From NCBI GenBank assembly GCA_021800795.1, contig JAJYYO010000007.1, positions 1 through 64,000 of the forward strand: a DNA stretch of 64,000 bases, read 5' to 3'. The translations under genes and the position numbers were made by a program. This document shows, in pieces, positions 1-64,000 of this stretch. The notes beneath the pieces are model-generated. The model searched no databases. It was not told where the DNA came from and worked only from the letters and a program-made list of their open reading frames with translations. The stretch is from Pseudomonadota bacterium. GTDB lineage: Bacteria > Pseudomonadota > Gammaproteobacteria > Burkholderiales > Gallionellaceae. Numbering within the stretch: the first letter of the stretch is position 1; each line of letters begins with the position of its first letter.

Positions 1-284
1 ATGCCCAGTCTGCGAAGGAAACATCCTGCGGTTGCGCGGGTATTTATACCGCCCATGCCGCGATCGAGTTGTATGCACAGGCTTTCGAGCAACTGGGTGC
101 GCTCGATAAACTGGAAGGTTTCGCCAGTTTTTATGGGGCGGATTATTATCGGCTGCCGCGCAACACGGAAACGGTCACGCTGCAGCGCTGTGATTGGCAG
201 GTGCCCGACTCGCTGGGGTTCGGCGAGCACCGCCTGGTGCCGCTAAGGGCCGGCGAGACGATGAAATGGAAGCTGGCGGATTAG
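1..284 (+). CDS. pyrC: Dihydroorotase, C-terminal part (5' end outside window)
   Basis: The frame is open from base 3 to the TAG at 282-284 and gives about 93 residues. It contains the SCGCAG block, then FYGADYYRLPRN, and ends VPLRAGETMKWKLAD. This is the tail of the PyrC-type dihydroorotase family, which cyclises carbamoyl-aspartate to dihydroorotate in pyrimidine synthesis. The metal-binding N-terminal half lies outside the window. A second copy of the last codons follows about 150 bases downstream (395-442). Confidence 0.9.
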   Translation, partial: AQSAKETSCGCAGIYTAHAAIELYAQAFEQLGALDKLEGFASFYGADYYRLPRNTETVTLQRCDWQVPDSLGFGEHRLVPLRAGETMKWKLAD

Positions 285-315
285 CGTTTATTTAATCCAT
301 TGCGGTTAAAGCATG

Positions 316-391
316 CAGGGTGGAAAAAGCGAAGCGTTTCCACCGATAATTGACAGTTGGTGGATACGCGACCGCGCTTTATCCACCCTAC
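316..391. repeat. Short imperfect palindromic intergenic element
   Basis: The left arm runs GGGTGGAAAAAGCGAAGCG then TTTCCACC, and the right arm runs GGTGGATACGCGACCGCG then CTTTATCCACCC. The arms are imperfect inverted repeats about 30 bases long around a short centre. The GGGTGGATAAAGCGCG theme resembles dispersed repeats common in beta- and gammaproteobacteria. It sits exactly between the real pyrC end and the duplicated pyrC tail. Confidence 0.6.
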
Positions 392-394
392 GTT

Positions 395-442
395 CTCAGA
401 GCAGGAGAGACGATGAAGTGGAAGCTGGCGGGCGGTGAGTGA
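395..442 (+). pseudogene. Duplicated pyrC 3'-terminal fragment
   Basis: Read in frame from 395, this stretch encodes LRAGETMKWKLA then GGE and a TGA stop. It repeats the 12 residues that end pyrC (243-278). Five of the twelve codons differ and every difference is synonymous (CTA/CTC, AGG/AGA, GCC/GCA, GGC/GGA, AAA/AAG). It has no upstream coding part, so it is a remnant rather than a gene. The synonymous-only divergence suggests it came from another pyrC allele and not from a recent copying error. Confidence 0.75.
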
Positions 443-466
443 AATGATCAGTGCAAGGGAAATTTG

Positions 467-1015
467 ATGCCGCTAAGTGCATATTTAGAAAACTCCCCCG
501 TTCTTGGCGAGCGGGTCTATCTGCATCCTTCGTGTCAGGTCATCGGGAATGTAAAAATAGGCGATGACAGCTCGGTCTGGTGCAATACCGTGCTGCGCGG
601 CGACGTGAACCGCATTGTGATCGGGCGCGGTTCCAACGTGCAGGATCTGACCATGGGCCATGTATCGCACGGAACGCCCGCCAAGCCGGATGGCTCGCCG
701 CTGATTATCGGGGATTATGTGACGATCGGTCATTCGGTGATCCTGCACGGGTGTACGATAGGCAACGAGTGCCTGATCGGCATGGGTTCCATCATCATGG
801 ACGATGTGGTGGTGCCGGAACAGGTGATGATCGGTGCCGGCAGTCTGGTCTCGCCGGGCAAACAGCTGGTGAGCGGCATGCTGTATATGGGGCGTCCGGC
901 CCGCGCGGTGCGTGAGCTGACGCCGGACGAGATCGCCTATCTCAGATATTCCGCCGAGCATTACATGCAAGGCAAGGACAACTACCTTAATGAAACTAAC
1001 GGCCATGGCCGTTAA
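467..1015 (+). CDS. Gamma-class carbonic anhydrase-like hexapeptide protein (YrdA family)
   Basis: This is a 182-residue left-handed beta-helix protein with isoleucine/valine-rich hexapeptide repeats across most of its length. An RGD at residues 44-46 and histidines at 65, 89 and 94 match the metal-site layout of gamma carbonic anhydrases and YrdA/CaiE proteins. Some family members hydrate CO2 and others have no known activity. The ATG at 467 is preferred because AAGGGA lies 6 bases upstream; the TTG directly before it is unlikely. In a CO2-fixing cell a role in CO2/bicarbonate exchange is plausible but only inferred. Confidence 0.85.
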   Translation: MPLSAYLENSPVLGERVYLHPSCQVIGNVKIGDDSSVWCNTVLRGDVNRIVIGRGSNVQDLTMGHVSHGTPAKPDGSPLIIGDYVTIGHSVILHGCTIGNECLIGMGSIIMDDVVVPEQVMIGAGSLVSPGKQLVSGMLYMGRPARAVRELTPDEIAYLRYSAEHYMQGKDNYLNETNGHGR

Positions 1016-1033
1016 CCGGATGGAAATTTAACG

Positions 1034-1339
1034 ATGTCGGAACTCAGCAAGCAGGAAATCTTTCGCGCCAAGGTCAATCTGGAAACAGCGCAAATGCCCT
1101 GGCGCGACATGCAGCGCTATTTTGCCGGCGGCGCCGCGCTTTTTGTATCTGCGGAACTGGATCTGGTCGAGACGGCGTTCCAGATGTCCGAGGACAATGC
1201 TGTGCTGATCGGGCAATGGATGTCGCAAGGTCAGTTCGGCAAGGTCACCGATGAGCAGGCGCGCACCTGGCTGGATACCGATGCGATGTTGTGGGCGGTG
1301 GTGGTCAGTCCCTGGGTGCTGGTACAGCCGGTTAAGTAG
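1034..1339 (+). CDS. DUF2288 family protein
   Basis: This 101-residue soluble protein has the conserved beginning KQEIFRAKVNLETAQMPW and the RYFAGGAALFV segment typical of the DUF2288 family. No function is known for the family. It follows the carbonic anhydrase-like gene by 18 bases on the same strand and precedes an EamA-type gene by 14 bases, so the three are probably cotranscribed. There is no signal peptide or clear membrane segment. Confidence 0.75.
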   Translation: MSELSKQEIFRAKVNLETAQMPWRDMQRYFAGGAALFVSAELDLVETAFQMSEDNAVLIGQWMSQGQFGKVTDEQARTWLDTDAMLWAVVVSPWVLVQPVK

Positions 1340-1353
1340 CGGAGGTGATGATG

Positions 1354-1785
1354 ATGTCAGCGCACGGATGGTTCTACTGGGCCTTGCTCTCGGCTTTTTT
1401 TGCCGCCATGACGGCGATCTTTGCCAAAATCGGACTGCAAGGGGTGAATTCCGATTTCGCCACGCTGATACGCACCTTTGTGATTCTGCTGGTGTTGTCG
1501 GCTTTTGTGTATTTCACCGGGAAGTGGAGCGATCCGTTTGCGCTGGGACAGAAAACATGGCTGTTTCTTTCCTTGTCCGCACTGGCCACAGGCGCATCCT
1601 GGGTATGCTATTTTCGCGCCTTGCAGTTGGGCGAAGCGTCCAAAGTGGCGCCGGTGGACAAATTCAGCGTGGTGCTGGTGGCGATCTTCGCCGTCATCTT
1701 TCTGAACGAACGCCCAAGTGTCAGAGAGTGGCTGGGGATTCTTCTGGTGACCGCAGGTGTGGTGGTGCTGAGTTTCAGAAGATGA
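1354..1785 (+). CDS. Small EamA/DMT-family membrane protein
   Basis: The product is about 143 residues with five hydrophobic segments. It ends in the WLGILLVTAGVVVLSF helix followed by two arginines that is typical of one EamA repeat. Most drug/metabolite transporters carry two such repeats; single-repeat proteins usually work as dimers. Four start codons (GTG, ATG, ATG, ATG) are stacked at 1345-1354. GGAGG at 1341-1345 gives the best spacing to the ATG at 1354. The substrate cannot be told from sequence. Confidence 0.75.
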   Translation: MSAHGWFYWALLSAFFAAMTAIFAKIGLQGVNSDFATLIRTFVILLVLSAFVYFTGKWSDPFALGQKTWLFLSLSALATGASWVCYFRALQLGEASKVAPVDKFSVVLVAIFAVIFLNERPSVREWLGILLVTAGVVVLSFRR

Positions 1786-1832
1786 TCCGCATGCTGATGC
1801 CGGCGTCGGCAAGTCGGTTAACAAGGTAAAAA

Positions 1833-2903
1833 ATGAGCGAGCTGTTCATCTCCGAATCGCGTGCCAGGCTGCGCACGTTGCTGGCCGCAGGCTACGCGCT
1901 GCTCATCGTATATGGCAGCCTGTCGCCCTTTTCCGGCTGGCGCGAGCAGGGGTTGAGCTTTGCCGATGTGCTGCATTCCCCGCTGGCACTGACCTTTACC
2001 ACGTTTGATTCGCTCGTCAATTTGCTGGCTTACATTCCCTTTGGCCTGCTGGTCGGGCTGGCATTGCGGGCGCGTTTTGGTGTTGTGGTCAGTGTGATGA
2101 CTGCGGTGGCCTGTGGCATGAGTCTGTCTGCGGGCATGGAATATCTGCAAATGTATTTGCCCACACGTGTCAGTTCCAACCTGGATGTGCTGACCAACAC
2201 TTCCGGCATGTTGATCGGCGCTATGCTGGCGGTGAGTATTACCTCGTGGACCTGGTTGCACGGGGAATTGATACGCCGGCGCAGCGTTTTATTTCGTCAC
2301 GGCAAGGAGATGGATTTCGGCCTGGCTTTGTTGTCGCTCTGGGTGTTCGGGCAAATCAATCCATCCTTGCCGATGCTCGGCAATGTATTTATCACTGATG
2401 CGGCGCACCAGCCCTTTGTATCGAGCATGCTCGAACCGTTCGGCTGGTGGGCAAGCTTTGCAGTCACGCTGAACCTGCTGATGCTGGGCGCGCTCCTTTT
2501 AACACTGCTGCGCACGCCGCGCCGTGTCATAACGATATTGCTGGCAGTGCTGAGCGTGGTGGCACTGATGAAGTTTATCGCTGCCGCCCTGTTGTTGAAA
2601 TCCTGGGCGTTGCTGCTGTGGATCAATAGCGAGGCGATGTTCGGCATGCTGCTGGGGCTCGCGCTGCTCATTGCCGTGTTGTGGCTGCCTCGCGCGGCGC
2701 TCATCCGTCTGGGTGCTGCGGTGGCCTTTGGCTATTTCGTCATTGTGAATTTCGTGGTGGATGGCAATACCCCTGCTGCTGCAATGTCGGTTTATCACTG
2801 GCACTACTTACATTTGTTAAATTACAACGGTCTGGCACAGACCATTGCGATGATTTTTCCGGTGTTGCTGCTGTTTCATTTATGGCGGATAAGGAATCTG
2901 TAA
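1833..2903 (+). CDS. VanZ-like family membrane protein
   Basis: This 356-residue protein is dominated by hydrophobic helices. The N-terminal third carries the VanZ-like pattern: VYGSLSPF, then NLLAYIPFGLL, then a GMEYLQMYLPTRVSSNLDVLTNTSG block. VanZ-like proteins occur in many bacteria and most have no assigned role; VanZ itself confers low-level teicoplanin resistance. The stop codon touches a heptamer repeat array that separates it from the ferredoxin gene. Confidence 0.75.
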   Translation: MSELFISESRARLRTLLAAGYALLIVYGSLSPFSGWREQGLSFADVLHSPLALTFTTFDSLVNLLAYIPFGLLVGLALRARFGVVVSVMTAVACGMSLSAGMEYLQMYLPTRVSSNLDVLTNTSGMLIGAMLAVSITSWTWLHGELIRRRSVLFRHGKEMDFGLALLSLWVFGQINPSLPMLGNVFITDAAHQPFVSSMLEPFGWWASFAVTLNLLMLGALLLTLLRTPRRVITILLAVLSVVALMKFIAAALLLKSWALLLWINSEAMFGMLLGLALLIAVLWLPRAALIRLGAAVAFGYFVIVNFVVDGNTPAAAMSVYHWHYLHLLNYNGLAQTIAMIFPVLLLFHLWRIRNL

Positions 2904-2952
2904 TCAGGATTCAGGATTCAGGATTCAGGATTCAGGATTGAGGATTGAGGAT
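2904..2952 (+). repeat. Heptanucleotide tandem array (5 x TCAGGAT, 2 x TGAGGAT)
   Basis: Seven head-to-tail heptamers start at the base after the VanZ-like stop codon and end 5 bases before the ferredoxin ATG at 2958. The last units supply the only Shine-Dalgarno-like AGGA for that gene. Heptamer arrays can change length by slippage. Extra units would lengthen the leader without moving the last unit relative to the start codon. Confidence 0.95.
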
Positions 2953-2957
2953 AAAAA

Positions 2958-3269
2958 ATGAGTTATTTCGACAAGCACGTGTTTTTCTGTACCAATCAGC
3001 GCGAGGACGGCAGCGCTTGCTGCGGCAATTTTGCCGCACAGAAGTCGCGCGACTATGTAAAGAACAAGGTCAAGGAGCTGGGTATCTCCAGTGAACAAAA
3101 CCATATCCGCATCAATTCCGCAGGATGTCTGGATCGCTGTGAGGCCGGGCCGGTGCTGGTGGTGTATCCTGAAGCGGTCTGGTATACCTACGTGGATGAG
3201 TCCGATCTCGACGAGATCATCGAAGAGCATCTGAAGAGCGGACGCATCGTCGAGCGGCTGAAGATCTGA
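2958..3269 (+). CDS. Thioredoxin-like [2Fe-2S] ferredoxin
   Basis: The 103-residue protein starts with HVFFCTNQRE, then has a CC pair, and later INSAGCLDRCEAGP. These cysteines match the four-cysteine cluster site of thioredoxin-fold [2Fe-2S] ferredoxins, a family related to the NuoE C-terminal domain. It would carry one electron in the cytoplasm; the partner is unknown. The TGA stop overlaps the ATG of the next gene by one base, which suggests translational coupling to the hydrolase. Confidence 0.88.
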   Translation: MSYFDKHVFFCTNQREDGSACCGNFAAQKSRDYVKNKVKELGISSEQNHIRINSAGCLDRCEAGPVLVVYPEAVWYTYVDESDLDEIIEEHLKSGRIVERLKI

Positions 3270-3886
3270 TGGCAGCGCCGCGCGCCATTACCTTCGCCGG
3301 GCCGTCGGGGCAGCTCGAAGGCGTGTTGCATCTGCCCGATGCGGCCCCTGTTGCTATTGCCATAGTGGCGCATCCGCTGCCCACCATGGGCGGTACGATG
3401 GAGAACAAGATTGTCACCACGCTCGCCAGGACCTTTACCGAGCTGGGCTTTGCTGCGCTGCGCTTCAATTTTCGCGGTGTGGCGGCGAGCGAGGGCATGT
3501 TCGATGACGGCAACGGCGAGATGGAGGATATGCTGGCGGCAGTGCAGCACGCAAGGGACAAGTTCGGTCATCTGCCGCTGATTCTGTCGGGCTTTTCCTT
3601 CGGTGCTTATGTCGCCGCACGCGCCGCACAGCACATTCATCCGCCGCATAAACTGGTGCTGATCGCGCCCGCAGTCGGACGGTTCAAAATGCCGCAGGTA
3701 GCGCCGGATACACTGGTGATACACGGCGAGCAGGATGAAGTCATTCCTCTTGCCCATGCACTGGACTGGGCGCGTCCGCAACAGCTGCCTGTCTTGGTGC
3801 TACCTCAGGCAGGGCATTTCTTTCACGGGCGGTTGCACCAGATCAAGCAGATCGTCTCGAAGGAATTCAACGGGTGCGGCCTGTGA
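3269..3886 (+). CDS. Alpha/beta-hydrolase (COG2945-like)
   Basis: This 205-residue enzyme has an oxyanion-type HPLPTMGG segment, [12 protein letters not shown], and the nucleophile elbow GFSFG with serine near residue 112. An acid residue in HGEQDEVIP and a late histidine in AGHFFHG complete the triad. COG2945-type hydrolases are small predicted serine esterases of unknown substrate. It is coupled to the ferredoxin gene by overlapping stop and start codons. Confidence 0.82.
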
Positions 3887-3888
3887 GC

Positions 3889-3990
3889 AGCGGACATATG
3901 ACTACCTCCAATCATGTCCGCTTCCCTCACCTCAACCCTCTCCCGGGGGGCGAGGGGGCAAACGTATCGCTTCGCGAACTTCCTGATAAC
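3889..3990 (+). repeat. Dispersed structured element A, copy 1 (forms the nodI 5' end)
   Basis: The arms AGCGGACAT (3889-3897) and ATGTCCGCT (3914-3922) pair perfectly around a 16-base loop. The loop begins with the ATG used by the nodI-like gene. A pyrimidine-rich tract, a CCCTC/GAGGG hairpin near 3936-3956 and a TCGC/GCGA hairpin follow, as in the other A copies. Read in frame it encodes [16 protein letters not shown]. Confidence 0.8.
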
Positions 3991-4896
3991 GTCATCCAGG
4001 CGGATGCGCTGGTTAAAATTTATGCAGGGCAGCGGGTGGTCGACGGTGTCAGTCTTGATATTGCGCGCGGCGAATGTTTCGGTTTGCTTGGGCCGAACGG
4101 TGCAGGCAAGACCACCACGCTGCGCCTGCTGCTAGGCCTCATTTCGCCGGACGGAGGCCGTGTCGAGTTGTTGGGGAATGCGATACCCGAGCAGGCAAGG
4201 GAGGTGCGTCAGCGCATCGGCGTGGTGCCGCAGATGGACAATCTGGACCCTGACTTTACCGTGGCGGAAAACCTGCTGGTGTATGGTCGTTATTTCGGCA
4301 TGACGGATGCGGCGATAGAGGCGCGCATGCCGGAACTGCTGGAATTTGCCAATCTGGCGCACAAGCGGGACGCCAAAGTGCCGACCCTGTCGGGCGGAAT
4401 GAAGCGGCGCTTGACGCTGGCGCGCGCGCTGGTGAATGATCCCGAGGTGATATTCCTCGACGAGCCGACGACAGGCCTTGATCCGCAGGCGCGCCATCTG
4501 ATCTGGCAACGCCTGCGCGAACTGACTGCACGCGGCAAGACGCTGGTGCTGACCACCCATTTCATGGATGAGGCGGAACGCCTGTGTCATCGTCTGGCGG
4601 TGATGGACAACGGGCGCATCATCAGCCACGGCACGCCCAGGGAATTGATTGCCGGTAATATCGAACCGGAAGTCGTCGAGGTATTCGGCGAACACGCGGC
4701 TGCCTGGGCACAGAGTCATGCGGCGCATCATGCCGAGCGTTTTGAAGTGAGCGGCGAATCGGTATTCTGTTACGTGAAGGATGCGCATCCGCTGCTGCTC
4801 GAATTGCAACAGCATCCCGAATTGCGCTATGTGCACCGTCCCGCGAATCTGGAAGACGTGTTCCTGAAACTCACAGGCCGCGAGATGCGCGAATGA
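3898..4896 (+). CDS. nodI: ABC transporter ATP-binding protein, NodI/DrrA type
   Basis: The ATPase has Walker [11 protein letters not shown], the signature [15 protein letters not shown], Walker [14 protein letters not shown] and an H-loop in [11 protein letters not shown]. It pairs with the ABC-2 permease at 5041-5826 as a NodIJ-like exporter; the substrate is unknown. The ATG at 3898 is preferred; a GTG at 3874 behind AAGGA is possible and would overlap the hydrolase. The first ~28 residues come from dispersed element A and are absent from the canonical ATPase domain, which begins near [10 protein letters not shown]. Confidence 0.85.
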
Positions 4897-4905
4897 AAAC
4901 CAAAT

Positions 4906-5030
4906 CGTCGTTCCCGCGCAGGCGGGAACCCAGTCAATTGAACGGATCGCGCTTAGCGCGACGAAATCAATTTTGTGTCAGCTACGCTGCGCTTTTGAAC
5001 TGCTGGATTCCCGCTTGCGCGGGAATGACG
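4906..5030. repeat. Palindromic repeat C between nodI and nodJ
   Basis: The outer arms CGTCGTTCCCGCGCAGGCGG and CCGCTTGCGCGGGAATGACG form a long inverted repeat around about 80 bases. Inside is a smaller ATCGCGCTTAGCGCGA palindrome. Half or full copies of the same TTCCCGC...GCGGGAA sequence recur at 22056-22084 and 57385-57440. It separates two genes that should be cotranscribed. Confidence 0.75.
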
Positions 5031-5040
5031 GTGGCCTGAG

Positions 5041-5826
5041 ATGCGGACAAATATCTTCGCCTTGCCGCAGTTCAGCCTGCGCTTCTTGCCGATCTGGCGG
5101 CGCAATTACATGGTGTGGAAAAAGATGGCAGGCCCGTCCATTCTGGGCCATCTTGCCGATCCGGTGATCTACATGCTGGGCTTGGGCTACGGACTGGGCG
5201 GTCTGCTGCCGCAAATCGGCGGCATGTCCTACATCGCTTTTCTCTCCGCCGGAACGGTGTGTTACAGCACCATGAACAGCGCCAGCTTCGAGGCTTTGTA
5301 TTCAGGCTTTGCGCGCATGCACGAGCAGCGCACCTGGGAAGCAATCCTCAATACGCCGATCACGCTGGACGATATCGTGCTGTCCGAGATGGCCTGGGCG
5401 GCAAGCAAAAGCCTGTTGTCGGGCATTGCCGTGTTGCTGGTGATCTGGGTACTGGGGCTTTCGCATTCCCTATTATCTCTCTGGATCATACCTCTGGCGC
5501 TGCTGGTGGGGCTGTGTTTCGCCGCGATGGGTCTGATCGTCACGGCGCTTGCGCCGGGCTATGAATTTTTCATGTATTACTTCACGCTGGTCATCACACC
5601 GATGACACTTTTGTGCGGCGTGTTTTTTCCGGTCGATCAGCTGCCGTCTGTTTTGCAGATTGCCTCATCGATATTGCCGCTGACGCACGCCGTCAATCTG
5701 GCGCGCCCGTTGCTGAATAATGCGATTCCCGCGCATATTGTGGCGGATATTGCGGTGCTGGCGGGCTATGCGCTGGCGGGCTATTACCTGTCGCTGGTGC
5801 TGTTCAGGAAGCGGCTGGCGCAGTGA
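5041..5826 (+). CDS. nodJ: ABC-2 type permease, NodJ family
   Basis: This 261-residue protein has six predicted transmembrane helices and the NodJ/DrrB-type segments GPSILGHLADPVIYMLGLGYGLG and GVFFPVDQLPSVLQ-like loops. It is the expected partner of the ATPase upstream; both belong to the exporter class that includes NodIJ for lipo-oligosaccharides. The substrate cannot be inferred here. The start at 5041 lacks a strong ribosome-binding site, and a repeat-bearing 144-base gap separates it from nodI. Confidence 0.83.
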   Translation: MRTNIFALPQFSLRFLPIWRRNYMVWKKMAGPSILGHLADPVIYMLGLGYGLGGLLPQIGGMSYIAFLSAGTVCYSTMNSASFEALYSGFARMHEQRTWEAILNTPITLDDIVLSEMAWAASKSLLSGIAVLLVIWVLGLSHSLLSLWIIPLALLVGLCFAAMGLIVTALAPGYEFFMYYFTLVITPMTLLCGVFFPVDQLPSVLQIASSILPLTHAVNLARPLLNNAIPAHIVADIAVLAGYALAGYYLSLVLFRKRLAQ

Positions 5827-6174
5827 TCATAACGTTCACAAGTTGAGCATCGAGCGCAGGCCGTGTGAGCAAATTTCTTAGTGGCGGGATAACGCAGCAT
5901 GATCTTTGCGCGAATTGAAGGCATAAAGCCGCTCTGCGTGAATAGTTGTTGTGTGCCATTTACAGTCCGTCGATGTTGAAAATTCGTTGCTATAAAACAG
6001 CCTGACGTATGAAGCAACAAGCTTTCGAAAACCGTATGATTTCATCTTTCTTTGTAATAGCAGGGAAAAATTCCTACAGAAATAATCAAGTAAGATAACT
6101 AGATGCGTCTAAATATTATTAGTAGACAAGCTATTGCGAGATTAACGCGGTAAAATGCGCGCCGAGAGGAAAAT
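5827..6174. other. Gene-free stretch before the methyltransferase
   Basis: No convincing gene, repeat or terminator was found here. Base composition changes near 6020 from G+C-rich to clearly A+T-rich, coinciding with entry into the restriction-modification-like cluster. This may mark the left edge of acquired DNA. Confidence 0.4.
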
Positions 6175-7119
6175 ATGGTTCAAGCGGTTTCATTGTTTTC
6201 AGGTTGTGGAGGTTCTGATGCGGGGGTAATCGCAGCGGGATTTGAGGTCGTTATGGCAAACGATCTGATGCCGTATGCGCGCGATGTTTATCTTGCGAAC
6301 CATCCTGAAACCGATTATCTAGTCAGAAATGTTTCCAAAATTGAAACTTTTCCCGCTGCAGAATTGCTTGTAGGCTGTTATCCATGCCAAGGATTCAGCC
6401 AAGGGGGCAAGCGAGATCCATCGCGCAAGATCAATACTCTCTATCTTGAATTTGCACGCGCGCTGCGTGCCATACGCCCCAAAGCGTTTATCGTGGAGAA
6501 TGTTTCAGGTATGGTGCGCAGCAACTTTTCACACCTGCTGGATGATCAATTCAAGGTGTTTGGCGAAGCAGGCTATCGCGTTAAAGCCAAGGTGCTAAAT
6601 GCCGTGGATTATGGCGTGGCCCAAGAACGCAAGCGTATCTTCATCGTAGGAATACGTGATGATTTGGATGTGGAATATGAATTCCCAGAGCCTACTCATG
6701 GAGAAAACCAAGGCATTGCGCACGTCACAATCAGGGAGGCAATCGGCGATTTGCCCGAATGGCCAGTCGGAGAGTTTTGCGACCAAGATTTTCACTGGTA
6801 TTACATGAGCCGAGACCGTAGACGTGATTGGAGCCAGCCGTCAAAAACCATTGTAGCGAATTTACGTCACATGCCATTGCACCCTATAAGCCCATCTATG
6901 GTGCGAATAGTTCAGGATGAATGGAAATTCACTCATGAAGGTAGAGCGCGTCGATTTAGCTATCGTGAGGCTGCCAGATTGCAAGGGTTCGCACGCGACT
7001 TTATGTTTCCAGATACCGAAGCTAGCAGCATGAACATGCGCTACAAAGTTATTGGCAACGCTGTACCGCCACCGTTATTTGAGGCAGTAGCAAAGGCGTT
7101 ACCGGACTTATGGGATTAG
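6175..7119 (+). CDS. DNA (cytosine-5) methyltransferase
   Basis: The 314-residue protein has the C5-methyltransferase motifs in order: I FSGCGGSDAG, IV GCYPCQGFS with catalytic Cys71, VI VENVSGM, VIII AQERKRIFIVG and X GNAVPPPLFEA. It transfers methyl groups from S-adenosylmethionine to cytosine at a site that cannot be read from sequence. Its stop overlaps that of the opposite-strand nuclease gene, so the two converge tail to tail. It and its neighbours are more A+T-rich than flanking genes, consistent with acquisition. Confidence 0.95.
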   Translation: MVQAVSLFSGCGGSDAGVIAAGFEVVMANDLMPYARDVYLANHPETDYLVRNVSKIETFPAAELLVGCYPCQGFSQGGKRDPSRKINTLYLEFARALRAIRPKAFIVENVSGMVRSNFSHLLDDQFKVFGEAGYRVKAKVLNAVDYGVAQERKRIFIVGIRDDLDVEYEFPEPTHGENQGIAHVTIREAIGDLPEWPVGEFCDQDFHWYYMSRDRRRDWSQPSKTIVANLRHMPLHPISPSMVRIVQDEWKFTHEGRARRFSYREAARLQGFARDFMFPDTEASSMNMRYKVIGNAVPPPLFEAVAKALPDLWD

Positions 7120-8036
7120 GTGCTGGATAATTGCATTACGGTGTTTAGCAAGGGTAATCTTGGCCACATCGTCCAGAGATTGTATTGCGCAGAAAGCCTG
7201 AGTAGCCTTAGCCTATCAACAATGATCGCATCACCAATATCAGATTTATAAGCCCAGTCCCCGCTTGATTGGCGCAGATCAAGAGGCATGAAATAGTAAG
7301 TCGCCCATGGGTGCATGACAGGAAGATGCCTATGATGCTTGGCGTATGAGGCTTCTAGGTGCTTAAACTTCCAATCCTCTTTGGAGCATCCACATTGCGC
7401 AAATGCTATGGGAATACCTTCTCTTCTGTCGGTCATTGGATGCCAAGCAACCAAATCTATTCCGCCGTCCCCTGTATCATTTGGTTTAAAGTCGCTCAGC
7501 TGAAAGTTAGCTGTACACCGTATATCACTAGCAATGCTCGTCATCTTCTGGAAAAGTGTCCCCTGATAGCGTGCCGTTTCACCTCCATTTGCCCAGTTTG
7601 GATGAATTTCTGAACCTTCGGGCATTAGCTTACCAAACACAGTTAGGCAGGCTTCCTCAAAGAATCTAGCCAACCCTCCACGCGAGTTGTCAGGAACATG
7701 GCGCATCAGAGATGAGAGCAATAGCTTTAGGTAGGCCTTCTGCTTATCGCTGTCATCAAAAATAAGTTCAATCGTATCTATATCAGCGCTTATATTGAAT
7801 GGGTATGCGTCCCCGAATTCAATTGCGCGGTTTTGTGCGAACGAGACAATATCTCGCCATTTAGATTCGTCGTGTGTTGCTCTATTCGATTGTGTATCTC
7901 GGTTTCGTCTTAACAGTCCGACAAGGTCGCCGCGCGAATAGCAGCGATCGGGATGGATGAGCGCTTTAAGCTCGACAAAATCCGTCCAAAATAATGGATC
8001 AGATGACGATGGTGGAGCATCCAAGCAGAGCAGCAT
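7116..8036 (-). CDS. Putative PD-(D/E)XK-type restriction endonuclease
   Basis: This 306-residue protein has no signal or membrane segment. Residues 188-220 read TGDGGIDLVAW, then a beta-strand ending IAFAQCGCSK. This resembles nuclease cores in which an aspartate is followed by a (Q/E)-containing strand and a lysine (here D194, Q214, K219). The rest of the protein is not recognisable to me. It starts 3 bases after the ParB-like gene and ends against a cytosine methyltransferase, so a restriction role is likely. Enzyme activity is an inference from motif plus context. Confidence 0.6.
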   Translation of the reverse strand: MLLCLDAPPSSSDPLFWTDFVELKALIHPDRCYSRGDLVGLLRRNRDTQSNRATHDESKWRDIVSFAQNRAIEFGDAYPFNISADIDTIELIFDDSDKQKAYLKLLLSSLMRHVPDNSRGGLARFFEEACLTVFGKLMPEGSEIHPNWANGGETARYQGTLFQKMTSIASDIRCTANFQLSDFKPNDTGDGGIDLVAWHPMTDRREGIPIAFAQCGCSKEDWKFKHLEASYAKHHRHLPVMHPWATYYFMPLDLRQSSGDWAYKSDIGDAIIVDRLRLLRLSAQYNLWTMWPRLPLLNTVMQLSST

Positions 8037-8039
8037 GCC

Positions 8040-9116
8040 TCAATCCTCCAGCTTGTCGCGCAGGTGATTTCGAATAGACCTAGCTTGTTCGGCTAATGTT
8101 TCTGCAAGTGCAAGGTGTTTTTGAGTGAGTGGTTTTGTTTTCGGCAGAATATTCCAAGCCACTTGAACTCTTTCTGAAGCAAGATTTAATGCATTTTCCA
8201 ATGCAGCCTGGGGGCCGTCACTATACAGATAGGCCTCGCTGAGTTTGCCGCCATCCTCGAGCATTTTAATGGACATTTCACTAGACACAACGTCGGCCAA
8301 TTTGTCCAGATTTCTGGATTCGCCAAGAATAGTCCTACCCTGTTGGTCTTTTGTGAACATCCAAGAAAATGCGCGCTTTAAGTTTTCAATCCGCAGGCCC
8401 TGCATTTCTATGTCTGTTCTACCTGTAAGGCCAAGCCATTCAGAAATTTTTGTATAACCAAGAGCTGTAGTGATATATGAAAACTCAACATCTTTTGCTG
8501 TCATCGGCAAATCGAAAAATTTATTTTCTTCCGCATTTATATAGAGTCCAAGCGCTGTAAGAAGCTGACCAACATAATCACTGCGACTGCCAATGTCTTT
8601 GGCTAGCGATTTCATTTGGTCGGGCGCAGATAACTCGGGATAGAACTCCTTACGGATATCAGCTAAATATTTAGCCTTGGATAGCGCATCCCATTCTTTA
8701 ATGCCTGTGATGTGCCGGTATCCCAAATAGCGCATCACTTCGCGTCGAGTTGGATATTCGATACAAGGTAGTTCGGTTGGAGGAGTCACGACCGCTTCTT
8801 TTCGCAACTGTTCTACACTTATGCGACGTCGTGTAGGCGGTTCCAGTTCTCGGTTAAGTAACTTTACAGCGGCTAATCGGCGGTTGCCTTCGATAACGAT
8901 CAAATGACCGCCTTCACGCGTCACTAGTAATGGTTCGCCTTCAAAATAGCCCTTTTGCCCGATGGAAGCCATAAGGTCTTGTGCACCCTCATCATCAAGC
9001 ATTTCTTCAATAACTGCAGAAACAGAGTGCGAGTCATTAAGGCGATAAAATCGCGGATTCTCAGGGTCAAACTCAATCTGATTGGTATTTATTGACGTAA
9101 CTTTCGGTGTGCTCAT
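8040..9116 (-). CDS. ParB/Srx-superfamily protein in restriction cluster
   Basis: This 358-residue protein opens with a ParB-like domain: DPENPRFYR, then GYFEGEPLLVTREGGHLIVIEGNRRLAAVKLL. The EGNRR motif is the nucleotide-binding signature of ParB/sulfiredoxin-fold proteins. The remaining ~230 residues are mainly helical, with no HTH that I can assign. It is the first gene of a two-gene minus-strand operon with the putative nuclease. ParB-fold proteins act as CTPases in partition and as accessory enzymes in some defence loci; chromosome partition is unlikely without parA or parS nearby. Confidence 0.7.
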   Translation of the reverse strand: MSTPKVTSINTNQIEFDPENPRFYRLNDSHSVSAVIEEMLDDEGAQDLMASIGQKGYFEGEPLLVTREGGHLIVIEGNRRLAAVKLLNRELEPPTRRRISVEQLRKEAVVTPPTELPCIEYPTRREVMRYLGYRHITGIKEWDALSKAKYLADIRKEFYPELSAPDQMKSLAKDIGSRSDYVGQLLTALGLYINAEENKFFDLPMTAKDVEFSYITTALGYTKISEWLGLTGRTDIEMQGLRIENLKRAFSWMFTKDQQGRTILGESRNLDKLADVVSSEMSIKMLEDGGKLSEAYLYSDGPQAALENALNLASERVQVAWNILPKTKPLTQKHLALAETLAEQARSIRNHLRDKLED

Positions 9117-9432
9117 TCTTTAAATCTCTTTTAATGAACTGACGGAATTATTGAAACTTGATAGCCTATTTTATTTCACCAACGTGGTGGGCATTTGCCC
9201 AATTCTAATTCATTAATCTTTTGATCGCTGAGTATTTGCGTTTTTCCTTATCTTGTCAGAGGTCATGATATTTAAGTCTACTAGGCATTAAATAGTCATA
9301 CTACCAAAAACAATCACTAATTTTTATATAATTATTTGATTATTAACAACTAAATATGTTCTTATATCTGATTCATCTGAATTATCTCTTCGGATTGACT
9401 GAGATTCACCTAATGAAATTGCCCGCTGTAAA

Positions 9433-9490
9433 GCGCCTGTTCGTCAATCATGCGATGGCAACGGAACCCGCCGAGATTGCGCGTCTGAAA
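9433..9490 (+). pseudogene. hemJ internal fragment (duplicate)
   Basis: Bases 9433-9490 match 10301-10358 inside hemJ at 55 of 58 positions. They encode the hemJ peptide RLFVNHAMATEPAEIARLK. All three mismatches fall at hemJ third codon positions. The rest of 9117-9559 is A+T-rich DNA with no gene I can support. The fragment lies at the left edge of the AbrB-PIN module, with the intact hemJ at its right edge. Confidence 0.85.
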
Positions 9491-9559
9491 GTGCTTGCAG
9501 GTTTCGAAGGATTGCCCGACAATTCTTACATATTTGCGATCGATATTGTGGAGGTAAGA

Positions 9560-9769
9560 ATGCACGCCGCAACACTCACTGAAAAATTTCAGATCGGCAT
9601 TCCCAAGGCTTTCAGAGAAGCCTTGCATCTCAAGGCCGGTCAGCAGTTCGTCTTTATCGCCAGGGGCGACAGCATCGTGATGGTGCCCAAACGCAGTTTA
9701 ACCGAGATGCGTGGTTCGCTGGCAGGTTCGAATCCCGACAACGTGCGTGATCGTTCGGATCGTTTCTAA
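9560..9769 (+). CDS. AbrB/MazE-type antitoxin
   Basis: This is a 69-residue swapped-hairpin DNA-binding antitoxin with the pattern TLTEKFQIGIPKAFREALHL then KAGQQFVFIARGDSIVMVPK. The ATG at 9560 is chosen because GGAGG lies 5 bases upstream; an open frame continues further upstream but runs through the hemJ fragment. The TAA overlaps the ATG of the PIN toxin, the usual coupling in VapBC modules. It is expected to bind its own promoter and neutralise the toxin. Confidence 0.85.
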   Translation: MHAATLTEKFQIGIPKAFREALHLKAGQQFVFIARGDSIVMVPKRSLTEMRGSLAGSNPDNVRDRSDRF

Positions 9770-10146
9770 TGCACGTAGTCGATACCTGCGGCTGGATCGA
9801 ATGGCTGGTTGACGGTGCGCTTGCGGAAAACTTCGCGCCCTGTCTTTCCGATACCGGGAACCTGATTGTTCCCACGCTGGTGCAGTTTGAACTCTACAAA
9901 TGGACGATGCGCGAGCGCGATGAAGCAACTGCGCTGGGTGTGATCGGCCTCACCGAAGCTTGCCAGGTGCAGGTCCTTGATACGCGCATTGCGTTGCTGG
10001 CGGCAGAACTTGCGACGCAACACGCTCTGGCGATGGCGGATGCCATTATTTACGCCACGGCGCGCGCTGCGGGTGGCATGCTTTACACGTCTGACGCGCA
10101 CTTTTCGGGATTGCCGGGTGTGTGTTACTGGCCAAAACAGGCGTAG
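9769..10146 (+). CDS. PIN-domain toxin (VapC-like)
   Basis: This 125-residue PIN ribonuclease carries VVDTCGWIEW (D4), QFELYKW (acid residue near 41), MADAIIYATA and TSDAHFSGL, giving the four-acid metal site of VapC toxins. VapC proteins cleave tRNA or rRNA when free of antitoxin. It overlaps the upstream antitoxin by one base. The module lies between a hemJ fragment and intact hemJ, suggesting it arrived with the event that duplicated that sequence. Confidence 0.88.
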   Translation: MHVVDTCGWIEWLVDGALAENFAPCLSDTGNLIVPTLVQFELYKWTMRERDEATALGVIGLTEACQVQVLDTRIALLAAELATQHALAMADAIIYATARAAGGMLYTSDAHFSGLPGVCYWPKQA

Positions 10147-10194
10147 TGTTCCAGTATGTTTTGAATTCCTGATGCAAGGGCATGTTGCTGTCCG

Positions 10195-10200
10195 TATAAT
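10195..10200 (+). promoter_or_regulatory. Candidate -10 element for hemJ
   Basis: A consensus TATAAT lies 32 bases before the hemJ ATG, in the short gap after the toxin gene. The hexamer 17 bases upstream (ATGCAA) is a poor -35. The call rests mainly on the -10 match. Confidence 0.4.
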
Positions 10201-10232
10201 CCGGCCATTGTAAATTCAAACGATAGTTCATC

Positions 10233-10643
10233 ATGCTCTGGCTCAAGGCTTTTCACATCATCATGGTGGTCTCCTGGTTCGCCGGACTGTTTTATCTGCC
10301 GCGCCTGTTCGTCAATCATGCGATGGCGACGGAACCCGCCGAGATCGCGCGCCTGAAACTGATGGAAGGCAAGCTGTACCGTTTCGTTACGCCGATTGCC
10401 TGGCTGGCCATCGCCTCAGGCCTGGGCCTGTGGTTTATCTACGGATTTTCCGGCGGCTGGCTGCATGCCAAGGTATTTCTGGTCGCGCTGCTGTACGCCT
10501 ATCATCATTATTGCGGCATATTGGTCAAGCGATTCGCCGCTGACGAGAATGTGCGCAACCATGTTTTTTATCGTTTTTTCAACGAGATACCCGTGCTTAT
10601 TCTGACCGCCGTGGTTATCCTTGTAACCGTTAAGCCTTTTTAG
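10233..10643 (+). CDS. hemJ: Protoporphyrinogen IX oxidase HemJ
   Basis: This 136-residue integral membrane protein has four helices, an early histidine in KAFHIIMVVSWFAGLFYLPRLFVNH and the YHHYCG motif, all typical of HemJ. HemJ oxidises protoporphyrinogen IX to protoporphyrin IX in heme synthesis. Its length is normal for the family. A 58-base internal segment is duplicated upstream at 9433-9490 with only third-position changes. It is followed 9 bases later by an rRNA methyltransferase gene. Confidence 0.9.
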   Translation: MLWLKAFHIIMVVSWFAGLFYLPRLFVNHAMATEPAEIARLKLMEGKLYRFVTPIAWLAIASGLGLWFIYGFSGGWLHAKVFLVALLYAYHHYCGILVKRFAADENVRNHVFYRFFNEIPVLILTAVVILVTVKPF

Positions 10644-10652
10644 AGATTTTTT

Positions 10653-11798
10653 ATGACTGATTTTTTTGCCCCCTGCCCGCGCGGTCTGGAAAAAGTATTA
10701 TTTAGCGACCTTGAAGCGATGGGCGCAAAGAACGTGCGCGCGACCGACGGCGGCGTGCATTTTTCCGGCGACTGGCAACTGTGTTACCGCGTCAATCTGG
10801 AAAACCGTGTCGCCAGCCGCGTGTTGTGGCGCGTCAAGGAAACCTGGTATCGCACCGAGCAGGATATTTACAAGGCCGTGTTCGATCTGCAGTGGCAGCG
10901 CTGGTTTAATGTCAGTCACACCATCAGGGTGAATACCACGGCGATACGCTGCGCGCTCAAGAGCCTGGAATTCATCACGCTGCTGGTCAAGGACGCGGTG
11001 TGCGACCGTTTCCGCGCACACTGCGACGAGCGCCCCAGCGTCGACACGTTGACGCCTGACGTGCGCATCCATGTGTATATGGAAGACGAAAAGCTGATGC
11101 TGTATATCGATACGTCAGGGGATGCGCTGTTCAAGCGCGGTATCCGTCAGCACACCAATATCGCGCCGATACGCGAAAACCTGGCGGCGGGCATCCTGCG
11201 TCTGTCGGGATGGAAACCCGGCACGCCGCTGCTCGACCCGATGTGCGGCAGCGGCACTTTTCTGATCGAAGCGGTGCAGATAGCGCTGAACATACAGCCC
11301 GGCATTGCTCGCAGCTTTGCCTTCGAAAAACTGCTGAATTTTGATGCGCCCCTCTGGCAGGCGATGAAAGATGAAGCGATTGCGGCACAACTGCCCCCTC
11401 GCCCGCTGGAAATCTACGGCAGCGATCTGTACGGCGATGCGATGAAAACCACCTGGCGCAACCTGAATGACGCGGGACTGTCGGAATGCGTTGAACTCAA
11501 GCAGGCTAATATTCTGGAAATCTCGGCGCCCGCCGATCACGGCATCCTGGTGGCGAACCTGCCCTACGGCGAGCGGATGGGCGAACTGGATGAACTGGCC
11601 GAACTGTATCCAAAGCTGGGCGATGCGCTGAAGAAAAAATTCGGCGGCTGGACGGCCTATCTGTTTACCGCCGACAAGGCGATTCTGAAGCTGATGCGTC
11701 TGTCACCCTCCAAGCGCACCCCGCTGTTCAACGGCGCGATCGAATGCCGGCTGCTGGAATACAAGATCGTGTCGGGAAGTAACCGGCCAAGTAAATAA
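10653..11798 (+). CDS. rlmL: 23S rRNA methyltransferase, RlmL-type (THUMP)
   Basis: The 381-residue protein has an N-terminal THUMP region (FAPCPRGLEKVL through ALFKRGIR) and a SAM-binding methyltransferase domain with DPMCGSGTFLIEA and the catalytic NLPYGERM. This matches the m2G2445 methylase RlmL (COG0116). Enterobacterial RlmL is fused to RlmK; here only the RlmL part is present, as in most betaproteobacteria. It acts on 23S rRNA during ribosome assembly. Confidence 0.87.
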   Translation: MTDFFAPCPRGLEKVLFSDLEAMGAKNVRATDGGVHFSGDWQLCYRVNLENRVASRVLWRVKETWYRTEQDIYKAVFDLQWQRWFNVSHTIRVNTTAIRCALKSLEFITLLVKDAVCDRFRAHCDERPSVDTLTPDVRIHVYMEDEKLMLYIDTSGDALFKRGIRQHTNIAPIRENLAAGILRLSGWKPGTPLLDPMCGSGTFLIEAVQIALNIQPGIARSFAFEKLLNFDAPLWQAMKDEAIAAQLPPRPLEIYGSDLYGDAMKTTWRNLNDAGLSECVELKQANILEISAPADHGILVANLPYGERMGELDELAELYPKLGDALKKKFGGWTAYLFTADKAILKLMRLSPSKRTPLFNGAIECRLLEYKIVSGSNRPSK

Positions 11799-11807
11799 CT
11801 TGCCGCA

Positions 11808-12050
11808 AATTATGCGGGGGCTGCCCCGCAGCAGGTCGCTTTCTTTGTGCGGCCAAAGAAAGTGACCAAAGAAACGCCGCCCCGATCCGCCATCCCTACG
11901 GGATACCCTGCGTTGCTCGTCTGGTCAGGCGGCTGCGCAACTCGCCCTGACGGTGCGCACAAACCGCGCTCCGCTGCGGAATTCAAACAGTGCTCGCCTA
12001 ACTTCACCGCTTGTTTGTGACTATCTTCGGCTGCGCACAGGGGATGAACT
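11808..12050 (+). repeat. Dispersed intergenic repeat G, copy 1
   Basis: This block contains a CTTTCTTTGTGCGGCC / AAAGAAAGTGACCAAAG pairing segment and the conserved end CTATCTTCGGCTGCGCACAG. The same sequence family recurs in opposite orientation at 48787-49075. No coding role is apparent; frames through it are repeat-derived. Bases 12051-12220 hold nothing I recognise. Confidence 0.65.
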
Positions 12051-12220
12051 TAAGGCGTGAATGAGCAGTAGTCATAGCCAGCACAATATGCTCATAGTGT
12101 TCAGACATGATGCGTCCACCGACCTTGAGTCGCATTTAGCAAGCGTAGGGGGCATTACATGCACCAAACATGTCGCAAACCAAGGCGGTACAAGGTGGAA
12201 CGCCAGCCCTGAGTTTCAAC

Positions 12221-12619
12221 TCAAGCTGTCCAGTCCTCTACATGCAGATCGGCGACCTGGCAAAACGCGCGGTCATTTGTTACCAATACTGAGCCGAGGT
12301 GCAGGGCATGTGCGGCAATCAGCAGATCAAGCGATCCGAGCACCTTGCCCTGGCGCTCCATATCGGCCCTCACGGTGCCATAACACGCGGCAGTCTCGCT
12401 ATTCCAGGGGAGTGCGTCTACGCGCAGCAAAAATTCTCTCACGACCGTATGGAGGCGTTTTGCGTCCGGCCGTTTCGCCAATCCGAAAAGAAGTTCGCCT
12501 TCAGTAATGGCTGAAATGCAAAGAGACGCCATCGGAACATCCACCACGCGACGGGATACGGCCGGATGTTTTTTGATCAGGTGGCTTACCGTGTTGGTGT
12601 CGAGCATGTATTGCATCAT
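12221..12619 (-). CDS. vapC: VapC toxin, PIN domain
   Basis: This 132-residue PIN-domain ribonuclease has YMLDTNTVSHLI, ISAITEGELLFGL, GSLDLLIAAHAL and VTNDRAFCQV, which supply the conserved acidic residues. It is encoded after vapB with a 4-base ATGA overlap, so the two are translationally coupled. Free VapC is expected to cleave a tRNA or rRNA target and arrest growth. This is the second toxin-antitoxin pair within 3 kb and lies on the opposite strand from the first. Confidence 0.92.
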   Translation of the reverse strand: MMQYMLDTNTVSHLIKKHPAVSRRVVDVPMASLCISAITEGELLFGLAKRPDAKRLHTVVREFLLRVDALPWNSETAACYGTVRADMERQGKVLGSLDLLIAAHALHLGSVLVTNDRAFCQVADLHVEDWTA

Positions 12620-12876
12620 TCGCCCCAGGTATCGAAGGGATCGCGATCCTGTTTTCCCTGCTTGCGTTCCTTCTCATTCAGGAAATCTGACGGCACATCG
12701 GCACCATCGAGAGCCGTGAAGAAGTCGTCCCACGTAGCCGGTTTGCGCGACAAAATGACATCGCCCGTTTCCGGGTTCTGACGAACAAAAACTTCTTTTG
12801 AATCGAAGCGATAAGCGGCGGGCAGACGTACCGCCTGGCTTCGGCCGTTGGTGAACAGTTTGGCTATCTGGCTCAT
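12616..12876 (-). CDS. vapB: VapB antitoxin
   Basis: This 86-residue antitoxin begins MSQIAKLFTNGRSQAVRLPA, the swapped-hairpin DNA-binding fold of VapB, followed by an acidic C-terminal tail for toxin binding. The frame stays open to 12948, but the ATG at 12876 is preferred because AGAGGG lies about 7 bases upstream and the promoter at 12908-12936 would fall inside a longer gene. It should repress its own promoter through the palindrome at 12923-12948. Confidence 0.9.
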   Translation of the reverse strand: MSQIAKLFTNGRSQAVRLPAAYRFDSKEVFVRQNPETGDVILSRKPATWDDFFTALDGADVPSDFLNEKERKQGKQDRDPFDTWGE

Positions 12877-12907
12877 GGCGGTACCCTCTTGGAATAGAAG
12901 ATAGAGA

Positions 12908-12948
12908 AGTATAAACCTGCCAATGGCATATATCAAGATATATGCCAT
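12908..12948 (-). promoter_or_regulatory. vapBC promoter with overlapping operator palindrome
   Basis: On the minus strand TTGATA (12931-12936) and TATACT (12908-12913) are separated by exactly 17 bases. The -35 lies in a perfect 12-base palindrome, ATGGCATATATC and GATATATGCCAT, spanning 12923-12948. Antitoxin binding there would block RNA polymerase, the usual VapB autorepression arrangement. Confidence 0.75.
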
Positions 12949-12961
12949 GTCGTGCCGCAGT

Positions 12962-13004
12962 TTAATTCATCCACTGCATGGAAAGTTTGCAGTGGATGAA
13001 TTAA
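12962..13004. terminator. Perfect 16-bp hairpin between vapBC promoter and reductase gene
   Basis: TTAATTCATCCACTGC and GCAGTGGATGAATTAA pair without mismatch around an 11-base loop. It lies 13 bases beyond the stop of the minus-strand reductase-vapB gap. No U-tract follows on either strand, so Rho-independent termination is uncertain; it could instead be an operator or mobile-element end. Confidence 0.5.
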
Positions 13005-13016
13005 GTCGGTGTTTGC

Positions 13017-14039
13017 TTAAGGTGTGGCGGTTTTGGGTGCGAAGGTGAACGCGTCCGAGAAGAATGCCTCGTTCGGCAGGCCGCGCAGGGCGGTGAAGTC
13101 GGTGTGCGCGGCTTCGACGACGACGGGCGCACCGCACACGTAAACTTCATGGGCAGACAGGTCGCTGTAGTCTTCCATCACGGCGCGGTGCACGAAGCCG
13201 GTGCGGCCGCACCACGCATCTTCAGGTACGGCATCGGAGAGCACCGGCGTGAAAACGATGCCCTGAGCTTCCCAATCTTTTGCCATGTCCAACATGTACA
13301 GGTCGGTCGGGCGGCGCGCGCCCCAGTAGAAATGCATCGGCCGTTTCATGCCGATATACAACGCGTGTTCGATGATCGCCTTGATCGGTGCGAAGCCGGT
13401 GCCGGAGGCCACGAAAATGATCGGTTTTTCGGTATCTTCGCGCAGGAAAAAAGTACCCAGCGGTCCCTTGAAGCGCAGGATGTCGCGCTCTTTCATTTCC
13501 TCGAACACATGGTGCGTGAACGCGCCGCCTGTAATATTGCGGATATGCAGTTCGAGGAATTCGTCATTATGCGGTGCGTTGGCCAGTGAAAAGCTGCGCG
13601 GCTTCTGGTCTTTCAGCAGGATGTCGATGTATTGCCCGGCGAGAAATTGCAGCCGTTCATTCGCGGGCAGTTTCAGTTTCAGCACCATCACGTCGATAGC
13701 CGGTTTTTCCATGCTGTGCACGCGGCATGGCATGGTCTTGATCTGAATATCCTTTACCGCGCTTATCTCCTGACATTCGATCACCAGATCCGACAGCGGT
13801 TTGGCGCAGCAGAACAAAGCCATGCCGGCAGCCTTTTCCGCATCCGTCAGCGTGCTGTCCTGATGCTTGCCATAATCCACCTGTCCTGACATAACACGTC
13901 CCTTGCACGCGCCACACACGCCGTCGCGGCAGCTGTAGGGCAAGGCATAACCGTGACGGAGCGCGGCTTCAAGCAGCGTTTCATGCTCCTCGACAGGAAA
14001 CTGGTGACCGCTGGGCTGGATGGTAGTCTGATAAGTCAT
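13017..14039 (-). CDS. [2Fe-2S] ferredoxin-type NAD(P)H:flavin reductase (CDP-6-deoxy-glucoseen reductase-like)
   Basis: This 340-residue protein has an N-terminal plant-type [2Fe-2S] domain with CRDGVCGACKGRV and a fourth cysteine in FCCAKPL. A ferredoxin reductase module follows with the FAD motif RSFSLAN and the nucleotide motif FVASGTGFAPIKA. The closest named family is CDP-4-dehydro-6-deoxyglucose reductase (AscD/DdhD type), but no deoxysugar genes are nearby. It may instead feed electrons to an oxygenase or other acceptor. Confidence 0.82.
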   Translation of the reverse strand: MTYQTTIQPSGHQFPVEEHETLLEAALRHGYALPYSCRDGVCGACKGRVMSGQVDYGKHQDSTLTDAEKAAGMALFCCAKPLSDLVIECQEISAVKDIQIKTMPCRVHSMEKPAIDVMVLKLKLPANERLQFLAGQYIDILLKDQKPRSFSLANAPHNDEFLELHIRNITGGAFTHHVFEEMKERDILRFKGPLGTFFLREDTEKPIIFVASGTGFAPIKAIIEHALYIGMKRPMHFYWGARRPTDLYMLDMAKDWEAQGIVFTPVLSDAVPEDAWCGRTGFVHRAVMEDYSDLSAHEVYVCGAPVVVEAAHTDFTALRGLPNEAFFSDAFTFAPKTATP

Positions 14040-14090
14040 ATGCCGATGGTGCTTTATGCGAAAGTGCGGATTTTAACGCATAATTCGCCT

Positions 14091-15002
14091 ATGAAACGAA
14101 TTCTGATTATCGGTTGCGGTGACGTCGCGCTACGCACCATCCCACAGTTGACAGCGCGCTACCGCGTGTATGCGCTGATTCGCAATCCCGCTTACTGCGA
14201 AAAATTGCGGCAGCTGGGCGTCATCCCTCTGTTGGGCGATCTGGATAAACGCGCAAGCCTCGCGCGCATCGCATGTCTTGCCGATGCGGTGTTGCACTTC
14301 GCGCCGCCACCCACGATAGGCAATATCGACACTCGAACTCGCAATCTGCTAAGCGTCCTGTCAAAGGGGCAGCTGCCGGAACGTCTGGTGTATATCAGCA
14401 CCAGCGGGGTGTACGGGGATTGCGGCGGCGCATGGGTGGACGAGACGCGCCCTTTGAATGCGCAATCAGCGCGTGGACAACGGCGTCTGGATGCAGAACA
14501 GCAAATCCGCGACTGGGCGCGACAGAATCGTGTGTGTGCAAGCATATTGCGCGTACCGGGCATATATGCCGGCGACCGCCTGCCGATTGACCGACTGAAG
14601 CTGGCTACGCCGAGCATTGTGGATGAACAGGACAGCCATACCAATCATATCCACGCAGACGATCTGGCGCGGATTGCGGTGGCGGCGCTGGTAAGGGCTG
14701 CGTCGTGCCGTGTCTATCACGCCAGCGACGACAGTCAGCTGAAGATGGGCGAATATTTTGACGCGGTGGCCGATGCATTCGGTCTGCCGCATGCGCCGCG
14801 CCTGCCCAGAGCGGAAGTGCAGTGTGCGGTATCGCCGGTGATGTACTCGTTCATGAACGAGTCGAGAAGATTGCTCAATGCGCGCATGAAACACGAACTG
14901 AAGGTCAGGTTGAAATATCCGACGGTGGCAGATTTTTTGACCAAAGTGACTGTAGAAATTTCTAAAAATCGTCATGCCGGACTTGATCCGTCATCCAGCT
15001 GA
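14091..15002 (+). CDS. NAD-dependent epimerase/dehydratase-like protein
   Basis: This 303-residue Rossmann protein starts MKRILIIGCGDVALRTIPQL, with a diverged GxxG nucleotide-binding loop and a YISTSGVYGD segment typical of the extended SDR family; the usual YxxxK is not obvious. The ATG at 14091 begins the fold; the frame stays open further upstream. The last residues (RHAGLDPSSS) derive from a dispersed repeat that begins inside the gene. It diverges from the ferredoxin reductase gene by about 50 bases. Confidence 0.75.
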   Translation: MKRILIIGCGDVALRTIPQLTARYRVYALIRNPAYCEKLRQLGVIPLLGDLDKRASLARIACLADAVLHFAPPPTIGNIDTRTRNLLSVLSKGQLPERLVYISTSGVYGDCGGAWVDETRPLNAQSARGQRRLDAEQQIRDWARQNRVCASILRVPGIYAGDRLPIDRLKLATPSIVDEQDSHTNHIHADDLARIAVAALVRAASCRVYHASDDSQLKMGEYFDAVADAFGLPHAPRLPRAEVQCAVSPVMYSFMNESRRLLNARMKHELKVRLKYPTVADFLTKVTVEISKNRHAGLDPSSS

Positions 15003-15089
15003 TTACTCGTTCCCACGCGCTGCGTGGGAACGAAATGTAAGCGCGCCGCGCAAGGACTGCGCTCCCACGCAGCGCGTGGGAACGAGTAA
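15003..15089. repeat. Long inverted repeat downstream of the epimerase gene
   Basis: The arms TTACTCGTTCCCACGCGCTG and CAGCGCGTGGGAACGAGTAA pair over about 27 bases around a short centre, and each arm is itself close to palindromic (GTTCCCACGC / GCGTGGGAAC). It lies between convergent genes and abuts the htpG terminator. Confidence 0.75.
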
Positions 15090-15118
15090 AAACGACAAGG
15101 CCGGATTAGCTCCGGCCC
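15087..15118 (-). terminator. htpG terminator
   Basis: Reading the minus strand, GGCCGGA and TCCGGCC form a 7-bp stem around GCTAA, followed by a T-rich run (TTGTCGTTTTTAC). It lies 26 bases after the htpG stop codon. Confidence 0.75.
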
Positions 15119-15143
15119 TGTTGTCAGTTGTTAACGTAGCAGT

Positions 15144-17042
15144 TTAACTTGCGCGCATCTCCAGCATCAGGTGATTGATGCGCTTCACAAACCCGGCAGG
15201 ATCGTCAAGCTGTCCGCCTTCGGCCAGCAAGGCCTGATCGAACAGCACGGCCGCCCAGTCATCGAAATGCTGCGTTTCCGCTTTCAGACGGATCACCACA
15301 GGATGTTGCGGGTTGATTTCCAGGAACGGCTGGGACTCCGGTATTTTCTGACCGGCCGCTTTCAGCATGCGCGCCATGTTGCCGCTCATGTCGTCTTCGT
15401 CCGCCACCAGACACGCGGGAGAATCGGTCAGGCGATGCGTGATGCGAACTTCCTTGACACGCCCGTCGAGGCTGGTTTTGATTTTATCAGTCAGATCCTT
15501 GTACTCGGTTGCCTGTTTTTCCTGATCCAGCTTTTCGGCTTCATCTTCGAGAGCGCCCAGATCGAGGCCCCCCTTGGCGACCGACACCAGCGATTTCTCC
15601 TTGAATTCCGTCAGCGCACCCACCACCCACTCATCCACGCGTGCTGAGAGCAGCAGCACTTCGATGCCCTTCTTGCGGAACACTTCCAGATGAGGGCTGT
15701 TTTTCGCGGCGTTAAAGGTATCGGCGGTGATGTAGTAAATCTTGTCCTGACCTTCCTTCATCCTGGCTATGTAGTCGGCGAGCGATACGGTCTCGGCAGG
15801 CGTGTCGGTATGCGTCGAGGCGAAACGCAACAGCCCCGCGATCTTTTCCTTGTTGGCGAAATCCTGGCCCACGCCTTCCTTGATCACCTGACCGAACTCG
15901 CCCCAGAATTTGCCGAATTTGTCCGCATCGTTGCCGGCAATATCTTCCAGCAGCCCCAGCACCTTTTTGGTGCAACCTTCGCGTATCGCCTTGATGTCAC
16001 GGGACTCCTGAAGGATCTCGCGCGACACGTTCAACGGCAGGTTGTTGGAATCGACGATGCCGCGCACAAAGCGCAGATAGGAGGGCAACAGCTGTTCCGC
16101 ATCGTCCATGATGAACACGCGTTTCACATACAGCTTGATGCCGTGCTGCGCCTTGTGATCCCACAGATCGAACGGCGCACGGCCGGGAATATAGAGCAGC
16201 TGGGTGTATTCCTGGCGGCCTTCGACACGCGCATGCGTCCAGGCCAGCGGATCGCCGTAATCATGACCGACATGCTTGTAGAACGCCTTGTATTCGTCGT
16301 CGGTGATTTCGCTCTTTGAACGCGCCCACAGCGCGGAGGCCTGATTAACAGTCTCGTCTTCATCGGTGACGACCTGCGCACCGTCTTTCCATTCTTCCTT
16401 CTTCATCACGATAGGCTGGACGATGTGATCGGAGTATTTGCGGATGATGGAACGCAGCTTGTGGCCTGCGAGCAGATCGTCCTGATCTTCTCTGAGATGC
16501 AGCGTGATGGCGGTGCCGCGCTGTGTTTTTTCGACCATTTCGATGGAGAATTCTCCGCCGCCGTCCGACTCCCAGGAAACGCCCTGATCGGCATTTTCGC
16601 CGGCGCGGCGGGTAGTCACTGTGACCTTGTCCGCCACGATAAACGCGGAATAGAAACCGACGCCGAACTGCCCGATCAGTCCCGCATCTTTTTGCTGATC
16701 GCCGGACAATTTGGAGAAGAATTCACGGGTGCCGGATTTGGCGATGGTGCCCAGGTTGCTGATGACTTCGTCGCGGTTCATGCCGATGCCGTTGTCGCTG
16801 ATGGTTAGCGTGCGCGCTTCCTTGTCGTAGCCGATGCGGATCTGCAAGTCGGAATCGTTTTCGAACATCGCATCGTTGTGCAACCCTTCAAATCTCAGCT
16901 TGTCGCATGCATCCGATGCATTGGATACCAGTTCGCGCAGGAAGATTTCACGGTTGGAATACAGTGAATGAATCATCAATTGCAGAAGTTGCTTAACTTC
17001 CGTCTGAAATCCCATGGTTTCGCGGTTAGTGCTCTCAGTCAT
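15144..17042 (-). CDS. htpG: Molecular chaperone HtpG (Hsp90)
   Basis: This 632-residue protein has the GHKL ATPase motifs [27 protein letters not shown] and [16 protein letters not shown], then the Hsp90 middle and dimerisation domains. The length is normal for bacterial HtpG. The ATG at 17042 starts [16 protein letters not shown] and has AAGGAC in front; a longer frame upstream would add about 34 uncharacteristic residues. HtpG refolds and remodels client proteins with DnaK under stress. Confidence 0.95.
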
Positions 17043-17190
17043 GACTGTCCTTTTTACGATTAAAGAGAATGGCGAGTAAGTGGGGCGGATTTGCAGAATT
17101 TCAAGACCTGAATATCGCGAATCTGCGCATACGCGCGCGACCATTCCCGCCGCAAACAGGTCAAACCGGAATTCTAAGACGGAAAGGCGT

Positions 17191-17217
17191 AAAAAAGGGC
17201 ACCCTGAGGCGCCCTTA
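17191..17217 (-). terminator. amtB terminator
   Basis: On the minus strand AAGGGCGCC and GGGTGCCCTT form a stem around TCA, followed by six T residues. It lies 36 bases after the amtB stop and would end the porin-glnK-amtB transcript. Confidence 0.8.
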
Positions 17218-17252
17218 GAATGGAGCCAGGAAGGCTCCGGGAGGATTAAAAG

Positions 17253-18749
17253 TTAAGCGTTGTAAGCGCGCTCGCCGTGAGACGAGATATCCAAACCTTC
17301 GCGCTCTTCTTCTTCGGTGACACGCAGACCCACGGTCAGATCAACGATCTTGTAGCAGATGAAGGCGGCCACGCCCGACCAGACCAGCGTAGTCAGCACA
17401 GCCTGAGCCTGTATCCACAATTGCGGGCCCATGTCAGTGTTCACAACCGTATTGGCCACGTAGTCGGAAATACCGGTGCCGCCCAGACTCCAGTTGTTGA
17501 ATATGCCGGTCAGCAACGCACCCAGGATACCGCCGACGCCATGCACACCGAACACATCCAGCGCATCATCCACTCTCAGCAGTTTCTTCAGGCCAGTCAC
17601 ACCCCAGAAGCACACCACTCCTGCCAGCGCACCGATCACCAGACCACCGCCGACCCCCACCCAGCCACAGGCCGGTGTGATGGCAACCAGTCCTGCAACC
17701 GCGCCGGAAGCCGCACCCAACATACTGGGTTTGCCCTTAATCATCCATTCGGCAGCCAGCCAGGTCAATACAGCAGCTGCAGTTGCGATCAGCGTGTTCG
17801 CAAATGCCAGAGTAGCCGTACCGCCCGCTTCCAGCGCAGAGCCTGCGTTGAAACCGAACCAACCCACCCACAGCAGGGATGCCCCTATCATGGTCATGAC
17901 CAGATTATGCGGGGCCATCGGTTCCTTGCCGTAACCCACACGTTTGCCTATTACTATTGCACCGACCAGACCTGCAATCGCGGCGTTGATATGCACCACG
18001 GTACCGCCGGCAAAGTCCAATGCACCCTTCTGGAACAACCAGCCGCCTTTTGCAGTTTCACTGGCCAGAGTAGCCGCATCCTTGATGACATCAGGACCAG
18101 TCCAGAACCACACCATGTGGGCGATTGGCAAGTAAGCGAAAGTGAACCACAACACCGAGAACAACATCACCGCACCGAATTTCATCCGTTCGGCAAAGGC
18201 TCCCACAACCAGAGCCACGGTGATCGCAGCGAAGGTAGCCTGAAACGCCATGAAGATGAATTCCGGGATAACCACGCCTTTGCTGAAGGTTGCCGCATTG
18301 GCGACACTGCCCGTTGCAGAATCAAAGATGCCTTTCAGCAACAGCCTGTCGAAGCCGCCGATGAACGGACTCAGGACACCACTGCCCTCGGTAAACGCCA
18401 GCGAATACCCGTAGACCGCCCACAGCACGGTAATCAGCGCGAAGATACTGAACACCTGCATCAGCATCGACAGCATGTTCTTGCTGCGCACCAGGCCGCC
18501 GTAAAACAGCGCAAGACCCGGCACTGACATCATGATAACCAGCAATGTCGCGACGATCATCCAGGAAGTATCGCCCTTGTTCGGCACCTCGGCTGCAGCA
18601 GGCGCCGCTGCAACAGCTGCAACGGCAGGAGCGGCAGCAACTGCGGACGCTGCGGTAGTTACCGCCGATGCCGCGTCATCCGCAAAGCCGGGCGCCGACA
18701 GGCCGCACAGCACGGCCAGCAACATCAATGAAGCAATGAGTTTTTGCAT
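17253..18749 (-). CDS. amtB: Ammonium transporter Amt
   Basis: This 498-residue protein has a cleavable signal peptide ending GLSAPGFA, an alanine-rich linker to about residue 57, then eleven transmembrane helices of the Amt/Rh family. Family motifs are visible, such as the GLALFYGGLVRSKN block and HxNAAIAGLVGA-like helix. It carries ammonium across the inner membrane and is gated by the PII protein GlnK, encoded 10 bases upstream. The sigma-54 promoter at 20374-20389 ties expression to nitrogen limitation. Confidence 0.95.
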   Translation of the reverse strand: MQKLIASLMLLAVLCGLSAPGFADDAASAVTTAASAVAAAPAVAAVAAAPAAAEVPNKGDTSWMIVATLLVIMMSVPGLALFYGGLVRSKNMLSMLMQVFSIFALITVLWAVYGYSLAFTEGSGVLSPFIGGFDRLLLKGIFDSATGSVANAATFSKGVVIPEFIFMAFQATFAAITVALVVGAFAERMKFGAVMLFSVLWFTFAYLPIAHMVWFWTGPDVIKDAATLASETAKGGWLFQKGALDFAGGTVVHINAAIAGLVGAIVIGKRVGYGKEPMAPHNLVMTMIGASLLWVGWFGFNAGSALEAGGTATLAFANTLIATAAAVLTWLAAEWMIKGKPSMLGAASGAVAGLVAITPACGWVGVGGGLVIGALAGVVCFWGVTGLKKLLRVDDALDVFGVHGVGGILGALLTGIFNNWSLGGTGISDYVANTVVNTDMGPQLWIQAQAVLTTLVWSGVAAFICYKIVDLTVGLRVTEEEEREGLDISSHGERAYNA

Positions 18750-18759
18750 GTCTATCTCC

Positions 18760-19119
<360 letters not shown>

Positions 19120-19124
19120 TTAGG

Positions 19125-20315
19125 CTAAAATTGGTAGACTGCTTCCAGCGCATAAGAGTGTTGGGTATTGCTCACACCGCCATTGCTCATCACGAAGGCA
19201 TTCTGAGTTGATTTATCAAAACGCACTTCACCGCGAAACTCCAGCTTCTTGTCAACCGCATAGCCGACTGTCAGGGTATTCGATGTCAGTTTCTGACCCG
19301 TTGCTATGCCGCCAATCAGAAGCCCTGAACGGAAGCCATTCTTGTCGTCGAACATTTCATGACGGTATGAAGTTCTCCAGACATCGGTAAACTGATAGTT
19401 GGCGTACAGGGCCAATGCATCCCACTTGGCTGTCACCGGAGCGGCAAGACCTGTTAGAGTAACATTATCCTGTTTTCCATTCGCATAGTCAGCCACAAAA
19501 TTAAGCTTGTCGGTTGCATTGATGGTGCCGATCATGTCCAGGTAGCTGCGCGTGCCTATCGTACCGGCCGTAGTGAGACCCTGGGTGGATCCTTCCTTGC
19601 CGTTCAAATAGGTGGTCGCCAGGGAAAACATCGGACTCGCTGTCAGAACGAAGCCCAGTTCCCCGGTTTTTCCCGACGATCCCTGAATCTGGGAGACCTG
19701 ATCCCAGCCGTTATTCACGCCGCCGATCAGAGTAACCATGTCGCTGGCAACATAGGTCGCCCGCATACCGGTATGGGTGTAGGGGCCCCAACCGAACATC
19801 CATGCGCGTGAGTAATTCTTGTCTTGCGGGCTGGTAATGACTTCAGCGCCTGCCAGCGTGGCGAATTTACCGCCGATCACGGTCACGGGGCCCGTCGCAT
19901 AGCTGGCATAAGCCTGAGTCAGGTCCAGATAATGATTCGGATCACCCAAACCCATGCCGGTAGCGGCAATACCCGGCGCATCCTGTCCAGCCGTGATATT
20001 CACCAAGCCGCCCAGACCTTCTTTCGGCGCCTTGGAAATAATCACGGCAGCCTGTTGCAAATTGAAGTTACTGAAATTCTGTCCGGCCACGGCGCCGGGA
20101 GTATCAAAAATACGCGACGCAACGCCACCCTGCTGCAAGCCCGTGCTGTTCATTTTATTGAATGCAACATCGAGATATCCTGTTACAGCCACACCCGACG
20201 CATCCAGCATATCGGATAAAGTAGGTACGGCAGCTTTCGGCGCAACGGCATCCTCTGCAAATGCAGTGCCGGAACAGGCACCCATCATGCAAATCAACAG
20301 GGCATTTCTTTTCAT
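19125..20315 (-). CDS. Outer-membrane beta-barrel porin (BBP2/OmpL-like), first gene of nitrogen operon
   Basis: This 396-residue protein has a signal peptide cleaved after SGTAFA, repeated amphipathic beta-strands and a C-terminal aromatic strand ending YALEAVYQF, the outer-membrane insertion signal. It resembles the putative beta-barrel porin-2 family. It is the first gene downstream of a sigma-54 promoter and is followed directly by glnK and amtB. Passage of ammonium or small nitrogen compounds through the outer membrane is therefore likely but not shown. Confidence 0.82.
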   Translation of the reverse strand: MKRNALLICMMGACSGTAFAEDAVAPKAAVPTLSDMLDASGVAVTGYLDVAFNKMNSTGLQQGGVASRIFDTPGAVAGQNFSNFNLQQAAVIISKAPKEGLGGLVNITAGQDAPGIAATGMGLGDPNHYLDLTQAYASYATGPVTVIGGKFATLAGAEVITSPQDKNYSRAWMFGWGPYTHTGMRATYVASDMVTLIGGVNNGWDQVSQIQGSSGKTGELGFVLTASPMFSLATTYLNGKEGSTQGLTTAGTIGTRSYLDMIGTINATDKLNFVADYANGKQDNVTLTGLAAPVTAKWDALALYANYQFTDVWRTSYRHEMFDDKNGFRSGLLIGGIATGQKLTSNTLTVGYAVDKKLEFRGEVRFDKSTQNAFVMSNGGVSNTQHSYALEAVYQF

Positions 20316-20373
20316 GATAACTTCCTTTCAGGTTTAATTAAAAGCGGGACAAGGTATCCACGCTGAAACCATA

Positions 20374-20389
20374 AGCACGAACCATGCCA
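20374..20389 (-). promoter_or_regulatory. Sigma-54 promoter for porin-glnK-amtB
   Basis: The minus strand reads TGGCATGGTTCGTGCT. The -24 GG and -12 GC are exactly 10 bases apart and the flanking bases fit TGGCAC-N5-TTGC with two changes. It lies 59 bases before the porin start codon. The product NtrC encoded at 37597-38994 is the likely activator. Confidence 0.8.
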
Positions 20390-20449
20390 ATATTTTTAAT
20401 CAATAAAAACAATATACTAAATACCACCCCCGAAGCTCACAAAAGTCTC

Positions 20450-20508
20450 CGCACCAATATCATGCAGGACAAACAACCGATGCACCCTTGATGCGCAGAT
20501 ATGGTGCG
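20450..20508. promoter_or_regulatory. NtrC-like binding sites upstream of the sigma-54 promoter
   Basis: Two matches to the NtrC palindrome (TGCACC...GGTGCA type) lie 60-120 bases upstream of the -24 element: CGCACCAATATCATGCAGG at 20450-20468 and TGCGCAGATATGGTGCG at 20492-20508. Spacing fits enhancer binding. They sit between the porin operon and the divergent TorF-like gene and could act on both. Confidence 0.55.
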
Positions 20509-20630
20509 ATTTAATTTGTACGCACTAAATGAACAAACTGCTATTAATATTTTGTTACACTCTCGTACCCTGCACAAACAGGGGCTGTTTAAATGAGCCA
20601 TTAAAAATAAACCATTTAGGGGGAATGAGG

Positions 20631-21452
20631 ATGTTGAGCAAACACAATCTGTTAATTGTTTCTTGTCTGGGCCTGTTGGCAGGGTTTCCTGCTTTTGCTG
20701 AAGAAGTGATGCTGTCGGAAGAAGTGCAACCAGAACTCTCGGACGAAAGCCCTTTTTCCGCCAACATCACACTGGTAAACAATTACTTATATCGCGGAAT
20801 TTCACAAACAGGCGGCAAACCGGCAATTCAGGGTGGTGTTGACTTCGTACATGCCAGCCATTTTTATGCAGGCGTGTGGGGCTCCAGCATCAGCTGGCTG
20901 GGCGATCAGTATGTGGATACCAAAGGACTGGCCGGAGCCACCAGCGCCGGAATGGAACTGGACACTTACTTCGGCTACAAAAACAAACTGGGCGAGGATC
21001 TGGCCTACGATGTGGGCTTTCTTCGTTATAACTTTCCCGGCAACTACGCTGCGGGCGCAACCCGTGCAGATACCAACGAAGTCTTTGCTGCGGCAAACTA
21101 TAAATGGTTTGCTGCCAAATATTCGTATAGCCTGGGAAACACCTTCGGCAACGCACAGACCACAGGAACAAACTATTTCGAGCTGCGCGGCGACTATCAT
21201 GTCGAACCTCTCGGCATAGCGCTGGGCGCTCACTATGGCAAACAGACCTACCAAGGAACCGGCGCCACTCTTAATGGGAACAGCTTAAGTTACAGCGATT
21301 ACAAACTCAGCATCACCAAGGAACTGGAAGAGGAATTTGAATTATCCCTGGCGTACAGCAAAACCAATGCTACGGCAGCTTATTTTTCGCCAATCCTGGG
21401 ACAAAATCTGGGCAGAGGCGCTTTAACCGTCTCCCTGACTCGCGTGTTTTAA
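20631..21452 (+). CDS. TorF-family putative porin
   Basis: This 273-residue protein has a signal peptide ending GFPAFA, then an outer-membrane barrel beginning SANITLVNNYLYRGISQTGG, the signature of the conserved TIGR02001/TorF-type family, and ends ALTVSLTRVF. The ATG at 20631 is preferred because AGGGGGA is 6-7 bases upstream. It diverges from the nitrogen operon. In related bacteria this family is often found beside glnK-amtB, so a nitrogen-linked role is a reasonable inference. I saw no sigma-54 promoter on its own strand. Confidence 0.82.
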   Translation: MLSKHNLLIVSCLGLLAGFPAFAEEVMLSEEVQPELSDESPFSANITLVNNYLYRGISQTGGKPAIQGGVDFVHASHFYAGVWGSSISWLGDQYVDTKGLAGATSAGMELDTYFGYKNKLGEDLAYDVGFLRYNFPGNYAAGATRADTNEVFAAANYKWFAAKYSYSLGNTFGNAQTTGTNYFELRGDYHVEPLGIALGAHYGKQTYQGTGATLNGNSLSYSDYKLSITKELEEEFELSLAYSKTNATAAYFSPILGQNLGRGALTVSLTRVF

Positions 21453-21480
21453 TCGTTTTGCAGGATCGCCGAATCGCCCT

Positions 21481-21600
21481 AACGGGCATTGCGAAAATGC
21501 CACCCCCGATGATGAATTTCGCCATGCCCGTTTCCCTCACCTCAATCCTCTCCCAGAGGGAGAGGAGGCAAACGAATCACTACGCGAGTTTCACGTTAAA
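21481..21600 (+). repeat. Dispersed structured element A, copy 2
   Basis: AACGGGCATTGCGAAA (21481-21496) pairs with TTTCGCCATGCCCGTT (21517-21532), with one mismatch, around a 20-base loop. The usual TTCCCTCACC tract, CCTCTCCC/GGGAGAGG hairpin and GCGAGTTTCACGTTAA end follow. It fills the gap between the TorF-like gene and ubiK; the rest of 21453-21797 holds the likely ubiK promoter region. Confidence 0.85.
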
Positions 21601-21797
21601 CCGCAGACAATCAGCAACGGACAGCCTGCGGTTTATCCTTACAAACTGGCATACGCAACTTCATGCCACAACATCGACCCCTCGCGAACCAGGAAATGCT
21701 CCTTGTGGTTCGCTGTTTCGCGGCTATTTTTGCTACACTGACGTCTCTCAGAAATCCGTAAACGATAAACCCTAAACCGTTTCAAAGGAGTCACATC

Positions 21798-22082
21798 ATG
21801 CTGAATGCTAAAATTTTCGAGGATCTGTCCGACAAGCTGCACGAGGCCGTCAAAAACAGCCCCGCCAGAGACATCGAAAAAAACATGCGCACCTTGCTGG
21901 CACAAGGTTTTACCAAGCTTGATCTGGTCACACGCGAAGAATTCGATGTTCAGGCCCAGGTGCTTGCCAGAGCACGCGAACAACTGTTGGCGCTGGAAGC
22001 GCGCGTCAACGAGCTGGAAGCGCTGGTTGTCCACCCTGTGGAGCCTAATTTGAATGCTGGATTCCCGCCTGCGCGGGAATGA
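21798..22082 (+). CDS. ubiK: Ubiquinone biosynthesis accessory factor UbiK (YqiC/BMFP)
   Basis: This 94-residue coiled-coil protein begins MLNAKIFEDLSDKLHEAV and has the TREEFDVQAQVLARAREQLLALEARVNELEAL pattern split over a heptad-rich helix, as in UbiK. UbiK assists the soluble Ubi complex in ubiquinone synthesis. AAGGAGT lies 7 bases before the start. The final residues (NAGFPPARE) are encoded by the inserted half-palindrome C, so the natural C-terminus has been replaced or extended by repeat DNA. Confidence 0.87.
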   Translation: MLNAKIFEDLSDKLHEAVKNSPARDIEKNMRTLLAQGFTKLDLVTREEFDVQAQVLARAREQLLALEARVNELEALVVHPVEPNLNAGFPPARE

Positions 22083-22084
22083 CG
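22056..22084. repeat. Half palindrome C overlapping the ubiK stop
   Basis: CTGGATTCCCGCCTGCGCGG then GAATGACG repeats the right arm of the nodIJ palindrome (5003-5030). It contributes the last codons and stop of ubiK and ends 2 bases before the comM ATG. Confidence 0.75.
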
Positions 22085-22086
22085 AC

Positions 22087-23580
22087 ATGAGCATCGCGGT
22101 GCTCTACAGCCGCGCGTTAACCGGCATGGAGGCAGCGCTTGTCACCGTCGAGGTGCATCTGGCAGGCGGCCTGCCCAGTTTTACCATCGTGGGCTTGCCT
22201 GAAACGGAGGTCAAGGAAAGTCGTGAGCGCGTGCGTGCCGCGCTGCAAAACTGCCGGTTTGATTTCCCTGCACGCCGCATCACCGTTAACCTCGCCCCGG
22301 CAGATTTGCCCAAGGAAAGCGGGCGTTATGATCTGCCGATCGCATTGGGCATACTGGCCGCAACCGGGCAGATTCCCGTTAAAAACCTGGCCAGCTATGA
22401 ATACGCCGGTGAACTTGCCTTAACCGGTGAAGTGCGCCCGATACGCGGCGCACTGGCCATGACCTACCGTGCCGCCGACTCCGGCCGCGCCTTCATCCTG
22501 CCGGAAGCCAACGCAGCGGAAGCGGCTCTGGTGGAAAACGCCGTGGTTTATCCCGCCGGATCGCTGTTGCAGGTCGCAGCCCATCTGACGGGGCGCGAAC
22601 TCATCGAACCTTACATCAGCCGGCCACAGACTGTGGTTCCTCATTATCCCGACATGAGCGAAGTGAAGGGACAGGAGCAGGTCAAGCGTGCGCTGGAAGT
22701 TGCCGCCGCAGGAGGCCATAGCGTATTGATGGTGGGGCCGCCCGGCACAGGAAAATCCATGCTGGCGGCACGTTTCCCCGGCATCCTGCCGCAGATGACG
22801 CAACAGGAAGCGCTGGAGAGCGCCGCATTGCAGTCGCTGGGCGGCGATTTTGATGTGGCCCGCTGGAAAACCCGCCCATACCGCGCGCCCCACCATACCG
22901 CATCCGGCGTGGCGCTGGTCGGCGGCGGCAGCAATCCGCGTCCCGGCGAAATCTCCATGGCATTGCACGGCGTGCTGTTTCTGGATGAGCTGCCGGAGTT
23001 TGATCGCGGGGTTCTTGAGGTTTTGCGCGAACCGCTGGAGTCCGGGCATATCACCATTTCTCGCGCCGCCCGACATGCCGATTTTCCCGCGCAGTTCCAG
23101 CTTATCGCGGCGATGAACCCCTGCCCCTGCGGCTATTTCGGTCATTACAGCGGCAAGTGCCACTGCACGCCGGACCAGATTGCACATTATCGCAGCAAAA
23201 TTTCCGGCCCGTTGCTGGACCGCATCGACATTCAGATCGAAGTGCCGGCCGTGCCGCAGGACGACCTGCTGAGCAAAGTCGCCGGGGAGACGAGCAATTT
23301 TATACAAGCCCGTGTCGAGGCGGCAAGATCGCGCCAACTGGCACGCCAGCAAAAATGCAACGCGCTGCTTTCTGTTACAGAAGTTGATACCTTCTGCGCA
23401 CCGGACACTCAAGGCGAGGAACTGATAAAACTTGCCATCGCGCGCCTTGATTTGTCCGCGCGCGCCTATCATCGCGTGCTCAAACTCGCTCGCAGCATCG
23501 CCGATCTGGAAGACAGTGCAACGGTCGCCAGCCGGCATATTGCCGAAGCGGTGCAGTATCGCCGCATGGACAAAAACTGA
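22087..23580 (+). CDS. comM: YifB/ComM family Mg-chelatase-like AAA+ ATPase
   Basis: The 497-residue protein has an N-terminal Lon-like domain (MSIAVLYSRALTGMEA), then Walker A VGPPGTGKSMLA, Walker B GVLFLDELPEF, and a late CPCGYFGHYSGKCHC cysteine cluster before the C-terminal lid. ComM is a helicase that extends branch migration of transformed DNA. That suits a genome showing possible allelic-replacement scars, although the link is speculative. The ATG at 22087 starts the conserved domain; upstream in-frame codons belong to the repeat. Confidence 0.92.
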   Translation: MSIAVLYSRALTGMEAALVTVEVHLAGGLPSFTIVGLPETEVKESRERVRAALQNCRFDFPARRITVNLAPADLPKESGRYDLPIALGILAATGQIPVKNLASYEYAGELALTGEVRPIRGALAMTYRAADSGRAFILPEANAAEAALVENAVVYPAGSLLQVAAHLTGRELIEPYISRPQTVVPHYPDMSEVKGQEQVKRALEVAAAGGHSVLMVGPPGTGKSMLAARFPGILPQMTQQEALESAALQSLGGDFDVARWKTRPYRAPHHTASGVALVGGGSNPRPGEISMALHGVLFLDELPEFDRGVLEVLREPLESGHITISRAARHADFPAQFQLIAAMNPCPCGYFGHYSGKCHCTPDQIAHYRSKISGPLLDRIDIQIEVPAVPQDDLLSKVAGETSNFIQARVEAARSRQLARQQKCNALLSVTEVDTFCAPDTQGEELIKLAIARLDLSARAYHRVLKLARSIADLEDSATVASRHIAEAVQYRRMDKN

Positions 23581-23596
23581 CCAAAGGAGAAATGCC

Positions 23597-24052
23597 ATGT
23601 TTGAACTAAAGCTCATCAACAGCATGAAAAATTTCAATCAGCTCATTCACGTTCTGCTGGCGCTCGCGCTGGTCGTGGCATGCGTGATGGTGATCTGGGA
23701 TTTCGGATTGAAGGCAATCGAAGCCTGGCATGCGGGCAACGCGACGAGCGGTTTCTTTCATGCACTGGGATCGCTGTTCATCCTGTGGACGCTCTCCACC
23801 CTGATCTCGGCGGAGAGAAACTACTTGCTGACAGGACGCACTTCCGTACGAGTGTTCGTCGAAGTCGCGATCATTTCCGTGATCCGTGAAATGATTGTAC
23901 AACCGGTACAGGTCATCAGCGCCCCCGGCGGCAATGAAGCGACCTTCAGCCCGATCCATTACGGACTGCTGCTGGCCGCACTGCTGGTGAGCGGCATAGT
24001 CTACAAACTGGTCAGCGATCCACGAAAAAGCGAAGCCGGTACCGACGCGTAA
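23597..24052 (+). CDS. PsiE-family (phosphate-starvation-inducible) membrane protein
   Basis: This 151-residue protein has four hydrophobic helices and the VFVEVAIISVIREMIV segment that marks the PsiE family. Its function is unknown; E. coli PsiE responds to phosphate and carbon starvation. AGGAGA lies 6 bases before the ATG at 23597, 16 bases after the comM stop. Confidence 0.78.
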   Translation: MFELKLINSMKNFNQLIHVLLALALVVACVMVIWDFGLKAIEAWHAGNATSGFFHALGSLFILWTLSTLISAERNYLLTGRTSVRVFVEVAIISVIREMIVQPVQVISAPGGNEATFSPIHYGLLLAALLVSGIVYKLVSDPRKSEAGTDA

Positions 24053-24097
24053 CAGCACCGATTCTTCATTCGCCGCGACTTCAACGCAACGCCTCGT

Positions 24098-24550
24098 TCA
24101 GCCGAACAACCTGCTGAAGAAGCCTTTTTTCTTTTCCACGAACTTGCCCTGCTGGATATTCTTGTTCACATATTCGACGTAATCCGCATCGTCACGCTTG
24201 ATGTGGTTATACAGCCAGTTGAACAGCATCTTGTGCAACTCTTCCGAAACATCCTCGCCCAGACTGTAACGTTCCTGCAGTTCGGCAACTTTGCTCGTAA
24301 ATAACTGATGCACTCGCTTGTGCGCCTTAAAATAAGGATAGTGCGCTTCTTCCTGCATGCTTTCTTCAAAGGCGAAATGCGAGAGCGTGTAGTCGACCAT
24401 TTCATCTATCACTTTCCCGATGTCTTCCATTTTGTGGCCGCTGCTGCGCGCCTCATCCAGTTCATTGATGTATTCGACGATGCGCTGGTGCTGCCTGTCA
24501 ATTACGTCTATCCCGGTATTAAGATCCTTGCTCCAGACCAGCTTGGCCAT
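24098..24550 (-). CDS. Bacteriohemerythrin
   Basis: This 150-residue four-helix protein has the di-iron ligands of hemerythrin: DRQHQRIVEYINELDEA, HFAFEESMQ, and HKRVHQLF with a later NHIKRDDADY. It binds oxygen reversibly and may sense, store or deliver O2, which fits a microaerophile. The ATG at 24550 is chosen because AGGAGA lies 6 bases upstream; the frame is open further back. It diverges from metH. Confidence 0.93.
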   Translation of the reverse strand: MAKLVWSKDLNTGIDVIDRQHQRIVEYINELDEARSSGHKMEDIGKVIDEMVDYTLSHFAFEESMQEEAHYPYFKAHKRVHQLFTSKVAELQERYSLGEDVSEELHKMLFNWLYNHIKRDDADYVEYVNKNIQQGKFVEKKKGFFSRLFG

Positions 24551-24699
24551 AAGACTCTCCTGAAAATTGCTTAGTCGAAACCGGCTGTAAAACGCCGGAT
24601 ACAGATGATATATGGGAAGCCTCCCCGCCAATTTGATTTAGCTCAAGTTTTCAACTTACCGTACAGATAACCGCATGGTAAAATCGGTGACCGATTTTT

Positions 24700-24785
24700 A
24701 ACGGGCAGACAAGCCGCCCGCTTCCCTCACTCCAACCCTCTCCCGGTGGGAGAGGGGGCAAACGCACGCTTGCGCGAGTCTCACC
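24700..24785 (+). repeat. Dispersed structured element A, copy 3 (degenerate)
   Basis: CGGGC and GCCCG form a short arm pair near 24702-24719, followed by TTCCCTCACTCCAACCCTCT, a CTCTCCC/GGGAGAG hairpin and TTGCGCGAGTCTCACC. Just upstream (24680-24698) is a separate AAAATCGG/CCGATTTT hairpin. The element forms the leader between the bacteriohemerythrin and metH genes. Confidence 0.75.
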
Positions 24786-24802
24786 TATTAAGGCAGCTAA
24801 CC

Positions 24803-28516
<3,714 letters not shown>

Positions 28517-28573
28517 TTGACATTGAAAGTTACGTAATTGCTTGACGAACCCATCGCGACTCAAAAGAAATAC

Positions 28574-29119
28574 ATGTGCAAAATACGTGATTGGTTGAAA
28601 ACAAATCAAGACTTGGCCACTACCATTTCGGATGCCCTAACTGCTTTAGGTGTAGTTGCGGGTGCGATTATGTTTATTTGGCAATGGCATTCATCAAATC
28701 AAGCCAAGCTTAATGTTACATTAGTTAATAGCACCCCTTTTACGGTGTCAGTTTTGATCACCAACAGTGGTGGAGTTGATGCGGCAGTAAAACGGATATC
28801 GGTAAAATCAGGAGGAATCAATGCTAATGATTTCCTTGACATAAAGAGCGGCGGAAAGCTTCTAGAGAAAGGTAAATCAACTCTTGAGACTTTTGATAAG
28901 TCACTGCTTGGCATTGCTGTTCAAAAGGACTATCTAGATAAACCAGGACAAACCCAAAATCAGTCAGTGGGAACCACCGATTGTGCGATTCTCATTGAGA
29001 TGATTGATGCAGATGGAAAGATACATTCAAAAGAGGTTAAGTTCGAATGTATTGCAGGCTGTGTTGCCCCTCCTAAGACCGCGAATAAGGAAGGCCATAA
29101 GGCTTCCGCCCAACGATAA
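28574..29119 (+). CDS. Hypothetical single-pass membrane protein
   Basis: I do not recognise this protein. From the ATG at 28574 it has 181 residues: a short charged N-terminus, one hydrophobic helix (ALTALGVVAGAIMFIWQW), then a soluble beta-rich domain with the NSTPFTVSVLITNSGGVDA pattern seen in accessory membrane-anchored proteins. A cysteine pair occurs near the C-terminus. It is more A+T-rich than its neighbours and has no strong ribosome-binding site. A TTG start at 28538 is possible. Confidence 0.45.
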   Translation: MCKIRDWLKTNQDLATTISDALTALGVVAGAIMFIWQWHSSNQAKLNVTLVNSTPFTVSVLITNSGGVDAAVKRISVKSGGINANDFLDIKSGGKLLEKGKSTLETFDKSLLGIAVQKDYLDKPGQTQNQSVGTTDCAILIEMIDADGKIHSKEVKFECIAGCVAPPKTANKEGHKASAQR

Positions 29120-29142
29120 TCAATAAACATGAGGGATATTGA

Positions 29143-29245
29143 ATGAAACATATCGCTTTTTTACCGCTGACAGTCCTTTCGGTTGTCTTTATCAACTACC
29201 GCGTCCTCTGAACTGGCCGCATCACCTGCATTGGAAAAAAACAAC
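29143..29245 (+). pseudogene. Frameshifted signal-peptide leader of the tandem FKBP gene
   Basis: An ATG at 29143 encodes [17 protein letters not shown] then leaves frame and stops. One base later, the adjacent frame reads [17 protein letters not shown] and continues into the FKBP gene. The paralogue at 29982 has the same order ([13 protein letters not shown]), showing that a single frameshift separated the export signal from the enzyme; the lipobox cysteine is also changed to serine. Confidence 0.7.
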
Positions 29246-29932
29246 ATGACCACATTGATCAAAACCGACACCAAACTGGGCGAAGGCGCAGAAGCGCAAG
29301 CCGGACAAACCGTGATCGTGCACTACACCGGCTGGCTATACGACGAAGCCGCGACTGACAACAAGGGCAAAAAGTTCGACAGCTCGCTCGACCGCAATGA
29401 TCCGTTTGAATTTCCGCTGGGCGCGGGGCGTGTCATACGAGGCTGGGACGAAGGCGTTGCGGGCATGAAAGAGGGTGGCCAACGAACCCTCACCATCCCT
29501 TCCGAGATGGGTTATGGCGCGCGCGGCGCAGGCGGCGACATCCCGCCTAACGCGACCCTGGTGTTCGACGTCAAGCTGCTCAAGGTGATCAGAACCGAGA
29601 TCACGGACACCAAAGTGGGCGAAGGTGATACAGCACAGGCCGGACAGAGCGTGAGCGTGCATTACACCGGCTGGCTGTTCGACAAGAGTGCACCGGAGAA
29701 CAAGGGCACCAAGTTCGACAGCTCGCGCGACCGCGACGAACCGTTTGATTTTCCGCTGGGTGGCGGACAAGTGATTCAAGGCTGGGATATCGGCGTTCAG
29801 GGCATGAGCGTCGGCGGCCAACGCACACTGGTGATCCCGCCGGAAATGGGTTATGGTCGGCGCGGCGCGGGCGGCGTGATTCCGCCAAATGCCACGCTGA
29901 TATTCGACGTGGAATTGCTGGACGTGCAGTAA
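29246..29932 (+). CDS. Two-domain FKBP-type peptidyl-prolyl isomerase (export signal lost)
   Basis: From the ATG at 29246 the protein has 228 residues and two FKBP domains in tandem. Each has [11 protein letters not shown], GxVIxGWD and the GAGGxIPPNATLxFDVELL end. Single-domain FKBPs of this type are usually secreted or lipid-anchored. Here the signal peptide is out of frame, so translation probably starts inside at 29246 (GGAAAA upstream) and leaves a cytoplasmic enzyme. A TTG at 29183 could give a longer form still without a signal. A sequencing error remains possible. Confidence 0.75.
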
Positions 29933-29981
29933 GTCGCAGACGCCTATTTTTTAATTTTTGCAATCAACGACATCTATCAAC

Positions 29982-30434
29982 ATGATATCCAAACTATTCC
30001 TCGCCCTGCTGTTGTCAGCCGGATTCGTCACCACCGCGTGCTCTGAACAGGCCGCCACACCTGCATCTAAAATGGAGAAAAGCAATCTGACCGAACTGAT
30101 CAAGACCGACGTTAAACTGGGAACAGGCGCGGAAGCTGTCGCAGGACACAGCGTATCTGTGCATTACACCGGCTGGCTGTACGACGCAGCCGCCCCGGAT
30201 CACAAAGGCAAGAAATTCGACAGTTCGCGCGATCGCGGCCAGCCGTTCGAGTTCCCGTTAGGCGCCGGAAATGTCATCAAGGGCTGGGATATGGGCGTGG
30301 CAGGCATGAAAGTGGGCGGTCAGCGCACGCTGATCATCCCGCCCGACATTGGCTATGGCGCGAATGGTGCAGGCGGCGTGATTCCGCCTAACGCGACGCT
30401 GGTGTTCGACGTGGAATTACTGGGCGTAAACTAA
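29982..30434 (+). CDS. Exported FKBP-type peptidyl-prolyl isomerase, probable lipoprotein
   Basis: This 150-residue protein has a hydrophobic signal ([20 protein letters not shown]) with a cysteine in a lipobox-like position, then one FKBP domain with [33 protein letters not shown] and [16 protein letters not shown]. The active-site residues are present. It accelerates prolyl isomerisation of envelope proteins. It closely resembles each half of the upstream two-domain gene, indicating local duplication. Confidence 0.85.
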
Positions 30435-30493
30435 AATTTCTGTCAAAACTGGCGTAGAATTCTGCGTCAGTCAATAGACAACGGGAGTCGCTG

Positions 30494-31063
30494 ATGTTCC
30501 AGATTCGGGTTCACGGTCGTGGCGGTCAGGGCGTGGTGACGGCCGCAGAAATGCTGTCGGTTGCGGCGTTCGAAGAAGATCGCCATGCCCAGGCTTTTCC
30601 CAGTTTCGGTTCGGAGCGCACCGGTGCACCGGTGGTCGCGTTCTGCCGCATATCCGACCGTGAAATCCGTTCGCGCGAACCCGTGATGGAGCCGGATGCC
30701 ATCATCATTCAGGATCCCACACTGCTGCATCAGATCGACGTATTCGCCGGATTGAAGCCGGATGGTTACGTGCTGCTCAACTCGCAACACACGATCGAAG
30801 CACTCGGCTTGAACGAACTTCTCAAGGGGCGCCGACAGGGACGGTTCTGCACGCTGCCTGCGACCGAGCTCGGACTCAAACATATCGGTCGCCCCATCCC
30901 CAATGTACCGCTCATTGCCGGATTTGCCGCCTTGTCCGGCAACATCCGTCTCGAATCGGTCATCCAGGCGATCAACGAAAAATTTAAAGGCCAGGTCGCG
31001 ACAGGCAACATCGCAGCGGCCACCGAGGCTTATCATCTGGTCAAGGAGATGATTTATGCTTAA
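30494..31063 (+). CDS. porG: 2-oxoacid:ferredoxin oxidoreductase, gamma subunit
   Basis: This 189-residue protein matches the gamma domain of pyruvate/2-oxoglutarate:ferredoxin oxidoreductases, beginning IRVHGRGGQGVVTAAEMLS and containing FPSFGSERTGAPV. The enzyme oxidatively decarboxylates a 2-oxoacid to acyl-CoA, reducing ferredoxin, or runs in reverse to fix CO2. Whether the substrate is pyruvate or 2-oxoglutarate is not resolved. Its end overlaps the alpha-subunit start by 8 bases. Confidence 0.87.
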   Translation: MFQIRVHGRGGQGVVTAAEMLSVAAFEEDRHAQAFPSFGSERTGAPVVAFCRISDREIRSREPVMEPDAIIIQDPTLLHQIDVFAGLKPDGYVLLNSQHTIEALGLNELLKGRRQGRFCTLPATELGLKHIGRPIPNVPLIAGFAALSGNIRLESVIQAINEKFKGQVATGNIAAATEAYHLVKEMIYA

Positions 31064-32309
31064 GCAGATCGAAGGTTCCAAAGCGGTTGCCGAAGCCATT
31101 GCGCTGTGCCGCCCCGAGGTGATCTGCGCCTACCCCATTTCGCCGCAGACGCACATCGTGGAAGCGCTCGGAGAAATGGTCAAATCAGGCCGTCTGACGC
31201 CCTGCGAATTCATCAACGTGGAGAGCGAGTTCGCCGCGATGTCGGTGGCGATCGGCGCATCGGCGGCAGGTGCGCGCGCCTATACCGCGACCGCCTCGCA
31301 GGGACTGTTGTTCATGGTGGAAGCAGTCTACAACGCGGCAGGTTTAGGCCTGCCCATCGTGATGACGGTGGCAAACCGCGCCATCGGCGCGCCGATCAAC
31401 ATCTGGAACGATCACTCCGACTCGCTCTCGCAACGCGATTCCGGCTGGATGCAGCTGTTCGCCGAAACCAATCAGGAGGCCGTCGATCTGCACATACAGG
31501 CATTCCGCCTCGCCGAAGAACTGTCCATGCCGATCATGGTGTGCATGGACGGCTTCATCCTGACCCACGCCTTCGAGCGCGTGGACATTCCCTCGCAGGA
31601 ACAGGTCGATGCCTACCTGCCGCCGTTCGATCCGCGTCAGGTGCTCGACCCTTCAGCGCCGGTCTCCATCGGCGCGATGGTGGGGCCGGAAGCCTTCATG
31701 GAAGTGAAATACCTTGCCCATGCCAAACAGATGCAGGCAATCGAGCTTATTCCGCAACTGGCTGCCGATTTCCGTCAGATATTCGGACGCGACAGCGGCG
31801 GGCTGGTCCGCAGCTATTTCAGTGAAGACGCCGAAACCGTCATCATCGCAATGGGCTCGGTGCTGGGCACCATCAAGGACACAGTCGACGAGATGCGCAT
31901 GGAGGGTCACAAGATCGGTGTGCTGGGCATCATCAGCTACCGGCCCTTTCCGCTTGAACAGGTGAGAGACGCGCTGATCCACTGCAAACGCTTCCTGGTG
32001 CTGGAAAAAAGCCTCGCGGTCGGCATGGGCGGCATAGTCGCAACCGATGTGCGCATGGCAGTCACCGGCATGGGCCTCAAAGGTTACACCGCAATAGCGG
32101 GTCTGGGCGGACGGCCTATTTTCAAGTCATCGCTGCACAAGCTGTTTCGCCAGACGGAAGCGGATGCGCTGCCGCCCGTCACCTTCCTCGATCTGGACTG
32201 GGATGCCGTCAACAAACAGCTGGAACGCGAGAAGCATACCCGCCACTCCGGCCCCATCGCCGAAAACATTCTGCACGACAAGGGCATCGTGTCGGCGAAG
32301 TTCGGTTAA
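31056..32309 (+). CDS. porA: 2-oxoacid:ferredoxin oxidoreductase, alpha subunit
   Basis: This 417-residue subunit has the pyrimidine-binding segment AYPISPQTHIVE, NVESEFAAMSVAIGASAAGAR split over a conserved block, and TATASQGLLFM. It pairs with the beta subunit to bind thiamine diphosphate. It lies second in the operon porG-porA-porB-GltD-like. A 146-base insertion separates it from porB. Confidence 0.88.
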   Translation: MLKQIEGSKAVAEAIALCRPEVICAYPISPQTHIVEALGEMVKSGRLTPCEFINVESEFAAMSVAIGASAAGARAYTATASQGLLFMVEAVYNAAGLGLPIVMTVANRAIGAPINIWNDHSDSLSQRDSGWMQLFAETNQEAVDLHIQAFRLAEELSMPIMVCMDGFILTHAFERVDIPSQEQVDAYLPPFDPRQVLDPSAPVSIGAMVGPEAFMEVKYLAHAKQMQAIELIPQLAADFRQIFGRDSGGLVRSYFSEDAETVIIAMGSVLGTIKDTVDEMRMEGHKIGVLGIISYRPFPLEQVRDALIHCKRFLVLEKSLAVGMGGIVATDVRMAVTGMGLKGYTAIAGLGGRPIFKSSLHKLFRQTEADALPPVTFLDLDWDAVNKQLEREKHTRHSGPIAENILHDKGIVSAKFG

Positions 32310-32318
32310 GGAGTTAAC

Positions 32319-32464
32319 ATGGATACCTCTAGAAAGACAGAATTCGCTCAAATGCAAGGCGCGGGGAAATTTTTGACGCGCCGCATATATGCGAATATAC
32401 AAGCTAGAAAATTTTTTCGCAACGCAGCAGTTGAGATGAAGTCTGGATTTAAAGAGGTGTCCAT
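32319..32464. repeat. Imperfect inverted-repeat insertion at the porB start codon
   Basis: The ends ATGGATACCTCT... and ...AGAGGTGTCCAT are imperfect inverted repeats about 37 bases long around an A+T-rich centre containing GCATATATGC. Removing it joins AAGGAGTTAAC directly to the porB ATG with ideal spacing, so it inserted exactly at the start codon. The element now supplies AGAGGTG in front of porB. It also contains a 54-codon frame (32319-32483) behind AAGGAG that overlaps porB; I regard that as incidental. Confidence 0.7.
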
Positions 32465-33475
32465 ATGGGATTTCAGCCAGTAAAGTTCTATCAAACCGGC
32501 ACCTACACCGTCGGCAACCGTCTGCTGGCGCCCGATGAGCGCAGCGTGCAGGCGGATCAGGCGCGCAGCAACTCGATCAACTCCGGACATCGCGCGTGTC
32601 AGGGTTGCGGCGAGGCGCTGGGCGCGCGTTACGCGATCGACGCGGCGATGGCCGAGAGCAATAACCAGTTGATCGCGGTCAATGCCACCGGCTGCCTGGA
32701 AGTATTCTCCACCCCCTATCCCGAATCATCCTGGCAGGTGCCGTGGATACATTCGCTGTTCGGCAACGCGCCGGCGGTGGCCACCGGCATCGCGGCGGCG
32801 ATGAAGGTAAAGGGACGGCATGACGTGCGCGTGGTGGCGCAGGGCGGCGACGGCGGCACCACCGACATCGGTTTCGGCTGTCTGTCCGGCATGTTCGAGC
32901 GCAACGACGATGTGCTGTACATCTGCTATGACAATGAAGCCTATATGAACACCGGCGTGCAAAGGTCAAGCGCCACGCCGCCTGCGGCGCGCACCGCGAC
33001 CACCATGCCGGTGGGAGCAGAACCCGGCAATGTATTCGGGCAGGGGAAAAATGTACCGGAAATCGCGATGGCGCACGGCATTCCTTTTGTTGCAACCGCA
33101 ACCGTCGCCGATCTGCGCGATCTGGAATACAAGGTTCGACGCGCGATGGGCATGCACGGCGCACGCTACATCCATATTTTCGTACCCTGCCCGCTGGGCT
33201 GGGGCACAGCCTCACATGACACCATCCGCATCGCCAGGCTTGCCAAGGAGTCCGGCATGTTTCCGGTATTCGAGGCCGAGCACGGCGAAGTCACCGGCGT
33301 GCTGAAGATAAGGCGCAAGGTGAAAGTCGAAGATTATCTTATGCCGCAAAAACGTTTCGCGCACCTGTTCGGCAAACATGCGCATCCTGAAACCGTGGCG
33401 CGCATCCAGGCCATCGCCGACCGCAATATCCGCAAGTACGGGCTGCTTGACGAAGGGAGTAATGGTGATGCCTAA
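32465..33475 (+). CDS. porB: 2-oxoacid:ferredoxin oxidoreductase, beta subunit
   Basis: This 336-residue subunit has CQGCGEALGARYA, the NATGCLEVFSTPYP site and the thiamine-diphosphate motif GGDGGTTDIGFGCLSGMFERND, with metal ligands in YDNEAYMNTGVQRS. Four cysteines for a [4Fe-4S] cluster are visible. It forms the catalytic core with the alpha subunit. The ATG at 32465 follows AGAGGTG supplied by the inserted element. It overlaps the next gene by 8 bases. Confidence 0.9.
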   Translation: MGFQPVKFYQTGTYTVGNRLLAPDERSVQADQARSNSINSGHRACQGCGEALGARYAIDAAMAESNNQLIAVNATGCLEVFSTPYPESSWQVPWIHSLFGNAPAVATGIAAAMKVKGRHDVRVVAQGGDGGTTDIGFGCLSGMFERNDDVLYICYDNEAYMNTGVQRSSATPPAARTATTMPVGAEPGNVFGQGKNVPEIAMAHGIPFVATATVADLRDLEYKVRRAMGMHGARYIHIFVPCPLGWGTASHDTIRIARLAKESGMFPVFEAEHGEVTGVLKIRRKVKVEDYLMPQKRFAHLFGKHAHPETVARIQAIADRNIRKYGLLDEGSNGDA

Positions 33476-35087
33476 GCCTTTTGCAATCACTTTAAAGCCC
33501 GGCACCTCGCTGACCAACCTGACCGGCACCTGGCGCACCGAGCGCCCCGTGTATCTCGACCGCCTGCCGCCCTGCAACAACGCCTGTCCTGCCGGGGAAA
33601 ACATACAGGGCTGGCTGTTTCACGCCGAGTCCGGCGACTACGAACAGGCCTGGCGCACGCTGGTACAGGATAATCCGCTGCCTGCAATCATGGGACGCGT
33701 GTGCTATCACCCCTGCGAGAGTTCATGCAATCGCGGACAACTCGACAGCTCGGTCGGCATCAACTCGGTGGAAAGGTTTCTGGGCGACGAGGCCATCCGT
33801 CGCGGCTGGAAATTCGACGCGCCTGCCGCAACAACCGGCAAGAGCGTGTTAATAGTTGGCGCAGGACCATCCGGCTTGTCTGCCGCCTATCATCTGGCGC
33901 GCATGGGGCACAGCGTCGAAATACAGGAAGCAGGCCCGCTGGTCGGCGGCATGATGCGTTTCGGTATTCCCAAGTACCGTTTGCCGCGCGATGTGCTGGA
34001 TGCGGAAGTGCAGCGCATCCTCGACCTTGGCGTCACGCTCAGGCTGAATACTAAAGTGGAAAACATCGAACAGAGCATGCAGGGTTTCGATGCGGCCTTT
34101 CTCGCGGTCGGCGCGCATATTGCCAAACGCGCGTTCATCCCGGCAGGGGATGCGGCGCACATCGTCGATGCGGTGTCGCTGCTGCGTTCGATGGAAAATG
34201 AGGACAAACCCATGCTGGGGCGCCGCGTGGTGGTGTATGGCGGCGGCAACACGGCGATCGACGTTGCGCGCACCGCCAAACGACTGGGCGCGACCGATGC
34301 GATCATCGTCTATCGCCGCACCCGCGAAAAAATGCCTGCGCATGATTTCGAGGTGGAAGAGGCATTGCAGGAAGGCGTGATGATCAAGTGGCTGTCCACC
34401 ATCAAACAGGCCGACGAGAGTATGCTCACCGTCGAAAAAATGCTGCTGGACGACAAGGGCATGCCGCAGCCGACCGGCGAATATGAAACGATGGAAGCCG
34501 ACTCGCTGGTGCTGGCACTGGGTCAGGACGTCGATCTGTCCTTGCTGAGTGGCGTGCCGGATCTTGAAATCAAAAATGGCACCGTCGTCGTTTCGGACAA
34601 CATGATGACCGGACACACAGGCATCTTCGCGGGCGGCGACATGGTGCCGTCGGAACGCACCGTCACTGTGGCGGTCGGGCACGGAAAAAAGGCGGCGCGC
34701 CACATCGACGCCTGGCTGCGCGGTTCGGCCTATGAACCCATGCCGAAACACGAACTGGCGGATTTCTCCCGTATCAACCCCTGGTATTATTCGGATGCCG
34801 ACAAGACCGTGCGGCCGATGCTGGATATGATCCGCCGCCAGACCAGTTTTGATGAGGTGCAAGGCGGCCTCAACGAGACCAACGCGCTGTTCGAAGCGCG
34901 CCGCTGCCTGTCCTGCGGCAACTGCTTCGAATGCGACAACTGCTACGGCGTCTGTCCGGACAACGCGGTGATCAAACTGGGGCCGGGCAAGCGTTTCAAA
35001 TTCAACTACGATTACTGCAAGGGCTGCGGCATCTGCATGACGGAATGCCCGTGCGGCGCAATCAAGATGGTACCCGAAGAGACCTGA
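33468..35087 (+). CDS. GltD-like FAD/NAD(P)-binding protein fused to 2[4Fe-4S] ferredoxin domain
   Basis: The 539-residue protein starts with a cysteine-rich region (PCNNACPAGENIQGWL, CYHPCESSCNRG), has an FAD motif VLIVGAGPSGLSAAYHL and an NAD(P) motif VVVYGGGNTAIDVA, as in the glutamate synthase small subunit. The C-terminus (residues ~475-530) carries two ferredoxin motifs, CLSCGNCFECDNCYGVCP and CKGCGICMTECPCG, like a PorD subunit. It probably links the oxidoreductase to NAD(P)H. Start 33468 gives the best spacing to AAGGGAG. Confidence 0.82.
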   Translation: MPKPFAITLKPGTSLTNLTGTWRTERPVYLDRLPPCNNACPAGENIQGWLFHAESGDYEQAWRTLVQDNPLPAIMGRVCYHPCESSCNRGQLDSSVGINSVERFLGDEAIRRGWKFDAPAATTGKSVLIVGAGPSGLSAAYHLARMGHSVEIQEAGPLVGGMMRFGIPKYRLPRDVLDAEVQRILDLGVTLRLNTKVENIEQSMQGFDAAFLAVGAHIAKRAFIPAGDAAHIVDAVSLLRSMENEDKPMLGRRVVVYGGGNTAIDVARTAKRLGATDAIIVYRRTREKMPAHDFEVEEALQEGVMIKWLSTIKQADESMLTVEKMLLDDKGMPQPTGEYETMEADSLVLALGQDVDLSLLSGVPDLEIKNGTVVVSDNMMTGHTGIFAGGDMVPSERTVTVAVGHGKKAARHIDAWLRGSAYEPMPKHELADFSRINPWYYSDADKTVRPMLDMIRRQTSFDEVQGGLNETNALFEARRCLSCGNCFECDNCYGVCPDNAVIKLGPGKRFKFNYDYCKGCGICMTECPCGAIKMVPEET

Positions 35088-35440
35088 TGGGACTGATTTC
35101 GCAACCGCTGCTGGTCACAACGCTGATGCTCGCCGTGTCGAACCTGTTCATGACTTTCGCCTGGTATGGACACCTGAAAAACATGGCGACGTACCCGTGG
35201 TATGTCGCCGCGCTGGTAAGCTGGGGCATCGCGCTGTTTGAATACATGCTACAGGTTCCTGCCAATCGCATTGGCTACACCGCGCTCAGTCTCGGACAGT
35301 TGAAAATCCTGCAGGAAGTCATCACATTATCGGTGTTCGTGCCGTTTGCCGTGCTTTACATGAACCAGCCGTTAAAATGGGATTACCTGTACGCCGCGCT
35401 GTGCATGATGGGGGCGGTGTATTTTATTTTCAGAACCTAA
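35087..35440 (+). CDS. DUF486 (DMT-like) membrane protein
   Basis: This 117-residue protein has four hydrophobic segments and the conserved FAWYGHLK, FEYMLQVPANRIGY and LKILQEVITLSVF segments of the DUF486 family, distantly related to small drug/metabolite transporters. Its substrate is unknown. The ATG overlaps the previous TGA by one base, so it may be translated as the last gene of the por operon, though a functional link is not evident. Confidence 0.8.
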   Translation: MGLISQPLLVTTLMLAVSNLFMTFAWYGHLKNMATYPWYVAALVSWGIALFEYMLQVPANRIGYTALSLGQLKILQEVITLSVFVPFAVLYMNQPLKWDYLYAALCMMGAVYFIFRT

Positions 35441-35443
35441 ATA

Positions 35444-36790
35444 ATGAACAAACCAACACACATACACATCCTCGGCATCTGCGGCACCTTCATGGGCGGC
35501 ATTGCCGCCATCGCCAAACAATCGGGCTACCGCGTCACCGGCTGCGATGCCAACGTCTATCCGCCGATGAGCGCGCAACTGGAGGCGCAGGGCATCGAGC
35601 TCATCACCGGCTTCGGCACCGAGCAGCTGGCGCTTAACGCCGACATTTACGTGATCGGCAACGTGGTCACGCGCGGCAATCCGCTGATGGAAGAAATTTT
35701 GAATCGCAACCTGCCCTATGTCTCAGGCCCGCAATGGTTATCCGACACGCTGCTGCGCGATCGCTGGGTGCTGGGGGTGGCGGGCACGCACGGCAAGACG
35801 ACGACCGCCTCGATGCTGGCCTGGATACTGGAACACGCGGGGCTCAATCCCGGATTTCTGATCGGCGGCGTACCGCAGAATTTCGACATTTCGGCGCGCA
35901 TCACCGACTCGCCATTCTTTGTCATCGAAGCCGACGAATACGACACGGCCTTTTTCGACAAGCGTTCCAAGTTCGTGCATTACCATCCGCGCACCGCGAT
36001 ACTCAACAATCTTGAGTTCGACCACGCCGACATTTTCGCCGATCTTTCAGCGATCGAAACCCAGTTCCACCATCTGGTGCGCACCATACCCGGCAACGGC
36101 CTGATCGTTTGTAACGGCCGCGAGGCCTCACTGGATCGCGTACTACAACGCGGCTGCTGGACGCCGGTGGAACGGTTTGGCGCTGAAGATGGCTGGAACA
36201 TAGATTCCGAAAACCGTGTCACGCTGAACGGCAAGCTGCAAGGTGTGCTGCACTGGGAATTGCTGGGCGAACACAATCGCATGAATGCGCTGGCAGCGCT
36301 TGCCGCCGCGCGTCATGCCGGGGTTCCTGTAGCCCTTGGGCTGGAAGCGTTAAGTCGGTTCAAGAATGTAAAGCGGCGCATGGAAGTGAAAGGCCGAGTG
36401 AACGGCATCACCGTTTACGACGACTTCGCCCACCATCCCACGGCCATCGCGACCACCGTCGCGGGTTTGCGCCAAAAGGTGAAAAGCGAGCGAATACTCG
36501 CGGTGCTGGAACCGCGCTCCAACACCATGAAACTGGGCGTGATGAAAGACGCCCTGCCACAAAGTCTTAAAGATGCAGACCGGGTATTCTGCTATTCAGG
36601 CAACCTGGGCTGGGATGCTGCGGGTGCGCTGGCGCCTATGGGTGATAAAGCATTGGTCATCGATGATCTCGATGTCCTGATCGAAGCCATAGCAGCTGCC
36701 GCTCTCCCCGGCGATCACATCCTGGTGATGAGCAACGGCGGATTCGGCGGGATACACGACAAGCTGCTCAAACGATTGTCATGCCGCTGA
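35444..36790 (+). CDS. mpl: UDP-N-acetylmuramate:L-alanyl-gamma-D-glutamyl-meso-diaminopimelate ligase
   Basis: This 448-residue Mur-ligase homologue begins HIHILGICGTFMGGIAAIAK, has the ATP loop GTHGKTTTASMLAW, and the FVIEADEYDTAFFDKRSKF and HNRMNALAALAAARH blocks that separate Mpl from MurC. Mpl recycles cell-wall tripeptide directly onto UDP-MurNAc. It follows the DUF486 gene by 3 bases and converges on the phosphodiesterase gene, with a 3-base gap between the two stops. Confidence 0.93.
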   Translation: MNKPTHIHILGICGTFMGGIAAIAKQSGYRVTGCDANVYPPMSAQLEAQGIELITGFGTEQLALNADIYVIGNVVTRGNPLMEEILNRNLPYVSGPQWLSDTLLRDRWVLGVAGTHGKTTTASMLAWILEHAGLNPGFLIGGVPQNFDISARITDSPFFVIEADEYDTAFFDKRSKFVHYHPRTAILNNLEFDHADIFADLSAIETQFHHLVRTIPGNGLIVCNGREASLDRVLQRGCWTPVERFGAEDGWNIDSENRVTLNGKLQGVLHWELLGEHNRMNALAALAAARHAGVPVALGLEALSRFKNVKRRMEVKGRVNGITVYDDFAHHPTAIATTVAGLRQKVKSERILAVLEPRSNTMKLGVMKDALPQSLKDADRVFCYSGNLGWDAAGALAPMGDKALVIDDLDVLIEAIAAAALPGDHILVMSNGGFGGIHDKLLKRLSCR

Positions 36791-36793
36791 GTC

Positions 36794-37558
36794 TCAAAGC
36801 TCGAACACGTGGCCGCGCTGCAACATCTGCGGACTGAATTCTGCTGCGGCCAGCAGAACTTCGCGCATCGTTTCCTGCTCATGTCCGGCTTCCAGATGCA
36901 CGACAAACAGCTCCACCTGACGATGCAACAGGCGCAACCCCTGCGCCAGCTGATTTGCCGTCATGTGACCGGAACGCGCGGCTCCATCTGCATTCCTGTT
37001 GCGAAAAGTGTTTTCAATCAGCAGATACTTCAAGTTTTCGACATGGTTTAACGCCTCCCAGAAATCCGCGCAGAAAGTGCTATCGCCGCTGTAAACCAGA
37101 CTGGCGGCGCCGCTGTCGACCCGGTAGGCAACGCAGGGAACGGCATGAAGCGCCGGCAGCGCGGTAAACTGCCTGCCATCCAGCTCTACCGTTACGCCCG
37201 GCCGTATCGGGAAAAAGCGGATGTAGGGATGATCAATCGCAGGCAGCACAGTGTAATCAGGCCACAGACAGCCGTTAAACAGGTGTTCCCTGAGAGTCGC
37301 GATGGTCTGCGGCAGCGCATATACCGTCAGCGGCGCTTCGCGAAAACCGCCTGCGGCGTCCGCCAGCATCGGCAGCAACGCACAGTGATCAAGATGTGCG
37401 TGGGTGAGAAATACGGTATTGACGGCAATGGATTGCGCAAGCGTCAGCTCGCCCGCACCGGTTCCGGCATCGATCAGGATGTCATCGTCCACCCGATAGC
37501 AGGTCGTGCGCAGTTCGCCCGTGATACTGCCGCTGCAACCCAGCGTCGTGATATGCAT
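36794..37558 (-). CDS. Class II 3',5'-cyclic-nucleotide phosphodiesterase (MBL fold)
   Basis: This 254-residue metallo-beta-lactamase-fold protein has LIDAGTGAGELT, the metal motif THAHLDHCALLP, and later LVYSGDSTF and the CpdP-type GHMTANQLA segment. The family hydrolyses cAMP or cGMP with two metal ions. Substrate preference is not shown by sequence. It lies between mpl and ntrC, transcribed with neither obviously. Confidence 0.8.
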   Translation of the reverse strand: MHITTLGCSGSITGELRTTCYRVDDDILIDAGTGAGELTLAQSIAVNTVFLTHAHLDHCALLPMLADAAGGFREAPLTVYALPQTIATLREHLFNGCLWPDYTVLPAIDHPYIRFFPIRPGVTVELDGRQFTALPALHAVPCVAYRVDSGAASLVYSGDSTFCADFWEALNHVENLKYLLIENTFRNRNADGAARSGHMTANQLAQGLRLLHRQVELFVVHLEAGHEQETMREVLLAAAEFSPQMLQRGHVFEL

Positions 37559-37596
37559 AATTCCCCCTCAAACATGGGCAACGGATAGCCCGTTCC

Positions 37597-38994
37597 CTAA
37601 CTTTCTGCATCCCCCAAATTCAATTCCTGTATCTTGCGCGTCAGGGTATTGCGCCCGATGCCGAGCAGGGTAGCGGCTTCGATGCGTCGTCCATTGGTGT
37701 GATGCAGCGCCTGCAAAATCAGGGTGCGTTCAAACTGCGCAACCAGACTGTCCATGATGCCCTCATCCCCGCGCTGCAAAGAGGCGTCAACCTGACCGGC
37801 AAGCGCGGTGATCCAATCCTCGGGCTTCGCGGCAACCCCTCCGCTGTTGCGCCATTCGGGCGGCAAATCGGCGATCTCAACCACCTGCGAAGGCGTCATC
37901 ACGGTCAGCCAGTGGCAAAGGTTTTCCAGCTGACGCACGTTGCCGGGGAACTCCTGCGCGCTCAAATGCTGCAAGGTCGCCTCACTGAACTGTTTCTGAT
38001 CGACCGCCAATTCGCTCGCGCTTTTCTGCAAAAAATATTTTGCCAGCAACGGAATATCTTCACTTCGTTCGCGCAGCGGCGGCAAGCGCAGCCGTATCAC
38101 GTTCAGCCTGTGAAACAGGTCTTCGCGGAACAAGCCCTGTTTGACACGATCTTCGAGGTTCTGGTGGGTCGCGGTAATGATACGCACGTTGGCCTTGATG
38201 GGTTGGTGTCCGCCGACACGGTAGAAGTTGCCGTCAGACAGCACCCGCAGCAAGCGGGTTTGCAACTCGGAGGGCATGTCCCCGATTTCATCGAGAAACA
38301 AGGTGCCGCCTTCGGCCTGCTCAAAACGTCCATGCCTTGTCGCAGCAGCGCCGGTAAAGGCCCCGCGTTCATGCCCGAACAGTTCTGATTCGAGCAAATC
38401 CTTGGGGATGGCTGCGGTATTGATGGCGATGAAAGGCTTGTCGGCGCGCGGGCTATGACGGTGCAGCGCACGCGCCACCAGCTCCTTGCCGGTGCCTGAC
38501 TCGCCATTGATCAGCACCGTCGCATGGGATTGCGACAGACGGCCGATCGCGCGAAAAACATCCTGCATGGCCGGGGCATGACCGAGAATATCTGCAGCCA
38601 CTTCTATCCGTCCTATCGCGTCGGCTTTGCGGCGACTTTGTTCCAATGCGCGGCGTATCAAATCCACTGCATGGTTGATATCGAACGGTTTTGGCAGATA
38701 TTCAAATGCGCCGCCCTGAAATGCCGAGACGGCACTTTCCAGATCAGAATACGCTGTCATGATGATCACAGGAATAAGCGGGTGGCGCTGATGCAATAAC
38801 TGTAAAAACTCCAGCCCCGAACGACCCGGCATGCGAATATCGCTCACCACCACTTGCGGCAGCGATTGGCTCAAGGCGCGCAACGCGTCATCCGCCGTGG
38901 CATAACTCTCGAATTCGATGTCAGCACGCGCCAGGGACTTTTCCAGTACCCAGCGAATTGAACGGTCATCATCGATTATCCAAACAGGTTTCAT
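37597..38994 (-). CDS. ntrC: Nitrogen regulation response regulator NtrC
   Basis: The 465-residue regulator has a receiver domain with phosphorylatable Asp52 in VVSDIRMPG and Lys in YLPKPFD, a sigma-54 AAA+ domain with [12 protein letters not shown] and the GAFTGA loop, and a C-terminal Fis-type helix-turn-helix ([16 protein letters not shown]). Phosphorylated NtrC activates sigma-54 promoters under nitrogen limitation. Candidate targets in this window are the porin-glnK-amtB and glnA promoters. An ATG 5 codons upstream is possible. Confidence 0.96.
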
Positions 38995-39048
38995 AGCGTG
39001 TCCGATCAATTTCCTTGAGGTTATTCATAAAAAGCCTGTAGCTGCTTC

Positions 39049-40095
39049 CTACTCACTAGCAGCCTGTAATGGCAACATCACGGTGAAACAGGTGCGCCCG
39101 GGTTCGCTATCGAACTCTATCGTTCCGCTATGCTGGCTGACAAAGTCCTGCGCGAGCGTAAGCCCCAGCCCATGCCCGTCCGCTCTCCCCGACACCAACG
39201 GATAAAAAATCTTGTCTCGCAACTCAGGCGGTATACCCGGCCCGTTATCGATGATCTGTACCATTATTGCCAGGCGGTGGCGTTGCTTGAACAGCGTCAC
39301 CTGACGTGCGACCCTGGTGCGCAGAACTATCTTTCCCTCTCCCTGCATCGCTTGCGCGGCGTTCCGCACAATGTTCAACACGACTTGTATCAATTGTTCC
39401 TTATCGCCGATCAGCGCGGGCAGACTGATATCGTAATCGCGCACTATAGTCAGTCCTTCCGGCATCTCCGCCAGTACGACCGAGCGCACGCGCTCCAGCA
39501 CCTCGTGGATGTTGAGCGCGCTGTGCCGCGTATTGCTTTGCGGTGTGAGCAGCTTCTCCATCAAGGCCCGCAAACGGTCTGCCTCCTGAATGATCACCTG
39601 GGTATATTCGCGCAAAGCCGGTTTGTCCAGCTCCTGTTCGAGCAATTGCGCAGCTCCTCGTATACCGCCCAGCGGATTCTTGATTTCGTGAGCCAAATTG
39701 CGCAGCAACAGACGACTGGCCTGGGTCTGATCCAGCATCTGCTCTTCCCGTGCCAGCTTGAGCGGCCTGTCCATTGGGTGAAATTCGAGCAATAGCCGAT
39801 TAGCCGGCAGCGGCGTGACGGTGCATCGCAGTTGCAACTTGTTGTGTGCATGGGTAGTCAACACCAGTTCATGCTCAATGTAACTGGCATTATCGTGTAA
39901 GGCCCGCTGCATCGCATTGGCGAGCTGCCCGGTATCGGTGAATACCAACTGTAACGAGTTTTCGAGCAGATTCTTGCCGCTGACTTCGAACAGATTTTCC
40001 GCTGCCGGATTCAGGTAGATGACATGTAAAACCCCGTCCACCAGGATGACGGCGGTAGAAAGAGAGTCCAGCGTAAGATATGAGAAGTCAGGCAT
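39049..40095 (-). CDS. ntrB: Nitrogen regulation sensor kinase NtrB
   Basis: This 348-residue cytosolic kinase has an N-terminal PAS domain, the phosphoacceptor His136 in NLAHEIKNPLGGIRGA and the ATP-binding motifs NIVRNAAQAM, DNGPGIP and DGHGLGLTLA. It has no transmembrane helix, as expected for NtrB, which is controlled by PII. It lies directly before ntrC on the same strand, with glnA further upstream, the classical glnA-ntrBC order. Confidence 0.95.
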   Translation of the reverse strand: MPDFSYLTLDSLSTAVILVDGVLHVIYLNPAAENLFEVSGKNLLENSLQLVFTDTGQLANAMQRALHDNASYIEHELVLTTHAHNKLQLRCTVTPLPANRLLLEFHPMDRPLKLAREEQMLDQTQASRLLLRNLAHEIKNPLGGIRGAAQLLEQELDKPALREYTQVIIQEADRLRALMEKLLTPQSNTRHSALNIHEVLERVRSVVLAEMPEGLTIVRDYDISLPALIGDKEQLIQVVLNIVRNAAQAMQGEGKIVLRTRVARQVTLFKQRHRLAIMVQIIDNGPGIPPELRDKIFYPLVSGRADGHGLGLTLAQDFVSQHSGTIEFDSEPGRTCFTVMLPLQAASE

Positions 40096-40133
40096 ATATG
40101 CAGTAAAGCAATAAACATGCCCAAACCGGGAAG

Positions 40134-40544
40134 TTATTTAAGCTTGGATAATTCGGCCTTGAGCGCATCGACATTTCCCTGATGCGATTCTACCTGTTTG
40201 TTCAAATCCCGGGTCATGGCATCGTCTTTCGGGTGATTCGCGCCCCCCGCCTTCAGACTTTGCCGAGCTGCGCCAAGCAAGCCTTCTTCTGCCTTCAGCT
40301 CATCCTCCAGAATTTTTCGCCGCGTCCCGTCGCGTCCTTTTTGCATTTCCTCGTTTACCTTGGGGAAATCCTGCGGGGAACCGGCAGATCGCGCATGTTC
40401 AGCGGGCGGTGTAAGAATGACGCGTTTGCCGCCCTTAATTGGTGCACTGGAATAAGTAACATGCCCATCGGCGTCAACTGCCTTGTATATATCAGCCTGT
40501 GCAAATGCGGGAATCAAGCACAACAGCAAAATCCTGAGTTTCAT
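40134..40544 (-). CDS. DUF4124 domain periplasmic protein
   Basis: From the ATG at 40544 (GGAGAA 6 bases upstream) the protein has 136 residues: a signal peptide ending IPAFAQA, the DUF4124 core DIYKAVDADGHVTYSSAPIKGG, and a charged helical C-terminus (coiled-coil-like). The family is common in proteobacteria and uncharacterised. It sits between glnA and ntrB, a frequent position in betaproteobacteria. A second DUF4124 gene is at 50610-51218. Confidence 0.8.
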   Translation of the reverse strand: MKLRILLLCLIPAFAQADIYKAVDADGHVTYSSAPIKGGKRVILTPPAEHARSAGSPQDFPKVNEEMQKGRDGTRRKILEDELKAEEGLLGAARQSLKAGGANHPKDDAMTRDLNKQVESHQGNVDALKAELSKLK

Positions 40545-40621
40545 CGTAATTCTCCAGCAAAAGTGCCGAATGAGTATAGGGCATGCACTCGCTTGTGACA
40601 ACTTTTTGCAACGCCTGCGCC

Positions 40622-40652
40622 AAAAAAAACGGGGCGCAAGGCCCCGTTTCAT
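40622..40652 (-). terminator. glnA terminator
   Basis: On the minus strand AACGGGGC and GCCCCGTT form a strong stem around a 4-6-base loop, followed by a run of T residues (GTTTTTTTTG). It lies 20 bases after the glnA stop codon and should separate glnA from the DUF4124-ntrBC genes. Confidence 0.9.
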
Positions 40653-40672
40653 TTTACGGCATAGCGAACCCG

Positions 40673-42088
40673 TTAGATGCTGTAATACATATCGAACTCA
40701 ACCGGATGGGTCGTCATGCGCAGACGCGTGACTTCATCCATCTTCAGAGTGATGTAAGCATCGATGAAATCGTTGGAAAATACGCCGCCACGGGTCAGGA
40801 ACTCGCGATCCTTGTCCAGATTAGCCAGCGCCTCATCGAGCGAACTGCACACGGTTGGGATCTTTGCATCTTCTTCCGGCGGCAAATCATACAGGTTCTT
40901 GTCAGCCGGATCGCCGGGGTGAATCTTGTTCTGAATACCGTCCAGACCTGCCATCATCAATGCGGCGAAACACAGGTAAGGGTTTGCCGTCGGATCAGGG
41001 AAGCGTGTTTCGATACGGCGGGCCTTCTCGTTGGGTACATGCGGAATGCGAATCGAAGCGGAGCGATTCTTGGCCGAATACGCCAGCTTGGTCGGCGCCT
41101 CGTAGTGAGGGACCAGACGCTTGTACGAGTTCGTGCCGGGATTGGTAATCGCATTCAATGCCTTGGCGTGCTTGATGATGCCGCCGATATAGTACAAAGC
41201 AGTTTCGGACAGACCTGCATAACCGTTACCGGCAAACAGGTTCTTGCCATCTTTCCAGATGGATTGATGCACATGCATACCGGAACCGTTGTCGCCGACG
41301 ATAGGCTTGGGCATGAAAGTGGCCGTTTTTCCGTACTGGTGCGCAACATTGTGCACAACATATTTCAAAACCTGGGTCTGATCGGCGCGACGCACCAGTG
41401 TATTAAACCTGGTACCGATTTCGCACTGACCGGCTGTCGCTACCTCGTGGTGATGCACTTCAACTTCGATACCGATATCTTCCAGCGCCAGACACATCGC
41501 CGCACGAATATCGTTCAGGCTGTCGACCGGCGGGACCGGGAAGTAACCGCCCTTGACCGTAGGACGGTGACCGGTATTGCCGCCATCGAATTTTTCCGCC
41601 GAAGACCATGCGGCCTCTTCGGAATTGATCTTGACGAAACAGCCTGACATGTCGACTTGCCAGTTGACCGAATCAAAAATGAAAAACTCAGGCTCGGGAC
41701 CGAAGTAAGCCGTGTCACCAATGCCGCTGGATTGCAGATAGGCTTCCGCACGCTTCGCAATCGAGCGCGGATCGCGGTCGTAACCCTTGCCGTCGGTTGG
41801 TTCAACCACGTCACAGGTAATGACCAGCGTATTTTCGTCCATAAACGGATCAAGGTAGGCGGTAACCGGGTCCGGCATCAGCAGCATGTCGGACGCCTGA
41901 ATGCCTTTCCATCCGGCAATGGAAGAACCGTCGAAGGCGTGACCTTCTTCAAACTTGTCCATCCCCACATACTTGGCAGGCACACCAACATGCTGTTCCT
42001 TGCCGCGTGTATCGGTAAAACGAAAATCCACGAATTTGACATCGTGATCCTTGATCATTTGCAACACATCTTTTGCCGACAACGACAT
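40673..42088 (-). CDS. glnA: Glutamine synthetase type I
   Basis: This 471-residue enzyme has the GSI signatures [22 protein letters not shown], the ammonium/ATP site [16 protein letters not shown] split by the conserved KxTFMPKP motif, and the adenylylation site Tyr400 in NLYDLPPE. It makes glutamine from glutamate, ammonium and ATP as a dodecamer. The sigma-54 promoter at 42135-42150 and an NtrC-like site upstream indicate induction under nitrogen limitation. Confidence 0.98.
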
Positions 42089-42134
42089 AACTCTCTCCCA
42101 AAGTATTAATCAAACAAAACACGAAAATTTCATA

Positions 42135-42150
42135 CGCAAAAAGCGTGCCA
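42135..42150 (-). promoter_or_regulatory. Sigma-54 promoter for glnA
   Basis: The minus strand reads TGGCACGCTTTTTGCG, an essentially perfect TGGCAC-N5-TTGC match with GG and GC 10 bases apart. The -12 element lies 47 bases before the glnA ATG. Confidence 0.92.
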
Positions 42151-42279
42151 ACCACATCAACCTGTCAAACCGACACAACGCCATTCACATGCCCGTTTCC
42201 CCGATAGAACGGTCCATCATGCTGGCTCTACGTTAATGCGCATTGTGCCATAATTAAAAGGGTTAACACAAAAATAAAT

Positions 42280-42296
42280 CGCACCATATGCAGGCA
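42280..42296. promoter_or_regulatory. NtrC-like site upstream of glnA
   Basis: The minus strand reads TGCCTGCATATGGTGCG, sharing the ATATGGTGCG half with the site at 20492-20508 and fitting the NtrC palindrome at most positions. It lies about 130 bases upstream of the glnA -24 element, a normal enhancer distance. Confidence 0.5.
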
Positions 42297-42318
42297 CAAG
42301 CAGGCCATTTATGCACTA

Positions 42319-43494
42319 TTATTGTGCGTGATTGCTGTGCACGTGAATGGAACGAAACAGCGGGTCAGCGCGCACCAGCTCGTTGCAGCGCTCCTGCAAG
42401 GCTTTAACCCGCTCAGCGGTCCCCTGATCGGCAGGCAAATATAACTCAGCCTCCACACGTCCCTCCAGATAATGAAACACCACACGATTATTCAGAAGAC
42501 TGGCATCGTCCAGCCGATCGGCAAGCAGCGCCAGCAAGCCGGGGCGAGCGGGCAGCTTGAGATTATGCATGGCCTGCATATCGTCTTCCGGATCAATATG
42601 CACCATCACATCCAGTACATGGTGATTCTTCAAGACCGCATGCCGCGCCGATTCGGCAATATAGTGCCCCTCTGAAACGCTGATCTTGGGGTCAACCAGA
42701 ATATGCGCATCGACCAGCGCATTGTCCGCCATCTTGCGGGTACGCAAATCATGCAGACCCAATACCCCATGCGTGTTCAGCAAGGTTTGCCGGATGGCCT
42801 CCACCTCTTCGGCATCCAGCCCCGTATCAATGAGTTCCGACAGCGCCTCCAGCGCCAGCTTGCCACCCATGTGCGCGATCATGACACCGACCACTGCGGC
42901 AGCCACCAGATCGAGAAAAGTGTAACCCAGCAAATTCCCGCCTATACCGACCACCACCACCAGGGACGACGCCGCGTCAGAACGGGCATGCCAGGCGTTG
43001 GCCACCAGCATTTGCGAGCGCACCCTCAGCGCCACCGCCAGCATATAGCGAAACATACCCTCTTTGGCCAGCAAGGCAAAAATAGCGATGGCAAGACCGA
43101 TCGGACTGATTGTCTGCAACGCGCCCGGATGCTGCAAACGCAGCGCGGCAGCCACCAGCAGCCCGACCCCCAATGTCGCCAGGAAAACGCCAAGTATCAG
43201 GGTGGCGGCGGTTTCTATTCTTGCATGCCCGTAGGGATGATTGGCATCGGCGTGACGGTTGCCATGCCGGTTGGCAAACAGCACCAGCACATCCGACAGC
43301 AAATCAGACAGCGAATGCAGCCCGTCAGACATCAATGCCTGCGAATGCGCGAACAATCCGCCCGCCACCTGAAAAAAGGTCAACAACAGATTGATCAGGA
43401 TGCTCACCCAGGTGCTTTTCTGCGCGGCGGCAAATCTCTCAGGGTGTGCCGGCTCAAATTTGCCGTCTTGCGAATGTTGCGTGTGATTTTTCAT
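42319..43494 (-). CDS. Cation diffusion facilitator transporter
   Basis: The protein has about 391 residues, six transmembrane helices and CDF motifs LMSDGLHSLSDLLSD, HPYGHARIET and ANAWHARSDAAS, whose His/Asp residues form the metal site. A long C-terminal cytoplasmic domain follows. CDF proteins export Zn, Fe, Mn or Co in exchange for protons; the metal is not determinable, though iron export would suit an iron-rich niche. The start is uncertain: ATG 43494 is used, a GTG at 43521 is possible. Confidence 0.88.
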   Translation of the reverse strand: MKNHTQHSQDGKFEPAHPERFAAAQKSTWVSILINLLLTFFQVAGGLFAHSQALMSDGLHSLSDLLSDVLVLFANRHGNRHADANHPYGHARIETAATLILGVFLATLGVGLLVAAALRLQHPGALQTISPIGLAIAIFALLAKEGMFRYMLAVALRVRSQMLVANAWHARSDAASSLVVVVGIGGNLLGYTFLDLVAAAVVGVMIAHMGGKLALEALSELIDTGLDAEEVEAIRQTLLNTHGVLGLHDLRTRKMADNALVDAHILVDPKISVSEGHYIAESARHAVLKNHHVLDVMVHIDPEDDMQAMHNLKLPARPGLLALLADRLDDASLLNNRVVFHYLEGRVEAELYLPADQGTAERVKALQERCNELVRADPLFRSIHVHSNHAQ

Positions 43495-43575
43495 TTCAAT
43501 TGAGCTAGTATGGTGGTGCACAACCGCACGTTTCGTTTAGAAGCAGTGACAACATTATAGATAGAAAGAAACATC

Positions 43576-44028
43576 ATGGGAAAAATCACCGCCATTTTGC
43601 AAGCAGCCCAGCAACGCGCCAAGGATTTGAATCTGCCTTACGAGGGTGCGCTTTTCCCTGACGAAGCTTATGAAATACTGCAATCCGCACCCGGCGCCAG
43701 GCTTGTGGACGTACGCTGCCGCGCCGAACTGGACTGGGTCGGACGCATCCCCGATGCCGTCGAAATTGAGTGGATGACTTACCCCGGCATGAAACTCAAC
43801 CCGAATTTCATCGCCGCACTTGAGCAACAGGTGGACAAGGAAGCGCTGGTGCTGTTCATTTGCCGCAGCGGCGTACGTTCCAGCGCTGCCGCCACGGCAT
43901 CCACACAGGCCGGCTACCGCGACAGCTATAACGTGCTGATCGGCTTCGAAGGAGACAAGGACACCTACGGACATCGCAACAACGCAGACAGCTGGCGCGC
44001 CACCGGCCTGCCGTGGATACAGGCCTGA
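43576..44028 (+). CDS. Rhodanese-like domain protein
   Basis: This 150-residue single-domain rhodanese has the active-site loop FICRSGVRSSAAA with catalytic cysteine near residue 96, preceded by LVDVRCRAELDWVGRIP. Rhodaneses transfer sulfane sulfur to cyanide or protein thiols. No signal peptide is present, so it acts in the cytoplasm. A 17-base direct repeat (GTCATCTTTGACAATCA and GTCATCTTTAACAATCA) follows in the intergenic gap. Confidence 0.9.
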   Translation: MGKITAILQAAQQRAKDLNLPYEGALFPDEAYEILQSAPGARLVDVRCRAELDWVGRIPDAVEIEWMTYPGMKLNPNFIAALEQQVDKEALVLFICRSGVRSSAAATASTQAGYRDSYNVLIGFEGDKDTYGHRNNADSWRATGLPWIQA

Positions 44029-44142
44029 TCCTGTCATCTTTGACAATCATAATACCGTCATCTTTAACAATCAGAATTCGAAGTCTTTTCGGGTGCCCTT
44101 GCTATCGTCTCGGGCCGGGCAGAACAAGGTAATAACTCAAAC

Positions 44143-45873
44143 ATGAGCGAGCACAAGCAATTCTTCCCAAGACAGATCGTTGAGACGGGATGGAACCGCT
44201 GGGATTGGGCCTTGTTACCCATGATACTGGCCATACTGGTTCTGTTGGCCTACGGCGGCGAACAGATGGTACGACCCTACCAGCTGGGTGAAACACTCCC
44301 GCTGTCTCTGGCCCCGGAATACCTGCCCTACTACCTGCTGCGCACGACCCTGCGCATGTTTATCGCGCTCGGCGCTTCCATCGTATTCAGTTGTATATTT
44401 GCAGTTCTGGCAACCAAGTACCGGGCGGCGGAAAAAATTCTGCTGCCCATGCTGGACATACTCCAGTCCATCCCGATACTCGGATTTCTGTCCATCACGG
44501 TCACGGCCTTCATCGCGCTGTTCCCCGGCAGCCTGCTGGGCGTCGAATGCGCGGCGATATTCGCCATCTTTACTTCACAGGCCTGGAACATGGCCTTCAG
44601 CGCATATCAGGGCTTTCGTAGCGTACCCGCCGAGCTGAAAGAAGCAGCAAGCGTGTTCAAACTGTCCGCCTGGCAGCGCTTCTGGCGGCTGGAACTGCCC
44701 TTCGCCACGCCCGGACTGCTGTGGAACATGATGATGTCCATGTCGGGCGGCTGGTTCTTTGTGGTCGCCTCAGAAGCCATTTCCGTCTCCAACCAGAGCA
44801 TCAAACTGCCCGGCATCGGCTCTTATATCGCGCTGGCCATCGAGCAGCGCAATCTGCATGCGATAGGCTGGGCGATCTGCGCGATGTTGATAGGCGTGAT
44901 ACTTTACGATCAGCTTTTCTTCAGGCCGCTGCTTGCCTGGGCGGACAAATTCCGCTTCGAGGAATCCGGCGGCGAAACTGCCCAGAATTCCTGGCTGCTG
45001 AACTGGTTGCGCAATACCGAACGCACTCAGGAAATCGCGCTCGCTGCCGGCAGACTGCTGGAACGCTCGTTCTTGCTGTTCCGTCTCAACTTCGACGGCA
45101 CCTCGATTCGCGCACAACCCCGGACAAGCTCCGCAACACCGGCGCGTGTCTGGGACGCCGTCGTTGCCGCCGTTGTTTTTTATGCCCTGTGGGTACTTGT
45201 TCACTTTATCCATAGCGAAGTGGGCTTGAGCGAGGTGGTGCGAGTCTTCGTGCTGGGGTTTTACACCATGACCCGCGTGATCGTGCTTATTTTTCTGGCG
45301 GCCCTCATCTGGATTCCGGTCGGCGTCTGGCTGGGGATGAACCCAAGGCTTGCCGGACGCGCGCAGGCGGTCATACAGTTTCTGGCTGCCTTTCCGGCCA
45401 ATCTGACATTCCCCGTCGCCGTCTTCCTGCTCGTGCGATTCAGTCTCAACCCGGATATCTGGCTCTCCCCCCTGATGATCCTCGGCACGCAGTGGTACAT
45501 CCTGTTCAATGTGATCGCCGGCGCCTCCACGATACCGACGGAATTGCACTATGCCGCACAGAATTTCGGGCTGCGCGGTCGGCTCAAGTGGCGGCGCTAC
45601 CTGCTCCCGGCGATCTTTCCGAGTTTTGTCACGGGCGCCATCACCGCATCGGGCGGCTCATGGAATGCCAGCATCGTTGCCGAATATGTGACCTGGGGCA
45701 ACACTACTTTAAAAGCACATGGCATCGGCAGTTACATCGCCGAAATGACTGCCGCCGGCGACTTCCCGAGGATAGCCTTGGGGATAGGCGTCATGTGCGT
45801 GTTTGTCATGGGATTTAACCATTTCGTCTGGCGCAGACTTTACCGTTTGACTGAAAATCGTCTGCATTTCTAA
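44143..45873 (+). CDS. ABC transporter permease, two fused BPD domains (nitrate/taurine type)
   Basis: This 576-residue protein contains two ABC permease domains in one chain (about residues 70-265 and 365-565). Each has the cytoplasmic EAA-type loop: PAELKEAASVFKLSAWQRF and the equivalent in PTELHYAAQNFGLRGRLKW. It resembles permeases of the nitrate/sulfonate/taurine family. The ATPase follows at 46064 but no periplasmic binding protein is encoded nearby, so the substrate is open. Its TAA stop overlaps the start of element A. Confidence 0.85.
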   Translation: MSEHKQFFPRQIVETGWNRWDWALLPMILAILVLLAYGGEQMVRPYQLGETLPLSLAPEYLPYYLLRTTLRMFIALGASIVFSCIFAVLATKYRAAEKILLPMLDILQSIPILGFLSITVTAFIALFPGSLLGVECAAIFAIFTSQAWNMAFSAYQGFRSVPAELKEAASVFKLSAWQRFWRLELPFATPGLLWNMMMSMSGGWFFVVASEAISVSNQSIKLPGIGSYIALAIEQRNLHAIGWAICAMLIGVILYDQLFFRPLLAWADKFRFEESGGETAQNSWLLNWLRNTERTQEIALAAGRLLERSFLLFRLNFDGTSIRAQPRTSSATPARVWDAVVAAVVFYALWVLVHFIHSEVGLSEVVRVFVLGFYTMTRVIVLIFLAALIWIPVGVWLGMNPRLAGRAQAVIQFLAAFPANLTFPVAVFLLVRFSLNPDIWLSPLMILGTQWYILFNVIAGASTIPTELHYAAQNFGLRGRLKWRRYLLPAIFPSFVTGAITASGGSWNASIVAEYVTWGNTTLKAHGIGSYIAEMTAAGDFPRIALGIGVMCVFVMGFNHFVWRRLYRLTENRLHF

Positions 45874-46050
45874 CGGGCATGGCAAGCAGCCAACCCAAAT
45901 AATGTAAAGATTCTCGCAGGCCTGCCTGCCGCAGGCAGGGATATTGCTCATATGGGTAATAACTCGCAAACTCGCCATGCCCGTTTCCCTCACCCAAACC
46001 CTCTCCCGGAGGGCGAGGGAACAAACGAATCGCGACGCGAGTTTCACATT
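45872..46050 (+). repeat. Dispersed structured element A, copy 4 (long form)
   Basis: AACGGGCATGGC (45872-45883) pairs with GCCATGCCCGTT (45974-45985). Between them is ATTGCTCATATGGGTAAT (45943-45960), which pairs with itself through two G-U wobbles, and a 19-base CCTGCCTGCCGCAGGCAGG insert absent from copy 5. The pyrimidine tract, CCCTC/GAGGG hairpin and GCGAGTTTCAC end follow. It begins in the permease stop codon and ends just before the ATPase ribosome-binding site. Confidence 0.88.
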
Positions 46051-46063
46051 AAGGACACATGCA

Positions 46064-47377
46064 ATGAGCACTCCCATCATCGAACTCAAATCTGTCGGTA
46101 AATCCTTCCGTTCTGCGGATGGATCAGCCAGATCCATCCTGGAAAACGTCGATTTCACGCTCAACGAAGGAGAGATCGTGGCGTTGCTCGGCAAGTCGGG
46201 TTCAGGCAAGTCCACCATGTTGCGCATCATGGCCGGCCTGATCGCAGCCGACAGCGGCCAGGCGCTTTATCGGGGACTGCCGATTTACGGGCCGGCCAAT
46301 GGCATCAGCATGGTGTTCCAGTCTTTCGCGCTGTTTCCCTGGCTTACGGTTCAGAAGAATGTGGAGCTGGGGCTGGAAGCCAAGGGATTGGCCCCCGACG
46401 AACGAGTTCAGCGCGCTGAGGCTGCCATCGAAATGATAGGCCTGTCAGGGTTTGAAGGCGCCTTGCCCCGTGAATTGTCCGGCGGCATGCGTCAGCGGGT
46501 AGGCATCGCACGCGCGCTGGTGATGGAACCGGAAATACTGTTGATGGACGAAGCGTTTTCCGCGCTCGATGTGCTGACCGGGGAGCGCTTGCGCGAAGAT
46601 ATCCTTGAGCTCTGGGAATCCGGGCGTATTCCCACCAAAGCCATCCTCGTCGTTTCCCACAACATCGAGGAGGCGGTCATGATGGCCGACCGGGTGCTGG
46701 TTTTCGCCAGCGATCCCGGGCGGGTACGGGACGAATTGCCTGTCAAGCTTTCACGGCCCAGGGAAGTGGAAAGCTCTGAAGTCCGCAGCCTGATCGACAA
46801 GGTGTACGGGCTGATGACGGCGGGGGCAATGCGCGCAGGACGCTCGACCGACAAGGGAGGCAAAATGGGGCTGGGCGATCGCTTGCCGGAAGTGGAAATT
46901 TCCCGCATGGAGGGCACGCTGGAAATTCTCGCCGACGAACCTTTCAGGGGACGTGCGGATTTACCCAAGCTTGCCGAAGAAACCGAACTCAGCGACCATG
47001 AGTTGCTCGATGTAGCCAGCGCCCTGACTCTGCTGGGCTTTGCGCTGCTCGATCAGGGCGACATCATACTCACGCCGTTGGGTGCGCAGTATGCACAGGC
47101 CGGCAACCCCGAACGCAAAATGATCTTCGGACGACAATTGCTGGAAAATGTACCCCTGGTGGCCTATATCCGCCACGGTCTGGCTCAAGATCCATCCGGC
47201 GACCTGCATGAGGATCTGTTTCTCAGGCTGCTGCGCTTCACCCTGAACGAGGCGGACACCTTGTCCGTTTTGCGCGTCGCCATCGAATGGGGGCGTTATG
47301 GCGATCTGTTCGAATACAACTTCAATACCGGCATCCTTAACATGCCGAAAGACGAAGAGACGAGCGCAGAGCGTTAA
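46064..47377 (+). CDS. ABC transporter ATP-binding protein with AAA-associated C-terminal domain
   Basis: The N-terminal ~250 residues are a nitrate/taurine-type ATPase: Walker [15 protein letters not shown]-loop [12 protein letters not shown], signature [15 protein letters not shown], Walker [13 protein letters not shown]. The C-terminal ~150 residues ([19 protein letters not shown] onward) match an AAA-associated domain found on some of these ATPases, possibly regulatory. AAGGA precedes the ATG at 46064. It serves the fused permease upstream. Confidence 0.87.
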
Positions 47378-47446
47378 TCCCTGTCCGATCGTCACGGCCC
47401 GGCGGTTTTTTTATTCCAATTTCAAATAAAAATCGGTCGCGACTGC

Positions 47447-48043
47447 TTAATACCTGCCGACGAAACGCATATATGCCTGTATGGCTGCATACACCAGCAG
47501 CACCACAGCCAGACTGGACAGAAACCCCGCCAGCACATCCGCCGGAAAATGTGCGCCGAGACTGACTCTGGAAATACCGACCCACAGCACAAAGCATATT
47601 CCTGCCGCGCGCGCGTATCGGTTGAAAACCGGCCACAGGCTGGCTACACACAGCATGGCAAACGACGAGTGGCCGCTCGGCAGGCTGTGATGGTATTCCG
47701 CTGCGCCGATAATATGCAGGGAGTCCGGAGGCAATGCCAGTGGCGGACGCGGAAAGTCAAACAGCGGTTTGAGTGTTCCGATCAACAGCCCGTCCAGCCA
47801 GTAAGCGATGCAGAATACCGTTATGACTGACATCCAGCGAACGGCCTGATAACTCGCCGGATTTTTAACGACAGCTGACAGTGCAACCAGTGTCGCCAGC
47901 CCAAGGTAGAACGGAAAAAGTGCATGCTCACCCAGTTCGGTCCCCAGCAGCATAAATTTATCAAGATATTCGAAACGAACATTGTTGATGACGTGAAACA
48001 GCCAGACGTTGACGCCGCCCCAGTCATACAGAATTTCTTTCAT
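47447..48043 (-). CDS. PAP2-family phosphatase
   Basis: This 198-residue membrane protein has the phosphatidic-acid phosphatase signature in three parts: KPLFDFPRPP, LPSGHSSFAML and SRVSLGAHFPADVLAG, with the catalytic histidines in parts two and three. It dephosphorylates lipid phosphates such as undecaprenyl pyrophosphate or phosphatidate. The ATG at 48043 is preferred. It follows the DUF4337 gene by 10 bases on the same strand. Confidence 0.88.
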   Translation of the reverse strand: MKEILYDWGGVNVWLFHVINNVRFEYLDKFMLLGTELGEHALFPFYLGLATLVALSAVVKNPASYQAVRWMSVITVFCIAYWLDGLLIGTLKPLFDFPRPPLALPPDSLHIIGAAEYHHSLPSGHSSFAMLCVASLWPVFNRYARAAGICFVLWVGISRVSLGAHFPADVLAGFLSSLAVVLLVYAAIQAYMRFVGRY

Positions 48044-48053
48044 GTGTGTCGCC

Positions 48054-48623
48054 CTATGCAAAAAAGGCCGACACCCACATGACGACGCCACCGGCTGCCG
48101 CTATCCCTGCCACGAGAAACAACCAATTTTTGCGGGTCAGTACCGTGATGGAAGCCAGCGAAATGGCAATCTGGATCAGCGTCATCGCCTGCGCCAGCTT
48201 GTGGTGCGGGTGCAGCATTTCTTCGCTCTCTCTGTTGGCTTTTTCCGACTCGGCCTCCAGCGCTTCAGCCTTGAGTTTGATTTCCTTCTTTTCAGCCTCG
48301 TACTTCTCGATCTTGCCGCTGTAATAGCCACGCTTCTGCTCGGAAGACAAATCGGCGGCAAGCTCCATCAAATGCCCCTTGCTGCTCTTGGACTGATAAA
48401 AATTCCACTGATCGGAAGCCTGTGCTTTTTTAAGAACCGCCTCATTCTTGAACAGCATGGCCTGATTTTGCGTGTCACCGCCCTGATAACTGATGATCGC
48501 GCCTATCGACGCCAGAATCGCGGTAAAAATCGCCACCTGCCCTGCGAGGCTGTCACCGCTCTGAGCATGATGCTCGACTTCGTGATCATGTGCACCGTGA
48601 ACATGGAAACCGTCTTCAGACAT
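48054..48623 (-). CDS. DUF4337 membrane protein
   Basis: This 189-residue protein has a histidine-rich start (GFHVHGAHDHEVEHHAQ), a first helix (AGQVAIFTAILASIGAIIS), a long charged coiled-coil segment (residues ~85-140) and two C-terminal helices. This layout matches the DUF4337 family, of unknown function. The PAP2 gene is downstream on the same strand. The His-rich N-terminus could bind metal, but that is a guess. Confidence 0.75.
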   Translation of the reverse strand: MSEDGFHVHGAHDHEVEHHAQSGDSLAGQVAIFTAILASIGAIISYQGGDTQNQAMLFKNEAVLKKAQASDQWNFYQSKSSKGHLMELAADLSSEQKRGYYSGKIEKYEAEKKEIKLKAEALEAESEKANRESEEMLHPHHKLAQAMTLIQIAISLASITVLTRKNWLFLVAGIAAAGGVVMWVSAFFA

Positions 48624-48786
48624 TTTTGCTACTCCTTAAAAATGATAAAACTGGCGCTTTTCAGCATCGCTGAATGACCGGCAAGTAAAACAACAAACTT
48701 CATTTTATTGGTTTTATATGAAACGCAGTGGGTAATGTGAAAACTTCAAAGTAAATAGTACGATGAATTATGTACGTTCCATATCA

Positions 48787-49075
48787 CCCTCAGCCCCTGT
48801 GCGCCGCCGAAGATAGCCAACAAACAGCGGTGCAGTTGGGCGAGGACTGTCTGAGCACGTGGCCGCGCAGCGGATCGTGCGAGTTCCGCAGCTCCGCTGT
48901 TTGTTGACTATCAAGGGTACGCCGCCTGTCTGATAGCAGACAGGCAGGCGCGGCAAACCGGGGTCGCCTTCTTTTTAGTTACTTTTTCTTGGCGACTCAA
49001 GAAAACAACGTTTAGGCACGACAAAAAACAAAAGTAAATATAATCGCTGCCAAAAAGTAACTAGCCGCCGGGCTA
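48787..49075 (-). repeat. Dispersed intergenic repeat G, copy 2
   Basis: On the minus strand this repeats the landmarks of 11808-12050, including GTTTGTTGGCTATCTTCGGC then GGCGCACAGGGG, and an interrupted TTTCTTGGCGACTCAAGAAA segment. It also has GCCTGTCTGATAGCAGACAG, a hexamer palindrome. It fills most of the 509-base gap between the DUF4337 gene and xth; 48624-48780 is A+T-rich and probably holds the DUF4337 promoter. Confidence 0.6.
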
Positions 49076-49132
49076 CCCCCGGCAGAAGTAAGAAATTGCG
49101 AGAGCACCCACTGCAAATCACATAGAGCCATT

Positions 49133-49903
49133 TTATTTATTTCGGTAATCGATCGTCAGCGGCGCATGATCGGAAAAGCGCTGTTCCTTGTAAATCTCGG
49201 CAGTTTGCGCGCGCAGCGCCAGACCGGGCGTGGCAATCTGATAATCGATGCGCCAACCGACATTCTTCGCCCAGGCCTGCCCGCGATTCGACCACCAGGT
49301 ATAGGCTTCCAGCTCCGGATGCACCGCCCTGAACACATCGACAAAACCGACTTCATCAAACAGTTCGGTCAGCCAGGCGCGCTCTTCAGGCAAAAATCCC
49401 GAGTTCTTCTTATTGCCGCGCCAGTTTTTCAGATCGATCTCCTTATGCGCAATATTCCAGTCGCCGCAGATCACCACCTCGCGGCCGCTGGCGCGCAGCT
49501 CCTTGAGATGCGGTAAAAACGCCCCCATAAATTTGAACTTGACGGCCTGCCGCTCCTCTCCGCTGGAACCGGATGGCAAATACAGCGAAACCACACTGAA
49601 ATCTGCAAAATCCGCACATAGATAGCGACCCTCGGCATCAAACTCAGCTATACCCAGCCCCGCGATGACCTGCTGCGGCGTCTGGCGGCAATAAATGCCG
49701 ACCCCGCTGTAGCCTTTTTTTTCCGCATAATGAAAATAGCCGTGATAGCCATCCGGCCGCAACATCTGCTCTGTCATGTCCGCAGCCTGCGCCTTGAGCT
49801 CCTGCAAACAAATCACGTCGGCGTTCTGCCGTGCCAGCCATTCATAAAAACCTTTGCCGGCGGCGGAACGGATACCATTCAAATTGACAGAGATGATGCG
49901 CAT
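49133..49903 (-). CDS. xth: Exodeoxyribonuclease III
   Basis: This 256-residue enzyme has the exonuclease III/AP endonuclease motifs ISVNLNGIRSA, CLQELKAQ, GDWNIAHKEIDLKN, and the C-terminal WRIDYQI and SDHAPL segments with the catalytic acid and histidine. It repairs abasic sites and 3' damage. The ATG at 49903 (RIISVNLNG) is chosen over one 4 codons upstream. It diverges from pyrE by 66 bases. Confidence 0.93.
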   Translation of the reverse strand: MRIISVNLNGIRSAAGKGFYEWLARQNADVICLQELKAQAADMTEQMLRPDGYHGYFHYAEKKGYSGVGIYCRQTPQQVIAGLGIAEFDAEGRYLCADFADFSVVSLYLPSGSSGEERQAVKFKFMGAFLPHLKELRASGREVVICGDWNIAHKEIDLKNWRGNKKNSGFLPEERAWLTELFDEVGFVDVFRAVHPELEAYTWWSNRGQAWAKNVGWRIDYQIATPGLALRAQTAEIYKEQRFSDHAPLTIDYRNK

Positions 49904-49969
49904 GAAAACTTCCAATGATTAAGAGCGCACGATTATAATGTTTCTGACCAACATATCCCACATTCAACC

Positions 49970-50623
49970 ATGTTCAATTTCAGACAAGATTTCATCCGCT
50001 TTGCCGTAGAGCGTAAAGTATTGCGCTTCGGTGAATTTCAAACCAAGGCAGGGCGCTTATCCCCCTATTTTTTCAACGCCGGCTTGTTCAACGACGGCGA
50101 TTCATTGCGCAATTTATCGCAATTTTACGCACAAGCCATTTTGACCGCCGAACTCCCCTTTGACATGTTGTTTGGCCCCGCCTACAAAGGCATCCCGCTG
50201 GCTGCGGGTACTGCCATCGCACTGGCCGAGCAGGGCCGCAATGCGCCCTATTGCTACAACCGCAAGGAAGCCAAGGATCACGGCGAAGGCGGCAGCACGG
50301 TAGGCGCCAAGCTTGCGGGCCGTGTTCTGATCATAGACGACGTCATTTCTGCCGGCACATCTGTCAGGGAATCCATAGAGCTGATACGCGCCGAAGGGGC
50401 AGAACCCTGTGGTGTCGTGATTGCGCTGGATCGCATGGAGCGTGGACTGGGCGATTTGTCTGCGGTGCAGGAAGTCAGGGAAAGCTATGGCCTTCCGGTC
50501 ATTGCGATTGCCACACTGAATGACCTGCTCGACTATTTACAGGGTGAGGCTGAAATGATTGAGAATTTAAACGCGGTGCAGGCATATCGCGATCTTTTTG
50601 GAGTGGAATATGAGCATGTTTAA
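49970..50623 (+). CDS. pyrE: Orotate phosphoribosyltransferase
   Basis: This 217-residue enzyme has the PRPP-binding motif [17 protein letters not shown] and the N-terminal [11 protein letters not shown]-like segment ([18 protein letters not shown]). It makes orotidine 5'-phosphate from orotate and PRPP. Its 3' end overlaps the DUF4124 gene by 14 bases. Confidence 0.96.
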
Positions 50624-51218
50624 ATTACTGATCGTGCTTTTTGCCGGCATCGCCTTCAGTCTGCCTGTTTCGGCAAAAATGTACAAATGGGTGGATGACA
50701 AGGGAATCACGCACTATGGTGAAACCATACCGCCTGAATATGCCGACAAGGACAGACAGATATTGAACAAATCCGGTGTAATCATCAAGACCCAGGACAT
50801 ATTGACGCCGGACGAACGGCGCGCCAAAGAGGCTGAGGATGCCAAAATCAATGCGGAGAAGACCAGCGCAAGGGATCAGAAGCTGCATGACAAATCGCTG
50901 ACCGATACCTATAGCAACGTAAATGAAATCGAGCTGTCACGCAGCCGCAGCCTTCAGCAGGTCGATACACGAATCAACAGTATCAATTCACAACTCAAAA
51001 TGGCCAATAACAATCTTTCGGGCTTGCAAAAGGAAGCGGCTGCCTCGGGCAAAACCGGCAAAAAAGTCCCGCAATCCCTGCTGGACGAAATCAAGGATGC
51101 GCAGGATCGCGTAAAGAACCTGCAACAGGATCTGGATAAATACAAGGCTGAAAAGCAGGCCGTCGAAACGCGCTACGATGCGGATAAGGCGCGTTACAAG
51201 GAATTGACCGGAAAATAG
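50610..51218 (+). CDS. DUF4124 domain protein with coiled coil
   Basis: This 202-residue protein has a signal peptide ending LPVSA, the DUF4124 core [22 protein letters not shown], then a long helical region rich in Lys, Glu and Gln (about residues 75-195) likely to be a coiled coil. GGAGTGGA precedes the ATG at 50610. It overlaps pyrE, so it is probably cotranscribed. A shorter DUF4124 protein is encoded at 40134-40544. Confidence 0.8.
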
Positions 51219-51253
51219 CACACCAACCAGAGGCCGATTAACTCGTCAATCTT

Positions 51254-51976
51254 TTAAAGGGGTTCGAACTGATCGGTATTAGTGTTGTATCCCAGCAATT
51301 GGCCCTGTTTGATGTCAAAATACCAGCCATGTATCCTGAGCGTGTGATCCGCTATACGCTCGGTAATCCACGGGTAGGTGAGCAAATTTTTCAACGACAC
51401 AAGAATTGCGCGCTGCTCGCAAGCCTGTCTGCGTACCTCGATACTGGCGCCGGCAAAGTCACGCTCCACACTCAACCGCGCCGAATCAACCAGCTTCATC
51501 CAGTCATCTATGAAAGAATCCGGATCGGATTCTCTCGCTGTCTGCAACAAGGTCTGTATCCCGCCGCAGTACTGATGCCCCAATATCACAACATGCTCCA
51601 CACCCAAATTGCATACACCATATTCGATTGCCGCAGTAGTCCCGTGGTGACCGATGCGCGCCTCGTTGGGCGGGACGATATTCGCCACATTGCGGACCAC
51701 AAACAACTCGCCCGGTGCACAATTGAAAATGATGGCGGGATCCACCCTTGAGTCGCAACATCCCACGATCAGAAATTTCGGTTTCTGGCCTTCCGAAAAC
51801 AGACGAGCATACTCGATGTCATTGCTTGGAAAATGACTATCGCGAAATCGCAAAAAACCTTCGATCAGCGGTTGCGGCCAACTCACATGATGCACTGCGG
51901 CCTGGTCTGACCGGGCGGATTTATCCGCAGCCAATTCGCCCTGTACCGACTCGAAAACCTTCGACCGCTTCTTCAT
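51254..51976 (-). CDS. Beta-class carbonic anhydrase
   Basis: This 240-residue protein has the zinc and active-site motifs CCDSRVDP (Cys74, Asp75, Arg77) and GHQYCGGI (His134, Cys137). It interconverts CO2 and bicarbonate. Its ATG overlaps the purC stop by 4 bases (ATGA), so it is translationally coupled to purC; purE lies upstream of that. The coupling could supply bicarbonate for purine synthesis, and the nearby RuBisCO operon offers a second use. Confidence 0.92.
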
Positions 51977-52857
51977 TCGGCAGTCAGGCGTTGCAGTGCT
52001 TCACGATATTTATCGGCCGTCTTTTGCAGCACCTCCTGCGGAATACGGGGCGCCGGCGCCTGTTTGTCCCAGCCTGATGCTTCCAGCCAGTCGCGCACGA
52101 ACTGCTTGTCGAAACTGGGCGGGTTGCATCCCACCTGATATGATTCGGCAGGCCAGAAGCGGGAAGAGTCCGGCGTCAGCGCTTCATCGATCAAATACAG
52201 GCGGCCCTCATCGTCCACGCCGAATTCAAATTTCGTGTCAGCGATGATGATGCCCTTGGTTGCCGCAAAATTTGCGGCCTCTACATACAACGCAATCGCC
52301 GCGTCGCGCACTTCGGCAGCCCGTGATTCACCCAACAATTCAACGGCTTCCTGATAGGAAATATTCTCATCGTGATCGCCCGCCGCGGCTTTGGTTGAAG
52401 GCGTGAACAGCGGCTGCGGCAGTTTTTCTGCCTCGCGCAAGCCGGGCGGCAGACTGATGCCACATACCGCGCCGGTCTTTTGATAATCCTTCCATCCCGA
52501 TCCCACCAGATAGCCGCGCACGATCGCCTCGATCGGCAGCGGCTTGAGTTTCCGGGTGACAAAGGCGCGATTATGCACCTGCGCCTGTTCCTGCTCGCCG
52601 CTTACCACCGATTCTGGCGCAATACCGGAGAGATGATTGGCAATGACATGCCGCAACTTTTCGAACCAGAAATTCGACAAGGCCGTGAGCACTTCGCCCT
52701 TGCCCGGAATCGGGTCGGGCAAAATCACATCGAACGCCGACAGCCGGTCGGTCTGCACGATCAACAGATGTTGCGCATCGACTTCATACAGATCGCGCAC
52801 CTTGCCGCGGTGCAGCAATGGCAAACTGGTTATTTTGGATTCGTGCAATGCAGACAT
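51973..52857 (-). CDS. purC: SAICAR synthase
   Basis: This 294-residue enzyme has the SAICAR synthetase features [30 protein letters not shown], and [15 protein letters not shown] followed by [15 protein letters not shown]. It joins CAIR and aspartate in purine synthesis. It lies 35 bases after purE on the same strand and overlaps the carbonic anhydrase gene. Confidence 0.97.
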
Positions 52858-52892
52858 GATGATTCCTTAACAAGTAAATTATCGGTTGATAA

Positions 52893-53387
52893 TCAAGGTA
52901 ATACCGGCAATACGGTCTCGGCTATCATTACCGCCTGCTTTTTACGATATTCCGTCAATCGCTGTGCAAGCGCCGCGTCGCTCATGGCCAGCATGGCGAT
53001 GGCGAACAGCCCGGCATTCGCCGCCCCCGCCTCGCCGATCGCAAAGGTCGCAACGGGTATGCCTTTGGGCATTTGCACGGTGGACAACAGCGAATCCATG
53101 CCTTTGAGATACCTGGACGGAACCGGCACGCCCAGCACCGGCAACGTAGTCTTTCCGGCGATTACACCGGCCAGATGGGCCGCACCGCCCGCACCTGCGA
53201 TGAAGCATTGCACCCCCTGCGCGCTGACATCCGCAATGTAATCGAACAGCAAATCGGGAGAGCGATGCGCTGAAATGACACGCGCATCGTAAGCCACATC
53301 AAAATCTTTCAGCTGGCGTGCAGCCTGACTCATGATCTCCCAGTCATTGCTGCTGCCCATGATAATGGAGACTAAAGGTTTACTCAT
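52893..53387 (-). CDS. purE: N5-CAIR mutase
   Basis: This 164-residue PurE has VSIIMGSSNDWEIM, the catalytic histidine in VISAHRSPD and AGGAAHLAGVIAGKT. It converts N5-CAIR to CAIR after PurK; purK is not in the window. It precedes purC on the same strand. Separated from fbp by 100 bases containing two hairpins. Confidence 0.95.
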   Translation of the reverse strand: MSKPLVSIIMGSSNDWEIMSQAARQLKDFDVAYDARVISAHRSPDLLFDYIADVSAQGVQCFIAGAGGAAHLAGVIAGKTTLPVLGVPVPSRYLKGMDSLLSTVQMPKGIPVATFAIGEAGAANAGLFAIAMLAMSDAALAQRLTEYRKKQAVMIAETVLPVLP

Positions 53388-53411
53388 GTGATTTCCTAAA
53401 TTCCAGACGCA

Positions 53412-53470
53412 GCAAAGCTCCGAGCAGGGAGCTTTGCAAAATAATCAGCACCCCGCCGCAAGCGGCGGGG
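53412..53470 (-). terminator. Hairpins between fbp and purE
   Basis: CCCCGCCGC and GCGGCGGGG (53451-53470) pair perfectly around two bases, 17 bases after the fbp stop, with a loose T-rich run after it on the minus strand; this is the likely fbp terminator. GCAAAGCTCC and GGGAGCTTTGC (53412-53437) form a second, separate hairpin. Confidence 0.6.
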
Positions 53471-53487
53471 AATTTGACTTAGAGAAA

Positions 53488-54489
53488 TTAAACGCCCTTG
53501 TGGTAACCCACCAGACGATCCACTTCATTTTTGGAACCCAGGATGACCGGCACGCGCTGATGCAGGCCGTTAGGCGTCAGTTCCATGATGCGTTCGCGTC
53601 CGGTTGAACTCACCCCGCCTGCCTGCTCGACGATGAACGACATCGGGTTGGCTTCATACATCAGACGCAGCTTGCCTGCCTTGGTTGGGTCCTTGGTATC
53701 GAACGGATACATGAAGATACCGCCGCGAGTGAGGATGCGATGCACTTCGGCAACCATGGAGGCCACCCAGCGCATGTTGAAATTCTTCTCGCGACCGCCG
53801 TCCGTGCCCTGGATACACTCTTCCACATAACGCTGCACCGGCTCTTCCCAGAACCTGCGGTTGGACATGTTGATAGCGAATTCCTGCGTATCGACAGGAA
53901 TGCGCATGTCAGGATGAGTCAGGAAAAAGTCCCCCACATCGCGGTCCAGCGTAAAACCGTTCACGCCATTGCCGGTGGTGATGACCATCATGGTGTTCGG
54001 ACCGTACAGTGCGTAACCTGCGCACACCTGTTTAGTGCCGGGCTGCATGAAATCGGCTGCCGTCGGATTGGTCACCCCTTCAGGACAGCGCAGGATGGAG
54101 AAGATCGTACCGACGGAGATATTCACGTCGATGTTGGACGATCCATCCAGTGGATCGAAGGTAATCAGGTATTTACCCTTGGGGTATTGCGCAGGAATAG
54201 GATAGATGTCATCCATTTCTTCCGAAGCCATCGCGGCCAGATGACCGCCCCACTCATTTGCCTTGATAAAGACCTCGTTGGTGATGATATCCAGCTTCTT
54301 TTGCGTCTCGCCCTGCACGTTTTCACTGCCTGCGCTGCCCAGCACGCCGATCAGCGCGCCCTTGTTCACGTCATGAGCGATCTGCTTGCAGGCGGAAACG
54401 ATGTCGCTCAGCAAACCGGTAAATTCACCGCTGGCATTAGGGATGTGGCGTTGTTCTTCAATGATATATTGGATCAGACTCTTGCTCAT
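53488..54489 (-). CDS. fbp: Fructose-1,6-bisphosphatase class I
   Basis: This 333-residue enzyme has the class I metal/phosphate motif [13 protein letters not shown] and [22 protein letters not shown] split across the conserved C-terminal block. It dephosphorylates fructose-1,6-bisphosphate in the Calvin cycle and gluconeogenesis. It lies downstream of cbbM-cbbQ-cbbO on the same strand, across a 432-base repeat-rich gap that could separate transcription units. Confidence 0.96.
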
Positions 54490-54594
54490 TTTTATTCCTC
54501 AAGTTTTGATATGTATCGGTTTTTAATTTTTGGCCCGTGATTCTACCGCTTTTCTGTCTTGTTTTGCGTACCTGTTTACTCAGCCAGCCATCAT

Positions 54595-54761
54595 TTAACG
54601 TGAAACTCGCTTAGCGACGAGCCGTACCCCTCGCCCTCCGGGAGAGGGGGAACGGGGGTGAGGGAACGATCATGGCAGATTTGCGAGTTATTGCCCATAT
54701 GGGCAATATCCCTGCGAGAATCTTTTGCATTATCAGGGGTGGCTTTCTTGCCATGATCGTT
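54595..54761 (-). repeat. Dispersed structured element A, copy 5 (long form, minus strand)
   Basis: AACGATCATGGCA (54665-54677) and TGCCATGATCGTT (54749-54761) pair perfectly; copies 2 and 4 have GGGC/GCCC where this has GATC/GATC, so both arms changed together. The inner palindrome ATTGCCCATATGGGCAAT (54690-54707) corresponds to the wobble-paired version in copy 4. The CCCTC/GAGGG hairpin and TTTCACGTTAA end follow on the minus strand. Confidence 0.9.
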
Positions 54762-54921
54762 AGTCAGCGAAATGAACAGAGCTGGCAGCTTTTAACTCCG
54801 CCGTCTCTGACTTTTGTGTCGTAGAAAGCTCCCTGCCCTTTATTTAGTTAAGGATATGAATAGTGCAGGCAGCTTTTAACTCCATCTTCTTTAATTTTTG
54901 TGTCGTAGAAAATTGCCAGCA
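54759..54921 (-). repeat. Two degenerate 82-bp copies of the cbbO 3' end
   Basis: Downstream of the cbbO stop, two further units at 82-base spacing still encode KLPALFISLT (54840-54878 and 54759-54792 on the minus strand). They differ from the gene at mostly third positions (for example TTG/CTG, CCA/CCT, GCT/GCA, CTG/CTA, TTT/TTC, TCG/TCC). The spacers share TTCTACGACACAAAA and GGAGTTAAA. Element A begins at the last copy. Confidence 0.82.
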
Positions 54922-57363
54922 TCATTTAGTTAACGATATAAACAGAGCTGGCAATTTTTCCGGGAGCTGCGCCACCTTGTCGATGATGGTGTACTGCTTG
55001 CCGAAAATATCCTTCACGTAGTCGTCTGCCTTGGGATCAAGGTTGATGCAGTAGGCATAAATACCCTGGGTATCCAGCTCCTTGACCGCCTGCCTGGCAT
55101 CTTCGATCAGGATGCGTCCGTCCTTGCTGTCAATATCCGCAGGTTCGCCATCGGTCAGAATCAGCATCAGCTTCTTGTCGGCCTGCTGTTTGTCCAGATA
55201 ATGCGCGGCATGTCGCATCGCCGCCCCCATACGCGTGGAATAACTGGCTTCCATGGCGGCCAGGCGGCCCTTCACTTCATCGTCCCATTTTTCGCTGTAT
55301 CCCTTGATATGCATATAACGCACATCGTGGCGTGTATTGGAATGAAAGCCCGCGATTGCGAACGGATCGCCCAGTTGCTGCACCGCCCAAGCAAGCAAGG
55401 ATACCGCTTCCTGACTGAGTTCCAGTATGGTCTGCTCGCTGCCCGCCGCTTTTTCGTTGAGCGACTCGGACAAATCCAGCAGCACCATCACGGCGATGCT
55501 GCGCCCGTCATTGCGGTGGCTCATGTTGATGCGCGGGTCGGGTGCCGAACCGCCCTTGTAGTCGATCAAGGAACGCAGCGCCACATCCAGATCCAGCTCG
55601 CTGCCCTCTTCCTGATAACGTATGCGCACTTTATCCTGGGGTTTCAACAGGTCGAGCAGCTTCTTCAGGCGCTTGGCGAGCGCCGCATGCTTGGCGAGCA
55701 GCCTGTCGATGTCCGCGGCATTGCCGCTCGGATGCAGGCCTTCATAGACACTGACCCAGTCAGGCCGGTAACTTTGGCTGTTGTAATCCCATTCGTGATA
55801 ATGACGCGGCGGCAAGCCCCTGATTTCCTCATCGGCAGCCCTTGGTCGATGCTCTTCGAACGCCTCTTCATCGTCGCTCTGTTCATAGAATTTCCACAGA
55901 TGGCGGTTATCGTCGCGATAATCGATCTCGGTATCCTTGAAGTGTGTCCTGGCCAGCTGATCGCTCTGTACGCGCGTCTTCGCCACAAAGGAAATCGCCA
56001 GCTCAGCCATCTGCTGAGTGCCTGCATTGCCCTGCTGCATCAACTCGTGAAAGCGCCGTGTAAATTCCACGATATGCTCGTTCTTGTACGGATGATGCGG
56101 ATCGAGCAGGGCGCGCGACAGCATGGCCAAACGATGGCGCACACCGGACTCCTTCTCAGGGTCACAGGCATTTTCCTCAGGCACCGGGTGCAGCCCCGTG
56201 AATATCCTGCGCAATCCCGGATATTCCTGCATCGCCAGATACTCCACACGGCTGTCTTCAAGAAATTCCACCGCCATGCGCTGGAACGGGCTGAAGTTGT
56301 CGGCAAAAATGGGCGTGCTCCAGCGCCGGTGAGCTACGATATGCGCCAGCACCGCGCGATACCGGTCTATACCCGCAACTCGCTGCGGCTCGTCTCCCTC
56401 ACTTGCAGTGCGCGTTCCGGCTGGCAGGCCGGAACCGCTCGACGGGCGCAGAGCATACTCTGCGAATTCCCCGTTTCGCCCCCCAGCCCCTCTGATGGAA
56501 CTACTAGCCATTCGACTAGGCTGCGATACCACCGCAGCCAAGTCGCTGGTTATCCCGGAAGGCGAGGGGACAACAAAATCGCTGTAGACATCCGGCACAC
56601 GTATGCCCAGCTTGTCATAGTACGGAACCGGCTTGCGCAGCTCGTCATACAGGGTCGAATAGGGAATCAGCTGCTCATCAATCTGCCACAGGCCGCGCAA
56701 ATACATGTCGAGCTTACGTTCATTGTCCATCAGCAGCGTGCCATGCCGCTCGCGCTGCAGCACCGCACGAGAGTCAGCCGATTGCAGACTGAAATAATCG
56801 ATCTGCCGTTCCGGATGATCGCTGTAGAAGCGCGCCCCGTAATCCACCCATTTCTTCAGGCCTGCCAGCGACAACTGCCCCAGCAGCACATTGATCTGCT
56901 TGAACAAAACGGGCAAAGCGGGACTTGCGAATGTCTGATGTATGCCGTGTATCGAGCCTGTTGTGCTTTCCATGAAATCTAACACCAGCGTCAGGTATTC
57001 CTGCATCTGCGGCTTGGTGGGCAATCGGCGGGCAACGCTGGGCAATGACTGCAAGAACGGCACAATCGCCTTGCCGTTTGGCGACTTGTACAGCCTGCGT
57101 ATGCATTCCGCGATGGCGGGCAACGCATCTTCACCCAGAATTTTGGCGACGCGTGGCCATTCCTCAAGAAAAATCAGGATAGGCTCCGCACCTCGCCCCA
57201 TTTTGCCCAGGAAGCTTGCGTATTCAAGGTAAGCGGCAATGCCTTCGTTTGAAAGAATTGTTAACGCCTCACGCATGCAATCCGGAAACACCTCCGCCAC
57301 ACGCGGAAAACCGCAGGCCAGTTGTTCCCAATAGACTTGCAGATCCTCAGGTATGGTTTTCAT
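54922..57363 (-). CDS. cbbO: RuBisCO activation protein CbbO (VWA domain)
   Basis: This 813-residue protein has a helical N-terminal region and a C-terminal von Willebrand A domain with the metal site VLLDLSESLNEKA and later ILTDGEPADID. CbbO is the adaptor that binds RuBisCO and works with the AAA+ protein CbbQ to remove inhibitory sugar phosphates. Residues ~259-329 are encoded by an in-frame composite of repeat elements and are low-complexity (Ser/Gly/Ala-rich); flanking sequence (IRVPDVYSDF and AGIDRYRAVLAHIVAHRRWS) is family-like. The frame is intact throughout. Confidence 0.93.
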   Translation of the reverse strand: MKTIPEDLQVYWEQLACGFPRVAEVFPDCMREALTILSNEGIAAYLEYASFLGKMGRGAEPILIFLEEWPRVAKILGEDALPAIAECIRRLYKSPNGKAIVPFLQSLPSVARRLPTKPQMQEYLTLVLDFMESTTGSIHGIHQTFASPALPVLFKQINVLLGQLSLAGLKKWVDYGARFYSDHPERQIDYFSLQSADSRAVLQRERHGTLLMDNERKLDMYLRGLWQIDEQLIPYSTLYDELRKPVPYYDKLGIRVPDVYSDFVVPSPSGITSDLAAVVSQPSRMASSSIRGAGGRNGEFAEYALRPSSGSGLPAGTRTASEGDEPQRVAGIDRYRAVLAHIVAHRRWSTPIFADNFSPFQRMAVEFLEDSRVEYLAMQEYPGLRRIFTGLHPVPEENACDPEKESGVRHRLAMLSRALLDPHHPYKNEHIVEFTRRFHELMQQGNAGTQQMAELAISFVAKTRVQSDQLARTHFKDTEIDYRDDNRHLWKFYEQSDDEEAFEEHRPRAADEEIRGLPPRHYHEWDYNSQSYRPDWVSVYEGLHPSGNAADIDRLLAKHAALAKRLKKLLDLLKPQDKVRIRYQEEGSELDLDVALRSLIDYKGGSAPDPRINMSHRNDGRSIAVMVLLDLSESLNEKAAGSEQTILELSQEAVSLLAWAVQQLGDPFAIAGFHSNTRHDVRYMHIKGYSEKWDDEVKGRLAAMEASYSTRMGAAMRHAAHYLDKQQADKKLMLILTDGEPADIDSKDGRILIEDARQAVKELDTQGIYAYCINLDPKADDYVKDIFGKQYTIIDKVAQLPEKLPALFISLTK
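56375..56585. repeat. Element A copy 6 with nested element B, in frame inside cbbO
   Basis: On the plus strand, a TCTCCCTCAC tract, hairpins GTTCCGGC/GCCGGAAC and CGCAGAG/CTCTGCG, then CGTTTCGCCCCCCAGCCCCT lead into element B (56492-56553). B is followed by CCCGGAAGGCGAGGGGACAA, the expected continuation of A. B has CGACT/AGTCG and GGCTGCG/CGCAGCC pairs. The whole composite keeps the cbbO frame open. Confidence 0.8.
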
Positions 57364-57384
57364 CGCGCTACTTTATCCGGTTAA

Positions 57385-57440
57385 CGTCATTCCCGCCTGC
57401 CTGCGGCAGGCAGGGCAGACAGGCAAAAGCGGGAATCCAG
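57385..57440. repeat. Palindrome C with CTGCCTGC insert between cbbO and cbbQ
   Basis: CGTCATTCCCGC and GCGGGAATCCAG form the outer arms, interrupted by CTGCCTGCGGCAGGCAG, a hexamer palindrome also inserted in element A copy 4 and in repeat G copy 2. It lies in the 110-base gap of the cbbQO operon. Confidence 0.7.
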
Positions 57441-57473
57441 CTCAATAAATATTCCCCGGCTTGCCGGGACAAA

Positions 57474-58277
57474 TCAGGCAAACACCGCATCGATCGCATG
57501 ATCCAGCGTATTGCGTATGTCCGCATCGTCGGTGATCGGACGCACCAGCGCCATACGACAGGCGTCCTTCGCATCGACCCCGCCCCTGATCAGCGTGGCG
57601 GCATACACCAGCAAACGCGTCGAGATGCCTTCGTCCAGACCATGTCCTTTCAGATTACGCGCCGCAATGCCGATTTTCACCAGCCTGGCGCACAGCTCCG
57701 CATCCATGCCGGTTTCCTTAGCCAGAATTTCAGTTTCGAGTTTGGCTGTCGGATAGTCGAAGTCGAAAGCCGTGAAACGCTGCTTGGTGGACTGTTTCAG
57801 GTCCTTGAGCAGGCTCTGATAGCCCGGGTTATAGGAAATCACCAGTTGAAAATCCGGGTGTGCTGACAATAACTCGCCTTTCTTATCCAGCGGCAAGGTG
57901 CGTCTGTGATCGGTCAGCGGATGGATCACCACCGTGGTGTCCTGACGCGCTTCGACGATTTCGTCCAGATAACAGATCGCGCCGATACGCGCAGCGGTGG
58001 TCAGCGGACCATCCAGCCAGCGCGTGCCATTGGCATCGAGCAGATAACGCCCGACCAGATCGCTGGCCGTCATATCCTCGTTACAGGCCACGGTGATCAG
58101 CGGCTTGTTCAGCTTCCACGCCATATATTCGACGAAACGCGACTTTCCGCAGCCGGTCGGCCCTTTCACCATCACCGGCAGACGCGCAGCATAAGCGGCT
58201 TCGTACAAGGCGACCTCTTTGCCCTGCGCCTGATAGAACGGCTCCTGATGAACCTTGTATTGATCTATATTGCTCAT
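57474..58277 (-). CDS. cbbQ: RuBisCO activation AAA+ ATPase CbbQ
   Basis: This 267-residue MoxR-type AAA+ protein has Walker A VKGPTGCGKSRFVE, Walker B AICYLDEIVEA and sensor residues in LVISYNPGYQ. CbbQ hexamers with CbbO reactivate RuBisCO. It lies downstream of cbbM after a terminator and upstream of cbbO, the standard form II arrangement. Confidence 0.97.
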   Translation of the reverse strand: MSNIDQYKVHQEPFYQAQGKEVALYEAAYAARLPVMVKGPTGCGKSRFVEYMAWKLNKPLITVACNEDMTASDLVGRYLLDANGTRWLDGPLTTAARIGAICYLDEIVEARQDTTVVIHPLTDHRRTLPLDKKGELLSAHPDFQLVISYNPGYQSLLKDLKQSTKQRFTAFDFDYPTAKLETEILAKETGMDAELCARLVKIGIAARNLKGHGLDEGISTRLLVYAATLIRGGVDAKDACRMALVRPITDDADIRNTLDHAIDAVFA

Positions 58278-58297
58278 GATTACCCCAGTTACCTGTA

Positions 58298-58328
58298 GGT
58301 TGGGTTAGCGATTTTCGCGTAACCCAAC
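58298..58328. repeat. Small inverted repeat before cbbQ
   Basis: GTTGGGTTAGC and GCGTAACCCAAC pair around ATTTTC. It is a short dispersed-type repeat in the cbbM-cbbQ gap. It may stabilise or terminate the transcript. Confidence 0.55.
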
Positions 58329-58346
58329 ATGATTTAAAATTCCCTG

Positions 58347-58382
58347 GAAAAAAACGCCCCCAGCTAGTGGGGGCGCGTTTTC
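58347..58382 (-). terminator. cbbM terminator
   Basis: The minus strand has CGCCCCC and GGGGGCG paired around ACTAGCT, followed by GTTTTTTTCC. It lies 22 bases after the cbbM stop. It probably lowers, rather than abolishes, cbbQO transcription. Confidence 0.9.
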
Positions 58383-58403
58383 ACCAAGCAGAACTGAATC
58401 AGT

Positions 58404-59783
58404 TTACTTGTGTACGCCCAGCTTTTCGCGCCAGCCTGGGAATATCTTGTCTGCATCGCCCGGGAAGGATTCGAATGCACGTGCGAACTCTTTGTGTTCC
58501 TTCGCAAATTCGATCGGATCCGCACCGGCTTTCCAGCACTCATAAGACTGACGCAGGGAAATCGCGCCCGCAGCCGGTGAATCGATATGGCCGTAAGAAC
58601 CGCCGCCGGACGTGTTGATCACGTTGCCGTGGCCCAGGTTCTCAAAGAAGCCTGGCAGACGCAGTGCATTCATACCGCCTGAGATAATAGGCGTAGTCGG
58701 CTTCATGCCGTGCCATTCCTGGTGGTAGTAAGGACCATCCGCAGAATCACGCTCGATCATGTACGCGATATTGCGGTCATCCCTGCCGCCTTCCATCTTG
58801 CCGTAGCCCATGGTACCCACGTGGATACCGGATGCACCTTGCAGACGGGACATCTTAGCCAATACAAACGCGGTATAGCCGCGTACTGCCGATGGCGATG
58901 TGATCGCACCGTGTCCTGCACGATGGTAGTGCAGGTATTGTTGCGGGTACTGACGACGTGCAGTCGTGATCATGCCCGGACCGCCGACATAGCCGTCAAC
59001 CAGGAAAGCAACCTTGTTGGCATCCGGTCCGAAAGTTTCCAGCGCGAAATCAGCACGAGCCAACATTTCGTAGTGATCGTCAGCGGTGATGTTCATGGAG
59101 AACAACTTCGCCTGACCGGTTTCATCCATGGCGCGCTTCATTGAATCATAAACCAGTGGCAATACTTTCTTTAAAGGGCAGAAGGTCTGGTTGCCTTGTG
59201 GCTCATCGTTCTTGATGAAATCGCCGCCCAGCCAGAACTGGTAAGCAGCGCGGGCAAACGGCTCCGGACGCAGGCCCAGCTTGGGCTTGATGATAGTGCC
59301 GGAGATGTAACCGCCGTTGACGCGTGGACGACCCAGGATGTCCCACATGTCGGTGATGTCCTTTGCCGGACCATCGAACAGACGCAACATAGACCAAGGC
59401 ACGTAGAAATCCTGCATCTGCAATTGTTTAACATCGCCCATACCCTGGTTGTTACCGACCACCAGCGTCAGGAAGGAAACGATCATCGCGCGACCGTCGG
59501 TCACGTTGCGATCAAACAACTCGTTCGGGTAGGCTACCTTCATGATGCCTTTGGCTTCGTCGATGAAGTACACCAGCGCGTCCACGCCTTTGGTGAAATC
59601 GTCGGTGGTGGATACTTCAACGTTGGTACCGGTGGAAGATTCTGCTGCAACGTGCGCCGCCACTTCCAGGTAACCGTAACCGGTGGCCGGCTGCATGTGG
59701 TAGGCGACCAGAATGTGCTTGTCACCCTTGATCAGATCCTCTTCTTTCAATGAAAGATCTGCATAACGATTTGATTGGTCCAT
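58404..59783 (-). CDS. cbbM: RuBisCO form II large subunit
   Basis: This 459-residue subunit has the form II active site: Lys166 in TIIKPKLG, the carbamylated Lys191 with Asp193 and Glu194 in [10 protein letters not shown], and the conserved HYHRAGHG and GGGSYGH phosphate-binding segments. It carboxylates ribulose-1,5-bisphosphate. Form II enzymes suit high CO2 and low O2. The ATG at 59783 follows AGGAGA; codons upstream come from repeat DNA. No small subunit is present, as expected. Confidence 0.98.
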
Positions 59784-59824
59784 AACCTGGCTCTCCTGAG
59801 TATTAACGATATATTCTTTAACGG

Positions 59825-60015
59825 AAATTGATAGTGTCCGCTTCCCTGATGAAACAACTAGCCACTCCACTAAGCAACCCAAAAACGGTTGCCAAGTGGC
59901 TGGTTATCACCCAAACCCTCTGGTGAAACAATTAGCCATTCCACTAAGCCAGCAAGCTGGCAAGTGGCTGGTTATCCCGGGGGGAGAGGAAACAAACGTC
60001 TCGCTACGCGAGTTC
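59825..60015 (+). repeat. Element A copy 7 with two nested copies of element B, in the cbbM leader
   Basis: The tract GTGTCCGCTTCCCT is broken by one B copy (59847-59906), resumes as ACCCAAACCCTCT, is broken by a second B copy (59920-59975), then resumes as CCCGGGGGGAGAGG and ends CTCGCTACGCGAG. B copies pair through CCACT/AGTGG with inner stems GCAACC/GGTTGC and GCCAGC/GCTGGC. Together they make most of the DNA between cbbM and cbbR. Confidence 0.85.
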
Positions 60016-60100
60016 TTTGTTTACTGCCGTAACTGCCTGCAACGGTTGCCACTATATTCCGGCACTCTCATAAATGATAATCAATTGTTTTTATAAAAAT

Positions 60101-60117
60101 CATAACTAATGCTTATG
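60101..60117. promoter_or_regulatory. CbbR (LysR-type) binding site
   Basis: CATAACTAATGCTTATG is a perfect CATAA-N7-TTATG inverted repeat and contains TAA-N7-TTA, matching the TNA-N7-TNA pattern of CbbR sites. It lies 41 bases before the cbbR start, between the divergent cbbR and cbbM genes. Confidence 0.65.
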
Positions 60118-60157
60118 GTTTGATATACTGCACCCGTGACTTTCGCACTATACGACG

Positions 60158-61054
60158 ATGCTTCACTTTACGCTACGCCAATTGCAGGTTTTCGAAAAGG
60201 TAGCCAGCCACCTGAACTACTCGCGCGCAGCGGAAGAACTGTTTCTCTCGCAACCGGCCGTTTCCATGCAAATCAAACAGCTGGAAGGGCATATCGGCCT
60301 GGCGCTGTTCGAACAGATGGGGAAAAAAATATTTTTAACCGAAGCCGGCCGCGAACTGTTCCCTTATGCACGACATCTGGCCCAGCAAATGGATGAAATC
60401 GAGTCGGTATTCAACGAGATGAAAGGCCTGGGACAGGGCAAACTGACGCTCTCCGTAGTGAATACCGCCAACTACTTCACCCCGCAATTGCTGGCCAAGT
60501 TCTGCCAGCTGCACCCCAACATCAACGTGATCCTGCAGGTCGCCAACCGGGATGCCGTGCTCAAACAACTCGCCGACAACAGCACCGATCTGGCCATTCT
60601 GGGACAGCCGCCCGACGGGCTGGATCTGGATGCGCAGTCATTTCTCGATAACCCCCTGGTGGTGATCGCAGCCCCCGTCCATCCGCTGGCCACCGAGCAA
60701 CATATTCAGATCGCGCGCCTCGCGGAGGAAACCTTTCTGTCACGCGAAAAAGGCTCGGGTACGCGCAGCGCGATGGAACGGGTATTTGCACAACATGGCG
60801 TTCAACCCCACATCAGCATGGAAATGGAAACCAATGAAGCCATCAAACAGGCGGTGCGGGCGGGGATGGGGCTGGGAATCCTGTCGCTGCACAGCCTGGA
60901 ACTGGAGCTGGAAACCGGTCGCCTGGTCACGCTGGACGTCGAGCATTTTCCGCTGACCCGGCACTGGTTCGTAGCCCACCGCCGCAACAAGCGGCTGTCC
61001 GGCGCCGCGCTGGCCTTTAAAAAATTCCTGCTGATCGAGAACTGGGAAGGGTGA
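60158..61054 (+). CDS. cbbR: LysR-type regulator CbbR
   Basis: This 298-residue LysR regulator has an N-terminal helix-turn-helix (TLRQLQVFEKVASHLNYSRA through LFLSQPAVSMQIKQLE) and a substrate-binding domain. It lies divergent from cbbM, the position of CbbR, which activates cbb genes in response to NADPH and cycle metabolites. A GGGGC/GCCCC hairpin at about 61085-61101 follows the gene. Confidence 0.93.
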   Translation: MLHFTLRQLQVFEKVASHLNYSRAAEELFLSQPAVSMQIKQLEGHIGLALFEQMGKKIFLTEAGRELFPYARHLAQQMDEIESVFNEMKGLGQGKLTLSVVNTANYFTPQLLAKFCQLHPNINVILQVANRDAVLKQLADNSTDLAILGQPPDGLDLDAQSFLDNPLVVIAAPVHPLATEQHIQIARLAEETFLSREKGSGTRSAMERVFAQHGVQPHISMEMETNEAIKQAVRAGMGLGILSLHSLELELETGRLVTLDVEHFPLTRHWFVAHRRNKRLSGAALAFKKFLLIENWEG

Positions 61055-61273
61055 TGCCGCAAGGGTCTTCCCCGCACAACCAAGGGGCTACGCCCCAAGT
61101 TGTTGCGTGAAAGGGTGAAGGATGTTTTCAGCATCTCAACCTACTGTTATGACACAACAATATCGTTCGTCTGCAAAATCCTGCCGCCCGTCCGAATTGA
61201 CCCGCCTCCAGTCGGTTTGAAGTAGCGGCCCCCAGCTGCACGTCATAATATGCACCACAATAAGGAGAATGAA

Positions 61274-61672
61274 ATGAAAATGCAAAAGGGATTTACCCTG
61301 ATTGAAATCATGATTGTGGTTGCAATCATCGCCATTCTTGCGAAAATTGCCATCCCCGCATACACCTCTTACCTGGTGAGGGGAAAACTGGTCGATGCGC
61401 AGTCTGCACTTACCTCCGGCAGAGTCGCGATGGAACAGTACTATCAGGATAATCGCACCTATGTAAATGGCACCTGCCCTGCCTCGACTGCCTATTTCTC
61501 CTATACCTGTACGACTACCGCAACCACCTACACCATCACAGCTGACAATATCGCCGGTGTGGGACTCGGCGCTGCAAGCAGTTATGAGTACAACATCGAT
61601 CAAAGCAATACCAAAAGCACCACCGCTTTTCCCGGCGGACAGACCAGTAGCAACACATGGATCAGCAAGTGA
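61274..61672 (+). CDS. pilE: Type IV pilin PilE
   Basis: This 132-residue prepilin has the PilD cleavage site KG^FTLIEIMIVVAIIAILA with Glu5 of the mature protein, followed by a soluble domain with two cysteines. It is the probable structural or minor pilin of a type IV pilus. AAGGAGAA precedes the ATG at 61274. Minor pilins fimT, pilV, pilW and pilX follow on the same strand. Confidence 0.87.
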   Translation: MKMQKGFTLIEIMIVVAIIAILAKIAIPAYTSYLVRGKLVDAQSALTSGRVAMEQYYQDNRTYVNGTCPASTAYFSYTCTTTATTYTITADNIAGVGLGAASSYEYNIDQSNTKSTTAFPGGQTSSNTWISK

Positions 61673-62304
61673 TGAAAAACCGGCTCTTCATGCAGCGCGG
61701 CATCACCATGATGGAAATCATGGTTACGCTCGCGATCGTTGCGATCGTACTGGCCGTCGGCATACCCAGCCTGTCAACCTGGGTGCAAAACAACCAGGTG
61801 AAATCAACCGCCCAATCCCTGCTGACCGGGCTGCAACTGGCGCGTGGCACGGCAGTCAGCCAGAACACGCAGGCGCAGTTTACCCTGACGGGGACTTCTG
61901 CGGGTTCGGCGGATTGGCAGGTTATTGCGGCCTCTTCCAGCGTGCCGGGCTCATTTTTGGCTTCGGATGGCGCAACGACAATCCAGACCGTCCCGTCGGC
62001 GGAGATGGGCGCCAATGCGGTTGTCGGGGTGAATAACTTAACCTGGAGCACCAGTTGCTGTGCCACGGCGATTGCGGCAGGCACAGGGATGGGCAGCAGT
62101 CCCAGCGTGGTTTTCGATGCATTTGGCAGGATGGTCACGGCCTCTTCGACCATACAACGAATCGATGTGACCAGCACAACAGATGCAAACAGCTCTGCAA
62201 ACGAAGCGGCCTACCGCAGGAGAGTGATTCTGATTTCACCCTCCGGCACCGCAATACTGTGCAGGCCGTCGCTGCCGTCGACAAACCCGCAAGGATGCCC
62301 GTGA
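61672..62304 (+). CDS. fimT: Minor pilin FimT/GspH type
   Basis: This 210-residue prepilin-like protein has the RG^ITMMEIMVTLAIVAIVLA N-methylation helix and a GspH/FimT-type C-terminal domain. It belongs to the minor-pilin complex that starts pilus assembly and, in some bacteria, DNA uptake. The ATG at 61672 overlaps the pilE stop by one base; other ATGs at 61657 and 61708 are possible. Confidence 0.85.
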   Translation: MKNRLFMQRGITMMEIMVTLAIVAIVLAVGIPSLSTWVQNNQVKSTAQSLLTGLQLARGTAVSQNTQAQFTLTGTSAGSADWQVIAASSSVPGSFLASDGATTIQTVPSAEMGANAVVGVNNLTWSTSCCATAIAAGTGMGSSPSVVFDAFGRMVTASSTIQRIDVTSTTDANSSANEAAYRRRVILISPSGTAILCRPSLPSTNPQGCP

Positions 62305-62314
62305 GGAAAACAGG

Positions 62315-62773
62315 ATGAACAGCATACACCGTCAACAAGGTTCCATATTGCTCGAATCGCTCATTTCATTTCTGATTTTTGCGATGGGCATACTCGGCGT
62401 GATCGGCTTGCAGGCAACCGCCATCAACAACACGCTGGATGCGCGTTACCGTACCGATGCGGCATTTCTGGCCAACCAGATCATTGCACAAATGTGGATC
62501 GACCCTGACACCACGACGCCGACACCTTCCATTAACAGTAAATATTCCTGCGGATTGACTAAACCTGCGTGCACTACCACCAGCTACGCAAACAACAACA
62601 ACTGGATTACGCAAATCCAGTCGGGATTTTTGCCCGGCGTGACCGATACGGCGAATCAACCCAGCATTGCCATCAGCGGCAATCAAGTGACCGTCACTAT
62701 CAACTGGGCATCCCCGCAAAACGGGGCGGTCGCGCACAATTACGTGACACAAACGCAAATTCAATTTAATTAG
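62315..62773 (+). CDS. pilV: Type IV pilus minor pilin PilV
   Basis: This 152-residue protein has the PilV-type leader RQQG^SILLESLISFLIFAMG followed by a short globular domain. It primes pilus assembly with PilW and PilX. AGGAAAACAGG precedes the ATG. It is followed 2 bases later by pilW. Confidence 0.88.
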   Translation: MNSIHRQQGSILLESLISFLIFAMGILGVIGLQATAINNTLDARYRTDAAFLANQIIAQMWIDPDTTTPTPSINSKYSCGLTKPACTTTSYANNNNWITQIQSGFLPGVTDTANQPSIAISGNQVTVTINWASPQNGAVAHNYVTQTQIQFN

Positions 62774-62775
62774 CC

Positions 62776-63930
62776 ATGAGACCGATAATGAAAATCTCAA
62801 TATCCCGTGCGCAGCGAGGCGTAACGCTCATCGAGCTGATGATAGGTCTGGCGTTGGGCCTGATAGCCTCTCTGGCGATTTTTTCGACCATCTCCAGCTT
62901 CGAAGCGCAGCGCCGCACCACGGCCAGCGGCATGGACATGCAGCAGAACGGCCTGATGGCGCTGTATTCCATCGATCAGGACATACGCATGGCAGGCTTC
63001 GGTCTGATTGATAGCAGCACAACCCCCGGCAGCATGCCATGCAGCAAAATCAACGCCTACGGCACTAACAGCGTATGGAACAGTGCACCGGTCGTCATTG
63101 CGAACAACGCCAGTGCGGGAAATGACATCATCACCGTCAACCGGCTCAATTCCGACACCGGCGGTATCGTCACCGGAGGTAAGGCTGCCGGCTTGGCTGC
63201 CAATATGAATTCCGGCGACACATCGATCAGCGTGGATACCAGCGAGGCGTTGCATACGAACGACTTCATTCTGGTATCGCAAGCCAATCTGGATTGCTCC
63301 CTGTTCAAGGTTTCAGCCATTCCCTCCGCTACCAGCGTGACCGTTGTAAATGTCGCCAATGCAATTGGCGATACGACGCAAACGCCAACTTTCCCGGCTT
63401 CGGGTTATTCGGCAGCCGCAAGCGCTGTGATTGCCGACCTGGGAGCGGCAAGTTCAGCATCGGCGGCAAATACCTTCGGATCGACCAATCCTGCGATCAC
63501 CCCGACATTTGCCACGACGAAGTACCAGATCAACACCAATCTGGATCTGATTCGCACGGAAGACAACGGGACAACCTGGAATACGGTAGCGAGCAACATC
63601 GTCGCCATCGCCGCTCAATACGGAGTGGCCAATGCAGGCAGCCCAACGGTCAATTGCTGGACGGATGCCACCGGCACTGCCTGCTCAGGCAGCAATTGGG
63701 CCAACCCGCCGCCTGCCGACGTCAGGCGCATCAAGGCCATCCAGGTCGCCATCGTCGCAAGAAGCAACCAACCTGCCGGCAGTTGCACCGCAAGTACTCA
63801 GCCGACCACATGGGCCGGAATCACGGCCAATCTGAGCGGCATCGCCAACTGGGGCTGGGGTGGCTGCTACCGCTACAAGGTCTATCAGACCATCATTCCG
63901 ATACGCAATGTGATCTGGGGGAATCTGTGA
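62776..63930 (+). CDS. pilW: Type IV pilus minor pilin PilW
   Basis: This 384-residue protein has the PilW leader AQRG^VTLIELMIGLALGLIAS and a large Ser/Thr/Ala-rich extracellular domain with cysteines. An internal ATG at 62788 is an alternative start. PilW joins PilV and PilX in the pilus-tip complex. Its stop overlaps the pilX ATG. Confidence 0.88.
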   Translation: MRPIMKISISRAQRGVTLIELMIGLALGLIASLAIFSTISSFEAQRRTTASGMDMQQNGLMALYSIDQDIRMAGFGLIDSSTTPGSMPCSKINAYGTNSVWNSAPVVIANNASAGNDIITVNRLNSDTGGIVTGGKAAGLAANMNSGDTSISVDTSEALHTNDFILVSQANLDCSLFKVSAIPSATSVTVVNVANAIGDTTQTPTFPASGYSAAASAVIADLGAASSASAANTFGSTNPAITPTFATTKYQINTNLDLIRTEDNGTTWNTVASNIVAIAAQYGVANAGSPTVNCWTDATGTACSGSNWANPPPADVRRIKAIQVAIVARSNQPAGSCTASTQPTTWAGITANLSGIANWGWGGCYRYKVYQTIIPIRNVIWGNL

Positions 63931-64000
63931 TGAACTATCGCAACAAACAGCAAGGGGTGGTGCTGGTGATCGCGCTGATCGCGCTGGTTGCCATCTCGCT
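63930..64000 (+). CDS. pilX: Type IV pilus minor pilin PilX, 5' part (runs off window)
   Basis: The visible 23 codons encode MNYRNKQQG^VVLVIALIALVAIS, the prepilin leader and hydrophobic helix of PilX. The TGATG overlap with pilW indicates coupled translation. The rest is beyond the window. Confidence 0.8.
   Translation, partial: MNYRNKQQGVVLVIALIALVAIS

Follow-up and report, generated by a model that had tools for sequence, protein, structure and literature searches.

How has the gene for a RuBisCO-activase subunit come to carry a cluster of palindromic repeats in its coding region, and what has become of the protein that it encodes? This question is raised by positions 56375-56585 of the window, which is the whole 64,000-nucleotide stretch of DNA analyzed here, from a bacterium akin to iron-oxidising Gallionella. 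The host gene, cbbO (54922-57363, minus strand), encodes 813 amino acids and is supported as a VWA-domain RuBisCO-activase subunit by its open frame, a match to the VWA domain, and alignment. Its name was assigned in an earlier, sequence-only reading of this DNA, and we take it to be correct given its agreement with the neighboring genes. Specifically, cbbO adjoins the gene for its AAA+ partner, cbbQ (57474-58277, minus strand, CbbQ_C domain), and the RuBisCO large-subunit gene (58404-59882, minus strand, a listed open frame). Downstream of cbbO, its 3′ end is repeated directly in two decayed copies (54760-54836 and 54844-54920), which are 78% alike and both terminate like LPALFISLTK. By eye, a separate palindromic stretch (GCCTGCCTGCGGCAGGCAGG...) is also present between cbbO and cbbQ (57385-57440).

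The sequence-only reading had proposed that about 70 residues of CbbO, near 259-329, are encoded by repeats without loss of the reading frame. The frame does run without a break across 56375-56585, and the extra residues were found to occupy codons 263-328 (56380-56577, minus strand), which places this 66-residue insert within four residues of the proposed position. Across 61 genomes searched, the majority of close CbbO homologs match as two pieces, the first ending at residues 262-269 and the second starting at residues 306-329. The usual loop reads DVYDD-AHGV-AGIDRYR, whereas here DVYSD is followed by 66 other residues and then by VAGIDRYR, with the junction peptide VPDVYSDFVVPSPSGITSDLAAVVSQPSR. 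Our alignment comprises 110 homologous loci, one of which (L021) is the window's own copy, leaving 109 others. The loop is short in 85 of these (an aligned segment of 33-34 amino acids versus 96 here), measures 35-40 amino acids in 10, and reaches at least 44 amino acids in 14. Ten of the 109 rows are exact doubles of another row once the insert columns are removed, as two overlapping collections were used, and a few loci are fragments. Thus, most homologs have a gap precisely where the insert lies.

The proposal would have been contradicted by homologs that lack the repeat and yet carry the same residues, or by evidence that CbbO is decaying. Neither was encountered, as loci without the repeat do not carry the insert residues, and the VWA domain remains recognizable. 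Moreover, the flanks of the insert (745 codons) differ from those of seven other loci, two of which encode the same protein, by dN values of only 0.10-0.14, compared with dS values of 1.3-1.7 for six of the seven and saturation for the remaining one. To judge from these substitutions, the flanking protein looks to be under constraint, although most of this divergence may be older than the insertion. Because the genome also encodes at least two distant VWA-domain homologs of CbbO (35-38% identity), functional redundancy cannot be excluded.

It could be argued that the extra residues represent ordinary growth of a CbbO linker, and that their likeness to repeats is due to chance. Some relatives (L055, L069, and L128) do have short extensions without hairpins, and both the 10 loci with segments of 35-40 amino acids and the lack of a significant hairpin in several of the 14 longer loops are compatible with this explanation. 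However, the insert DNA is a dispersed repeat. When used as a query, it gives 43 matches within this genome, counting the insert; these fall at 40 places, and the weakest match has an E value of 6.5e-4. Furthermore, peptides encoded by the most commonly shared part of these matches, a hairpin element that we call B, recur in the HsdM, PolA, and MutS proteins, and the hairpin exhibits the covariation described below. We therefore regard linker growth as extremely improbable. Rather, we have high confidence that a composite of dispersed palindromic elements entered a permissive CbbO loop and was kept in frame as a disordered linker of 66 residues.

The composite had been described in the sequence-only reading as an element A, an element B, and two extra palindromes, and these parts were located as described. 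It consists of an outer repeat, P, the 60-nt hairpin element B nested within it, and two further palindromes. An outer P-like part, TCGTCTCCCTCACTTGCAGT (56390-56409, no strand assigned), is common to loci L007, L020, and L136, which also weakly resemble the preceding positions 56378-56389. The first palindrome, GTTCCGGC..GCCGGAAC (56414-56435, no strand assigned), appears at these three loci as GTTTCAGC..CTGAAAC, with paired changes. The second, CGCAGAGCATACTCTGCG (56447-56464, no strand assigned), has one pair altered on both sides at the same loci (GCGGAG..CTCCGC). Next are the 5′ half of the P core, CCCCAGCCCCTCT (56481-56493, plus strand), which extends to a T^C junction, then B itself (56494-56553, plus strand, GATGG...GGTTAT), whose covarying hairpin stem lies antisense to cbbO, and finally the 3′ half of the P core, CCCGGAAGGCGAGGGGACAACAAAATCGCT (56554-56583, plus strand), whose far end merges into native cbbO codons. 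Sequence resembling P flanks the composite on both sides, albeit weakly on the left. L007, L020, and L136 each contain the outer part, the two palindromes, and B together, and the copies at L020 and L136 include an additional B-like stretch. The three copies are very alike, and each set of paired palindrome changes may represent a single event.

The component parts are also predicted to fold well. When folded as DNA, B gives a z-score of -5.0, as low as none of 200 shuffles; the two-palindrome stretch gives -3.0 (1 of 200), and the entire 211 nt folded as RNA gives -2.9 (2 of 200). A default repeat scan restricted to the 400 bases at 56300-56700 returned nothing, since the other copies are outside this interval and its palindromes are either short or imperfect. 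No Rfam family matched any of five loci at the gathering score. Two sub-threshold matches to microRNA families, located away from B, were taken as chance.

B resides at the T^C junction inside P, and copies of P without B exist. B, with the pattern GATGRAAC..CTAGCCATTCGACTA-stem-AAGTCGCTGGTTAT, is also found in other settings, such as within a different palindrome at L131, and from its distribution it looks like an element in its own right. When a P copy was used as the query, at least 40 matches including itself were obtained in the genome (the best 40 of 134 candidates scored), and the closest among the matches listed is 98% identical. Of the 38 own-genome copies of B measured, 36 have a length of 60 or 54 nt. 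Among 30 copies from eight other genomes, 10 are 59 nt long, which is not a multiple of three, and a strict multiple-of-three rule for B was rejected on these grounds.

The hairpin structure of B is maintained by paired changes. Among 17 gap-free copies, 94.1% of stem cells are paired, compared with 86.5% (sd 0.8) for shuffled controls. Changes on both sides affect 7 of 16 pairs (shuffled mean 2.8; 1 of 500 as high) and 17 cells (3.4 shuffled; 0 of 500 as high), and sliding the partners reduces pairing to 8-43%. The outer arms are nearly invariant, and the inner stem is variable yet complementary. This covariation does not distinguish between selection and repair of the palindrome by template switching.

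To look for additional insertions within genes, we inspected 70 loci of the genome, 40 with B and 30 with P. P or B is present in frame in 13 genes, as supported by Pfam or by homologs. These genes encode CbbO, HsdM, an HsdR-like helicase, a MacB/FtsX permease, AcrB, MutS (within domain III), a family 5 solute-binding protein, a KDO transferase, PolA (between the exonuclease domains), Gmd, CobD, a ZIP transporter, and MutM. The permease (L011) was counted on the strength of an FtsX match, as MacB_PCD in the same protein fell just under the cut-off. CobD (L006) is also included, with the place of its second Pfam stretch not shown, and L135 is outside the set of Pfam-tested loci. Five further in-frame cases are likely, namely L003, L005, L145, L180, and L183. 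These are not counted as firm since the element lies between two ABC halves that could be two genes (L003), occupies a C-terminal tail (L005), accompanies a weak domain match (L145), or precedes the start of the domain match (L180 and L183). L142 and L150, in which the element is upstream of the domain, were likewise set aside.

All in-gene copies found maintain the frame and lack stop codons, with the caveat that open frames were sought first. Three of the six frames of B are in use as coding frames. We rejected the notion that B is unusually open by coding design, as 2.6 of its six frames are open in copies outside genes versus 2.8 in copies inside genes. When 60 nt of flank are added on each side, the values are 1.9 for in-gene copies and 0.9 for the rest. 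For these openness and length counts, the in-gene set of 13 was drawn from B loci alone, with L003 and L005 among them. Where same-strand coding flanks have no common frame, all nine loci tested lie between two distinct genes according to domain matches, with examples at ccmH/ccmI, motA/motB, glyQ/glyS, and two His_biosynth genes. No gene split by P or B was found, but most other copies had no homology check, so any deficit of split genes is unmeasured. At 52 of the 70 loci, at least one flank was not called coding by a codon model, and only some of these loci were checked by homology.

These in-frame copies bear on whether the element might instead be removed or skipped at the level of the RNA or the ribosome, yielding proteins without the insert. 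The strong hairpins might be suited to such a process, and PolA and MutS are among the hosts in which an extra loop might be unwelcome. Yet a stop-free frame would not be needed if the element were skipped, and in-gene copies retain one, subject to the caveat above. Likewise, the five loci compared with Rfam gave no match at the gathering score. Skipping is therefore very unlikely in our estimation, and translation of the insert remains the inference that we favor, albeit in the absence of protein-level evidence.

The elements are widespread in the genus, an observation that goes beyond the sequence-only reading, as do the repeated use of the CbbO loop and the nesting of B within P. Exact matches to B occur in 35 of 41 genomes of the genus, including this one (a reversed control pattern gave none). 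At the level of the order, 9 of 300 genomes have one, and five of these belong to the genus (the present genome and four more). These counts depend on the strictness of the pattern, and a stricter or looser pattern would give others. Two contigs from a viral collection also contain an exact match (L240:415-458 and L241:5607-5656). In eight other genomes, we looked at 30 loci with B. At six of them the element again lies in frame, in proteins whose Pfam domains correspond to RsmB/F, GlnE, a hybrid histidine kinase, an AMP-binding protein, MoeA, and PolA.

MutS and PolA provide parallels to CbbO. Residues 331-364 of MutS are absent from 21 of the 38 genus genomes that have a MutS match, with 15 nt or fewer present where 102 nt stand here. 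Among 11 homologs examined, the MutS linker carries other peptides in eight (one B-like) and none in three. The PolA linker is long and differs in all 11 homologs examined, with B-like peptides in three. Within the genus, the linkers of both proteins (L187-L194 and L199-L209) contain many different in-frame peptides that look repeat-like, such as LPSPASGRG.GGEG.

Copies of P are near-identical in places and can mislead short-read assembly, which raises the concern that the insert is an assembly chimera formed at repeats. However, both flanks belong to one gene in each of the 13 counted cases, and comparable inserts occupy the corresponding linkers of CbbO, MutS, and PolA in relatives. We give next to no credence to this explanation.

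The loop of CbbO has been occupied repeatedly. Inserts from three of the 14 loci with long loops were tested (L022, L034, and L036), and all three are other dispersed palindromes, with 67, 15, and 46 matches in their own genomes, respectively. Both strands contributed to these counts and a single palindrome may be hit twice, which makes the places fewer than the matches. These inserts differ from one another and fold with z-scores of -6.4, -7.4, and -3.7 relative to shuffles. The inserts of L043, L051, L054, L059, L060, and L063 have no significant hairpin (z above -2). Nine loci that failed the pattern used in the fold test were left out and are covered by the alignment alone. A palindrome present in the loops of L034 and L037 bears the sequence GTAG, which we take to be a tag of the REP type and which is named in the title of PMC3733652.

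A CbbO tree provides additional perspective on this recurrence. It includes 98 proteins, was built by a quick method with the insert columns removed, and has weak support for 28 of 95 inner branches. Every long loop was labeled as an insert, including those without a demonstrated hairpin. On this tree, the presence or absence of a long loop requires at least eight gains or losses, and loop type requires at least 11 changes. The window's CbbO shares a supported clade of 10 with nine rows that lack its insert, and the closely placed L022, L034, and L036 bear three different elements. Two gammaproteobacterial CbbO loci (L059:3796-3864 and L060:2193-2273) have an insert tail, RLPAGEI(V/L)(I/V)SG, like that of L022-L025. 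These sharers and those of the Gallionella group are far apart on the tree, and transfer or convergence remains unresolved.

In an AlphaFold model of CbbO, residues 231-327 have pLDDT values below 50 and lie between helices at 196-226 and 331-348. The insert is modeled as disordered, with block pLDDT values of 25-39. However, the pTM of the model is only 0.37, and its quality is also poor over native residues 231-262. Solved structures match only the C-terminal part of CbbO (NorD, 9qhd and 9qh6), and therefore the loop cannot be placed on one. The simplest reading is that the insert is a tolerated, translated, and presumably disordered linker, where translation is inferred.

Perhaps the insert is instead a selected functional part, serving either as a regulatory hairpin in the cbb mRNA or as a useful CbbO linker. 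Further copies of the elements flank the cbb cluster, with a P copy lacking B beyond the 3′ end of cbbO (54594-54676, minus strand) and a pair of adjacent B copies that overlap the listed start of the RuBisCO frame, at its upstream end (59846-59976, plus strand). The repeated filling of the CbbO loop could also be viewed in this light. In contrast, 85 of the 109 loci manage without an insert, the other hosts are functionally unrelated, and the loop is predicted to be disordered. A selected function is thus unlikely, and we infer tolerance rather than benefit.

Our favored series of events is that P, with nested B and the two palindromes, would have entered a loop of CbbO that accepts extra sequence, and that the frame would have been retained such that CbbO is made with a disordered linker of 66 residues. 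Further genes of this genome have taken up elements of the same families in frame, and in related lineages other palindromic elements have entered the CbbO loop. We further infer that small non-autonomous elements such as these were spread by an enzyme that we did not find, in a search confined to Y1_Tnp. Neither B nor P occurs at the loci of the five Y1_Tnp matches in the genome (1.6-3.3 kb each), and a link to RAYT proteins was rejected for this reason. By eye, no target-site duplication was seen at the T^C junction of B and the ends of P look partly inverted; the junctions between P and CbbO are unresolved.

The sequence-only reading drew an analogy to Rickettsia palindromic elements (RPEs), which is borne out for behavior but is not a claim of sequence kinship. 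Such elements, in the parts of the literature available to us, have been described in Rickettsia, Wolbachia, enterobacteria, Neisseria, and a few others. RPEs are approximately 150 bp in length, and nearly half of the 44 in Rickettsia conorii lie in frame within unrelated genes (PMC10969869). A guanylate kinase bearing an RPE is reported to be translated and active, with altered substrate affinity (PMC2229807). Stop-free palindromic inserts are reported in frame in addA, addB, and priA of Wolbachia (PMC4224334), and Delihas describes in-frame gene fusions across several MITE families (PMC2229807 and PMC2759123). As a working type, B and P resemble RPEs and their Wolbachia counterparts (WPEs) in being dispersed, palindromic with a stable hairpin, and stop-free in frame within unrelated conserved genes. 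On this comparison of behavior alone, without any comparison of sequences, P and B appear to work like these elements. Unlike RPEs, they reside in another bacterial group, include nested hairpin elements, and share one loop with different elements across lineages; WPEs differ in that their host is an endosymbiont. The ERIC/RU-1, RU-2, RU-3, and Correia/NEMIS repeats are similarly MITE-like with open frames and are fused in frame in genes, but no TA duplication was seen for the elements here. REPs are also small, imperfect, many-copy palindromes, but in contrast to the REP/RAYT system, neither B nor P lies in the 1.6-3.3 kb at any of the five Y1_Tnp matches. Among the literature matches listed, which largely exclude subscription papers, none describes elements of this type for Gallionella relatives. 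We file the present case as a known behavior in another lineage, with nested elements and the repeated use of one loop as its new features.

It is tempting to speculate, though only tentatively, that Gallionella-type bacteria keep swapping interchangeable hairpin cassettes at the same loops in core proteins (CbbO, MutS, and PolA), and that these loops would serve as long-lived docking sites that diversify linkers. If this is true, elements would land in earlier elements, multiple-of-three lengths would prevail in this genome, and the linkers of housekeeping enzymes would be diversified, possibly with functional effects. Peptides of this kind in database proteins can stem from repeats, which should serve as a warning. 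Given core-gene inserts in the Gallionella group and many related genomes, gain, loss, replacement, and nesting of the elements can be placed on a tree. CbbO, MutS, and PolA proteins with and without inserts constitute a natural series for testing whether enzymes tolerate or make use of new peptides.
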